From the NCBI GenBank assembly GCA_945874455.1, contig CAMCHO010000009.1, forward strand, positions 1-48,533: a stretch of DNA of 48,533 nt. Reading direction: 5' to 3'. The notes under the pieces were generated by a model that had not been told where the DNA came from, searched no databases, and saw only the letters and a list, made by a program, of their open reading frames with translations. Positions 1-48,533 of this stretch are shown here, in pieces (position 1 is the stretch's first letter; the number at the start of each line of letters is the position of its first letter). The position numbers were made by a program, and so were the translations under genes. This DNA is from Opitutus sp. GAS368 (GTDB lineage: Bacteria > Verrucomicrobiota > Verrucomicrobiia > Opitutales > Opitutaceae).

Positions 1-1382
1 TCCGGTTCCAGCGGAGTCACCGGATCAATGAAGAGCCAGAAAAACGCTCCGAGGAAATAGATGACCGACGAAATGGCGAAGATCAGCTCCCAGTTCTTGG
101 TCGTGCCCGTCGCCGTCGTGACGGTCGTGGCCGCCAACACGAGGCCGACCACAAACGGCCCGGCCATGCCGCCAAAATTGCCCATCATGTTCATGCTGCC
201 GGAAACCGTCCCGGCGTATTTGCCGCCGATGTCCATGCAGGTCGCCCAACTGCCGGGCATCGTGAGGTCGTTGCAGAAACTCGCCATGCCCATCGAGAGC
301 ATCGCGAGCAACGGGTCTTTGATGTAGAAGGAAAGCATCAACAGGCCGGAGGCCCCCGCGAATCCGATGAAGCCAAAGGAGCGTCGCACGGTCACCACGC
401 GACTGCCCCTGGCAATCAGCCGGCTCGCGATCACGCCAGCCACCAGGGAGCCGAAACCGCCGAAGAAAAGCGGCACGCCCGCGAGCACGGCCTTAAGCAC
501 CGGCTGAATCAGGTCGGCGCGGACGATTCCCTCCATCTGGGTGGCGAGCCAGCTCAGGAAGGCGTTGGAGAGAATCGGCCGGCCATTGGTGTTCAGGTAG
601 TCCGGCAGCCACGTGACAAAAAAATACCAGCCATAGCTCAGGCAAAAATACTGGCCCCACAGCAGCCACATACTCGGGCGCGTCACGAGCTTGCGCCAAG
701 GGACGTTGCCGTGGCCTTCAACATTTTGCGCGTTCTCCTTCAGTAGTTCGAGCTCGGCGGCATTGACGCCCTTGTGGTCCTTGGGGTTGTCGCGGAACCA
801 GCGCCAAAACACGATCGCCCAAACCACGCCGAGGGCAGCGAAGATCTGAAATGCCATGCGCCAACTCACAAACGCCATGACCGTCACCACGAGCAGCGGC
901 GTGAACGCCCCACCCCACCGCGCGCCCATCCACATCAGCGACTGCGCGCGGGTGCGCTCGTCTTTCGGTAGCCATGTGCTGAACGCCTTGGTCAGATTGG
1001 GGAAACAGCCCGCCTCGCCCGCGCCAAACAGGAAGCGCGTCACCCACATGGAGCCGTAGCTCCACGCCCAACCGGTGGCCGCCGTGAAAAACGACCACCA
1101 CAGCACCACGCGTACGAGGACCTTGCGCGCGCCGATCTTGTCACCGAGCCAGCCGGTGGGAATTTCAAACAGCGCGTACGACAGGCCAAAGGCCGCGAAA
1201 ATCGCGCCCATCTGCACGTCGGTAAATCCCATGTCCTTCGTGATGCCGTCTTTCGCCTGCGAGATCGCGACGCGGTCAATGTATTGGATCACGGCGAGCA
1301 CGATCGCGAAGGCGACGACCATGTAGCGGGTGCGCGTGGCGCGCTGACCAGAAGGGGCAGGGAGGGGATTTTCGGGGGGCAT
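1..1382 (-). CDS. MFS permease, anion:cation symporter (sugar-acid) type, 3' end beyond window
   Basis: Inner-membrane secondary transporter, likely an H+ symporter of hexuronate, galactonate or a similar organic anion. The frame stays open from the ATG at 1382 to the window edge (460 codons), so the C-terminus is missing. The loop 2-3 MFS signature is GWLGDKIGARKV at about residues 77-88, and RFLFGAGEAGCFPN at about 116-129 is typical of the ACS family (ExuT, GudP, DgoT). Hydrophobic segments continue to the edge, with the central loop near residues 200-235. The neighbouring reductase on the same strand, 32 bp upstream, suggests uptake and reduction of a sugar-acid-derived semialdehyde. The exact substrate cannot be read from the sequence. 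Confidence 0.9.
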   Translation of the reverse strand, partial: MPPENPLPAPSGQRATRTRYMVVAFAIVLAVIQYIDRVAISQAKDGITKDMGFTDVQMGAIFAAFGLSYALFEIPTGWLGDKIGARKVLVRVVLWWSFFTAATGWAWSYGSMWVTRFLFGAGEAGCFPNLTKAFSTWLPKDERTRAQSLMWMGARWGGAFTPLLVVTVMAFVSWRMAFQIFAALGVVWAIVFWRWFRDNPKDHKGVNAAELELLKENAQNVEGHGNVPWRKLVTRPSMWLLWGQYFCLSYGWYFFVTWLPDYLNTNGRPILSNAFLSWLATQMEGIVRADLIQPVLKAVLAGVPLFFGGFGSLVAGVIASRLIARGSRVVTVRRSFGFIGFAGASGLLMLSFYIKDPLLAMLSMGMASFCNDLTMPGSWATCMDIGGKYAGTVSGSMNMMGNFGGMAGPFVVGLVLAATTVTTATGTTKNWELIFAISSVIYFLGAFFWLFIDPVTPLEP

Positions 1383-1414
1383 GGAATTCTTGGAGGGGGA
1401 GGAGCGGACTGACG

Positions 1415-2287
1415 CTAGCGCCGTCGCAAGGGCTCGACGACCGCCGACATATCTTTGTCACCGTGTCCGGCCGCAATAGCACGCTGAAAAACGTCCCGCG
1501 CCATCGCCGCGCTCGTGAGCTGCTGTCCCGCCTTCGCGGCCTCGCCGCTGGCGTAGCCGAGATCCTTGGCCATCAAACGCAGGAAAAAATTTGGCGTGAA
1601 ATCCGGCGCGCACATCCGCGCGGCGACAGTCTTCGTCACAGGACTGCCCACCGCACTGTCGCTGAGAAACGCGATCGCCTGCGCACGGTCGAGCTCCGTG
1701 CGCTCGATCCACGCCACGGCCTCGGCCGTCGCCGCGACATGCACGCCGGCGAGGAAATTATTGATCAGTTTTAGGAGCGCACCACTGCCCGTCGGGCCGA
1801 GATGCGTGACGCTGCGGCCCATCGCGTTGAGCGCGGGGCGGATCGTCTCCAGCGCGGCAGCATTGCCGCCAGTGAGAAAATTAAGCTCGCCGGCCGCCGC
1901 CTGATTTTTACTTCCCGTCACAGGGGCATCGATACATTCGGCCCCGGCCGCAGCCGCGGCCTGCGCCAGCTCCTGCACCCATGCGACGGTCAGCGTGCTG
2001 CACTCGACGAGCACCGCACCGCGCGCCGCGCCGGCAATCGCGCCATCGGGGCCGAGCCAGATCGCGCGCGAAGCGGCGTCATCGGCCACCATAGAAAACA
2101 CCACCTCCGCGCCTGCCGCCGCTTCCCGCGGCGAACCGGCCACGCGGGCGCCTGCCGCCGCGAGTGGCTCGGCGCGGGCGGGGTTGCGATTGAAGACCGT
2201 GACGGCAAATCCGGCGCCGAGGAGCCGCCGGGCCATGCCGCCGCCCATAAGACCGAGGCCGAGAAACGCGATGCGGGGAGTGCTCAT
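1415..2287 (-). CDS. NAD(P)-dependent 3-hydroxyisobutyrate dehydrogenase / tartronate semialdehyde reductase family
   Basis: Cytosolic beta-hydroxyacid dehydrogenase of 290 aa, the usual length of the family. The N-terminal Rossmann fold begins with GLGLMGGG at residues 10-17. R34 after the second strand (VFNRNP) favours NADP over NAD. The substrate loop DAPVTGS starts at residue 120, and the catalytic lysine is K173 in GALLKLINN. The all-alpha C-terminal domain contains the conserved LMAKDLG segment. It lies just upstream of the sugar-acid-type permease on the same strand, with a 32-bp gap, so co-transcription is likely. Candidate reactions are reduction of tartronate semialdehyde or succinic semialdehyde, or oxidation of 3-hydroxyisobutyrate. 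Family membership is clear but the substrate is not. Confidence 0.9.
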   Translation of the reverse strand: MSTPRIAFLGLGLMGGGMARRLLGAGFAVTVFNRNPARAEPLAAAGARVAGSPREAAAGAEVVFSMVADDAASRAIWLGPDGAIAGAARGAVLVECSTLTVAWVQELAQAAAAAGAECIDAPVTGSKNQAAAGELNFLTGGNAAALETIRPALNAMGRSVTHLGPTGSGALLKLINNFLAGVHVAATAEAVAWIERTELDRAQAIAFLSDSAVGSPVTKTVAARMCAPDFTPNFFLRLMAKDLGYASGEAAKAGQQLTSAAMARDVFQRAIAAGHGDKDMSAVVEPLRRR

Positions 2288-2514
2288 GGCCGGGGAGTTT
2301 CCCGACGTGAACGCGGAGCGCTACAACAAACGCGCAAAAACAGTGGCGGAAAATTCGGCGGCGTTGAAACCGCAAAACGGCTCCGGCTTGGGGGTCTCGT
2401 GGGCCGTTCCACCGACGTGGTGTGCGTACCCCCGGTCCCGTCGTGAAACCTCGCGGCTCGCAACCGAGTCGCGGCTTGCCGATGACCGCCCATTACGGGC
2501 ATGCCTGTTGATTG

Positions 2515-3816
2515 ATGATGATCGCCACGCCCACCTCCGCGCTCCGGAAATGTTGCCGCTACGGGTGGCTGTTGATCGGTGGTGTGGTGTTGGCCGGCCG
2601 CCTGGCTGCCGGGCCGCAGTTTGTCAGCGAGACCGATTTAATCGACCGTGTGGTCGCGTTGATCGATCGGCGGCTGGCGCTGATGCCGGAGGTGGCCGCG
2701 ATAAAATTTCAGGAGCAACAGCCGATCGCAGATCCGGCCCGGGAAAATGTCGTGCTCGATCAATCCGTGGCCGACGCGCAGGCGATGAATCTGGACGGCG
2801 TGGCGGCGCGCGCGTTTTTCTCCGTCCAGATCCGGCTGGCGCGCGCGGTGCAGGCGCACTGCTTCGAACGCTGGCGCACGGGCGCGGAGCCCCCACCGGC
2901 AGCCCGCGATCTCGTGACGGTGCTGCGCCCGGCGCTCGATGCCCTCGGCCGGGAATTGTTGCCGGCCGTTTATCTGGCCAGTTCGGCGTTGGCCGCTAGG
3001 CCGATCCCCACTCTGCACTCGCAGGTCGCCAGCCGGCTGCGCCGGCCGGGGACGACGGAGGACTTGCTCGCCGAACTCACCCGGGCGCTGAGTGCGCTCC
3101 GCCTCACCGCCGCTCCGACGTGGGCCACGTTGCAACGCGTCGGCGTCCTGCGGGTCGGCACCACCGGCGATTACGCGCCGTTTTCGGATGATCGCGGGGG
3201 TGAACTGCGGGGCCTCGACATCGCGTTGGCGCAGGATCTATCGAAAGCGTGGGGCGTCAGCGTCGTGTTTGTGCGGACGAGTTGGCCGACGTTGATGGAC
3301 GATTTGGGCCAGCGACGTTTCGACCTCGCGGCCTCCGGCATCAGCATCACCGCAGACCGCCAGCGGCTGGTGGATTTCTCCGCGGCGTATCTCTTCGACG
3401 GCAAGACACCGATCGCAAGGCGAGCAGACGCGGCGCGATTCTCCTCACTCGAAGCAATCGATCAACCCGGCGTGCGCGTGATCGTGAATCCCGGCGGCAC
3501 CAACGAGCGCTTCACGCGGGAAAAAATCACCCGCGCAACGATCGTGCTGCATCCTGACAACCGCAGCATCTTCCAAGAAATCATCGCCGGTCGGGCAGAT
3601 GTCATGATGACCGACGGCATCGAAGTGAGGCTGCAAACCGGGCGGTATCCAGAATTGGCGGGCACGATGGCCGAGCCGTTTACGCGCGCCGGCAAGGCGA
3701 TCTTGCTGTCCCCCGGCTCGGAGCTCACGGCGCGCGTCGATGCGTGGTTGATGCAGCCAGTAAACCGCGACCAAATCGCCGAGCGGCTGGAGCGCGCGTT
3801 GGACGGCGGGAAGTAG
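2515..3816 (+). CDS. exported bifunctional chorismate mutase (AroQ gamma) - cyclohexadienyl dehydratase fusion
   Basis: A protein of about 433 aa with an N-terminal signal sequence (basic KCCRYG, hydrophobic core, small residues near 33). Residues about 38-125 match secreted AroQ-gamma chorismate mutase: IDRRLALMPEVAAIKF, then DPAREN, then FFSVQIRLA, which hold the basic and polar active-site residues (R53/R54, K65, R77, Q106). From about residue 195 the sequence follows periplasmic cyclohexadienyl/arogenate dehydratase (PheC/AroC), a solute-binding-protein fold: GVLRVGTTGDYAPF, GISIT, YLFDGKTPI, NPGGTNERF and MMTDGIE. The two halves would turn chorismate into prephenate and then phenylpyruvate, or arogenate into phenylalanine, outside the cytoplasm. 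TTG at 2512 and ATGs at 2515 and 2518 are all possible starts. The gene is divergent from the reductase and stands alone. Confidence 0.88.
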   Translation: MMIATPTSALRKCCRYGWLLIGGVVLAGRLAAGPQFVSETDLIDRVVALIDRRLALMPEVAAIKFQEQQPIADPARENVVLDQSVADAQAMNLDGVAARAFFSVQIRLARAVQAHCFERWRTGAEPPPAARDLVTVLRPALDALGRELLPAVYLASSALAARPIPTLHSQVASRLRRPGTTEDLLAELTRALSALRLTAAPTWATLQRVGVLRVGTTGDYAPFSDDRGGELRGLDIALAQDLSKAWGVSVVFVRTSWPTLMDDLGQRRFDLAASGISITADRQRLVDFSAAYLFDGKTPIARRADAARFSSLEAIDQPGVRVIVNPGGTNERFTREKITRATIVLHPDNRSIFQEIIAGRADVMMTDGIEVRLQTGRYPELAGTMAEPFTRAGKAILLSPGSELTARVDAWLMQPVNRDQIAERLERALDGGK

Positions 3817-3945
3817 GACGGACATTCGGTTGGCGCGGTCACGCGGGTCGGGAGGCGGCTGGGAGCGTAACGAGCGGGCCCGGCGATTTTACGAACGGCT
3901 GCGTTTTCGAAATGGTGAGCGGACAAGGCCGGCGGCCACGCGCAC

Positions 3946-4572
3946 TCACCGCCACGTTGCGGCTCCGAGATAAAACAAACCTTGGGCGACGAACTGGATG
4001 ACATGGTAGAGATCGTTGTGGTTAAAGCACAGGCTTAGGCCGATGCGTTGGTGTTGCCCGATGGCCGCCAAGGCTGAAGTCGCCACGGCGGCGGCGAGCC
4101 AAACAAAATGGTCGGGCGAATGCGCATCGCGGGCGTAAATAGCAGCGGCCAGCACCAGCAACTGGCCCAGACCGTAGGCCCAGATCGCGGTGGAGAACCG
4201 ACCCGTGCGCAGGGTGGCATACGCAAAGAACGCGGCGATGATCCCCGCGGCAAAATTCGCCAAAACGAGGACGGTACCTATCAGGGCGGTCGTCGCTGCG
4301 ACCTGCATCAGACACAGACCGGTGGCGACGAGGCTGAGTAAGGCGAGGTGCCAGCAGAGGCGGTTGGCCGACGAGGGCAAGGTGTGGCCCAGCCCGTGAT
4401 GAACAGCGCCGGCGGCAGCGGCGAGGGCCGACGTGGCGAAGCCGCCGATCCACCAGCCAAGGGTCGCCGGACACGGTGAGGGCGCGTGGTGGGCGAGCGC
4501 GCAGCCAAGTCCGGCGCTCCACAGGGCGAGCGCGCAGTCGGTCCAAAACGTGGCGGGCTCGTGGAGCTTCAC
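3946..4572 (-). CDS. small multi-pass membrane protein, translationally coupled to FAD oxidase
   Basis: A 208-aa protein starting at GTG 4572 with VKLHEPATFWTD. This start overlaps the TGA stop of the upstream FAD oxidase as GTGA (4569-4572), which argues for translational coupling and decides the start. About six hydrophobic segments follow one another, with few charged residues, ending near IQFVAQGLFYLGA. The layout resembles small uncharacterised membrane families such as DUF6962, but that name is tentative. No catalytic motif was recognised. Its tight linkage suggests it serves the oxidase, perhaps as membrane anchor, electron acceptor partner or substrate channel; that is inference. Confidence 0.72.
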   Translation of the reverse strand: MKLHEPATFWTDCALALWSAGLGCALAHHAPSPCPATLGWWIGGFATSALAAAAGAVHHGLGHTLPSSANRLCWHLALLSLVATGLCLMQVAATTALIGTVLVLANFAAGIIAAFFAYATLRTGRFSTAIWAYGLGQLLVLAAAIYARDAHSPDHFVWLAAAVATSALAAIGQHQRIGLSLCFNHNDLYHVIQFVAQGLFYLGAATWR

Positions 4573-5975
4573 GAGGCGGCGAAAAGATCGCGGTGATGGC
4601 GATACCAGTCGCTGCTGAAGATCTCGCCGGGGTCGCGAGCTTTTTTCTCGGCGAGAAATTCGCGGAAACGTGGGTGGGCGGCCTCGACTTGGGTGCGGTT
4701 GGCCCAGCGGTGGTAGGTGAGGTAGTAACTGCCGCCGAGGGCCAGCGCCAAGTCGATCAGGGCGCGGAAGGCGGCAGCGGCGCGCGCCAAACCGGCGGGC
4801 GTGTGTTCGCAATGGAGATTGAAGATGATGCAGGCCCACGGTTCGCGCGCCCACGCGAGCAGGGTCTCGGTGTCGCGCTCGATGAGCCGGATGGTGCCGT
4901 AGATGACGGGCGTTTCGCCGGAGCGGAGCAAGTCGCCGGCCCGGCCCATAAACTCGCGGAGGAGGCCTCGAGGAACGTAGAGCTCGGAAATCATTTCGCT
5001 GCACGGACACGGTGAACCGAGGCGGCGGTCCAGCGCGGTGTGATAGTGATCGGGGTAAACGCTGAGCTGATGAGTGTCGCTCCAGTAGCGTTGACCGTGC
5101 GTGGCGCGGTAGAAGCCGGAGTAAACTTCCCAGACTTTCGCGCGGTCAGTGTGGGCGAGCCACAGCAGCTCCTCCCAGTCGGACTCACGCAACTGGCGCG
5201 GGGCGGCGAGTTCTGCGGGCGGTTCGTCGCATCGACGGTAGGCCGAGAACACGCCGCGTTGCAGGAAGTCGGGCGATTTTTCATCGATAGAATATTGGAA
5301 GTCGCCGAAAAGCCAGTCGGTGGTGTCGCGCTCTGCGGGCACGCGCACGAGTTCGTCGAGGGTCAATATCTCCACGCTGCGTTGCACGGGCACCCGCGGC
5401 ATGAGGCGGAGCGTCACCTCGGCGATGACGCCGAACAACCCGTAGCCGCCGATCGCGAGGCGGAAGAGGTCGGCGTTTTCGTCACGTGAACAGGGGCGCG
5501 CGAGACCATCGGGACCGATGAGAGTGAACGCCTCGACGTCACCGACGATGGGCGGTAGTCGCAGGCCACGACCGTGGATGTTCGCGGCGAGGGCACCGCC
5601 GAGCGTGAGACGGTCGGCGCCGGTTTGTTTTTGGCGGATGCCCCACGTGGTGGCAGCGTCCGGAGATTGGAGCGCGGCGCATCCGGCGATAAGGGCGGGC
5701 CATTCGATCCCAGCGTCCACGGTGACGAGGCCACGTCGGGCGTCGAATTGCCGGATCGAGGAATGGCCACGCAAATCAAGGAGCCACGTGCCGGTGCCAA
5801 ATTGTTGCCCGCCCATGGCGTGGCGACCGCCGCTGACCGCGAGCTGTGCGCCGGCGGCAATTGCGGCGTGGACCGCAGCGGAAATTTCCGCTGTTCCCCT
5901 GGGCGCGAGGACGCACGCGACCCGGGTGGGATTGAGCGCCGAATGGAGGTCGTTGACGAGCAGCGGATCGTTCAC
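4569..5975 (-). CDS. FAD-linked oxidase (PCMH/VAO family)
   Basis: Flavoprotein oxidase or dehydrogenase of about 468 aa. The N-terminal half is a PCMH-type FAD-binding domain: a nucleotide-binding loop with SGGRHAMGGQQF, then LTLGGALAANIHGRGL and GGYGLFGVIAEVTLRL. The C-terminal half carries the conserved tail HRWANRTQVEAAHPRFREF, then DPGEIFSSDWY, as in GlcD-like and alditol-oxidase-like proteins. I chose GTG 5975 because homology begins just after it; an in-frame ATG at 6089 would add an Arg/Pro-rich leader without family character. The protein's end overlaps the next gene by 4 bp. The substrate is unknown; members of this family oxidise alcohols, sugars or hydroxy acids. Covalent or non-covalent FAD attachment cannot be decided, although the histidine in GGRHAM is at the usual position for binding. 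Confidence 0.85.
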   Translation of the reverse strand: MNDPLLVNDLHSALNPTRVACVLAPRGTAEISAAVHAAIAAGAQLAVSGGRHAMGGQQFGTGTWLLDLRGHSSIRQFDARRGLVTVDAGIEWPALIAGCAALQSPDAATTWGIRQKQTGADRLTLGGALAANIHGRGLRLPPIVGDVEAFTLIGPDGLARPCSRDENADLFRLAIGGYGLFGVIAEVTLRLMPRVPVQRSVEILTLDELVRVPAERDTTDWLFGDFQYSIDEKSPDFLQRGVFSAYRRCDEPPAELAAPRQLRESDWEELLWLAHTDRAKVWEVYSGFYRATHGQRYWSDTHQLSVYPDHYHTALDRRLGSPCPCSEMISELYVPRGLLREFMGRAGDLLRSGETPVIYGTIRLIERDTETLLAWAREPWACIIFNLHCEHTPAGLARAAAAFRALIDLALALGGSYYLTYHRWANRTQVEAAHPRFREFLAEKKARDPGEIFSSDWYRHHRDLFAAS

Positions 5976-6237
5976 CGGAGGCTCGAAGCGAAACACAGGT
6001 GTTCGCCCTCGGCGAGGAGAATGGAAGGAAGACCGGCGGGAGCGAGGATTTCCACTTCGCAGGGCGGCGGGCATCGAAGCTCGGATCACCTTGAGGCGCG
6101 GCGGACGGCAGGACGGGGTTAAGATCGGCAGGAAGAAAGACCAGCGTTTCGCGGGATTGAGGGCAGCCGCACGGTTGACTCATTTACCCACGGTCGCCAG
6201 CGATGCGCCGTCTACGGTGTCCATTGGAAACAAAGCC

Positions 6238-7620
6238 ATGACCGACCAAAATTCCTCAAAATCACTCGAGGCGCAGATCGCACAATGGCGGAGCACCGTG
6301 CGCCGCCGGTCAGTGCTCCAAGCCGGCGAGGTCGCGACGTTGGAAGGCCAACTCCGCGCGCAGATCGCGGAGCTCAGCCGCGCCGGGCTGGCCACCGAGG
6401 AAGCATTTTTGGTGGCGGTGCTGCGTATGCGTAGCGTCGATACGGGATCGCGGGAGTTCGCGCGCGAGCGCTCGGATCACGTTTGGAAGCAGCTCGTCGC
6501 AGCCCCGACCGATTCCGTCGAATGCCGCGCGGCGGCGCGCAAGGACGCGATCGTCGCCTTCGGCTTCGCCGTGCTGGCGGGCGTGATGATCAAGCTGCCG
6601 GAGCTCTTCGGGATTTCGATCACGGACGACGCCGACAAGAGCTTCTACCTGCGCAACGCCAGTCTCCTCGTGCTGTCCTGTCTGATCGGATACTTCGTCT
6701 GGAAACGACGGCTCGCGATGCGCACGGTCGGCTGGCTGGCCGGGGCGTTCGCCGGGGCCGTGGTTTTCGCCAACCTACCCGCGTTCGGCTCGGCCCGCGG
6801 CTTCGAGCCGCTCACGGCGTTGCACCTGCCGATCGCGCTCTGGCTGGGCGTGGGGATCGCTTACACCGGCGGTCGGTGGAATCAGGTGAGCGGTCGCATG
6901 GACTTCATTCGGTTTTCGGGCGAGCTCTTCATCTATTTCGTGCTGATCGCGCTCGGCGGCGGGGTGCTCTGCGCGTTCATGGCACTCACGTTTACGAGCA
7001 TCGGGATCGATCCCGGGCCGTTCTTCCAATCGTGGCTGTTACCGTGCGGCGCGGCCGGGGCAGTCGTGATCGCCTCCTGGTTGGTCGAGGCCAAACAAGG
7101 CGTAAGGGAAAGTCTCGCACCGATGCTGACGCGTCTCTTCACGCCGTTGTTCGCCGCCATGCTCGTCGCGTTTTTGGGAACGCTGCTGTGGTCGGGACGG
7201 GGCGTCGCCATTGAGCGAGAGATGCTCATCGGCTTCGATCTGCTCCTCGTGGTGGTGCTGGGGCTCTTGGTGTACTCGATCTCCGCGCGCGACCCTCAGG
7301 CGCCGCCGGGGGTGTTCGATGGGGTGCAGGTCGTTTTGGTGGTCGGTGCGTTGCTGGCCGACGCGGTCGCTTTGTGGGCCATGGGTGCGCGCATCAGCGA
7401 ATTCGGGTTCAGCCCTAACCGCGTGGCTGCGCTCGGTGAAAACGTCATTCTGCTGGTCAACTTGGCGGGGTCCGCCGTGCTCTCCGTCCGGTTTTTGATC
7501 GGGCGCGGATCGTTTCAAAACCTTGAACGGTGGCAGACGGCCTACATGCCGGTTTACGCGGTGTGGGCGGCGGTGATCGTGATCATCTTTCCTCCGCTGT
7601 TCCGATGGATCGGGGCGTAG
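6238..7620 (+). CDS. polytopic membrane protein, DUF4153-like with N-terminal permease-prefix-like segment
   Basis: A 460-aa protein starting at ATG 6238 with MTDQNSSKSLEAQ. The first 95 residues are soluble and helical (LEAQIAQWRSTV, VATLEGQLRAQIAELSRAGL, EEAFLVAVLRM), like the permease prefix domain found on some transporters. About 12 hydrophobic segments follow, ending in IIFPPLFRWIGA. This arrangement recalls DUF4153 membrane proteins, but no motif assigns a substrate. The open frame continues upstream to 5518, but that part overlaps the divergent oxidase gene antisense and lacks protein-like character. The gene is divergent from the oxidase and followed by a 168-bp gap. The function is unknown. 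Confidence 0.82.
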   Translation: MTDQNSSKSLEAQIAQWRSTVRRRSVLQAGEVATLEGQLRAQIAELSRAGLATEEAFLVAVLRMRSVDTGSREFARERSDHVWKQLVAAPTDSVECRAAARKDAIVAFGFAVLAGVMIKLPELFGISITDDADKSFYLRNASLLVLSCLIGYFVWKRRLAMRTVGWLAGAFAGAVVFANLPAFGSARGFEPLTALHLPIALWLGVGIAYTGGRWNQVSGRMDFIRFSGELFIYFVLIALGGGVLCAFMALTFTSIGIDPGPFFQSWLLPCGAAGAVVIASWLVEAKQGVRESLAPMLTRLFTPLFAAMLVAFLGTLLWSGRGVAIEREMLIGFDLLLVVVLGLLVYSISARDPQAPPGVFDGVQVVLVVGALLADAVALWAMGARISEFGFSPNRVAALGENVILLVNLAGSAVLSVRFLIGRGSFQNLERWQTAYMPVYAVWAAVIVIIFPPLFRWIGA

Positions 7621-7788
7621 GCGTGCAGGAGGCGAACCGACGGGACACCGCAGAATTCTGAGGTGGATTGGCACCCTGAACGGGCGCGGTCTACCCCACG
7701 CTGGCCTCATTGACATTTTCAGGCCCGCGAGCCTTTTGCCGGCCTTGCCAGTCTCCCGCCGCGAGCCTCCACTCACCGCACCTTTCCC

Positions 7789-8541
7789 ATGAACGCTTCC
7801 TCCGACTCCGCTCGTCTGCGCAACGCCGCTCTTCTGCGAGCCCAGACTTTGATGACCCCGGCGCTCGTACCGTCGATTTCGACCGAGCTGCTCACCACGG
7901 CCGACGGCGCATTGAACCGCGAGCTGCACCATTTTCTTTTTGATCCGCCGTCCAACTCCGCGCTGCTGAAGGGGAAGACCATAGCGATCTGCTGCACCAA
8001 CGGCGTCGAGGAAGTCGAAATCACGGGATCGATCCGCTGGCTCACCGAGCACGGGGCGACGGTGCAGGTCGTGTCACCGCGCATTGGCGAATTTCATCCG
8101 ACGCTCGGCCTGCGTTTTCCGGCGCAGTGCGCCACCCACGTACTCGCAATCCGGCTCATGGAAAACGCCGGCTGGCTCAAGATCGACCGCTTTCTCGATG
8201 AGGCCAAGGTGGCCGACTACGACGCCTGCATTTTCCCGGGCGGCTGTTGGAATCCGGATGCGCTGCGGGCCGATCCGCTGGCGCAAGCGTTTGTCCGCGA
8301 GATGTGGAAAGCCGGCAAACCGACCTGCGCGATCTGTCATGGCCAATGGGTGATGGTGAGCGCGGGCATTCTCAAAGGCCGCAAGGCCACCGCCGTCTGG
8401 AACATCCACCCCGACCTCGCCAATGCGGGCGCCACGGTGCTGGACGAGCCCTGCGTCGTCGACGGCAATTTGATCACCGCGCGCTTCCCCTACGACCTGC
8501 CCCGCATGATCCAGGCGATGGTAACGCAACTGCTCGGTTGA
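7789..8541 (+). CDS. DJ-1/PfpI family protein (type 1 glutamine amidotransferase-like)
   Basis: A 250-aa cytosolic protein. The DJ-1/PfpI domain starts near residue 60 (LLKGKTIAICCTNGVEEVE), where the EEVE acidic residue is the usual partner of the nucleophile. The nucleophile elbow is AICHGQW, with the reactive cysteine followed by histidine. Other family landmarks are IFPGGCWNPDALRADP and the C-terminal DGNLITARFPYDLPRM. Relatives include PfpI, YhbO/YajL deglycases and chaperone-like hydrolases. About 60 extra N-terminal residues with no recognised domain precede the core. The gene is monocistronic by spacing. The exact activity (deglycase, protease-like or glyoxalase-like) is not decided by the motifs. 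Confidence 0.9.
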   Translation: MNASSDSARLRNAALLRAQTLMTPALVPSISTELLTTADGALNRELHHFLFDPPSNSALLKGKTIAICCTNGVEEVEITGSIRWLTEHGATVQVVSPRIGEFHPTLGLRFPAQCATHVLAIRLMENAGWLKIDRFLDEAKVADYDACIFPGGCWNPDALRADPLAQAFVREMWKAGKPTCAICHGQWVMVSAGILKGRKATAVWNIHPDLANAGATVLDEPCVVDGNLITARFPYDLPRMIQAMVTQLLG

Positions 8542-8930
8542 CGCCCGGGTAGCGGCCAGCGCCAGCCAGCCGACCAGCCTCTACTCGCTGGCGTTGGTGG
8601 CACCCGCCCTCGACCCTTCGGCTCGGCGGTCACTGACCTCCGCTCGGACTGTTTTCCAGCGGATGCCCACCGACCGCCAGCGCAGTCCGTTTTGTGTGAA
8701 ACATTCCACCGTCGTCCGTTTCATACCGACCTGTTGGATACCGACCTTCGCCCAGCCGTGCTCCCTGCCGCCATTATTTTGCTCCTCCTCACCGCGCTCG
8801 TGGCGACCGACTCTGCTCCGCCCGGAGCCGATGATCGCTGATCCTTTTCGCCCGATGCTGGTGCGATCTCCGACGTGGCCCGTTCAACCCGCGAATCTTT
8901 CGCGCACCCCCAAATAGTTCGCGCACCCTC
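8542..8930. other. intergenic region, no supported gene
   Basis: About 390 bp between the DJ-1 gene and the converging TonB-domain gene. No open frame has coding character. One plus-strand frame near 8731-8838 would encode a short hydrophobic stretch, but it has no convincing start. A 7-bp inverted repeat CGCCAGC/GCTGGCG lies near 8560-8595. The right end holds the hairpin annotated separately at 8931-8968. Confidence 0.5.
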
Positions 8931-8968
8931 AAAGAAGCAGGGGCGCCCCCGAAAAGAAGGCGCCCCTG
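8931..8968 (-). terminator. likely intrinsic terminator of the TonB-domain gene
   Basis: A perfect 10-bp inverted repeat (8938-8947 paired with 8959-8968, arm CAGGGGCGCC) encloses an 11-nt loop. Read on the minus strand it follows the stop of the TonB-domain gene at 9003 by 34 bp, and the stem is followed by CTTCTTT. The T run is short, so termination strength is uncertain. Confidence 0.6.
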
Positions 8969-9002
8969 GTGGTTTCCTGATTATGTTTTCCTGACGCCCT
9001 GC

Positions 9003-9386
9003 TCAGCGCGTCCCCGCCACCGAATCATCAACGAAGCGGATCGGCAGCGACACTTTCGTCGCCACCGCCACACCGTTGTTCATCGCAGGCGTGAAACGCC
9101 ACTGTTTCACCGCATCCGTGACCGCCGCAGCCACCATGGAGTCCGGAGTGGACTTCACGATGAAACCGGCGGGTTTTCCCGTCACGTCCACGACGAACTC
9201 GAGTTGCACCGTGGTGCCGACATATTCCGGACCGACGCTGGGACGAACCACAGCGAGCGGAACCGGCACATCCGGACCCTTACGACACGTGTCGAGATAG
9301 GTCTGCTCTTCCGTCTTCGCCCATGCGGCGACGGAGCTGAGCGCGACCAGACTGAACAGGACGGCGAGTTTCTTGACTGCTTTCAT
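9003..9386 (-). CDS. secreted stand-alone TonB C-terminal domain protein
   Basis: A 127-aa protein with a signal peptide (MKAVKKLAVLFSLVALSSVAAWA) followed by one TonB C-terminal-like domain. The TonB_C pattern is visible in VQLEFVVDVTGKPAGFIVKST, in AVTDAVKQWRFTPAMNNG and in a final beta strand, KVSLPIRFV. It lacks the transmembrane helix plus proline-rich spacer of true TonB, so it is a periplasmic protein that cannot span to the inner membrane alone. The ATG at 9386 is chosen over the in-frame GTG at 9401 because that GTG lies in the sequence GTGGAG, a good ribosome binding site 9-10 nt before the ATG. Small proteins of this kind are common in Opitutaceae; the partner is unknown. Confidence 0.85.
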   Translation of the reverse strand: MKAVKKLAVLFSLVALSSVAAWAKTEEQTYLDTCRKGPDVPVPLAVVRPSVGPEYVGTTVQLEFVVDVTGKPAGFIVKSTPDSMVAAAVTDAVKQWRFTPAMNNGVAVATKVSLPIRFVDDSVAGTR

Positions 9387-9811
9387 GGTATTAAACTCCA
9401 CTGATAAGGCGGAGAGTTTGATTTCTGTAGCTTTACTATCGGGTTAAACACCTCCGCGCCCGCCACGCCTAAAGCACGGCAAGCACTCGGGTGGTTTCGG
9501 CCCGGCAACGCTTGCGCGCCGCCCGGCCAAATCGTGGGTTCTGGGGCACAGAAATCAGCGGTCGACGCGATCCTCACCGCCACGCAGCGCCGCAATGGCA
9601 GCATCCGCCCGCAAACGATCGGGTCAGACGAAATTCAAAGAACATTCAACGTTCTAAGAAAGCGAGGCGGAGGGAGCAGGGCCTATGCCAAGCCGTCAAC
9701 CGGGATACCGCCCCGTCACGCACACGTAACCTCCCAAAAATTGCGGAGGGATTTCCGGAAACCCAGCTTGCACGCACCGATGACATACTGTCCGTTACCG
9801 ACCTCAACTGC
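9387..9811. other. divergent intergenic region upstream of desaturase
   Basis: A 425-bp stretch between divergent genes with no protein-like frame. It must hold promoters for both the TonB-domain gene and the desaturase. The only clear structure is the dyad at 9639-9655, annotated separately. Confidence 0.5.
9639..9655. promoter_or_regulatory. 17-bp near-perfect dyad, candidate operator
   Basis: AGAACATT and AACGTTCT flank a central C: 8-bp arms with a single mismatch. It lies 156 bp before the desaturase ATG in an otherwise unstructured region. The size and symmetry suit a TetR- or LacI-type operator; the regulator is unknown. Confidence 0.35.
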
Positions 9812-11008
9812 ATGTCTGCATCCGCCAAAACCCAACCCGTGTCAGCTCTGCGTCGCATCGCGACCGCCCTCAGCCAGTGGATTGACTCAGATTACTGTCC
9901 AGACGGCGCCGAGAAGATGCGCGCCGAACCCGACAGAGTGGATTGGGTCCGCGTCATGCCTTTCGTCTTTCTGCACACGGGCTGCTTGGCCGCGTTCTGG
10001 GTCGGCGTCAGCCCGGTCGCGATCTGGACCGCCGTCGCACTCTACTTCATCCGGATGTTTTTCGTCACCGGCATCCACCACCGCTACTTCTCCCACAAAA
10101 CCTATAGCACGTCCCGATTTGGCCAATTTATCCTCGCCCTCTGCGCTGGCACCACCGTGCAACGCGGCTCGCTCTGGTGGGCCTACCACCACCGTCATCA
10201 CCATCTCCACTCCGACGAGGCCGACGACGCCCACTCTCCCCACGTCCACGGTTTCTGGTGGTCGCAGATCGGCTGGATTACCAGCCGCCGCAATTTCCCT
10301 ACGGATTACACCAAGATCAAGGACCTCGCGAAGTTCCCCGAGCTCGTTTGGCTGAACCGCTTCGACCTCGTCGTCCCCATCGCCTTCGCCCTCTCGCTCT
10401 TCGGCGCCGGCTGGCTGCTCGAGCTCTATGCCCCCTCGCTCGGCACGACCGGCGGCCAGATGCTGGTCTGGGGGTTTTTCATCAGCACGACCGTCCTTTT
10501 CCACGGCACCGGTTGTATTAACTCCATGGCCCATCTCATGGGCAAACGCCGCTTCAAGACCGACGATGATTCGCGCAACAGTGCCATTCTCGCCTTCATC
10601 ACGCTCGGCGAGGGCTGGCACAATAATCATCACCGCTTCCAAAGCTGCACCCGCAACGGGTTTTATTGGTGGGAGATTGATCCGACCTACTACGGCCTGA
10701 AGCTCTTGTCCTATACCGGCTTCATCTGGGGCCTGAAACCCGTGCCCCAATCCGTCCTCGACGAAGGCACCCGCGCAGAACACGCCTCCTCCATCGCCGC
10801 CGCCGAACGCGCCGCCTTGGTCCATCCCGAATTCTCCTCCCTCAAGAAAGTCGTCCCCGCCGCCGCCGCCTTCGCCGTCGCGACCGCCGCCGCCGCACAG
10901 GCCACCGTCCCGAAAAAAGCCGACGCGCCCGCCATCCATCGGGACATGACCGAGGAAACGCACAACATGACGAAAACCAATCCGCCCCCGGCCGCTCCGG
11001 GCGCGTAA
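9812..11008 (+). CDS. membrane fatty acid desaturase (acyl-CoA/lipid delta-9 type)
   Basis: Integral-membrane di-iron desaturase of 398 aa that inserts a cis double bond into acyl chains. The three histidine boxes are present: HRYFSH (residues 90-95), HHRHH (126-130) and HNNHH (270-274). Four hydrophobic segments are arranged in pairs around them. The tail beyond residue 330 is Ala-rich and charged, with no domain recognised. The ATG at 9812 is chosen because the frame upstream of it (back to 9491) has no family character. It ends in a strong terminator and precedes the lipid-modification genes, supplying the unsaturated acyl chains that CFA-type enzymes need. Oxygen-dependent chemistry implies aerobic growth. 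Confidence 0.93.
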   Translation: MSASAKTQPVSALRRIATALSQWIDSDYCPDGAEKMRAEPDRVDWVRVMPFVFLHTGCLAAFWVGVSPVAIWTAVALYFIRMFFVTGIHHRYFSHKTYSTSRFGQFILALCAGTTVQRGSLWWAYHHRHHHLHSDEADDAHSPHVHGFWWSQIGWITSRRNFPTDYTKIKDLAKFPELVWLNRFDLVVPIAFALSLFGAGWLLELYAPSLGTTGGQMLVWGFFISTTVLFHGTGCINSMAHLMGKRRFKTDDDSRNSAILAFITLGEGWHNNHHRFQSCTRNGFYWWEIDPTYYGLKLLSYTGFIWGLKPVPQSVLDEGTRAEHASSIAAAERAALVHPEFSSLKKVVPAAAAFAVATAAAAQATVPKKADAPAIHRDMTEETHNMTKTNPPPAAPGA

Positions 11009-11036
11009 GCTCCGGCTCGCTCCCCTTTCTCCAGCG

Positions 11037-11068
11037 GGCCGGTCCCACGACCGGCCTTTTTTATTTTT
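11037..11068 (+). terminator. strong intrinsic terminator after desaturase
   Basis: A perfect 8-bp GC-rich stem (11037-11044 with 11049-11056, arm GGCCGGTC) with loop CCAC is followed immediately by six T, one A and five T. It ends the desaturase transcript 29 bp after its stop, so the genes downstream need their own promoter. Confidence 0.88.
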
Positions 11069-11154
11069 CGAATCTAGGCTGTGGGTTCTGGATTGGAGGC
11101 GGTCTTTACGTCCGCCGACCTGCCTCCACCCGCGTCCACCGCACGTAGCACCCC

Positions 11155-11189
11155 TCCTTGGTCCTTGGTCAATTGTCCTTGGTCCTTCC
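11155..11189 (+). repeat. array of five phased heptamers upstream of the FAD gene
   Basis: Five 7-bp units in exact phase: TCCTTGG at 11155, 11162 and 11176, TCAATTG at 11169 and TCCTTCC at 11183. The array ends 8 bp before the ATG of the FAD protein, over the expected ribosome binding site. The central unit contains the palindrome CAATTG. Confidence 0.75.
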
Positions 11190-11197
11190 TTCCACCC

Positions 11198-12532
11198 ATG
11201 CCCTCTCTCGCCATTATCGGCACCGGTATCGCCGGGCTCGGCTGCGCTCATTTTCTCCACCGTCACTTCGATCTGACCCTGTTCGAACAAAACGACTACG
11301 CCGGCGGCCACACCAATACCGTCACCACCCCCGAGCCCGGCACCGGCCGCCCCGTGCCCATCGACACCGGTTTTATGGTCTTCAACCAGGTGACCTACCC
11401 GCACCTCACCCGCCTCTTCACCCAGCTCGCCGTCCCGATCAAAAAAACCGACATGTCGTTCAGCGTGCGTCACGCCGATACGGGGCTCGAATTCGCCGGC
11501 TCCTCCCTCAACCACCTTTTCGCCCAGCGCCGCAATCTCTTCCGCCCGCGTTTCTATCGGATGCTGGCAGCGATCAACCGCTTCAACCGCGAAGCCGTCG
11601 CCGCCCTCAACGATCCTGCCACTCAAAACGAAACCCTGGGCGACTACGTACGCCGCCGCGGTTACGGCGAAGATTTTTTTAATCTCTACCTCGTGCCCAT
11701 GAGCTCCGCCGTCTGGAGCACCCCGCCCGAGCAAATGCTCGCCTTTCCCGCCACCTCGCTTCTGCGCTTCTTTCATAATCACGGCTTTCTCGGCCTCTCC
11801 ACTCAACACCAGTGGTGGACCGTCGACGGCGGCGCCAAAACCTACGTCGAAAAAATCACCGTCCCTTTCCGCGACCGCTTGCACCTCCGCCAAGCCGCCA
11901 CCCGGATCATCCGCACCCCTCGCAGCGTCACCGTGATGACCGCCATCGGCGAGGCCCACGCCTTCGACCACGTCATCCTCGCCTGCCACGGCGACGAAGC
12001 CCTGCGCCTCCTCGTCAACCCCACCCGCGACGAGGCGCGCCTCCTCCGCGAGTTCAAATTCCAGGCAAATATCGCGACCCTCCACACCGATGCTTCCGTG
12101 ATGCCCCGCACCAAGCTCGCCTGGTCCGCCTGGAACTACGAAATCGCCCGCGACAGTGGTTCGGACGGTTCGAGTGGCACGGGCTTTCCAGCCCGTGATG
12201 GTTCGCTCGTCCCCGTCTCCACCGCCACCCACTACTGGATGAACAAACTCCAGGGCGTCTCTGACCGCGAAAACTATTTCGTCACGATTAACCGCCCCGA
12301 GTCGATCGCCCCTGACCGTGTGCTCCGCCGGATCCACTACGAGCACCCGCTCTTCAGCCTCGGTGCCGTCCGCGCCCAAGCTGACATCCCCGCCCTCAAC
12401 CTGGCCGCTCGCACCACGACCCACACGTATTTCGCCGGTGCCTGGCAACGCTACGGCTTCCACGAAGACGGCCTCCTCAGCGCCGTCCGCCTCAGCGAAC
12501 AGCTCCTCGGCCGCGACCCGTGGAGCGGCTAG
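11198..12532 (+). CDS. FAD-dependent amine-oxidase-like protein of the CFA/DUF1365 lipid cluster
   Basis: A flavin amine-oxidase-fold protein of 444 aa. The dinucleotide-binding motif IGTGIAGLGCAHFL is at residues 6-19, followed by the acidic strand end FEQNDYAGGHTNT. FMVFNQVTYPHL and the C-terminal FAD contact TYFAGAWQRYGFHEDGLLSA are characteristic of the subgroup that sits beside DUF1365 and CFA-type methyltransferases; in plant cyclopropane synthases the same domain is fused to the methyltransferase. It probably oxidises or reduces modified acyl chains. Around residues 323-343 a Gly/Ser/Pro stretch (DGSSGTGFPARDG) is encoded by an inserted hairpin element (12178-12197) that keeps the frame. 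A phased heptamer array covers the leader. Confidence 0.9.
   Translation: MPSLAIIGTGIAGLGCAHFLHRHFDLTLFEQNDYAGGHTNTVTTPEPGTGRPVPIDTGFMVFNQVTYPHLTRLFTQLAVPIKKTDMSFSVRHADTGLEFAGSSLNHLFAQRRNLFRPRFYRMLAAINRFNREAVAALNDPATQNETLGDYVRRRGYGEDFFNLYLVPMSSAVWSTPPEQMLAFPATSLLRFFHNHGFLGLSTQHQWWTVDGGAKTYVEKITVPFRDRLHLRQAATRIIRTPRSVTVMTAIGEAHAFDHVILACHGDEALRLLVNPTRDEARLLREFKFQANIATLHTDASVMPRTKLAWSAWNYEIARDSGSDGSSGTGFPARDGSLVPVSTATHYWMNKLQGVSDRENYFVTINRPESIAPDRVLRRIHYEHPLFSLGAVRAQADIPALNLAARTTTHTYFAGAWQRYGFHEDGLLSAVRLSEQLLGRDPWSG
12178..12197 (+). repeat. REP-like hairpin inserted in frame inside the FAD gene
   Basis: An 8-bp perfect stem (CACGGGCT with AGCCCGTG) and loop TTCC, inside the coding sequence. 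The encoded peptide GTGFPARDG has no counterpart in the fold of the family, which suggests insertion. The architecture matches the hairpins at 19651, 19699 and 43767. Confidence 0.7.
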
Positions 12533-12584
12533 CGGGGCCCTCGCGAGCCCCTTTCGTCAAAAGGCATCCGATCTCCCTTTCTGT

Positions 12585-12634
12585 TCGTAGCCGACGCATC
12601 CGTGCTCGCTTCTTGGTCGTAGCAGAGGCATCTG
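12585..12634 (+). repeat. direct repeat pair with REP-like half sites
   Basis: Two 18-bp copies, starting at 12585 and 12617, share 15 of 18 positions (pattern TCGTAGCNGANGCATCNG). They lie in the 118-bp gap between the FAD gene and the DUF1365 gene. Confidence 0.5.
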
Positions 12635-12650
12635 CATGACCTGCGGCCGA

Positions 12651-13610
12651 ATGAATTCCTGTCTCTACGAATGCTCTGTCATGCACGCGCGTTTTTCGCC
12701 GCGTCCGCATCGCTTTCTCTACCAAATTTTCCTGTTCGCCATCGATCTTGACGAACTCCCCCTGCTCCACCGCAACCTGGCGCTGTTCTCGTTCGGCCGT
12801 CGCAACCTCTACTCCTTCCGCGACAGGGACTACCTTCCCACCGGCGAAGCCCTCCACCACCCCCCGCTCCCACCCGCGACGTCTGCGGCTCCGCCCCCTC
12901 AGCGAACATCCGAAACCGGAAATCTAAAATCCCGCGTTCTCGCCCACCTCGCCGCTTCGTCGCCCACGCTCGACCTCACGGGCGCCCGCGTGGTTCTCGT
13001 CACCCTCCCGCGCGTCTTCGGTTATCTCTTTAACCCCGTTTCGTTTTATTTCTGCTACGACCGCACCGGCACCCCCGTCGCCGCGTTGTCCGAAGTGACG
13101 AATACCTTCAAGGAGATGAAGCCCTACGTCCTTGGTCCCGCCACCCGCACCAACGCCACCCCTTCACCTTCCCACTTTCATCCTTCCACTGGCGAAGGTC
13201 GCACCGGAGGCGCGACCTTCGCCCTCCGCACCCCCAAACACTTCTACGTCTCCCCGTTTTCAGACGTCGATGTCGCTTTCGACTTTACCCTGCGCACGCC
13301 GGGTAAAAACCTCTCGATCCAAATCGACGACTACGTGGGTACCGAACGCACCCTCACCAGCACCCTCGCCGGCCCCCGCAGAGCGCTCACGGGCGCGCGC
13401 TTGGCGTGGTTTACGCTGAAGTACCCCGCACTGACCCTCCGCATCATCGCCCTCATCCACCTCCACGCAGCCCTCCTCTGGTGCAAACGCGTCCCGTGGT
13501 TTGCCAAATCCGCCCGTTCCGCCGACCAACGCGCCCTTTACCGCCCCCACTCCTCCATCGCCCGATCCGCCACCACCCTTTCATCCGCCCACCCGTCCGA
13601 AGCCCTATGA
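12651..13610 (+). CDS. DUF1365 family protein
   Basis: A 319-aa member of DUF1365, a family almost always encoded between an FAD amine-oxidase-like gene and a CFA-type methyltransferase gene. Landmarks are CSVMHARFSPRPHRFLYQIF at the start, LFSFGRRNLYSFRDRDYLP, the GYLFNPVSFYFCYD core, EVTNTFKEMKPYV and KHFYVSPF. The ATG at 12651 is chosen because homology begins at once; an in-frame ATG at 12636 is also open. Its stop overlaps the methyltransferase start as ATGA, so translation is coupled. Two low-complexity insertions interrupt the family pattern: a Pro-rich one near residues 65-85 and one near 167-187 encoded by a 9-bp-stem hairpin. The biochemical role is not established. Confidence 0.88.
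   Translation: MNSCLYECSVMHARFSPRPHRFLYQIFLFAIDLDELPLLHRNLALFSFGRRNLYSFRDRDYLPTGEALHHPPLPPATSAAPPPQRTSETGNLKSRVLAHLAASSPTLDLTGARVVLVTLPRVFGYLFNPVSFYFCYDRTGTPVAALSEVTNTFKEMKPYVLGPATRTNATPSPSHFHPSTGEGRTGGATFALRTPKHFYVSPFSDVDVAFDFTLRTPGKNLSIQIDDYVGTERTLTSTLAGPRRALTGARLAWFTLKYPALTLRIIALIHLHAALLWCKRVPWFAKSARSADQRALYRPHSSIARSATTLSSAHPSEAL
13194..13220 (+). repeat. hairpin inside the DUF1365 gene
   Basis: A perfect 9-bp inverted repeat, GAAGGTCGC with GCGACCTTC, and a 9-nt loop inside the coding region. It encodes part of a Gly/Thr-rich insertion (EGRTGGATF) that the family does not need. It may be an in-frame element insertion like that at 12178. Confidence 0.5.
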
Positions 13611-14926
13611 GTTCCGAGCCGCCCAACCCGTCCTCCGCCAGCGCCACCGACGATTTCGCCGACCGCGCCAAACCCAGTTTCTACCGCACGGCCGTCCTGC
13701 GCTCCTTCGCCGCGATGACGCGCGGTCACCTCCGCATCGAGCTACCCGACGGCACCTCGCACGAGATCGGCAGCCACGCCGCCGCCGTCCAGCTCACGCT
13801 GCCACTCGCCCTCCCTGCCTTCGCCCTCATTCGCGTAAAGCGGGACGCCTTCTTCAAGAAATGTCTCTTCGCCGGCGACATCGGCTTCGCCGAGTCCTAC
13901 ATCGACGGCGACTGGGAGACACCTCACCTCGCCGCCGTCATCGCCTGGTTTCTCCTCAACGTCGAAGATGCGCCCACGCTTTCCGGCTCGGCGAAAAAAC
14001 ACGCCCAGTCGTTTGCCCTCAACCTCCTGCGCCACACCAACCGCCTCGGCCATCTCCTGCGCCCCAACTCCCGCGAAATCGCCCGCCGCAACATCTCCGA
14101 GCACTACGATCTCTCCAACGATTTCTTCGCGCTCTTTCTCGACCCGTCGATGATGTATTCCTCCGCGAAGTGGCCGGCCGCCCACCCTCACTTCACCCTC
14201 GAGGAAGCCCAGCGCGAGAAAAACGACGCCCTCTGCCGCTCCCTCCGCCTCGCCCCCTCCGATCACGTCCTCGAGATCGGCACCGGCTGGGGCGGCTGGT
14301 CTCTCCACGCCGCCCAAACCTACGGCTGCCGCGTCACCACCGTCACGATTTCCCAACAACAATACGACCTCGCCCGCTCGCGCATTGCCGCCGCCGGCCT
14401 CACCGACCGCGTCGAGGTCCAACTCCGCGATTACCGCGATCTCACGGGCACCTACGATAAAATTGTCTCCATCGAAATGATGGAGGCCATCGGGCACCGC
14501 TACCTCCCTGACTTCACCGCCGTCCTGAACCGCGTCCTCAAACCCGACGGTCTCCTCGCCCTCCAGTTCATCACGTGTCCAGATTCGCGTTACGATGCGT
14601 TTCGCACCGGCATCGACTTCATCCAAAAGCACATCTTCCCCGGCTCGCTCCTGCTCTCGCTCAATCGCGTCAACGACCTCCTCTCCCGTTCGGGCGGCTT
14701 CACGTTGCACCATATCGACGATCTCGGCCACGACTACGCGCGCACCCTCCGCTTGTGGCATGAGAATTTCCGCCACCGCACTGAGCAGATCCTCGCCCTC
14801 GGCTTCGACGACCGTTTCATGCGCAAGTGGAGTTACTACCTCGCCTACTGCGAATCCGCCTTCGCCATGCGCAACATCTCCGTCGTCCAAACCCTCCACA
14901 CCCGCGCGAACAACCTCAGCCTCTAG
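13607..14926 (+). CDS. cyclopropane-fatty-acid-synthase-like SAM methyltransferase
   Basis: A 439-aa SAM-dependent methyltransferase that should act on the double bond of membrane acyl chains. HYDLSNDFF (166-174) and the SAM site VLEIGTGWGGW (221-231) are intact, followed by VTISQQQYDLA, IEMMEAIG with the catalytic-type glutamate near 290, IQKHIFPG and the C-terminal DYARTLRLW. Two residues differ from E. coli CFA synthase. The YSCA motif reads YSSA (184-187), replacing the active-site cysteine by serine. The HTI motif reads QFI (320-322), as in plant cyclopropane synthases. The product may therefore be a methyl- or methylene-branched chain rather than a cyclopropane; this is inference. The gene overlaps DUF1365 by 4 bp. 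Confidence 0.9.
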   Translation: MSSEPPNPSSASATDDFADRAKPSFYRTAVLRSFAAMTRGHLRIELPDGTSHEIGSHAAAVQLTLPLALPAFALIRVKRDAFFKKCLFAGDIGFAESYIDGDWETPHLAAVIAWFLLNVEDAPTLSGSAKKHAQSFALNLLRHTNRLGHLLRPNSREIARRNISEHYDLSNDFFALFLDPSMMYSSAKWPAAHPHFTLEEAQREKNDALCRSLRLAPSDHVLEIGTGWGGWSLHAAQTYGCRVTTVTISQQQYDLARSRIAAAGLTDRVEVQLRDYRDLTGTYDKIVSIEMMEAIGHRYLPDFTAVLNRVLKPDGLLALQFITCPDSRYDAFRTGIDFIQKHIFPGSLLLSLNRVNDLLSRSGGFTLHHIDDLGHDYARTLRLWHENFRHRTEQILALGFDDRFMRKWSYYLAYCESAFAMRNISVVQTLHTRANNLSL

Positions 14927-14982
14927 GGCCGCCGCTCGGCGGCGCGCCGCGCCCACCACCTGCTCAGGCCGTCTCTTGCTCT

Positions 14983-15046
14983 GTCCTCTTTATCTTCCTC
15001 TTTCGCCCGTCCTTCCCCGCACCGGAGAAAGATTAAGACAAAGAGG
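14983..15046. repeat. inverted pair of phased hexamer arrays
   Basis: The left arm (14983-15003) and right arm (15026-15046) pair at 18 of 21 positions with a 22-nt loop. Each arm is made of phased hexamers of pattern TNNTCT (right arm read on the minus strand). The element fills the gap between the methyltransferase and DUF1295 genes and could fold into a long imperfect hairpin. Confidence 0.7.
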
Positions 15047-15072
15047 AAAGAAAACGCTTCACACCGTCGTCC

Positions 15073-15876
15073 ATGTCCGCCGCCACCCTTCTCCTGCTCG
15101 CCCTCGCCGGGCTCTGCGCCAGCTTCGCTCTGCTCTATCTCGTCGCCCGTCGCCTGGATAACTACGGCCTCGTCGACATCGCTTGGTCCTACGCGTTCGG
15201 CGCCCTCGCCGCTTTCTACGCCCTCGGCGGTCCAGGCTGGCCCGTGCGCCGCGCCCTGCTCGCCGCCCTCGCCGTCGTCTGGAGTCTCCGCCTCGGTACG
15301 CACCTCGCCATCCGCGTCATCGGCCACCATCCCACCGAAGACGGGCGCTACGTCCAACTCCGCAAAAACTGGGCATCCAACTTCGTCTCGAAAATGTTTT
15401 GGTTTTTTCAAATGCAGGCCGCGTCCGTCGTCCTCCTCGCCGTCGCCTTTCTCCTCCCCTCGCTCAATCCCTCCCCGGTGCTCCATCCGCTCGAATACGC
15501 CGGCGCCGCCCTCTGGCTGCTCGCCCTCTGCGGCGAAGCCCTCGCCGACGCCCAGCTCGCCGCCTTCAAGAAAAACCCCGCAAACAAAGGCCAGGTCTGC
15601 GCCGTCGGCCTCTGGCGCTACAGCCGCCACCCAAACTATTTCTTCGAATGGCTTATCTGGGTCGCCTTCTTCGTCTTCACCCTCGCCTCGCCTTGGGGCT
15701 GGCTCGCGATCGTCGGGCCCGCCAGCATCCTTTACCTGCTCCTGCGCGTTACCGGCATCCCCATGACGGAAGAGCAAAGCCTCCGCTCCCGCGGCGACGC
15801 CTACCGTCGCTACCAAAAAACCACGAGCGCCTTCCTCCCGTGGTTTCCGAAGAAACTCCCGCCCTCTCAAAATTAA
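15073..15876 (+). CDS. DUF1295 family membrane protein (steroid 5-alpha-reductase C-terminal-like)
   Basis: A 267-aa polytopic membrane protein. The C-terminal half carries the steroid 5-alpha-reductase/ICMT-like signature: GLWRYSRHPNYFFEWLIW, TGIPMTEEQSLRSRG and YRRYQKTTSAFLPW. The N-terminal half has NYGLVDIAWSYAFG and about four hydrophobic segments. The family reduces activated double bonds with NADPH or methylates membrane substrates; in CFA-type clusters its role is not defined, but reduction of an unsaturated or methylene intermediate in lipid is a reasonable guess. It lies between two methyltransferase genes, with repeat elements in both flanking gaps, on the same strand as the rest of the cluster. 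Confidence 0.9.
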   Translation: MSAATLLLLALAGLCASFALLYLVARRLDNYGLVDIAWSYAFGALAAFYALGGPGWPVRRALLAALAVVWSLRLGTHLAIRVIGHHPTEDGRYVQLRKNWASNFVSKMFWFFQMQAASVVLLAVAFLLPSLNPSPVLHPLEYAGAALWLLALCGEALADAQLAAFKKNPANKGQVCAVGLWRYSRHPNYFFEWLIWVAFFVFTLASPWGWLAIVGPASILYLLLRVTGIPMTEEQSLRSRGDAYRRYQKTTSAFLPWFPKKLPPSQN

Positions 15877-15927
15877 TCGTTCTCGTTCTCTTAATCTTGC
15901 TCGTGCTCTCGCCGCTCGGAGAACGAT
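15874..15927 (+). repeat. phased hexamer array with terminal inverted repeat
   Basis: Six hexamers in exact phase from 15874 to 15909 follow TNNTCK (TAATCG, TTCTCG, TTCTCT, TAATCT, TGCTCG, TGCTCT). A 9-bp inverted repeat ATCGTTCTC/GAGAACGAT (15876-15884 and 15919-15927) closes the element and covers the ATG at 15926 of the next gene. Confidence 0.75.
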
Positions 15928-16966
15928 GATGAAAACGCCGCACGAACCCGCTTCCATGATCGACCGTCTCCTCGAAAAAAATCTCCTCCCCGACTGGCTC
16001 CTCCGGATCGGTATCCGCCGCCTGCTCGCCCAGCGCATCCGCGACGACTCCGCCGTCTACGATCGCGCCCGTTACGTCGCCGATCTGAAGACGCGGCCGC
16101 TCGCCGAGCAAACCGCTGCCGCGAACGAGCAGCACTACGAAATCCCCACCCGCTTCTACCAACTCTGCCTCGGCAAAAATCTAAAATACTCCGGCTGCCT
16201 CTACCCCACCGGCCGCGAAACCCTCGACCAAGCCGAGGACGCCATGCTCGCCCTCTACACGGAGCGCGCTCAGCTCACCGACGGTCAAACCATCCTCGAA
16301 CTCGGTTGCGGCTGGGGCTCCCTCGCCCTCTACAACGCCGCCAAGTTTCCCGGCTCACGCATCACCGCCATCTCCAACTCCCGCACTCAAAAAGAATTCA
16401 TCGACGCCGAGGCCCGCCGTCGCGGCCTCACGAATCTCACGATCGTTACCTGCGACATCAACGTCTTCGACACCGCGCCCGCGCAATTCGACCGGGTCGT
16501 CTCGATCGAGATGTTTGAACATCTCAAAAATTACCAACGCCTCTTCGCCAATATCGCGCGTTGGCTCAAACCGGGCGGGATGCTCTTCACGCACATCTTC
16601 ACGCATCATCGCCTGAGCTACCACTTTGTCGCCCGCGACGCCTCCGACTGGATGAGCCGCTATTTTTTCACCGGTGGACAGATGCCGGCGCACGACCTTT
16701 TCATGCAGTTCCAGGACGACCTCAAGCTCGTCTCCGATTGGAAAGTAAACGGCCGCCACTACCAGCAGACCGCCGAGCACTGGCTCCAAAACATGGACGC
16801 CCACCGCGCCGAGATCATGCCCCTCTTCGCCGAAACCTACGGCCGAGAACACGCTGAGAAATGGTGGGCTTACTGGCGCGTGTTTTACATGAGCTGCGCC
16901 GAACTCTGGGGCTACCGCGCCGGCGAGGAATGGCTCGTGAGCCACTACCTCTTCCGCAAACCCTAA
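15926..16966 (+). CDS. SAM methyltransferase, coclaurine N-methyltransferase / CFA synthase family
   Basis: A 346-aa enzyme with the CFA/CNMT fold: HYEIPTRFYQLCLG, KYSGCLYP, AMLALYTERAQ, the SAM site ILELGCGWGSL, ITAISNSRTQKEFI, IEMFEHLKNY and a C-terminal FQDDLKLVSDWKVNGRHYQ followed by GEEWLVSHYLF. These features match plant coclaurine N-methyltransferase-like proteins more closely than classical CFA synthase, so it differs from the first methyltransferase of the cluster (13607). It may methylate a different position, or an amine or small lipid-linked substrate. ATGs at 15926, 15929 and 15956 are possible; the first overlaps the repeat element. It is the last gene of the same-strand cluster. 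Confidence 0.88.
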   Translation: MMKTPHEPASMIDRLLEKNLLPDWLLRIGIRRLLAQRIRDDSAVYDRARYVADLKTRPLAEQTAAANEQHYEIPTRFYQLCLGKNLKYSGCLYPTGRETLDQAEDAMLALYTERAQLTDGQTILELGCGWGSLALYNAAKFPGSRITAISNSRTQKEFIDAEARRRGLTNLTIVTCDINVFDTAPAQFDRVVSIEMFEHLKNYQRLFANIARWLKPGGMLFTHIFTHHRLSYHFVARDASDWMSRYFFTGGQMPAHDLFMQFQDDLKLVSDWKVNGRHYQQTAEHWLQNMDAHRAEIMPLFAETYGREHAEKWWAYWRVFYMSCAELWGYRAGEEWLVSHYLFRKP

Positions 16967-16972
16967 GCCGGT

Positions 16973-17408
16973 TCAGGATTCGACGGTCAAACCCACCGCG
17001 GCCGCGAGCGTCCGCTGCCGTCCATCGAACGAAACGAGCGCCTTCGCACGCAGAAGTTTCGCCACGGCGACATGCACAATGTTGTAGGCTGCGAGATCCC
17101 ACCGTTGCGGAATGCTGTTCGCTCAAACGCGCCGTGAGTCGGAAAGCCGTCGACCCATTTACGCTCGTTTCCAACTGCCGAAACCCGCGTAAATCTTCCG
17201 CCAGATCCTTCGCTGCCGCTCGTGCCTCGATCGCGGTAAAGTGACCGCGAAACACGCCCAGCTCAAAAGCGTTGCGCACCTCCAACGCGTGGAGCGATGT
17301 GAAAATCAAGGGCGCACCGGTGCGAATAAGCTAAGCCTTGGCTTGGCCGGCATTCGCCTCCGCCACATCGCAGGAAACGAGAAAGCTACTGTCCGCGTAG
17401 CAGGCCAT
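16973..17408 (-). pseudogene. decayed PIN-domain (VapC-type) toxin
   Basis: Read on the minus strand from ATG 17408, MACYADSSFLVS is the start of a PIN ribonuclease with its first catalytic aspartate. The frame is broken by TAG at 17331-17333 and resumes in the same frame with LIFTSLHALEVRNAFELG, which holds the PIN glutamate. After HSATVGSR the reading shifts by one base near 17110 to DLAAYNIVHVAVAK and FDGRQRTLAAAVGL, ending at 16973. The acidic residue expected before HVA is replaced by asparagine. With one stop and one frameshift no functional toxin can be made. It is convergent with the methyltransferase gene. Confidence 0.75.
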
Positions 17409-17504
17409 TCGTATCAGCACGTAGGATTTGCGGGCCGCAGTTTTCGCCCCAACGGGGAGTCGGTGGTATAGCACCCAAAACTCCGGCCGCGGCTCGGAAA
17501 TCAC
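17409..17504 (-). pseudogene. N-terminal remnant of a RelE/HigB-like toxin, in frame with the PIN remnant
   Basis: GTG at 17504 overlaps the antitoxin remnant's stop as GTGA, the usual antitoxin-toxin coupling. The 32 codons that follow read EFWVLYHRLPVGAKTAARKSY, which resembles the first helix of RelE/HigB-type toxins (FW..Y..LP......A...Y). The fold then ends abruptly and the frame runs straight into the PIN sequence at 17408. The segment is short, so the family call is tentative. Confidence 0.5.
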
Positions 17505-17766
17505 AAATCCTCCACTCTCATCGGGGGGAAATGTTTTCCAGATTTCATCTCAGCGAGAATCTTGGCCGCCATCACATCGAGCTTCGGCTGCGGCTTTGAA
17601 TCGGCGATGATCCGCTCCCAAGCCGCGTCACCGTCTTCCTCCACCACCGCCGATTTTTTTTCGGTCTGCGTGGTCAGCGTGCGCCGTAGTTCACCCACTC
17701 CCGCCGATTCTTCGGCGACAACTTGCGACTGATCTCCAGCAATTCGGTTTCGGCGGCGACTTTCAT
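17501..17766 (-). pseudogene. frameshifted antitoxin of the decayed TA locus
   Basis: From ATG 17766 the first frame gives MKVAAETELLEISRKLSPKNRRE and soon stops. The second frame continues the same protein with LTTQTEKKSAVVEEDGDAAWERIIAD, then PQPKLDVMAAKILAEMK, ending at TGA 17501. The break lies near 17685. Size (about 88 residues after repair), charge and position just before a RelE-like toxin start fit an antitoxin. It is followed by the toxin remnants at 17504 and 17408. Confidence 0.65.
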
Positions 17767-17865
17767 GGATCAAACCGTTGGGCGTTCCCGCGGGTAGCGC
17801 AAAAGTTTTTCGATGACAGGACGCCACCCCGCAGGCATATCCTACCACTAACCGGTACTCTCCCG

Positions 17866-18645
17866 ATGGACTCCACCTGCCGAATCCTCTTGCTCCTGCT
17901 CTGCGCCGCGCTCGCCTGTCGCGGCCGTCTCGATGCCGCCACGTCGGCAGCCACCACGGACACCCTCCTCCAGTCCGCCCTCGCTGCCGAGGCACGTTTT
18001 GATTCGCAGTCCGCCCTCGAACTTTTTCTCAAGGCCGTCTCCGCACGACCCGACGATGCCTTTTTGCTCCAGAAAGTTGCCCGCCAATACTCCGATCTCA
18101 GTTTCGACACAAAAGACAGGACCGAGCAGAAACGTCTCTGCACCGAAGCGCTCTCCTTCGCGAAACGCTCCGTGGCGCTCGAACCCCAGAACGCCGTCAA
18201 CGTCCTCTCCCTCGCCATTTGTTACGGCAAACTGGCCGCCCTCTCCGACACCCGCACGAAGATTGAATACTCCCGGCTGGTGAAATCCTCCGCCGAGCAA
18301 GCCCTCGCCCTCGACCCCGCCTACGACTACGCGCACCACGTCCTCGGTCGGTGGCACTACGAAGTCGCGACCCTCGGTGCCGCCACTCGATTGATCGTGC
18401 GCCTCGTTTACGGAAGTTTGCCCGACGCCTCCACCGCCGAAGCCGTGCGTTTGCTTCAACGCGCCGCCGAGCTCGCCCCGCACCTCCCCGCTCACCGGGT
18501 GGAACTCGGTTTCGCCCTCCTCGCGAACCGTCAACGCGACGCCGCCAAACTCGCCTTCGAGCAAGCCCTCACGATGCCTCAGCGCGAAAAATACGACGAA
18601 GAAGCCCGCCAGCGCGCTCGCTCCATGTTGGAAAAATTCCGTTAA
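17866..18645 (+). CDS. exported TPR-repeat protein
   Basis: A 259-aa protein with a signal peptide (ILLLLLCAALACRGRLDAA). The rest is helical with TPR-type repeats: AARFDSQSALELFLKAVSA, AFAKRSVALEP, SSAEQALALDPAYDYAHHVLGRWHYE, LLQRAAELAPHLPAHRVELGFAL and AFEQALTMP. The central LGRWHYEVA segment followed by a short hydrophobic LIVRLVYGSLP resembles the bacterial relatives of RMDN/TPR proteins. It is probably periplasmic and protein-binding; no enzyme motif is seen. It stands alone, between the decayed TA locus and the converging eboC. Confidence 0.85.
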   Translation: MDSTCRILLLLLCAALACRGRLDAATSAATTDTLLQSALAAEARFDSQSALELFLKAVSARPDDAFLLQKVARQYSDLSFDTKDRTEQKRLCTEALSFAKRSVALEPQNAVNVLSLAICYGKLAALSDTRTKIEYSRLVKSSAEQALALDPAYDYAHHVLGRWHYEVATLGAATRLIVRLVYGSLPDASTAEAVRLLQRAAELAPHLPAHRVELGFALLANRQRDAAKLAFEQALTMPQREKYDEEARQRARSMLEKFR

Positions 18646-18904
18646 TCCACCTGCTGCGAAATTGGCATCAGAGGCTTGTGGGCCGCGAGTCCAGTGAGCG
18701 TTACCGTGCGAGCGGTTGCGCGTTTGTCCACTCGCGGGGGGCCTTGGTCGCCTTGAGCGCGTGAGTCGGACCTGGGCGAAACCTTCCCGTCTTCACAACG
18801 CCAGGGGTGTCGCCAAGGTCATTCGCCGACAAGCGCGGGGCGACGACCAGGAGGCATTTTGGCAGTAGGGCGCGGTCTTTAACCCTGCCCTCTTCCACCG
18901 ACCC

Positions 18905-19645
18905 TCAACTCGACGCCGCTTTCCGCTGCGCCCACTTCCCGAGCGGCACCGCCACCGCACAGCATGCCGCCGGAATCCACGCGGCGCTCGCCAGCAGTGC
19001 GGCGGCGTCCACGAAGGGGATGAACGCGAGCAGCTTTCGGACAATCTTCCCGAGTTTCTCAGCCGGTGCGCCGGGATGATATTCGCGGCGGGCCAGCAGG
19101 CTCAGGACGACGATGTAGAAAAAGAGCGCCCCGAGCCACGTGATGAAGACCGTGCCCATTGCTTGGCCGGGCAACGTTGCCAGCGTGACGGCGAGCATCA
19201 CGCGGCAGCCAGCCATCAACAGCACGGAGCCCGTCCAGCGTTTGTGGAGCCAATCATAGAGGAGAATCACCCCTCCAAGTCCCGCGGCGGCGAACGGTGA
19301 CGCACCGAGGAACCCGAGCAGACCCAGGCCGAGGGCGAGTTGCAGGCCACCCACCCAGCCGGCGGTCGCGCGCGCGATTAGGCCACGCGGGATCGCACGC
19401 TCGGGCCGATGCTGACGGTCGAAGCCGGCGTCGAAAACGTCGTTCAACGTCGTGCCTCCGGCGTAGGCGAGGCTCCCGGCGAGGAGCGTGAGCACGAGCA
19501 CGCCGGGCGCCGGCCACGCGCCGACGACGGGCGTGGAGAGCACGAGGGCCGCAAGGACATTGCTCCAGACGGACGGAAAGTTTCCGGCGCGGGCGAGGTC
19601 GAGCCAGAGGCGGAAGGAGGAAACGGCGGGAGGCGCGGAGGTCAT
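18905..19645 (-). CDS. eboC: UbiA-family prenyltransferase EboC
   Basis: A 246-aa integral-membrane aromatic prenyltransferase family member. The first Asp-rich motif is NDVFDAGFD (residues 68-76), followed by HRPERAIPRG. The second motif region carries ARREYHPG instead of a classical Asp-rich box, as in EboC-type proteins. About seven hydrophobic segments. It probably transfers an isoprenoid group to a small molecule during the transport chemistry carried out by the Ebo system. It is last in the minus-strand order eboA-like, eboB, eboE, eboC, separated from eboE by 96 bp holding two hairpins. The idi gene nearby makes DMAPP for such enzymes. The symbol rests on family plus context. Confidence 0.85.
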   Translation of the reverse strand: MTSAPPAVSSFRLWLDLARAGNFPSVWSNVLAALVLSTPVVGAWPAPGVLVLTLLAGSLAYAGGTTLNDVFDAGFDRQHRPERAIPRGLIARATAGWVGGLQLALGLGLLGFLGASPFAAAGLGGVILLYDWLHKRWTGSVLLMAGCRVMLAVTLATLPGQAMGTVFITWLGALFFYIVVLSLLARREYHPGAPAEKLGKIVRKLLAFIPFVDAAALLASAAWIPAACCAVAVPLGKWAQRKAASS

Positions 19646-19650
19646 CGTCG

Positions 19651-19718
19651 CCCGCTTCGTGAGAAGCGGGAGGGGCGCTCACACGGGGTGACGTCAGTCC
19701 CTGCTCTCACGAGCAGGG
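19651..19718. repeat. pair of REP-like hairpins between eboC and eboE
   Basis: Two hairpins, each with a perfect 8-bp stem and 4-nt loop: 19651-19670 (arm CCCGCTTC, loop GTGA) and 19699-19718 (arm CCCTGCTC, loop TCAC). The loops are reverse complements of each other, so the pair could also kiss through the loops. They lie in the gap within the minus-strand ebo genes and may set mRNA stability or partial termination. Confidence 0.75.
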
Positions 19719-19741
19719 CTACCGGGAAAAAATTAGCCATG

Positions 19742-20917
19742 TTAGGCGAGGCCTCGCTCGCCGAGCGCCGCGAGCGTCCACTCGTATTCGCGCACGAGCT
19801 GATCTTCGATACCGATGCGCAGTGCAGGCGGGAGGACTTCCCAGGTGTAGGTTTCCATCTCCGCGTGTTGGCACGCGTCCGGATGCGTCTTCATCCAATC
19901 GAGCGCGCCGAGCAGGTGGTCGCGCGTATCGCCGAACGGCGCACCGGGCGCGGCGTGCAGCGGCAGGTGAAAATGCACGCGCCACTCGTCGTCGGGCTGC
20001 GACGGCACGGGGTCGGCGAGGGCATCCGGCAAGTCGACGTAGCGCTGCCGCACGAGGCCGGTAGCGCCGTTACCCACCACGACTTGGTGCAGGTAAGTCG
20101 GCTCAACAAAGGCGGCGAGCGCGGCGCGACCGGCAGCGTCGGGCTTCACCCGGAGTGCGGAGCTGAGGTGGATCTTGCTCAGACGGAGGCCAGCGGCGGC
20201 GAGGCGATCGAGCGCGGCGGGCGCAGACTCAAACTCCACGCCGAGATGGCAGCAGTCGTAATTGACACCGACGCGGCGCAGCAGGCCCTCGGCGTCGACG
20301 GCGCGATCACTGGCGCGCCAGCCGTTGAAAAAATCGACCGTCTCGGGCGTCGTTTCGAAATAACAACAGGGCTCCGGTTCGAGGCCGAGGTGGAGATCGT
20401 GGCCGGTGCGCGCGGAGAGTTCGGCGACATAGCGACCGATGGCGGTGACATTAGAAAAAATCGCGGCGCGGCGCGCGGGGTCGTCGTGCGTCCAGCCTTT
20501 GAAGGAACCGGGTACCGTGCTCACGCTGCCGGCGACGCCCGCGGGCACGAGCTGTGCGATGAGAGCGAAGAGGCGTTGCGTGTAGGCGAGACGCTCGGGC
20601 GTAGACCAGTCTGGCGCGTAGACCTGCTCTTTTACGCGCGTGCCGTGGAAGCTGCCGAAGGGAAATCCGTTGATCGTGAAAACGTAGCAATCGTGCGTGT
20701 CGAGCCAGTGACGAAATGCGGCGAGTGCGGCCGGTTGCGCGAGTTCTTCAGCGGCCCGAGCGCCGAGGCGCAGACCGATCGCGTAAGAACGACCGGCGGC
20801 GATGCGGCGGCGAACGACGAGGGTGTGGCGCTCGAGCGTGTCGAAGGTCTGCGCCCACGTTTCACCGCGGTGGACGTTCGTGCAGTAGGCGAGGTGGATG
20901 CCGTGGTTGAGTTTCAT
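19742..20917 (-). CDS. eboE: EboE, TIM-barrel sugar-isomerase-like metabolite traffic protein
   Basis: A 391-aa protein of the EboE family, related to xylose-isomerase-like TIM barrels. Strand-end motifs are visible: HGIHLAYCTNVHRGE at the start, FTINGFPFGSFHG, VSTVPGSFKGW, LHLGLEPEPCCYFETT, VGVNYDCCHLGVEF, SKIHLSSALR and VHFHLPLH. The Glu, His and Asp residues at strand ends suggest a divalent metal site. EboE occurs with EboB and EboC in loci that export or relocate small metabolites in cyanobacteria and other phyla. It starts 9 bp after the eboB stop, so the two are surely co-transcribed. Its reaction is not known. Confidence 0.86.
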   Translation of the reverse strand: MKLNHGIHLAYCTNVHRGETWAQTFDTLERHTLVVRRRIAAGRSYAIGLRLGARAAEELAQPAALAAFRHWLDTHDCYVFTINGFPFGSFHGTRVKEQVYAPDWSTPERLAYTQRLFALIAQLVPAGVAGSVSTVPGSFKGWTHDDPARRAAIFSNVTAIGRYVAELSARTGHDLHLGLEPEPCCYFETTPETVDFFNGWRASDRAVDAEGLLRRVGVNYDCCHLGVEFESAPAALDRLAAAGLRLSKIHLSSALRVKPDAAGRAALAAFVEPTYLHQVVVGNGATGLVRQRYVDLPDALADPVPSQPDDEWRVHFHLPLHAAPGAPFGDTRDHLLGALDWMKTHPDACQHAEMETYTWEVLPPALRIGIEDQLVREYEWTLAALGERGLA

Positions 20918-20926
20918 GCCGACGGA

Positions 20927-21733
20927 TCAAACACCGAGACGAAACTTCGGACACTGGGAGAGGAAGCGGACCGGATTCTGGTAGAGCACCTGATCGACGA
21001 ACTCGGTGCTGTGGCCCCGGCGGCGCATCTCGAAGGCCGTCTTCGGCACAGCGAGCGGATCGCTCACGCCCCAGTCGCACGCGGAGTTAAGCCAGATGCG
21101 CTCGCGCCCGCAGATTTCGAGCATGTCAACGGCGCGCGGCGGCGAGGATTTTGAATCCGGGTAGAGCGTGATGCCCGCCCAGAACCCCTGATCCAGCACG
21201 TATTGGATCGTGTGCTCCTCGACGTGGTCGATGATCACGCGTCCGGGTTTCACCCCTTGATGCGAGCGGAGCAGATCGACGATGAGCCGCGTGCCCTTGA
21301 GCTTGTCTTCGAGGTGCGGCGTATGCACGAGAATCAGCTGGTCGTGCTTCACCGCGAGGTCGACGTGCTGCTCGAGGACGTTGAGTTCATTGCGCGTATT
21401 GCGGTTCAGACCGATTTCGCCGATGCCGAGGACGTTCGGTTGCGAGAGGAACTCGGGGATCATCGCGAGCACATCGGCAGCGAGGGCGAGGTCTTCGGAT
21501 TCCTTGGGGTTGATGCAGAGCCAGGAAAAATGCGGCAGGAGAAATTTCGCGGCGCGCGCAGGCTCATACTCCGTGAGCTGGCGAAAATAGTCACGGAAGC
21601 CGTCAACTGAGCTGCGGTCGTAGCCAGCCCAGAAGGCGGGTTCGCAGACGGCCTGACATCCAGCCGTGATCATCGCCTGATAGTCGTCAGTCGTGCGGCT
21701 GACCATGTGGCCGTGGGGCTCGATGTAGCGCAT
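20927..21733 (-). CDS. eboB: EboB, TatD-like metal-dependent hydrolase
   Basis: A 268-aa amidohydrolase-fold protein of the TatD type. It begins MRYIEPHGHMVSRTTDDY, where HGH gives the first metal ligands. Later landmarks are VLGIGEIGLNRNTRNE (the metal-bridging glutamate), LILVHTPH, VIIDHVEEHT and LNSACDWGVSDPLAVP (the catalytic aspartate). These are the features of EboB, the TatD-like member of ebo loci. It is followed 9 bp later by eboE. A phased hexamer repeat fills the upstream gap to the small gene at 21798. Confidence 0.87.
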   Translation of the reverse strand: MRYIEPHGHMVSRTTDDYQAMITAGCQAVCEPAFWAGYDRSSVDGFRDYFRQLTEYEPARAAKFLLPHFSWLCINPKESEDLALAADVLAMIPEFLSQPNVLGIGEIGLNRNTRNELNVLEQHVDLAVKHDQLILVHTPHLEDKLKGTRLIVDLLRSHQGVKPGRVIIDHVEEHTIQYVLDQGFWAGITLYPDSKSSPPRAVDMLEICGRERIWLNSACDWGVSDPLAVPKTAFEMRRRGHSTEFVDQVLYQNPVRFLSQCPKFRLGV

Positions 21734-21742
21734 GAGGGGAAG

Positions 21743-21853
21743 TGAAAGTGAGGGTGAGAGTGAAACGGAAAGTGAGAGGGACGACCCGTGGCTGATCTTA
21801 GCGGCGAGTAGCCGCCACTTTCACCTTCACCTTCACTTTCATTTTTACCTTCA
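21743..21853. repeat. inverted pair of phased hexamer arrays
   Basis: On the plus strand six hexamers of pattern TGARRG run from 21743 to 21778 (two of the six deviate), and six of pattern CYTTCA from 21818 to 21853 (one deviates). Arms 21743-21765 and 21819-21841 pair at 20 of 23 positions with a 53-nt spacer. The right half lies inside the 3' end of the small gene at 21798, where it encodes an alternating Lys-Val tail. Confidence 0.75.
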
Positions 21854-22175
21854 CTCCAACCGTTGCGGACGGCAGCCAGGCGCCGAGGGCGGCTTTGCCG
21901 GTGGAGACGGCGTCGGGTTTCGTGGTCGGATCGCTCAAACGTTCTAGGATGCGACGGGCCCGCTCGGGTTTTCCATCGAGGAGAACCTGGGCCGCTGTGC
22001 GCAACGCCACGCAGCGGAAGTCGTCCGCCGCACCATGGCGCTCGACGCGATCGAGAAACGCGGCGACCTCGATGAGTTTGGCGCGCACCGGCACGAAACC
22101 GTGGTCAACGAGCGCACGCGGCGCGGCGGCGGCGGGCAACTTTCCCTGCGGTCGTGGGGTACGCTTCGTGGGCAT
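21798..22175 (-). CDS. small conserved-looking protein at the head of the ebo locus
   Basis: A 125-aa protein starting at ATG 22175 (MPTKRTPRP). Its core, VDHGFVPVRAKLIEVAAFLDRVERH, then DFRCVALRTAAQVLLDGKPERARRILERLSDPT, looks like a compact helical domain with coding-type composition. It occupies the position often held by the first ebo gene, but it is too short for a full EboA and I do not claim that identity. The last residues (VKVKMKVKVKVKV) are encoded by a phased hexamer repeat that has replaced or extended the natural C-terminus. No known function. Confidence 0.6.
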   Translation of the reverse strand: MPTKRTPRPQGKLPAAAAPRALVDHGFVPVRAKLIEVAAFLDRVERHGAADDFRCVALRTAAQVLLDGKPERARRILERLSDPTTKPDAVSTGKAALGAWLPSATVGVKVKMKVKVKVKVAATRR

Positions 22176-22315
22176 GGGCGGAGAGGAGTTCAAAAGTCAC
22201 ATTCGTGAAAACAGGTCAAAGTAAACATCGCCCGAAACGGAAATCAACCCCGGTGCCGAACACGGAACGTTTGAACCGTTCCCCGCGCTCACGCGTCATC
22301 TCCGGAACGCGACCC

Positions 22316-22849
22316 ATGACCGAACAGCTCATCCTCGTTAATCAGCACAACCGCGCGGTCGGCTGCGGGGAAAAATACGCCGTGCACGCGGCCGGGCTGC
22401 TCCACCGAGCGTTTTCGATTTTTTTGGTCGATGCCGTCGGACGCATTTTGCTGCAACAGCGGAGCAAGGAAAAATATCATTCGGGCGGGTTGTGGGCGAA
22501 CTCATGCTGTGGCCACCCTCGACCGGGCGAGACCACCCTCCGGGCCGCCGAGCGCCGGCTCGGTGAAGAGCTCGGGGCCACCACGAAACTGCGCTTCGGT
22601 TTCCGCGCACACTATCGGGCCGAGTTCGCGAACGGTCTGGCGGAAAATGAAATCGTTTATGTTTTCTTCGGAGTGGTGCCAGAAAAACTGCGGCCCCATC
22701 CCGCCGAGGTGGCCGCAGTCGCCTTCCGTGATTTCGCGGCTCTCAAGCGGGACGCCACCCGAAATCCCGAGCATTATGTTTTTTGGCTGCACCATTATCT
22801 CACGCGACACGACCGCGAGATTCGTGCGGGGTTGCGCGGAGTGTGGTAA
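22316..22849 (+). CDS. idi: isopentenyl-diphosphate delta-isomerase, type 1
   Basis: A 177-aa cytosolic Nudix-fold enzyme that interconverts IPP and DMAPP. Landmarks: HRAFSIFLVD, WANSCCGHPRPGE with the catalytic cysteine, the Nudix-like helix AAERRLGEELG and ENEIVYVFFG with the catalytic glutamates. Metal-binding histidines are in YAVHAAGLLHRAF. ATG 22316 gives the family's usual N-terminus (MTEQLILVNQHNRAVG). The gene is divergent from the ebo locus and convergent with cstA. Its presence near eboC suggests supply of prenyl diphosphate, but it may simply be the housekeeping isomerase. Confidence 0.95.
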   Translation: MTEQLILVNQHNRAVGCGEKYAVHAAGLLHRAFSIFLVDAVGRILLQQRSKEKYHSGGLWANSCCGHPRPGETTLRAAERRLGEELGATTKLRFGFRAHYRAEFANGLAENEIVYVFFGVVPEKLRPHPAEVAAVAFRDFAALKRDATRNPEHYVFWLHHYLTRHDREIRAGLRGVW

Positions 22850-22910
22850 CCCGGCCGGTGGCCGGGTGCCCATGAGGCAGGAAAGCCGGAGTGCCCGGCC
22901 ACCGGCCGGG
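22850..22910. repeat. 17-bp perfect inverted repeat after idi
   Basis: Arms 22850-22866 and 22894-22910 (CCCGGCCGGTGGCCGGG) are perfectly complementary, with a 27-nt spacer. Each arm is itself nearly palindromic. It begins at the idi stop codon's next base and lies between convergent idi and cstA, so it could act as a two-way terminator, although there is no T run. The composition also suits a REP-type mobile repeat. Confidence 0.7.
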
Positions 22911-22946
22911 CCTCCACGCAAGCCGCGCGGTGCCGCACCGCGCCGC

Positions 22947-25025
<2,079 letters not shown>

Positions 25026-25131
25026 GATGAGGGAGGGGTTTCGCGAGAAGATGTCGGCCGACTTCCCGTGGGCAAGCCCGCCCTCGACTCGCGCGGTAAA
25101 TTTCCCGCTGGGCGATCTCGCACCCGTTTTC

Positions 25132-25917
25132 TCAGCGAGACAGCCGCTGCTCATTCAGCGCCCAATCGTAGTCGGTAAACGTCACTTTCACCTCGCCCGG
25201 ATCAACCAACGCGTTGCGCTGGGCCTCGGGCAGAAACGTTTTCACATACGCGGCCAACGAGCCGGCCTGCTTGGTGAAATCATCGCCATACCACTTGAAA
25301 ATCGGCGAGAGGTGCAACGTACCGGTTTTCGCGTCGAAGCGATTTTTTTCGGGCGTTCCGAGGAACACCCGCGCTTGTTCATCCAGCTGGGTGTTCAGGC
25401 GGGCGCCGACATACGGCTCGCCGCGCAGCGGCGGACAACTCACCGCCGCACACACGAGCGCAAAATGGATGCGTGGCTCGCGGTAATTCACGCGGATCAT
25501 TTTGTGTTCCAGGTGATCGAGCGTGATGACCTGCCCGCCCTGGCGCACGATCAACTCGCTCCACGCCGCGCCTGGCAGCGTGCCGATGTCGCGAATGCTC
25601 TGCAGGGGATAGTGATTGATGATCAGGCGTAGCGTCTGCGCGTTATAGAGATTGAGGAGCAACGCGAGCCGGTCGACCTCGGGCCAGCGCGCAAATGCCG
25701 CGGCCGGCACGACGGCAATCTCCTGCAAGTAGGCGTCGAGTTCGACCGGATCGGCTTTCAGTTTGGCGTAATCGACGTTCGCGTTCTTTACGAAGGAGGT
25801 TAACACTCGGCCGAAACGCGCATGGGTCTGGTCGAATGCTTCGGCGCCACGCGCAACGAGCCCGGCCAAGGCGACCAACGACAGTGAGAGGATGAAACGA
25901 AAGCGCAGAGTAATCAT
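25132..25917 (-). CDS. exported DUF547 protein
   Basis: A 261-aa protein with a signal peptide (FRFILSLSLVALAGLVARGAEA). The mature part is DUF547: ANVDYAKLKADPVELDAYLQ, LALLLNLYNAQTLRLII, the conserved HKMIRVNYREPRIHFALVCAAVSCPPLRGE and NRFDAKTGTLHLSPIFKWYGDDF. The conserved CAAVSCPPLR segment with Cys and the LNLYNA motif suggest a papain-like or other hydrolytic active site, but the function is not established. It starts at ATG 25917. The gene is on the same strand as cstA with a 106-bp gap and may share its transcript. Confidence 0.9.
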   Translation of the reverse strand: MITLRFRFILSLSLVALAGLVARGAEAFDQTHARFGRVLTSFVKNANVDYAKLKADPVELDAYLQEIAVVPAAAFARWPEVDRLALLLNLYNAQTLRLIINHYPLQSIRDIGTLPGAAWSELIVRQGGQVITLDHLEHKMIRVNYREPRIHFALVCAAVSCPPLRGEPYVGARLNTQLDEQARVFLGTPEKNRFDAKTGTLHLSPIFKWYGDDFTKQAGSLAAYVKTFLPEAQRNALVDPGEVKVTFTDYDWALNEQRLSR

Positions 25918-26279
25918 TGGAGCAGCGGGTGGAACAGCGGGGCTGAGCCTAATCCCTCCGCCCGCAGTTAACCGCGACCCAGACACAATCGCAACCGACC
26001 GTTCACAGAAAAAGGGCGGGCGCGTGGTCTCCGTTCCCGAAAGCCGGGCGCTCTTCGGCGGTGTGCTCGTGAGCTTAATTCTTGGATTTTCAGGAGGTGA
26101 TTGAGGAGGACGCATGCGTTTACGCGTGCGGGCGAGTTTCGTTCCTTGGCAGTCGGCCTCGGCCGGTCGTAGGGCCGAGCCCCTCCACGCCCGCGCCTTC
26201 ACTCGCCAGCACTCGCCAGCAAGTAGGGAGCACACAGTGGCCACCCTTCCCCTGCTCCGGTGTGCTTTACCTGTCCCGC
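25918..26279. other. intergenic region between larA and the DUF547 gene
   Basis: A 362-bp stretch upstream of the DUF547 gene and downstream of larA. It contains a plus-strand AGGAGGTGAT at 26092-26101 followed by GAGGAGG and an ATG at 26114, a striking ribosome-binding-like arrangement. The frame that follows is Arg/Pro-rich and antisense to larA, so I do not call a gene. A tandem ACTCGCCAGC pair lies near 26200-26220. Confidence 0.45.
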
Positions 26280-27629
26280 CTACGCTTTCTCAGCCGGTCC
26301 GTCTGCGTCGGGGGGGCAGGCGATGGAAAGCGGTCCCTCAGGCAGGATGGCCGTGGCGATCGGGCCTCCGCCCAGCTTTGCAATCAGTTCCCGAATGGTT
26401 CCCACCGGGTCCTGGGTGTGTTCCGTACGGTTAAGGAGGCGGTCCTCGGGCGAGAGCTCCGAGAACAGGACGATACGTGCTTTTTCGAGACACTGCATCA
26501 GCGTCTGCACCTGCCACTGGTCGTGGCGTGTCACCTTAGTCGCCAAAATTTTGGAGTGGAGCTCATCGTTGTCGCAAGGCTCGGAAAGAATCTCCGCAAA
26601 CTCGCCTTCCATCGGGAGACCGTTGTTGCAGCGGCTCAATGCGAGGATCACCCCGCCCGGCTCCACAATGCGCGCGGCAGCGGATATCCCCTTCACCGTC
26701 TGATAGAAATTTTGATCCAGCGGAAAACCGGAGTTGGTGGTGATGACCAAAGGATAACGCCGAGGCACCTTTACGGTCGCCTCCGCCAGTGCTGCCGCGC
26801 AGCCCGCGTTGTGAGCCGCCACCAGCTCCCCGGCAAAGATGCCGGTGATCGCCTTGGAGTGGTTCAGCGTAACGTTGACAATGAAATGCGGCGGGAAGAG
26901 CGCCACCATCTCACGCGTCAGCGCCTGGAGGGGATTGTCGAAAATCCGCGCCCACGTCGCATGCGGATGCGCGATCAGCGAGGCCCGATGAAAGTGCCGC
27001 ACAGTCTCCAGCCCCGCGATACCGGGCACCAGAGCCTTGGATCCGCCGGAGAAGCCAGCGTAGAAATGGGGCTCAATAAAACCCGTGGTAATGCGCAGAT
27101 CCGCCTCCACCCACAACCGGTTCAACCAACACTCCCCACCGCACGACGAGGATCCCACATGGACAAGATTCGCGGCGTCTTGACAGTCGTGATTGACCAC
27201 GCGGAATCGTCCAGCCGCCTCTCCCAGCATCCGGACCATTTCCTCGCGCGTGGAGCCCCTGTGAGTCCCTGTGCCGATCAAAATCGTCACGCATGTGTCC
27301 GGCAAGCCCAGCTCCGCCGTGATCCACGGAAGCAAAAGATGATCGGGAACGGGTCGCGTGTGGTCGGCCACTGCAATGACCACCTTCGGCTCACGCAACT
27401 CGGAGCGTGCTTTCGCCAGGGCCCGCTTCGCAACCTCCACCAGCGGGAGGGATCCGATCGGATCGCGAACCGCGCTCTGGAAGGAGGTCTCTCCATGCTC
27501 CAGCGCTTTTGGATTAGCGGGCAAAAACACGGCGGGATCCATCCCTGGAATATCTAGGGGCAAATCGTAGCCTTCCTTGCCGTAAGCAAGTTTCACCGAG
27601 GTCCCCGCCATGTGCTGGTTAGTTTCCAT
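26280..27629 (-). CDS. larA: nickel-dependent lactate racemase family protein LarA
   Basis: A 449-aa enzyme that uses the nickel-pincer nucleotide cofactor to racemise lactate or a similar 2-hydroxyacid in the cytosol. Key residues are visible: DHTRP (89-93), GTGTHRG (119-125), EPHFYAGFSGGSKALVPG with H178 and K188, and H204 in VRHFH. The spacing H178-K188-H204 is the same as H174-K184-H200 of Lactiplantibacillus LarA, where the lysine binds the cofactor covalently and the histidines serve catalysis and nickel. The cofactor genes larE, larB and larC are 1.7 kb away on the other strand. Related LarA homologues act on other hydroxyacids, so the substrate is not certain. Confidence 0.92.
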   Translation of the reverse strand: METNQHMAGTSVKLAYGKEGYDLPLDIPGMDPAVFLPANPKALEHGETSFQSAVRDPIGSLPLVEVAKRALAKARSELREPKVVIAVADHTRPVPDHLLLPWITAELGLPDTCVTILIGTGTHRGSTREEMVRMLGEAAGRFRVVNHDCQDAANLVHVGSSSCGGECWLNRLWVEADLRITTGFIEPHFYAGFSGGSKALVPGIAGLETVRHFHRASLIAHPHATWARIFDNPLQALTREMVALFPPHFIVNVTLNHSKAITGIFAGELVAAHNAGCAAALAEATVKVPRRYPLVITTNSGFPLDQNFYQTVKGISAAARIVEPGGVILALSRCNNGLPMEGEFAEILSEPCDNDELHSKILATKVTRHDQWQVQTLMQCLEKARIVLFSELSPEDRLLNRTEHTQDPVGTIRELIAKLGGGPIATAILPEGPLSIACPPDADGPAEKA

Positions 27630-27758
27630 TTTCAGAGTGTCCTAGGTTAGAATTCAAACGTCCGTTCGTGCTCGTTTCACCTCGCAGATCCGGCGCCTCT
27701 GCCCGCCAAGTGCGTTGGCGAGCGGGCGGCGAAACACGCGACAATGACGCGTGCACGA

Positions 27759-29033
27759 CTACTGGGTAAGCCCCGCCAACTTGGTGTTGGTCTCTTGGAG
27801 CCGGCGCGAGAGCACCCGCAGCATATTGAGCGCAATCTCCGGGCTGTCCTTAATCAGCTTGAGGAAGGTATCTCGGTCGATCGAGAGAAAGTGCGTGGCC
27901 TTGCTCGCCACAACCTTCGCCGAGGCCACCGCGTGCGGATCCAAAATGCTCATTTCTCCGAAAACCTGACCCTTGCCTAGCTTGGTCACCTCGACCTCGT
28001 TGTGCAGGACATCAACCGCGCCCTCGCACACAACATACAGGTTCGCGTTCGGCTTGCCCTGCTCAAGAATAGTGGCACCGCTCTCCACGCGGAGCTCCTG
28101 CAACAGCGGCGCAATCTTGGCCAGTAACTCGTCCGGAGTGCTTGCGAAATAATCCGTGGACTTCAGCAGGAGAACCTTGCGAAACACCGAGAGAGCCTTG
28201 CCATCATCCGCGAACTGATCCGCGGTCAGCTTGTCAACCTTGGCGGCGCGGGCGATGTCGATGACACCCTCTAAAACGTAACCGGGCTTGAACCCGAAGT
28301 TCTTGATCTCAGGCCTCGACATGACGCCACTGAGTACCAGTACCGTCTCAAGCTGGGACTCGATTCCCACCAGGATGTCGGTGTCCATCCGGTCGCCGAT
28401 CATCACCCCGTCCTTTGCCTCGGCGCCGATGGCGTCCAGGGCCAGACGCATCATGAGCGGGTTGGGCTTCCCGATATAGTAGGCCTTTTTACCGGTGGTG
28501 ATTTCCAGCACCGAGGCGAGTGCCCCCGCGCTCGGGGCCATATGCCCCTCCACAGGGTAGAATGCGTCGGGGTTGGTCACAATTAAGTGGGCACCCTTGT
28601 TGACCAACTTCGAGGCATGCTCAAGGACCTGATAGCGATAGTTCGGCGTACGCCCCATCACCACGTAGTCGGGGTTCGAATCGTTCATCGAGTAGCCCGC
28701 TTCATAGAGCGCCCCCATCAACGCCGGCTCACCAATCACATAGGCGGTCCCCTTGGGCTTCTGACGCGCAAGATAGCGGGCTGTCGCCAGCGCGGACGTG
28801 AAGAAGTGCTTGGGATCCACCTCGATCCCCATCCGATACAGCTTCTCGCTGAGCTCTCGGGGCGTTCTGGTGCTGTCGTTGGTCAGAAACAGGAAGTTCT
28901 TGTTCGCCTTGAGCCACTCCACAAACTGGAGGACGCCCGGCAGCAACTGGTTCCCGCGGTAGAGGACGCCGTCCATGTCGCAAACGAAGACTTTCTTGGC
29001 GAGCAGGCTATCGAGATTGGGTGTCTGATTCAT
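27759..29033 (-). CDS. NagD-like HAD phosphatase fused to a cyclic-nucleotide-binding domain
   Basis: A 424-aa two-domain protein. Residues 1-270 are a HAD class IIA (NagD/PGP-like) hydrolase: DMDGVLYRG with nucleophile D19 and acid D21, FLTNDSTRTP, IGKPNP with K189 and GDRMDTDI (213-220). After a helical linker (SVFRKVLLLKSTDYFASTPDELL) comes a cNMP-type beta barrel at about 312-400, including SGATILEQG, LYVVCEGAVDVL, GQVFGEMSIL and a C-terminal helix. The arginine that normally holds the cyclic phosphate after FGE is absent (HAVASAKV), so cAMP binding is doubtful. Placed between larA and larE, it may dephosphorylate a cofactor by-product or a 2-phospho acid. ATG 29033 gives the natural HAD start. 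Confidence 0.88.
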   Translation of the reverse strand: MNQTPNLDSLLAKKVFVCDMDGVLYRGNQLLPGVLQFVEWLKANKNFLFLTNDSTRTPRELSEKLYRMGIEVDPKHFFTSALATARYLARQKPKGTAYVIGEPALMGALYEAGYSMNDSNPDYVVMGRTPNYRYQVLEHASKLVNKGAHLIVTNPDAFYPVEGHMAPSAGALASVLEITTGKKAYYIGKPNPLMMRLALDAIGAEAKDGVMIGDRMDTDILVGIESQLETVLVLSGVMSRPEIKNFGFKPGYVLEGVIDIARAAKVDKLTADQFADDGKALSVFRKVLLLKSTDYFASTPDELLAKIAPLLQELRVESGATILEQGKPNANLYVVCEGAVDVLHNEVEVTKLGKGQVFGEMSILDPHAVASAKVVASKATHFLSIDRDTFLKLIKDSPEIALNMLRVLSRRLQETNTKLAGLTQ

Positions 29034-29363
29034 CGGAAGTGTTTGGATTTTGCTAAATAAAGAAGTAAGCCATGCAGAATTTTCGGGTGGGCAACCTGAA
29101 TCTTGGTAAATTTTGGGTGTCGAGTGCAGGGCACGGTCTTTCGTGTTGAGGGCAAGGATTGACTCCGGTGGCGAGGAGGACGCGCAGGCCGGCGGTGGGA
29201 GGGAAGTGGAGTCGTTCGCGGATTTCCGGGCGGGAAACACCGGGCAAATGCTCCGGCCGCAACGCACACGGGGCGTTGCGCCGGAGGGCGAGCCTGGCGT
29301 GCAGGGCAGGCCGCGGCATTTTATTTTGACTTCAGTTCGGGCCTGCGAATCTTTCGGGAATTA
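29034..29363. other. divergent promoter region of the lar locus
   Basis: A 330-bp gap between the divergent HAD gene and larE. No protein-like frame is present. The left 80 bp is more A/T-rich than the surroundings, including GCTAAATAAAGAAGT, and is the likeliest place for the minus-strand promoter. The larE ATG lies in GGGAATTAATGG without a clear ribosome binding site. Confidence 0.45.
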
Positions 29364-30215
29364 ATGGTCGATGTCCTTGTCCCAATCGGAAGCTTGTCGG
29401 CGAAAGAAGCCGCGCTGCGCGCGTCGCTGCGGCCGAAGCTGGCGCTGGGCTTGATCGTGGCCTTCTCCGGCGGCGTGGATAGCTCGTTTCTCCTTTGGAT
29501 CGCGGAGCAGGAGCGAAGGCGCCACGGCGGGAAGCTGCTGGCCGTCACTGCGGTGAGCGCGAGCCTCGCGCAAGTGGAGCGGGAGGACGCGACGCGATTG
29601 GCCGCCGAGCTCGGAGTCGAGCACCGCTGGGAAAACAGCCTCGAGCTGTCGAATCCCGACTATGCGAAAAACGACTTGTCGCGTTGCTACCATTGCAAGA
29701 CCGAGCTTTTCCGGCTGAGCCATGCGCTCGCCGGCAGCCTCGGCTATGCCTTCATCGCTTACGGTTACAATGCGTCGGATCGCGGTGATTTTCGCCCGGG
29801 CCGGCAGGCCGCGTTGGAGCAGGGCATCGTCGCGCCGCTCGATGAGGCCGAGCTGGCGAAGGAGGACATCCGCGCACTCATGCGCTTACACCAGATTCCC
29901 TTTTCCGAAAAAGCCGCGAGCCCGTGCCTCAGTTCGCGGTTGATGACCGGAGTCGCCGTCACCCCCCAGCGGCTGCGCGACGTCGAGGATTGCGAGGCGA
30001 TTTTGCGCCGCGCCGGGTTGGATGCATTCCGGGTTCGGTTGCACGAACACGCCGGCGTGCAATGGCTGCGGCTGGAGGTAAACCCGGCGGAGATGAGCAA
30101 GGCCCTGTCCGTCCGCGAAGAACTTCACCAGCTGGCGCGACCGCGTGGTTATGCGTGGGTGACCCTCGACCTTGGCGGCTACCGCATGGGCGGCGGCACG
30201 GTGCGCTCCAGCTGA
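29364..30215 (+). CDS. larE: LarE, ATP-dependent sulfur transferase for the Ni-pincer cofactor
   Basis: A 283-aa PP-loop enzyme that adenylates the pyridinium dicarboxylate intermediate and donates sulfur to it. The PP-loop is FSGGVDSSF (residues 34-42). RCYHCKTELF has C108 and C111. SPCLSSR places C188 where Lactiplantibacillus LarE has its sacrificial C176. Other members use extra cysteines to hold a [4Fe-4S] cluster that carries the sulfur; the presence of three cysteines (108, 111, 188) fits that type but does not prove it. It is first of the plus-strand larE-larB-larC operon, 4 bp before larB. Confidence 0.93.
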   Translation: MVDVLVPIGSLSAKEAALRASLRPKLALGLIVAFSGGVDSSFLLWIAEQERRRHGGKLLAVTAVSASLAQVEREDATRLAAELGVEHRWENSLELSNPDYAKNDLSRCYHCKTELFRLSHALAGSLGYAFIAYGYNASDRGDFRPGRQAALEQGIVAPLDEAELAKEDIRALMRLHQIPFSEKAASPCLSSRLMTGVAVTPQRLRDVEDCEAILRRAGLDAFRVRLHEHAGVQWLRLEVNPAEMSKALSVREELHQLARPRGYAWVTLDLGGYRMGGGTVRSS

Positions 30216-30219
30216 TCCG

Positions 30220-31008
30220 ATGAACGAGGACGAAATCCGCACCTTGTTGGAAGGTCTGGCGGCCGGGGCCGTGCAGCCGGCAGCGGCGTTGCAGCGCTTG
30301 AAAAGCGGTCCGTTCCGCGAGGGGAATCTCGGGTTCGCGCAGGTGGATCACCACCGGAGGCTGCGGCAGGGCTTGGGCGAAGTCATCTTCGGCGAGAGCA
30401 AGACGCTGGAGCAAATCCGCGCCATTGCCGCGGAAGCGGGCGGTGGCGGGGCGCCCGTGCTGATCACTCGGCTGCAGCCGGAAAAAGTCGCAGGCTTGAT
30501 CGCCGCATTTCCCGCCGGCCGGGCAAATGCCCCCGCGCGGACGTTCATCCTCAACGCACCCCCGATCTCCGCGGCCGGAACAGATCTGCCGCACGTGGCC
30601 ATCGTAACGGCCGGCACGAGCGATCTGTTTGTCGCGGAAGAGGCGGCCGAGGTCTGCATCGCCATGGGCGTGCCGTGCGAGCGTTACTACGACATCGGCG
30701 TGGCGGGGATTCACCGTCTCCTCCAACGGGCTGACAAGCTTCAGGCGGCGACCGCCTTGGTCGTCGTCGCGGGCATGGAAGGTGCGCTCCCCAGCGTCGT
30801 CGCCGGATTGCTGGGCCGGCCGGTCTTCGCCGTGCCGACAAGCGTGGGCTACGGGGCCAGCTTCGGAGGCGTGAGCGCCTTGCTGTCGATGTTGAACTCC
30901 TGCGCCCCCGGCGTGAGCGTGGTGAACATCGACAATGGTTTTTCCGCCGCCTTCGCCGCTTGTCAGGTCGTGCGCGCGGTGCGGGCGGCCGGCGCCAACT
31001 CCCGATGA
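30220..31008 (+). CDS. larB: LarB, carboxylase/hydrolase for the Ni-pincer cofactor
   Basis: A 262-aa homologue of LarB (PurE-like fold), which carboxylates nicotinate adenine dinucleotide and hydrolyses its phosphoanhydride. Landmarks: LGFAQVDHHRRLRQGLGEVIFGESKT, IVTAGTSDLFVAEEA, GVPCERYYDIGVAGIHRLL, VVVAGMEGALPSVVAGLLGRPV and PTSVGYGASFGGVSALL, the last two typical of the PurE-type active site. It starts 4 bp after larE and its stop overlaps the larC start as ATGA. Confidence 0.94.
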   Translation: MNEDEIRTLLEGLAAGAVQPAAALQRLKSGPFREGNLGFAQVDHHRRLRQGLGEVIFGESKTLEQIRAIAAEAGGGGAPVLITRLQPEKVAGLIAAFPAGRANAPARTFILNAPPISAAGTDLPHVAIVTAGTSDLFVAEEAAEVCIAMGVPCERYYDIGVAGIHRLLQRADKLQAATALVVVAGMEGALPSVVAGLLGRPVFAVPTSVGYGASFGGVSALLSMLNSCAPGVSVVNIDNGFSAAFAACQVVRAVRAAGANSR

Positions 31009-32309
31009 GCCGAATACTTTTCCTGGACAGCGTCGCTGGTGTCGCCGGCGACATGTTCGCGGCCGCGTTTGTGGATGCCGGGCTGGTGACTGCGGCCGAA
31101 CTCGCGGCGCTCCCCGCGCAACTCGGATTCAATTCCGTGGAAATCTCCGCTCGCGCCGTCACCAAGGCAACGATGCGCGCCACCCATCTCAGCGTGACCT
31201 CCCGGTCCGACCGCGTGCCTCACTCCCTCAGTCATGCCCACGCCGCGCCGGCTCACGCACACCACGCGCATGAGCCTCACGCGCACGAAACATCTCCCGA
31301 GAGCGACAGCGAGTCGCACCTCGTCGTGGAGGCCGGGGCGGATCACGCGCACACCCATTACGCCGACATCGATCGGTTGATTGGCGGTTGCCCCCTGGCC
31401 GCCCCCGTGCGTGCCCGGGCGCAAATGATCTTTCGCCTGCTGGCCGAGGCGGAGGCGGCCGCCCATGGCATGGCGGTGGAGGACGTGGCGTTTCACGAAG
31501 TCGGCTCGATCGATTCGATCATGGATGTGGTCATGGCCGCTTATTGCATCGAGAAGCTGGGCCCGGCGCGGTACTGCGCCACCCCGATCCGTCCCGGACG
31601 CGGTTTCATCACGATGGCCCACGGCACGCATCCCGTGCCGCCGCCCGCGAGCGCGCGCCTGCTGGCCGACCTGCCCATCGCCGCCACGCCGGCCGCGATC
31701 ACGCGCACCAACGTGGAACTGTCCACGCCAACGGGCATCGCCATCCTCAAATCGCTCGCGCCCGAATTTCTCGCCGAGGTTCCCGCCGGGACGATCCGTC
31801 AACAGGGTTTGGGCGCGGGTACGATGGACTTGGGCTCGTTTCCCAATGTGTTTCGCCTGATCGTGCTCGACGCCAATCCGAGTCCGGGCGCCACCCACGC
31901 CTATGAAGCAGATCAGGTGGTCGAGATTGTCAGCAATATCGACGACGACTCCGCGGAGCACATCGCGTGGCTCGCGGAGCAGTTGCTCGCCCGCGGCGCG
32001 CTCGACGTCTGGCTCACGCCCGCGATGGGCAAGAAGGGCCGGCCGCTGACCTGCTTGTCGGTTCTGGCGCAGGCCGCCGATTGGTCAGCCTACGCGGACT
32101 GGCTGCTGCGAAACAGCACGACCTTTGGGCTGAGATATCGCACGTGGGATCGCTTGAAGCTTGCGCGGCGCTTCGAACGGCGCGCGGTCGCCGGCGGAGA
32201 AATTACGTACAAGGTGGGCCTCACGACGACGGGCGAAGTGTTGAAGGACAAGCCCGAGTTCGACGAGCTGCGTGTGCACTGGGAGCAACGCAGTAGCGAC
32301 CGGAAGTAG
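31005..32309 (+). CDS. larC: LarC, nickel insertase, single open frame
   Basis: A 434-aa protein that inserts nickel into the pincer nucleotide in a CTP-dependent reaction. It begins ILFLDSVAGVAGDMFAAAFVDAG, the family signature. Residues 73-119 form a His-rich metal-handling insert with more than ten histidines. FHEVGSIDSIMDVV, GTHPVPPPA, ELSTPTGIAIL and the C-terminal ANIDDDSAEH-like NIDDDSAEHIAWL are intact. In some lactobacilli the two halves (LarC1, LarC2) need a ribosomal frameshift; here they are one continuous frame. Start overlaps larB by ATGA. It ends the cofactor operon. Confidence 0.93.
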   Translation: MSRILFLDSVAGVAGDMFAAAFVDAGLVTAAELAALPAQLGFNSVEISARAVTKATMRATHLSVTSRSDRVPHSLSHAHAAPAHAHHAHEPHAHETSPESDSESHLVVEAGADHAHTHYADIDRLIGGCPLAAPVRARAQMIFRLLAEAEAAAHGMAVEDVAFHEVGSIDSIMDVVMAAYCIEKLGPARYCATPIRPGRGFITMAHGTHPVPPPASARLLADLPIAATPAAITRTNVELSTPTGIAILKSLAPEFLAEVPAGTIRQQGLGAGTMDLGSFPNVFRLIVLDANPSPGATHAYEADQVVEIVSNIDDDSAEHIAWLAEQLLARGALDVWLTPAMGKKGRPLTCLSVLAQAADWSAYADWLLRNSTTFGLRYRTWDRLKLARRFERRAVAGGEITYKVGLTTTGEVLKDKPEFDELRVHWEQRSSDRK

Positions 32310-32356
32310 CGGCGGCCGCAATCGGAGAAACGGGGGGCCAAAGCGCCCCGGCGAGG

Positions 32357-32619
32357 TCAGTGCTTCGCGCCCGCCAGGTCGCGCTCGGCTGGTGCCTCGC
32401 GGACAAAAAGGGGCCGCGACGAAAATTGGTGCGCGGCCCATACCCATGCGCAAACCACCGCGAAGCCGAGGAGGACGATCGGGGCTCCCTGCTCCGAGGG
32501 GTGGGAAACATCCCACGTCACATCATGTCCGGCGTGTCCGGGATGGGCGTGCGCGACCGTGGCCGACGCGAGGGCGATGAGCGACGACAGGGCAAAAAAA
32601 GTCGATTAATAATCACCAC
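32357..32619 (-). pseudogene. small His-rich exported membrane protein with a one-base frameshift in a T run
   Basis: Minus strand. The main frame ends at TGA 32357 and reads ALSSLIALASATVAHAHPGHAGHD, then a transmembrane stretch APIVLLGFAVVCAWVWAAH and a short basic-acidic tail. It lacks a start codon: a TAA lies just upstream at 32606-32608. In the next frame a GTG at 32619 gives VVIINRLF, a natural signal-peptide start, and the two join if a run of seven T (32594-32600) had one more base. The HAHPGHAGH segment resembles the metal-binding N-terminus of nickel-uptake proteins such as HupE. Convergent with larC, so a nickel role is plausible. It may be a sequencing error, decay or transcriptional slippage. 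Confidence 0.5.
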
Positions 32620-33256
32620 AAAACCGGAGATGACGCCGCAGCCCGGGGCAATCCTAAATCTACTTCGGGCGGTTTCCGTGTGGCATTTCGGCTGCGACTG
32701 GCTCGGCCGCGGACGATGTTATCAGACCGTCGGCCGCGAATCGCCCACCCGAGCGAGCAGACACCGGCCGTGTTGGCGCGCGAGCGCGGAATCAACTGAC
32801 CACGCTGCGGGCGTCGATTTTACCGACGACGGGCAGAGGCAGAATAGCGTCCCGACCCTGGAGCGTTTGAGCCAGTGCGCATCGTCGGCGGCGGTTGTGC
32901 GGACGCGGCGGTGGCGCGCCCGGCGACCACGGTGCGTTGACCGCAGGGAAGCGAGCTAGCGGTCGAGCAGGAAGCTGCGGCGCTGGAGCGGTTGGTCCGC
33001 GAGCTCATGGCGCCAGGTTTACGATCGGAGCGCGGCTATCCCGATTTTTGTGACGACGCGCACCACCCAACTACGCAAGGGCTGCAACGGCCTGTTTGGC
33101 TTGGTCCGGGCACGGCGGGAGTGCGCTATCAATTCTTCAAGACTTGGCATTGCAGCGTCGCACGCGCTGCACGCACCCGCCTCACCACACTAAAAGCGGC
33201 GGCCAAGACTTTTGTAAAAATCTGGCGACGACCCATGAAAAAATCTGGCTAATCGG
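32620..33256. other. gene-poor stretch with transposase-like remnants
   Basis: No intact gene. At 33029-33109 one plus-strand frame reads PIFVTTRTTQLRKGCNGLFGLVR, which resembles the start of IS66-family TnpB (the D/Q-x-RKG-x-x-GL pattern). The match is short and tentative. The part 32640-33020 shows no recognisable protein, RNA or repeat. This stretch appears to be the residue of several insertions next to the lar locus. Confidence 0.4.
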
Positions 33257-33475
33257 CTGACCGACTTCTTCTCTGAAACCACCAATGCCCTCTCCGCAGG
33301 TTTCAATTCAAAGATCCGAGTCATCACGTCAGACTCACAGGGCTTCCGCCGTTTCGCGCACCTTCGCGCGCGCATCCTCGTTCACTGCGGCACACTCAGC
33401 TTGGTGACGGATTTGCCCCGTCCCTCACCGGGCTGCCACGGAGAAACCGTAACAACTATTTTTACACCGGCGTGA
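33257..33475 (+). pseudogene. C-terminal remnant of an ISL3-family transposase
   Basis: The frame reads RLTDFFSETTNALSAGFNSK, then QGFRRFAHLRARILVHCGTLSL. This corresponds to the conserved end of ISL3 transposases (TNALAEGLNSKIQ ... ARGFRNFANYRTRILFFCGKL), which holds the last catalytic glutamate; here the E of EG(L/F)NSK is replaced by A-G, so catalysis would be lost. Upstream the frame is closed by a stop near 33240, and the basic stretch at 33180-33250 in another frame may be more of the same protein. It ends just inside the AEC transporter start. Confidence 0.65.
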
Positions 33476-34377
33476 CGAACTTCATTCTTATCGCGGTATG
33501 CATGCTGGCAGGGATGTTGTTACGGAGATTCGGCACCCTCCCAGCGGATGCACACAAGGGCGTCAATGCGTGGCTCATCTACCTCGCAATGCCCGCAATT
33601 TCATTCAAACACCTCCCCTACGTGGTGTGGAGCCCGGAGCTCTTGGTTCCCATCCTCGTCCCGCTGCTCGTGTTCGTCGCAGGATTGGCGTACGTAAAAC
33701 TGTACGCGAAAATTAATTCCATCGCCCCGGCGACGACCGGCGGTCTGATCCTCATGGCTGGCCTCGGCAACACCGGCTTCGTCGGGCTCCCCCTCGTGTC
33801 CGCTTACTTTGGAGAACTCAACATGGGGACCGCGGTCATCTGCGATCAAGTGACGGTCCTCTTGGTCTCCACGCTCGGTGCTGCGATCGCGATCAAAGCG
33901 TCAGGTGCGAAAACGGTGGAGCTATCGGATATCCTGAAAAAAGTTCTCCGCTTCCCCCCTCTGATCGGCTGCCTGCTGGCGCTCACCGTGCCTCGATGGG
34001 TGGACATTTCGCCCGCGGCGCCCTTGTTCCAAGCGGTGGCAGCAACGACGGCACCTCTAGCCCTATTTTCCATCGGCCTGCAGCTGAGGCTGGAGGGGTG
34101 GACGCAGCAGGCCGGGGTCGTCGGCTCGGTTTTAGCGTACAAACTGGTCCTTGCGCCCGCGATCGTCCTTGCGGCGCTCATGTTTTTTCAGGTGAAAGGA
34201 GCCACCGCCGAGATTAGTCTCTTTCAAATGGGCATGCCGTCGCTCCTCTCTGCGGCGGTGGTGGCCAGCGAGTACAACCTTAATCCCCCCCTCATGAATA
34301 GGATTGCGGGCATCGGGATTGTGGCGGGCCTAGGCACTTCGTACCTGTGGTTTTTGGCTACCAAGCTGCTGGCTTAG
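33472..34377 (+). CDS. AEC-family (auxin efflux carrier-like) transporter
   Basis: A 301-aa permease with about ten hydrophobic segments in two halves, starting at GTG 33472. Landmarks are GMLLRRFGTLPADAHKGVNAWLIYLAMPA, GGLILMAGLGNTGFVGLPLVSAYFG, APLALFSIGLQLRLEG, YKLVLAPAIV and FQMGMPSLLSAAVVASEYNL. Bacterial AEC proteins such as MdcF and MleP move malonate, malate or other organic acids. It follows the lar operon on the same strand after a stretch of transposase remnants. Moving lactate or another 2-hydroxyacid would fit that context, as inference only. Confidence 0.88.
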   Translation: MTNFILIAVCMLAGMLLRRFGTLPADAHKGVNAWLIYLAMPAISFKHLPYVVWSPELLVPILVPLLVFVAGLAYVKLYAKINSIAPATTGGLILMAGLGNTGFVGLPLVSAYFGELNMGTAVICDQVTVLLVSTLGAAIAIKASGAKTVELSDILKKVLRFPPLIGCLLALTVPRWVDISPAAPLFQAVAATTAPLALFSIGLQLRLEGWTQQAGVVGSVLAYKLVLAPAIVLAALMFFQVKGATAEISLFQMGMPSLLSAAVVASEYNLNPPLMNRIAGIGIVAGLGTSYLWFLATKLLA

Positions 34378-34651
34378 TCGTTCGTCGCGTAAATTAAGAA
34401 GGACATTTCTCAAGGGAGCCCCTGAGCCTCCTCACGCTTGCGCCCTTTCAAGGGCTTGGCGGCAGATTATCGGCAGGGTGAACTGCGTAACTTGCGTGAG
34501 CTGCGGCTCCCAGAACGGCGAAACACGCGTGAGCCGATTTTGCGGCGGATGGGCTCCCTGCTGGCGAGGGAAACCGGGACCAAGTCTTAATTCTTTCATT
34601 CAGTTGCGCCTCCAAATCCACGGCTGGACGCGCGCCCGCCGCACCCACGCC

Positions 34652-35509
34652 TCAGTCAAACACCACGGTCTTGTTGCCGTAGACGAGCACGCGCCCTTCA
34701 AGGTGCCACCGCACCGCCTGCGCGAGCACGGTTTTCTCTAAATCGCGCCCTTTGCGCACGAGATCTTCGACCCCGTGGCGGTGCGTCACCTGCGCGACGT
34801 CCTGGTGGATAATCGGCCCTTCGTCCAAATCACGCGTCGCGTAGTGCGCCGTCGCGCCGATGAGCTTCACACCGCGCGCATGCGCCTGATGGTAGGGCTT
34901 GCCACCCGCAAACGCCGGGAGAAACGAGTGGTGAATATTGATCACCGGCCGGCCGATTTTTTCCAACAAGTCCGCCGACAACACTTGCATGTAACGCGCG
35001 AGCACGACGAGGTCGGCGCCGACTTCGTTGAGCAGCGCGAGCTGCCGCGCCTCCGCCTGTGGCTTCGTGTCGGCCGTCACAGGGATAGCGTGGAACGGCA
35101 CCCCGTAGCCGCGCGCCGCCTCGGCGAGATCGGTGTGATTGCCGACGATCGCCACGATGTCCCCGGAAAAATCACCCGCCTTCCACCGTAAAATCAGATC
35201 GTGAAAACAGTGGTCCGCCTTCGAAACAAACACCGCAATGCGCGCGCGGCGGCTCGAGAGGATCACCTTGACCTGCATCCCCAGCGACGCCGCGAACGCC
35301 AGAAAATCCGCGGCCTCCCGCTCCGCGACTCCCGCCGCTCCCGTCGGCACCCACTCAATGCGCTGGAAGAAAATCCCCGCCTCCCTGTCGCGATGTTGGT
35401 CGGCGTGGAGGATATTGCCGCCTCGTGCAAAAATCCATCCCGAGACCCGCGCGACGAGGCCGGGCTGGTCGGGACCGTGCAACAGAGCGATGAGCGTAGG
35501 TGTTTCCAT
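34652..35509 (-). CDS. purU: formyltetrahydrofolate deformylase
   Basis: A 285-aa enzyme that hydrolyses 10-formyl-THF to formate and THF, balancing one-carbon units. An N-terminal ACT domain (TLIALLHGPDQPGLVARVSGWIF, residues about 5-85) is followed by a formyltransferase fold with FVSKADHCFHDLI, VVLARYMQVLS, the catalytic NIHHSFLPAF and ATAHYATRDLDEGPII (catalytic Asp). ATG 35509 matches the family start; the 12 in-frame residues upstream do not. It lies 75 bp downstream of the quinone reductase gene on the same strand. Confidence 0.95.
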   Translation of the reverse strand: METPTLIALLHGPDQPGLVARVSGWIFARGGNILHADQHRDREAGIFFQRIEWVPTGAAGVAEREAADFLAFAASLGMQVKVILSSRRARIAVFVSKADHCFHDLILRWKAGDFSGDIVAIVGNHTDLAEAARGYGVPFHAIPVTADTKPQAEARQLALLNEVGADLVVLARYMQVLSADLLEKIGRPVINIHHSFLPAFAGGKPYHQAHARGVKLIGATAHYATRDLDEGPIIHQDVAQVTHRHGVEDLVRKGRDLEKTVLAQAVRWHLEGRVLVYGNKTVVFD

Positions 35510-35584
35510 GGCGGTCGGAAAACCCAACGGGAAACCCGCCAACATCCAAGCTCCAACCGCGTCCTCCTCCCCGTCAGGCCGTCC

Positions 35585-36553
35585 TCAGGGAACGAGCAGT
35601 ACTTTCCCCGTCGTCTGCCGGCCTTCGAGCGCGCGATGCGCCTCCGCCGCCTGCGCGAGCGGATAGGTCGCGCCGATGCGCACCTTGAGCGCCCCCGACT
35701 CCACCCAGCCGAACAACTCCCCGGTGCGCGCCTGCAGCTCCGCCGTCGTGAGCGTGTAGTGCGCGAGCGTCGGCCGCGTGAAAAATAACGAACCCTTCTG
35801 CGCCAACACGAGCGGTGCAAACGGAGCCACCGGCCCGCTCGAGTTGCCATACGAGACAAACATCCCGCGCGGCCGCAGACTCGCCAGCGTCCCGTCAAAC
35901 GTGTCTTTGCCGATCGCATCGTAGGCGACGTCAACACCGCGCCCAGCGGTAAACGCCCTCACCGCCTCGACAAAATTTTCCCGCGTGTAGATGCACACCG
36001 CATCCGCCCCGGCCTCGCGTGCGAGCACCGCCTTCTCCTCCGTGCCGACAGTCGCGAGCACCCGCGCCCCGCGCAGCTTCGCGATCTGCGTGAGCAGCAA
36101 ACCGACCCCGCCCGCACCCGCATGCACGAGCGCCGTATCACCGGTCTGCAACGGAAACGTCGCACCCGCCAAATAGTGTGCCGTCATCCCCTGCAACATC
36201 AGCGCGCCCGCCGTCAGCGTGGTGATCCCGGCGGGCAATTTCACCGTATGGGCCGCCGGCGCGAGCGCCTCGCCCGCGTAAGCGCCCACCACCCGCGCGC
36301 TCGCCACGCGGTCGCCAACAGAGAACTCCGCCACCCCTGCGCCCACCGCCGTCACGATGCCGGCGGCTTCCAGACCGAGCGTGTGCGGCAACGGCACCGC
36401 ATAGAGTCCGCTGCGCTGGTAGGTATCGATAAAGTTCACCCCGGCCGCTTCGACGCGCAGCCGCACCTCCCCCGCCCCGGGCGCGGGCACGGCGACAGTG
36501 TCCACGCGCAGGGTGTCCACGCCACCGGTTTCATGGATACGGATCGCGAGCAT
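35585..36553 (-). CDS. NADPH:quinone oxidoreductase (zeta-crystallin type)
   Basis: A 322-aa member of the medium-chain dehydrogenase family without zinc ligands. Landmarks are VEAAGVNFIDTYQRSGLY, PHTLGLEAAGIVTAVG, LMLQGMTAHYL, the NADPH site VHAGAGGVGLLLTQIAKLRGA and DVAYDAIGKDTFDGTLASL. Length and motifs fit QorA, a one- or two-electron quinone reductase active in the cytosol. It is 18 bp downstream of carB on the same strand and 75 bp upstream of purU, so the three may share a transcript, although the link is probably not functional. Confidence 0.93.
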   Translation of the reverse strand: MLAIRIHETGGVDTLRVDTVAVPAPGAGEVRLRVEAAGVNFIDTYQRSGLYAVPLPHTLGLEAAGIVTAVGAGVAEFSVGDRVASARVVGAYAGEALAPAAHTVKLPAGITTLTAGALMLQGMTAHYLAGATFPLQTGDTALVHAGAGGVGLLLTQIAKLRGARVLATVGTEEKAVLAREAGADAVCIYTRENFVEAVRAFTAGRGVDVAYDAIGKDTFDGTLASLRPRGMFVSYGNSSGPVAPFAPLVLAQKGSLFFTRPTLAHYTLTTAELQARTGELFGWVESGALKVRIGATYPLAQAAEAHRALEGRQTTGKVLLVP

Positions 36554-36571
36554 GGCGCAGGGCGGGAGAAC

Positions 36572-39838
<3,267 letters not shown>

Positions 39839-40029
39839 GAGCGTAGATTTGGACGAGGGTTGAGAGCGCCGAAACGCGCGGCAAGCGGGAAAGCGGGCCG
39901 GCGGGAAATCGTCCCCACATCCCCGGGTGCCTCTCGTCATAGGTACCACGGCTCCGCCCGAGCGGCAGCATCCCAGCCACCGTGCGTGGATAGCGGGAAT
40001 GCTCCCCGCAGATCGAACGTGTTCACTCG

Positions 40030-40716
40030 GTAACGCACCCAGCCTTTTTCACCGCGCACAACTACGACTTCTCCGCCGAGTATTACACCGATTCAGGCGG
40101 CTCGTTCACCGCCGGCGTCTTCCGCAAGGACATCAAAAATTTCTTCGCCACCGTGAACAAAATCGCCACCGCCACCGATCTCGAATCCATCGGCTTCGAC
40201 GACGATTACCTCGGCTGGCAACTCACCACCACCGCCAATGTCGGCAACGCCCACATCAACGGCGCCGAGTTTAGCGCCCGCCAATCCCTCAAGAACGTCG
40301 GCGGCTGGGCCCGCTACTTTTCGGTCTTCGCCAACGGCACCAAACTGAAACTCGACAGCACCGTGCCCGGCTCCTTCACGCGCTTCCTCCCCCTCACGTT
40401 GAACGGGGGCGTCACCTACTCCCGGCGCCCCTTCTCCGTCTCGCTGAACTGGAACGTCCGCGGCGAGCAGAACCAAGGTGTCTCCACCACCCAGGGTGCC
40501 AACGCCAGCCTCTACTTCAATCCTGCCGTCGTGATGGATATGAACGCCAGCTACCAAATGACCTCGCGCCTCGCGCTCTTCCTGACCGGCACCAACGTGT
40601 TCAACCGCTGGCGCACCTACGCCCGCTACGCCGACGCGACGCCCGACTACGCGCGCCGCAGCCAGACGAATTCCTACGGCTCCATCTGGTCCCTCGGCCT
40701 GCGCGGCACGTTCTGA
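40030..40716 (+). pseudogene. C-terminal fragment of a TonB-dependent receptor
   Basis: The plus-strand frame reads TAHNYDFSAEYY, GSFTAGVFRKDIKNFFATVNK, AEFSARQSLKN, PGSFTRFLPLTLNGGVTYSRRPFSVSLNWN, ALFLTGTNVFNRWRTYARY and ends SIWSLGLRGTF with a terminal phenylalanine. These are the last beta strands of an outer-membrane TonB-dependent receptor barrel, about 220 residues of the usual 700-1000. The frame is closed by TAG at 39991, and only 190 bp separate it from the divergent carB, so the signal peptide, plug and most of the barrel are gone. It is a truncation scar, not a gene. Confidence 0.85.
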
Positions 40717-40882
40717 TGCGTCGAAGGGTGCGGCCCGAGCTCCGGGCGAGCCGCACCTGCGCGCGTGGCGTGACGCCCCGACGCTCCTTCCGCCCGCGCC
40801 CCCGCGAATTCAGGCTTGATAACCTCGCCCCCGCGGCACCCGCTAGAGCGTTCGGTCCTCCCCGCCGTTGTCCTCCCCACCG

Positions 40883-42118
40883 ATGTCCAGCCCACTGCCC
40901 TCCCCCACGAGTCACCCCGCGCCTGCCTCTGCTCCCACGCCCGCCCCCGGCGCCCGCCTCGTCTGCCTCGATGCCTATCGCGGCTTTATTATGGTGTGCC
41001 TCGCCTTCGGCGGCTTCGGTCTCGCCGCCACTGCGGACCTCCACCTCAAGGTGGCCCCCGACTCCGCGTTCTGGCAGGCTGTTTATGCCCAATGGGAGCA
41101 CGGCGCCTGGGTCGGTTGCAGGTTCTGGGACCTCATCATGCCCGCTTTCACCTTTATGGTCGGCCTGGCGATGGCCTACTCCTACGTACGCCGTCAACGC
41201 GAAGGCCACACCACGGCGCAGATGTTTCGCCACGCCTGCGTGCGCGCCCTCCTCCTCATCGCGCTCGCCGTCTTCCTCACCACTGGCACCGGCAAAGAAA
41301 CGCAGTGGATCTTCACCAACGTCCTCGCGCAAATCGGCCTCGGCTACCCGCTCCTCTTCCTGTGCTGGAATCGCGGATACCGCGTGCAGGCCCTCGCTGC
41401 CGCCGCCGCCCTCGGCCTCACTTGGCTCGCCTTTGTCCTCCACGGCGGCAGCACCGCACCCGGTGCCGGCGTCACCGCCGCGTGGTCTGCCCAACACGAG
41501 GCGCACCTCGCCGCCGCGTGGCACAAAAATGCCAACGTCTTCCACGCCTTCGACGTCTGGTTCCTCAACCTCTTCCCGCGCGCGTCGCCCTTCGTCTTCA
41601 ACGTCGGCGGCTACCAAACGCTCAACTTCATCCCCAACCTCGCCACCATGATCTTCGGCCTCATGGCCGGTGAATGGCTGCGCGGCGCCGGCGAGCCCGC
41701 CCGCAAACTCCGCGGCCTCCTCCTCACCGGGATCGCCGGCCTCGTCGCTGGCTACGGCCTGGACGCCCTCGGACTTATCCCCGCCGTCAAACGCATCTGG
41801 ACGCCGTCCTTCGGCCTGCTCTCCACCGGCTGGTGCCTGCTCATGCTCGCCGCATTTTACGGGATGACCGAGCTCCGCGGCTGGACGCGCTGGACGCAAT
41901 TCTTCGTCATCGCCGGCGCCAACTCCATCGCGCTCTACTGCCTCAGCCAGCTGCTCAAGCCTTGGACCGCCGCCCTCTGGCGCTCGCACCTCGGACAAAA
42001 TGTCTTTTTCCTCGCCGGACCGCTCTGGGAGCCCTCCCTCCGCGGCCTCGCCGTCGGCCTCACCTTCTGGCTCGTCTGCTGGTGGCTGTGGCGCCGCAAA
42101 ATTTTCCTCCGCCTCTGA
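40883..42118 (+). CDS. DUF5009 / heparan-alpha-glucosaminide N-acetyltransferase-like membrane protein
   Basis: A 411-aa polytopic membrane protein of the HGSNAT/NagX acyltransferase superfamily. The signature VCLDAYRGFIMVCLAFGG is followed by QWEHGAWVGCRFWDLIMPAFTFMVG, in which H73 matches the active-site histidine region of human HGSNAT (HASWNGLTVADLVFP). GYQTLNFIPNLATMIFGLMAG and FFVIAGANSIALYCLSQL continue the pattern. About ten hydrophobic segments. In lysosomes HGSNAT acetylates terminal glucosamine of heparan after sulfamidase has removed the N-sulfate. A sulfamidase-like gene lies 3.2 kb away at 45311. Start ATG 40883 is chosen over TTG 40868. It is first of four same-strand genes. 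Confidence 0.85.
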   Translation: MSSPLPSPTSHPAPASAPTPAPGARLVCLDAYRGFIMVCLAFGGFGLAATADLHLKVAPDSAFWQAVYAQWEHGAWVGCRFWDLIMPAFTFMVGLAMAYSYVRRQREGHTTAQMFRHACVRALLLIALAVFLTTGTGKETQWIFTNVLAQIGLGYPLLFLCWNRGYRVQALAAAAALGLTWLAFVLHGGSTAPGAGVTAAWSAQHEAHLAAAWHKNANVFHAFDVWFLNLFPRASPFVFNVGGYQTLNFIPNLATMIFGLMAGEWLRGAGEPARKLRGLLLTGIAGLVAGYGLDALGLIPAVKRIWTPSFGLLSTGWCLLMLAAFYGMTELRGWTRWTQFFVIAGANSIALYCLSQLLKPWTAALWRSHLGQNVFFLAGPLWEPSLRGLAVGLTFWLVCWWLWRRKIFLRL

Positions 42119-42125
42119 CCACGCC

Positions 42126-43004
42126 ATGCGCCCACTCACACTCATCACCGCGCTCGCCTTGCTCACCGCGCCCGCCGCTCTCCCCGCCGCCGAACGCGCG
42201 CCTTTGGCCACCGCCCTCACCTTCCACGCATCCTTCGATACCACCGCTGACGCCGATTTCGCGCGCGGCGAACGCCGCGTCTTCACTGCCGTCGACAGCG
42301 GCAAACGCTCCACGGCCACACCCGGACTCCCCTCCGCAGAATTCGCCCGCCTCGTCCCCGCCGCCGGTCGCCACGGCGGCGCCCTCGAGTTTCGCGGCCA
42401 GACCAAACAACAGGTTTTCTATCGCGGCCCCGAAAATCTCGGCTACCGCGCCGGCCCTTGGGCCGGCAGCGTTTCCCTCTGGCTAAAACTCGACCCCGAC
42501 CTCGACCTCACCCCCGGCTACTGCGATCCCTTCCAGTTCGTCGGTCAAAAATGGTCCGAAGGCGCCCTCTTCGTCGAGTTCACCAAAGACCACCAGCCGC
42601 GCCATTTTCGCTACGGCATTTTTCCCGTCACGAAATTCTGGAATCCCGCCAACAAGAAACTCGAGGAGATGACCGACGCCGAACGTCCGATGGTTTTTGT
42701 CCGCCGCCCCGTTTTCTCCCGCGACCGCTGGACCCACGTCCTCATCACTTTCGCCAATCTCAACTCCGGTCTACCCGACGCCCGCGGCACCCTCTACCTC
42801 GCTGGCGAGCACGTCGGCACGGCCGACGGCTGGAACCACACGTTCAACTGGGACTCCGCCCAAAGCGCCCTCACCCTCGGCCTCAACTACACCGGCTTCA
42901 TCGACGACCTCGCCGTCTTCAACCGCGAACTCACCGCCACCGAGGCCCGCACCGTTTTCGCTTTGCCCCGCGGCATCGCCGACCTTCACTCCACATCCCC
43001 ATGA
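42126..43004 (+). CDS. exported LamG/concanavalin-like protein
   Basis: A 292-aa protein with a signal peptide (LTLITALALLTAPAALPAA). The mature part is one LamG-like jelly-roll: ALTFHASFDTTADADFARG, GGALEFRGQTKQQVFYRG, WAGSVSLWLKLDPDLDL, DRWTHVLITFANLNSG, LYLAGEHVGT and the closing LNYTGFIDDLAVFNRELTATEARTVF. Such proteins bind carbohydrate or act as accessory modules in glycan use. It follows the acyltransferase gene by 7 bp and overlaps the DUF1080 gene by ATGA, so it is part of a tight operon. Confidence 0.88.
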   Translation: MRPLTLITALALLTAPAALPAAERAPLATALTFHASFDTTADADFARGERRVFTAVDSGKRSTATPGLPSAEFARLVPAAGRHGGALEFRGQTKQQVFYRGPENLGYRAGPWAGSVSLWLKLDPDLDLTPGYCDPFQFVGQKWSEGALFVEFTKDHQPRHFRYGIFPVTKFWNPANKKLEEMTDAERPMVFVRRPVFSRDRWTHVLITFANLNSGLPDARGTLYLAGEHVGTADGWNHTFNWDSAQSALTLGLNYTGFIDDLAVFNRELTATEARTVFALPRGIADLHSTSP

Positions 43005-43753
43005 AACTCCCCCGTCTCCTCGCCCTGCTCACCGCCGCGCTCGCCCTCACGGCGTTCTCCGGCACGACCACCGCGGCCACGCCCGCACTTCCCGCGGGCT
43101 GGATCTCGCTCTTCAACGGCCGCGACCTCACCGGGTGGAAAACGCCCATCGGCGACAACGGCCACTGGAAAGTCCTCAACGGCGTCATCGACTACGACGC
43201 CCGCTCCGAAGCGCCCGGCGACAAAAATCTCTGGTCCGAAAAATCCTACCGCGACTTCACCCTCCGCCTCGACTGGCGCATCAAAGAGACCACGGGCCTC
43301 TACCCCATCCCCACCGTCCTCGCCGACGGCACCCACAAAAAAGGCCCCGACGGCAAAGACCTCGTCACGCCCACGCCCAACGCCGACTCCGGCATTTACC
43401 TGCGCGGTACCAGCAAGGCCCAGCTCAACATCTGGTGCTGGCCCATCGGCTCCGGCGAAGTGTACGGCTACCGCATGGACACCAAAATGCCGCCCTCCGT
43501 CCGCGCCGGCGTCACCCCGAAAGTCCGCGCCGACAAACCCGTCGGCGAATGGAACACCTTTGAAATCACCCTCCGCGGCGAACGTCTCACCGTCATCCTC
43601 AACGGAAAAACCGTGATCGAAAACGCGGAGCTCCCAGGTCTCCCCGCGACCGGCCCGCTCGCCTTCCAACACCACGGCAGCTGGAAAGACGGTAAATACA
43701 GCCCCGCCTCCAGCCTCGTCCAATTCCGCAACGTCTCCATCAAAGAGCTGTGA
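43001..43753 (+). CDS. exported DUF1080 (3-keto-disaccharide hydrolase domain) protein
   Basis: A 250-aa protein with a signal peptide (LPRLLALLTAALALTAFSG) and one DUF1080 domain: WISLFNGRDLTGWKTP, HWKVLNGVIDYDA, LWSEKSYRDFTLRLDWRI, the NADSGIYLRGTSKAQLNIWCW core, GEWNTFEITLRGERLTVILNG and GPLAFQHHG. Domains of this type hydrolyse 3-keto-glycosides made by Gfo/Idh/MocA-type oxidoreductases, or simply bind sugars. ATG 43001 overlaps the LamG stop. A hairpin at 43767 separates it from the permease. The neighbouring NHS-family permease is a usual partner in Verrucomicrobiota. Confidence 0.92.
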   Translation: MKLPRLLALLTAALALTAFSGTTTAATPALPAGWISLFNGRDLTGWKTPIGDNGHWKVLNGVIDYDARSEAPGDKNLWSEKSYRDFTLRLDWRIKETTGLYPIPTVLADGTHKKGPDGKDLVTPTPNADSGIYLRGTSKAQLNIWCWPIGSGEVYGYRMDTKMPPSVRAGVTPKVRADKPVGEWNTFEITLRGERLTVILNGKTVIENAELPGLPATGPLAFQHHGSWKDGKYSPASSLVQFRNVSIKEL

Positions 43754-43766
43754 GGGTTTGACCAAC

Positions 43767-43784
43767 GGGCGGCTGTAGCCGCCC
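43767..43784. repeat. REP-like hairpin between DUF1080 and permease genes
   Basis: A perfect 8-bp stem, GGGCGGCT with AGCCGCCC, and a 2-nt loop GT, 14 bp after the DUF1080 stop. Its stem length matches the hairpins at 12178, 19651 and 19699. There is no following T run, so it is more likely a repeat or mRNA-stability element than a terminator. Confidence 0.6.
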
Positions 43785-43822
43785 TCAGCCCCCCTCGCTC
43801 CCCGCTCGCTTTCCTTTCCCCA

Positions 43823-45064
43823 ATGAATCCCACCCCCACCCAATCCACCCTCAAGCTCCAGCTCAGCGTCTTCATGTTCCTCCAGTATTTCATCTGGGGC
43901 GCATGGTATGTGAGCATGGGCACGTATCTCTTCAGCACGCTGAAATTCGACGGTGGCCAAATCGGCCTCGCGTACGGCGCGTTCGCCATCGGCGCCATGA
44001 TCTCGCCCTTCCTCGTCGGCCTGATCGCGGATCGCTTCTTCGCGTCGGAGAAATTACTCGCCGTGCTGGGCATTCTCGGCGGCGTCGTCCTGTGCCTGCT
44101 CCCGCGGTGCACGACGTTCGCGTCGTTCTACCCGATGCTGATTCTCTACTGCGCGCTCTATGTGCCGACCCTCGCACTGGGGAACTCGCTTTCGCTCACC
44201 CACCTCGCCAACGCCAAGGTGGATTTCCCGCGCGTGAAGATGCTCTCCGCCGTCGGCTGGATCGCCGGACTCTTCGGCCTGCAGCTGATCGCCAGCGCCG
44301 AGTCGCCCACGCAGTTCTACATCGCGGGCGGCGCCTCAATCGTGTTCGGCCTCTACTCGCTGGTCTTGCCGCACACGCCACCCAAGAAGACCGGTGCCAA
44401 CGTGAGCCTCGCCGAGATCCTCGGGCTCGACGCCCTCGCGCTGCTCAAGAAACCGTCGTTCGCGATCTTCATCGCGTGCATGTTTCTGATCTGCATCCCC
44501 CTCTATTTCTACTTTGTAAACCTCGGCGTGTATCTCACACAGCTGAAGTGGGAAGGCATGCTGGTGAAGACCTCGCTCGCGCAGGTGTCCGATGTCATTT
44601 GTTTTCTGCTCCTGCCGGTTTTCCTCAGCAAGTTTGGCTACAAGACCACCATCTTCATCGGGATCGCGTGCTGGGTGCTGCGCTATTTCGCGCTCGGCTT
44701 CAGTGCCGATGGTGGCGCGACCCAGACTGCGCTCATCTTCACGGCGATTTTGCTGCACGGTGCGTGCTACGATTTCCTCTTCATCGCCGGCCAGCTCTAT
44801 GTCGACGAAGCCGCCAACGAGCGCAGCCGCGGCGCGGCGCAGGGCTTCATCGCCTTCATCCTCTGGGGCGTCGGCGCCTTTGTCGGCACGCTCCTCGCCG
44901 GACAAGTCCTCGCGAAGCACGCGCTCGCCGCGCCAGTCAACGGCCTCGCGCACGACTGGAGGGCCATTTGGCTCACGCCCGCTTGGGGAGCCCTCGCGGT
45001 GCTCGTGATCTTTTTAATCTTCTTCCGCAACCCGTCGAAGCCCACCGCCTCGCCCTCGGCCTGA
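43823..45064 (+). CDS. MFS permease, nucleoside:H+ symporter (NHS) family
   Basis: A 413-aa permease with 12 hydrophobic segments. LQLSVFMFLQYFIWGAWYVSMGTYL at the start and FDGGQIGLAYGAFAIGAMISPFLVGLIADRFF are the NHS (NupG/XapB-like) signature; YDFLFIAGQLYVDEAANERSRGAAQGFIAF in the second half is also characteristic. In Verrucomicrobiota and Planctomycetota these proteins commonly sit beside DUF1080 and oxidoreductase genes and probably carry modified sugars rather than nucleosides. It is last of the plus-strand glycan genes and convergent with the sulfatase. Confidence 0.9.
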   Translation: MNPTPTQSTLKLQLSVFMFLQYFIWGAWYVSMGTYLFSTLKFDGGQIGLAYGAFAIGAMISPFLVGLIADRFFASEKLLAVLGILGGVVLCLLPRCTTFASFYPMLILYCALYVPTLALGNSLSLTHLANAKVDFPRVKMLSAVGWIAGLFGLQLIASAESPTQFYIAGGASIVFGLYSLVLPHTPPKKTGANVSLAEILGLDALALLKKPSFAIFIACMFLICIPLYFYFVNLGVYLTQLKWEGMLVKTSLAQVSDVICFLLLPVFLSKFGYKTTIFIGIACWVLRYFALGFSADGGATQTALIFTAILLHGACYDFLFIAGQLYVDEAANERSRGAAQGFIAFILWGVGAFVGTLLAGQVLAKHALAAPVNGLAHDWRAIWLTPAWGALAVLVIFLIFFRNPSKPTASPSA

Positions 45065-45310
45065 AATCGGCCCGCCGCCACCGGCTCTTCAATCCAGAAA
45101 GGCCGTTGCAACGGGGCGAGCGCGGAGCGCGCAGCGACGAAAAGCATCCGCCCGGCGCGACGGATATCAACCGCCACGCCGGTTAGCCCACGTACATGGC
45201 TTCCCGCCGGAGCGCGTCGCCCCACACGACTCCGTCTTGCGTGGCGCTTCCATCCCCAAAGATGCTCGCTGCGCCCCACCAGCCACCGACGGTGAACACC
45301 ATCGGTATGT

Positions 45311-46789
45311 TCACTCGTAAGACCACCTGCGGAACCACGGGTCCTTCGTCGCCTTTTGGAACGACTGCACTTTTTCGAGTAATTCGCCTTTCAGCCGTTG
45401 CTGCTCCGGCACCTCGGCGAGGTTCACGACTTCGTCGGGATCGCGTTCGAGATCGTAGAGCTCGAAGCGCGGCCGGTGCAGAAACTGCGCGATCGGCCGA
45501 CGCCCGAGCATCCGCCCGCCCGCTGCGTTCGCGCTGATCCACGTGGGCGACTTGATCAGATCGAGCGCCGACGGAAACGTCAGCTCGCTGGCCAGATTCA
45601 CAATCAACTTGTGCCGCCGCGTGCGCACCACGCGCATCGGATAATACATCGTGACCTCGTGCAGCGTGTGCGAGGCATAGATCGTCTCCCACCCCACCAT
45701 CGGCTCGCCATCGAGCCCCGCCCGAAACGAACGCCCGTCAAACTCTGCGCCGCCCGCCGCCGCGCCCGCGACGTCGAGGAGCGTCGGTGCCAAGTCCGCC
45801 CACGTGATCATGGCCGGTTGCGTCGCGCCCGGATGTTTCCGTCCGGGACTGCGCACGAGGCAGGGCAGCCGCATCCCCGGATCGTAGAGCGTCGTCTTCG
45901 CCCCGGGAAAGGCCGCGCCGTTATCCGAGAGGTAAACGATGAGCGTCGATTCGTAGCGGCCCGCCGCTTTCAGAATGCCCAGCAAATGTCCCACCCCTTG
46001 ATCGAGTCGCGAAACCGCCTGGTAGTATTCGGCCAATTCCGCGCGGCAGGCGGGCGTGTCGGGCAGATACGAGGGCACCCGCACGTCCTCCGGCCGATAA
46101 ATCACGGGCACAATTTCCGGATAACCCGCCGGCCGATTCCCGAAGCGGTTGGGATTCGGAAAAGTATCGAACGTGGGCTTGCCGTCCGGCAGCACCGCGT
46201 TGGCGCGATGCGGATCGTCGCTGGCGAAATAGAGAAAGAACGGCCGGTCATCCTGCGCCTCGATCACGCCGCGCGACTGCTCCGCCATCTCGACCGGACT
46301 GCGGCCAATCGTCGCGGGGTCGTTGGCCGCGCCACCAGAGAGCACCGTCTGAAACGCATAGACGGCCTCGGGGCCGACGTGAAATTTCCCGATCCGCGCC
46401 GTGCGGTAGCCAGCCGCCGCGAGCAGTACCGGCAGGCTCTTCACGTGGTCGAACGACTGGAAATGGTGGTCGTCATGCTGCAGGCCATACATGCCGTTGC
46501 GATGGTTCTGCTGGCCCGAGAGGATCACCGAACGCGACGGACTGCAGCTCGCCGTGGTGCAAAACGCGTGAGTGAACCGCGTGCCATCCGCCGCCAGCGC
46601 GTCGAGGTGGGGCGTCTTGATCACCGGGTTGCCGTAGCAGCCGAGCGCATCGCGACCGTGATCGTCAGCGACGATCAGTACAATATTGGGTCGCGCCGCC
46701 ACCGCCGCCGCAGCGCGCCACCCGCCGACCGCCGCGAGGAGTACCCACAACGAAAAAACATTCCGGCACGCCGTAAAGGTTCGGGTCAT
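45311..46789 (-). CDS. sulfatase, N-sulfoglucosamine sulfohydrolase (heparan N-sulfatase)-like
   Basis: A 492-aa type I sulfatase with a signal peptide (residues 1-30). The metal site begins IVLIVADDHGRDALGCYGN. The active-site motif is CSPSR at 82-86, with C82 to be converted to formylglycine by a partner enzyme. GQQNHRNGMYGLQHDDHHFQSFDHVKSLP is recognisable in shorter parts (HRNGMYGLQHDDHHF, SFDHVKSLP) as the pattern of human sulfamidase SGSH, as are IGKFHVGPEAVY, QDDRPFFLYFASDDPHR, RLDQGVG, VYLSDNGAAFPGAKTTLY and HEVTMYYPMR. It would remove N-sulfate from glucosamine in the periplasm. Its ATG overlaps the stop of a ceramidase-like gene tail (ATGA). Confidence 0.9.
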   Translation of the reverse strand: MTRTFTACRNVFSLWVLLAAVGGWRAAAAVAARPNIVLIVADDHGRDALGCYGNPVIKTPHLDALAADGTRFTHAFCTTASCSPSRSVILSGQQNHRNGMYGLQHDDHHFQSFDHVKSLPVLLAAAGYRTARIGKFHVGPEAVYAFQTVLSGGAANDPATIGRSPVEMAEQSRGVIEAQDDRPFFLYFASDDPHRANAVLPDGKPTFDTFPNPNRFGNRPAGYPEIVPVIYRPEDVRVPSYLPDTPACRAELAEYYQAVSRLDQGVGHLLGILKAAGRYESTLIVYLSDNGAAFPGAKTTLYDPGMRLPCLVRSPGRKHPGATQPAMITWADLAPTLLDVAGAAAGGAEFDGRSFRAGLDGEPMVGWETIYASHTLHEVTMYYPMRVVRTRRHKLIVNLASELTFPSALDLIKSPTWISANAAGGRMLGRRPIAQFLHRPRFELYDLERDPDEVVNLAEVPEQQRLKGELLEKVQSFQKATKDPWFRRWSYE

Positions 46790-46995
46790 TTGACTTTCAT
46801 TTCACCCGCCATCCGCAGCAGCAAGTCGGTAATTTTCGTCGCGGCATCGCTCTCGAGCACGTTCGTGCCGAGCCACGTTTCGTAGCCGCCGAGGCGATGC
46901 TGTGCAGCGGCCGGCAGATAGCCGTAGGCGCCGTCGGCGAGCGAGAGCGTGAATGCCTTGGCAAACGGCGCCCGCGCTTTCAGGTCGAGCCCCAT
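46786..46995 (-). pseudogene. C-terminal fragment of a neutral-ceramidase-like protein
   Basis: A 69-codon minus-strand frame: MGLDLKARAPFAKAFTLSLADG, then YGYLPAAAQHRLGGYETWLGTN and VLESDAATKITDLLLRM. This is the end of bacterial neutral/alkaline non-lysosomal-ceramidase-type proteins, which are normally over 400 residues; the homology continues a few codons upstream of the ATG (AETFAE) and then stops at a TGA near 47028. The stop overlaps the sulfatase start by ATGA, so the two genes were once an operon. The missing part has been replaced by the unrelated fragment on the other strand at 47041. Confidence 0.75.
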
Positions 46996-47040
46996 TTCCG
47001 CAAACGTCTCAGCGTGACGTTGATTGATTCAGGTAACCTC

Positions 47041-47232
47041 GCATTCCGAGCAATCGACGATCCCGAGCATATCTGCCGGGACGTGACAAACGTCGGGCGC
47101 TGGGAAGATGGAGATGTTGAAGTAAGTCTTACGGTCCTTGACGAGTTACCCGACGTCATGGGTTTGGTGCGCCAGTCTCTGGATAAACAACGTGGCGCCC
47201 CCTCGGAAGAAAACCTCACTTTTAAGCTCTAG
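47041..47232 (+). pseudogene. C-terminal fragment of a DUF5655-type protein
   Basis: The plus-strand frame reads AFRAIDDPEHICRDVTNVGRWEDG, DVEVSLTVLDELPDVMGLVRQSL and ends at TAG 47230. The IDDP, RDVTNVGRW, GDVEV and VMGLVRQ motifs are those of the DUF5655 domain found at the end of several predicted transport or nuclease-associated proteins. No start codon or N-terminal part is present, and the sequence abuts the ceramidase fragment at about 47010-47030. Its stop overlaps the topoisomerase stop by two bases. It is a relic joined to another relic. Confidence 0.6.
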
Positions 47233-48533
47233 GAAATCCCCTGCCCCGCTACCGTCTGCCCCGGCCCCACCCCGAAATCCAACTTCACCTTCCCCGCCTT
47301 TTCATCGAGCACGAGCTTCGCCGTATAAGCCTTACCTGACTTCGCCGAGACCAGCCCCGCCACGTCGATCGGTGCGCCGTCTTTCCAGCCCTGTAACACC
47401 AGCACGTAGTCCTCGGCCGCGAACGTTTTTCCAAACGCGTTTTTCCACAGCTTCACCCCCGGCCAGCCCGGCGCTTCAAACCACCCGCCACCGTCCAGCA
47501 GCAGCTTCCCTGACTTCGGGCACTTGACGCCTTTCACCTTCGTCGGCTCCGGCGTGAAGATCACGAGCTTCTTCGTCCCTTCGTCGATCACGAGGTCGGC
47601 CGCGTAGTCGCGGTTGCCCGTCGCCGACTTCAGGCCCGTCGCGTGAAACGGCTTCTTCGCGAGCACACTCTCCAGCAGCGCAACAAACTCCGCCGCGCTC
47701 CACGCCTTCCCAAACGCGCTCTTCCATAACCGCACGCCCGGCCAGCCCGCCGCCTCGAAAAACGGCCCGCGGTCCAGCAACGCTTCTTGCGACTTCGGGC
47801 AAATCGCGTCGATCACCAGCGTGCCCGCCGTCACCGGAATAACCGGCTCGTTGATCCCCGCCCGCGTGCTCCCTTTGATGAACCCTTCCTTCATGCTCAC
47901 GACGCTCGCGAGGAGTGCATCCAAAAATTCAGGACGCGTCATCGCCGTCGTATTGCGCTCCATTTTTTTTAAGATCAGCTCCCACTCGCCCGTGAGTTTC
48001 GCCGAGAGCATGTTCGGGGCGCGGGTCGCCAATTCGCGACACAAGAGCCGCCCGTTTTCCGTCGAGAGGAGCTTCGACTTCTCCCGTACCACAAATCCGC
48101 GCAGCAAAATCTTCTCGATGATGTTCGCGCGCGTCGCCGCCGTGCCGATGCCTTTGTCCTTCATCACCGCGACCATCGCCTCGCGCTGCTCCTCCGGGGT
48201 GTCGTCGTCAAAGGTCTCGCCGGCATACTTCATCGCATCGAGCAAGGTCGCGTCCGTGAAATGCTCCGGCGGCTTCGTCGTCAGTTCCTTCAACGTCACC
48301 GCCGCCAAAATCTGCTTCGCCGCAATCGGCGGCAGCGCCACCGTCGCCTTCGCGTCGCGTTTCACCCAACGGTTGAACCCCGCAAAATCGCTCTGCTCGC
48401 GCGTCGCCTTAAACACCGCCGGCGCATACGGACCCACCCCGCCTTCCTGCGTGTAGCGCCGCGTGACGCCCTTGTATTTCGCCGCCTCATCCAGCGCCAT
48501 CAACGTCGTCTGCACCACCGTCAGGTAGGCAAA
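47229..48533 (-). CDS. topB: type IA DNA topoisomerase (TopB-like), C-terminal part; N-terminus beyond window
   Basis: The frame is open to the right window edge, so the toprim domain and catalytic tyrosine are outside. Visible are the later core segments HFTDATLLDAMKYAGE, the conserved DKGIGTAATRANIIEKI (GIGTPATRA in relatives) and ENGRLLCREL, GEWELILKKME. The C-terminal tail holds two copies of a topoisomerase C-terminal repeat: CPKSQEALLDRGPFFEAAGWPG and CPKSGKLLLDGGGWFEAPGWPG, each followed by LWK-AFGK. The enzyme relaxes or decatenates DNA by single-strand passage. The overall pattern fits topoisomerase III with Toprim-associated repeats rather than zinc-finger-bearing TopA, but this is judged from the C-terminus alone. 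Confidence 0.88.
   Translation of the reverse strand, partial: FAYLTVVQTTLMALDEAAKYKGVTRRYTQEGGVGPYAPAVFKATREQSDFAGFNRWVKRDAKATVALPPIAAKQILAAVTLKELTTKPPEHFTDATLLDAMKYAGETFDDDTPEEQREAMVAVMKDKGIGTAATRANIIEKILLRGFVVREKSKLLSTENGRLLCRELATRAPNMLSAKLTGEWELILKKMERNTTAMTRPEFLDALLASVVSMKEGFIKGSTRAGINEPVIPVTAGTLVIDAICPKSQEALLDRGPFFEAAGWPGVRLWKSAFGKAWSAAEFVALLESVLAKKPFHATGLKSATGNRDYAADLVIDEGTKKLVIFTPEPTKVKGVKCPKSGKLLLDGGGWFEAPGWPGVKLWKNAFGKTFAAEDYVLVLQGWKDGAPIDVAGLVSAKSGKAYTAKLVLDEKAGKVKLDFGVGPGQTVAGQGIS

Follow-up and report, generated by a model that had tools for sequence, protein, structure and literature searches.

The gene analysed here lies on the minus strand of a 48,533-nucleotide stretch of the genome of Opitutus sp. 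GAS368 (the window) and is an open frame without stop, whose translation gives a product of 424 aa. As shown in Table 1, it is located 129 bp upstream of a larA homolog, whose strand it shares, and is separated by 330 bp from the divergently oriented genes larE, larB and larC, in agreement with the first-pass annotation of this DNA, which had placed it between larA and larE. The LarA homolog reached 404 bits with the NCBIfam lactate racemase equivalog and, since this score is below the cut-off of 460, lactate is its likely rather than its certain substrate as judged from the sequence. The spacer between the fusion gene and larA contains a GC-rich stem-loop without a U-tract and a sigma-70 scan of positions 26100-29600 gave no promoter-like site, so that co-transcription of the two genes is neither shown nor excluded. 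The lar region is flanked by genes for a CstA carbon-starvation transporter (22947-25154) and for an AEC-type membrane transporter (33472-34377), both of which might move pyruvate or hydroxy acids.

Table 1. Features of the fusion gene, of its lar neighbourhood in the window and of related barrel proteins.
Feature	Position	Strand	Basis
larA homolog, downstream of the fusion	26280..27629	-	profiles
Fusion-larA intergenic region, GC-rich stem-loop, no U-tract	27630..27758	-	folding z -1.9; no terminator listed
HAD-IIA phosphatase/cNMP-type barrel fusion, 424 aa	27759..29033	-	ORF, Pfam, NagD structure alignment
Cyclic-nucleotide-binding-type barrel and C-terminal helix, residues 290-424	27762..28166	-	PF00027, pLDDT 89, Foldseek PKG I
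Phosphate-binding-cassette region, residues 357-376, Arg to Ala and one inserted residue	27906..27965	-	alignment
Point matching the interruption of the sister copy, after codon 356, native GGGTCAG	27965..27966	.	sister-copy comparison
HAD-IIA (NagD-type) half, residues 1-262, four HAD motifs	28248..29033	-	profiles, 2c4n alignment, dN/dS 0.07 versus sister copy
Divergent intergenic region, fusion/larE	29034..29363	.	
larE	29364..30215	+	TIGR00268 1.7e-69
larB	30220..31008	+	NF033503 1.4e-79
larC, LarC1 and LarC2 domains	31005..32309	+	TIGR00299, NF052512
Stand-alone barrel proteins, cyanobacterial genomes	L123:2782-3180, L124:3492-3890, L125:2963-3361		

In the 424-aa protein, Pfam recognised Hydrolase_6 (2.5e-27, residues 16-114), Hydrolase_like (1.8e-19, residues 187-259) and cNMP_binding (3.6e-15, residues 315-396), all above the gathering cut-offs, which together with the uninterrupted frame confirms the earlier description of the gene as a HAD phosphatase joined to a cNMP-type domain. 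E. coli NagD (2c4n) aligns with residues 14-260 over both core and cap (E 2.3e-54), and the four HAD motifs could be matched to this structure: motif I (DxDG, with the nucleophile and the acid/base Asp) is present as DMDGVL at residues 19-24, and the T/S of motif II, the Lys of motif III and the Asp of motif IV are found in LTND, GKPNP and GDRMDTD, respectively. The NagD-like half thus retains all catalytic residues, as had been proposed. It passed the HAD-IIA subfamily profile TIGR01460 with 139.2 bits (cut-off 100.15), stayed with 217.8 bits below the cut-off of 368 of the E. coli-type NagD equivalog NF007762, and reached 125 bits with TIGR01452, the profile of PGP/PDXP enzymes. Its nearest relatives, 54-59% identical over residues 7-262, are stand-alone phosphatases from the window's own phylum and from Coleofasciculus, and in the tree the fusion branches beside a clade of such stand-alone enzymes with a support of 0.99. 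The neighbours of the closest of these relatives varied, and no lar genes were present near them in the loci inspected. Among the characterised HAD-IIA enzymes, E. coli NagD acts on UMP, GMP, AMP and CMP (PMC5080769) and the B. subtilis enzyme YutF is a 5'-nucleotidase of broad specificity (PMC5132288).

The structure of the C-terminal domain and its residue counts were derived from an alignment of the barrel only, a joint full-length alignment of HAD half and barrel having been left unused as its barrel rows were misplaced in the HAD half. AlphaFold2 gave a confident model (mean pLDDT 89.4), in which a long C-terminal helix follows the barrel, and a Foldseek search with this model gave PKG I as the best match (E 8.6e-13), along with CRP/GlxR and other cyclic-nucleotide domains; the fold profile PF00027 was passed with 56.1 bits against a cut-off of 27.5. 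The cassette reads FGEMSILDPHAVASAKV and has an Ala, with one extra residue beside it, where Arg is found in 21 of 21 aligned bacterial relatives, so that the earlier claim of a barrel devoid of the arginine that binds the cyclic phosphate proved correct. The Gly-Glu in front of the lost Arg is kept (FGE), this Glu being the cassette residue that binds the ribose. According to model and alignment, the barrel fold is retained and its phosphate anchor is gone. Since the Arg that holds the cyclic phosphate is missing, the barrel is in all likelihood insensitive to cAMP and cGMP. Some CRP-family barrels sense other ligands, and loss of the Arg is compatible with a different ligand. Of the bacterial matches to the barrel, the best was to a small stand-alone protein of cyanobacterial origin (35-36% identical). 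Small proteins of this kind, about 160-180 aa long and encoded in cyanobacterial genomes, were the nearest relatives of the barrel that the searches gave; they are 32-36% identical and have kept the Arg.

Searches with the full-length protein covered 57 relatives, 398 genomes from the phylum to which an Alphaproteobacteria-titled locus belongs, and 244 and 201 genomes from those of a cyanobacterial and a Chloroflexi-titled locus, respectively; the HAD half was searched in 387 genomes belonging to the same phylum as the window. In a total of more than 1,200 genomes, the fusion was found only in the window genome and in one congener, an Opitutae MAG (G008, locus L066; the sister species); from each genome the best few candidates were scored and some long frames were inspected, so that a fusion with a very divergent barrel could escape. 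No plasmid record covers 80% of the fusion query, and no description of a HAD-cNMP fusion was found in the open-access literature. The domain pairing is therefore as unusual as had been supposed: known parts in a rare architecture. As for candidates that were rejected, L076, whose match span seemed to be full length, consists of two separate barrel matches, and long frames in L047, L013 and L091-L093 showed no barrel match beside the HAD match. The fusion is one inherited event.

The copy of the sister species is 97% identical to that of the window through codon 356. There, after the native GGGTCAG, a different sequence begins and the frame ends seven codons later, at the contig edge; the interruption falls before the phosphate-binding cassette, and the second half of the barrel is absent as assembled. 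This end sequence recurs, each time after GGTCAG, in another contig of the sister species, in contig C104 of the window genome and in two contigs of genome G005. The five GGTCAG junctions, in three genomes of the genus, are at L066:8999-9140 and at about position 1501 of L139, 1133 of L136, 219 of L137 and 1501 of L140. Because the junctions repeat after GGTCAG, the repeated end suggests an insertion sequence with a preferred target, possibly of IS110 type. Read in reverse, it gives a 43-residue C-terminal tail that, by eye, we take to resemble those of IS110-family transposases, and a Pfam search with this tail gave no identification. That the interruption is an assembly artefact is disfavoured and a real insertion favoured, since GGTCAG adjoins this same end five times, in three genomes. 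The window also has, between larA and a DUF547 gene (26071-26171), a degraded remnant of the insertion-sequence end, 73% identical to it, and in the sister species there is one at the corresponding position (C68:211-327); debris of mobile elements borders the lar region.

Between the two copies, dN/dS was 0.07 for the HAD half (codons 1-262; 4 nonsynonymous and 16 synonymous substitutions) and 0.40 for the comparable part of the barrel (codons 263-356; 9 nonsynonymous and 7 synonymous), a difference that rests on 36 substitutions (Fisher p = 0.038) and that relaxation after the insertion in the sister species could explain. For larE, larB and larC, the values between the two species were 0.16, 0.07 and 0.09, respectively, and these genes are intact in the sister species despite its broken barrel. 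The condition in which the sister copy is found speaks against a barrel of much importance for sensing. The proposal that the barrel senses a nucleotide-like cofactor precursor thus loses ground, as the barrel is the less constrained half of the protein and, in the sister species, is cut by an insertion. In the window, the reading frame runs through the whole barrel, the fold of which is confidently predicted, and the barrel may still be used there.

Of nine congeners, the same two, the window genome and the sister species, have both the fusion and larE, and searches of the other seven gave neither gene; this shared presence fits a joint gain but is a single event. The order fusion, larE, larB, larC is identical in both species. 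In unrelated genomes no recurrent linkage to lar genes was found, the searches having given the fusion in one lineage only. The larEBC locus of genome G040, which belongs to another family of the same taxonomic order, contains no such HAD, and a phosphatase is not mentioned in the main text of a survey of larA gene contexts (PMC7583248). The first-pass annotation had proposed a role with the Ni-pincer cofactor and, as a check, an architecture search for fusions and their neighbours. This search revealed a lar order common to both carriers, although within a single lineage and without recurrent linkage. The co-occurrence of fusion and larE speaks weakly for the proposed role, but it traces back to one event, the nearest HAD relatives lie away from lar genes in the loci inspected and the HAD is missing from the G040 locus. 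The comparative evidence hence lends little support to a role with the cofactor.

We consider it probable, on the strength of sequence comparisons, that the gene encodes a broad-specificity phosphatase with a degenerate barrel, which would serve at most as an oligomerisation or pseudo-sensor module. By analogy with its family, the NagD/UmpH-type (HAD-IIA) part would be a Mg-dependent phosphatase that hydrolyses nucleoside monophosphates and other small phosphoesters. The C-terminal barrel of cAMP/cGMP fold would have been gained in one genus; it keeps its fold without the Arg for the cyclic phosphate, cyclic-nucleotide binding presumably having been lost, and dimerisation of the enzyme could still be brought about by the long C-terminal helix. 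The barrel would then be accessory, with selection preserving the HAD half and the sister species having probably lost the rest of the barrel to the insertion sequence.

The alternative that survives best, although unlikely, is that the phosphatase is a chance neighbour, acquired in or with an insertion-sequence-rich lar island, without a link to the pathway and with a decaying barrel. The insertion-sequence ends in the sister copy and, as a relic, by larA in both genomes would fit such an origin, as would the absence of the lar genes and the fusion from the other congeners and the lower constraint on the barrel part. However, purifying selection on the HAD half is strong, which indicates that this half does something, and the two species share the arrangement fusion, larE, larB, larC. 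With a lower probability still, the HAD half could repair metabolites linked to lactate, clearing 2-phospho-L-lactate and similar damaged phosphates. This compound is a side product of pyruvate kinase acting on L-lactate and would matter when the cell interconverts and consumes lactate. The neighbouring LarA homolog agrees with this idea, and so does mammalian PGP, a HAD-IIA enzyme that dephosphorylates 2-phospho-L-lactate, 4-phosphoerythronate and 2-phosphoglycolate (PMC9652372). Nevertheless, the profile scores given above put the HAD half closer to NagD than to PGP/PDXP, and its stand-alone relatives are unlinked to lactate genes in the loci inspected.

We give little credence to an enzyme linked to the Lar pathway itself, in which the phosphatase would remove phosphates of the pathway and the barrel would sense a nucleotide-like precursor. 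The substrates would be AMP from LarB and LarE, the cytidine nucleotide of LarC and phosphorylated off-pathway pyridinium mononucleotides. LarB and LarE release AMP and LarC uses CTP (PMC11796402), and both AMP and CMP are substrates of NagD (PMC5080769), which, together with the position beside larA on its strand and the presence with larE in the same congeners, speaks for this alternative. Against it stand the single evolutionary event, the G040 locus without such a HAD, the nearest HAD relatives away from lar genes in the loci inspected, the survey whose main text is silent on a phosphatase, and the broken barrel of a sister species in which larE, larB and larC remain intact and constrained. 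It is hardly credible that the barrel was repurposed for a nucleotide-like Ni-pincer precursor or another non-cyclic ligand and gates a phosphatase that clears or salvages Lar mononucleotides, which, if true, would place a ligand-switched quality-control enzyme for the cofactor next to larA.

The phosphatase with a degenerate barrel that we favour offers a clear case in which a cyclic-nucleotide-fold barrel without its ligand anchor has become, within one genus, part of a metabolic phosphatase, and in which an insertion has broken the sister copy. If the barrel binds something else, this would be a new ligand for the cyclic-nucleotide fold, and the protein would be the first regulated HAD-IIA phosphatase of such kind known to us. 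The main caution at present is that gene position alone is a poor guide to a role with the cofactor.

E. coli NagD/UmpH and B. subtilis YutF share with the fusion the whole HAD-IIA core, the cap and the catalytic motifs, but E. coli NagD has 250 aa and neither of these matched structures reaches into the barrel. The barrel is also lacking in the stand-alone HAD-IIA phosphatases from Coleofasciculus and from the window's phylum. PKG/PKA, CRP/GlxR and the small bacterial cNMP proteins have the fold, the Gly-Glu of the cassette and the C-terminal helix in common with the barrel, whereas in the fusion the Arg of the cassette is replaced by Ala and one residue is inserted. The mycobacterial Pat acetyltransferase and the family 2B encapsulins have other partner domains and differ from the fusion, whose barrel is without the phosphate-binding Arg; these bacterial fusions likewise combine a barrel of cNMP type with an unrelated protein, and their models NF058543 and NF041163 both match the barrel of the fusion.
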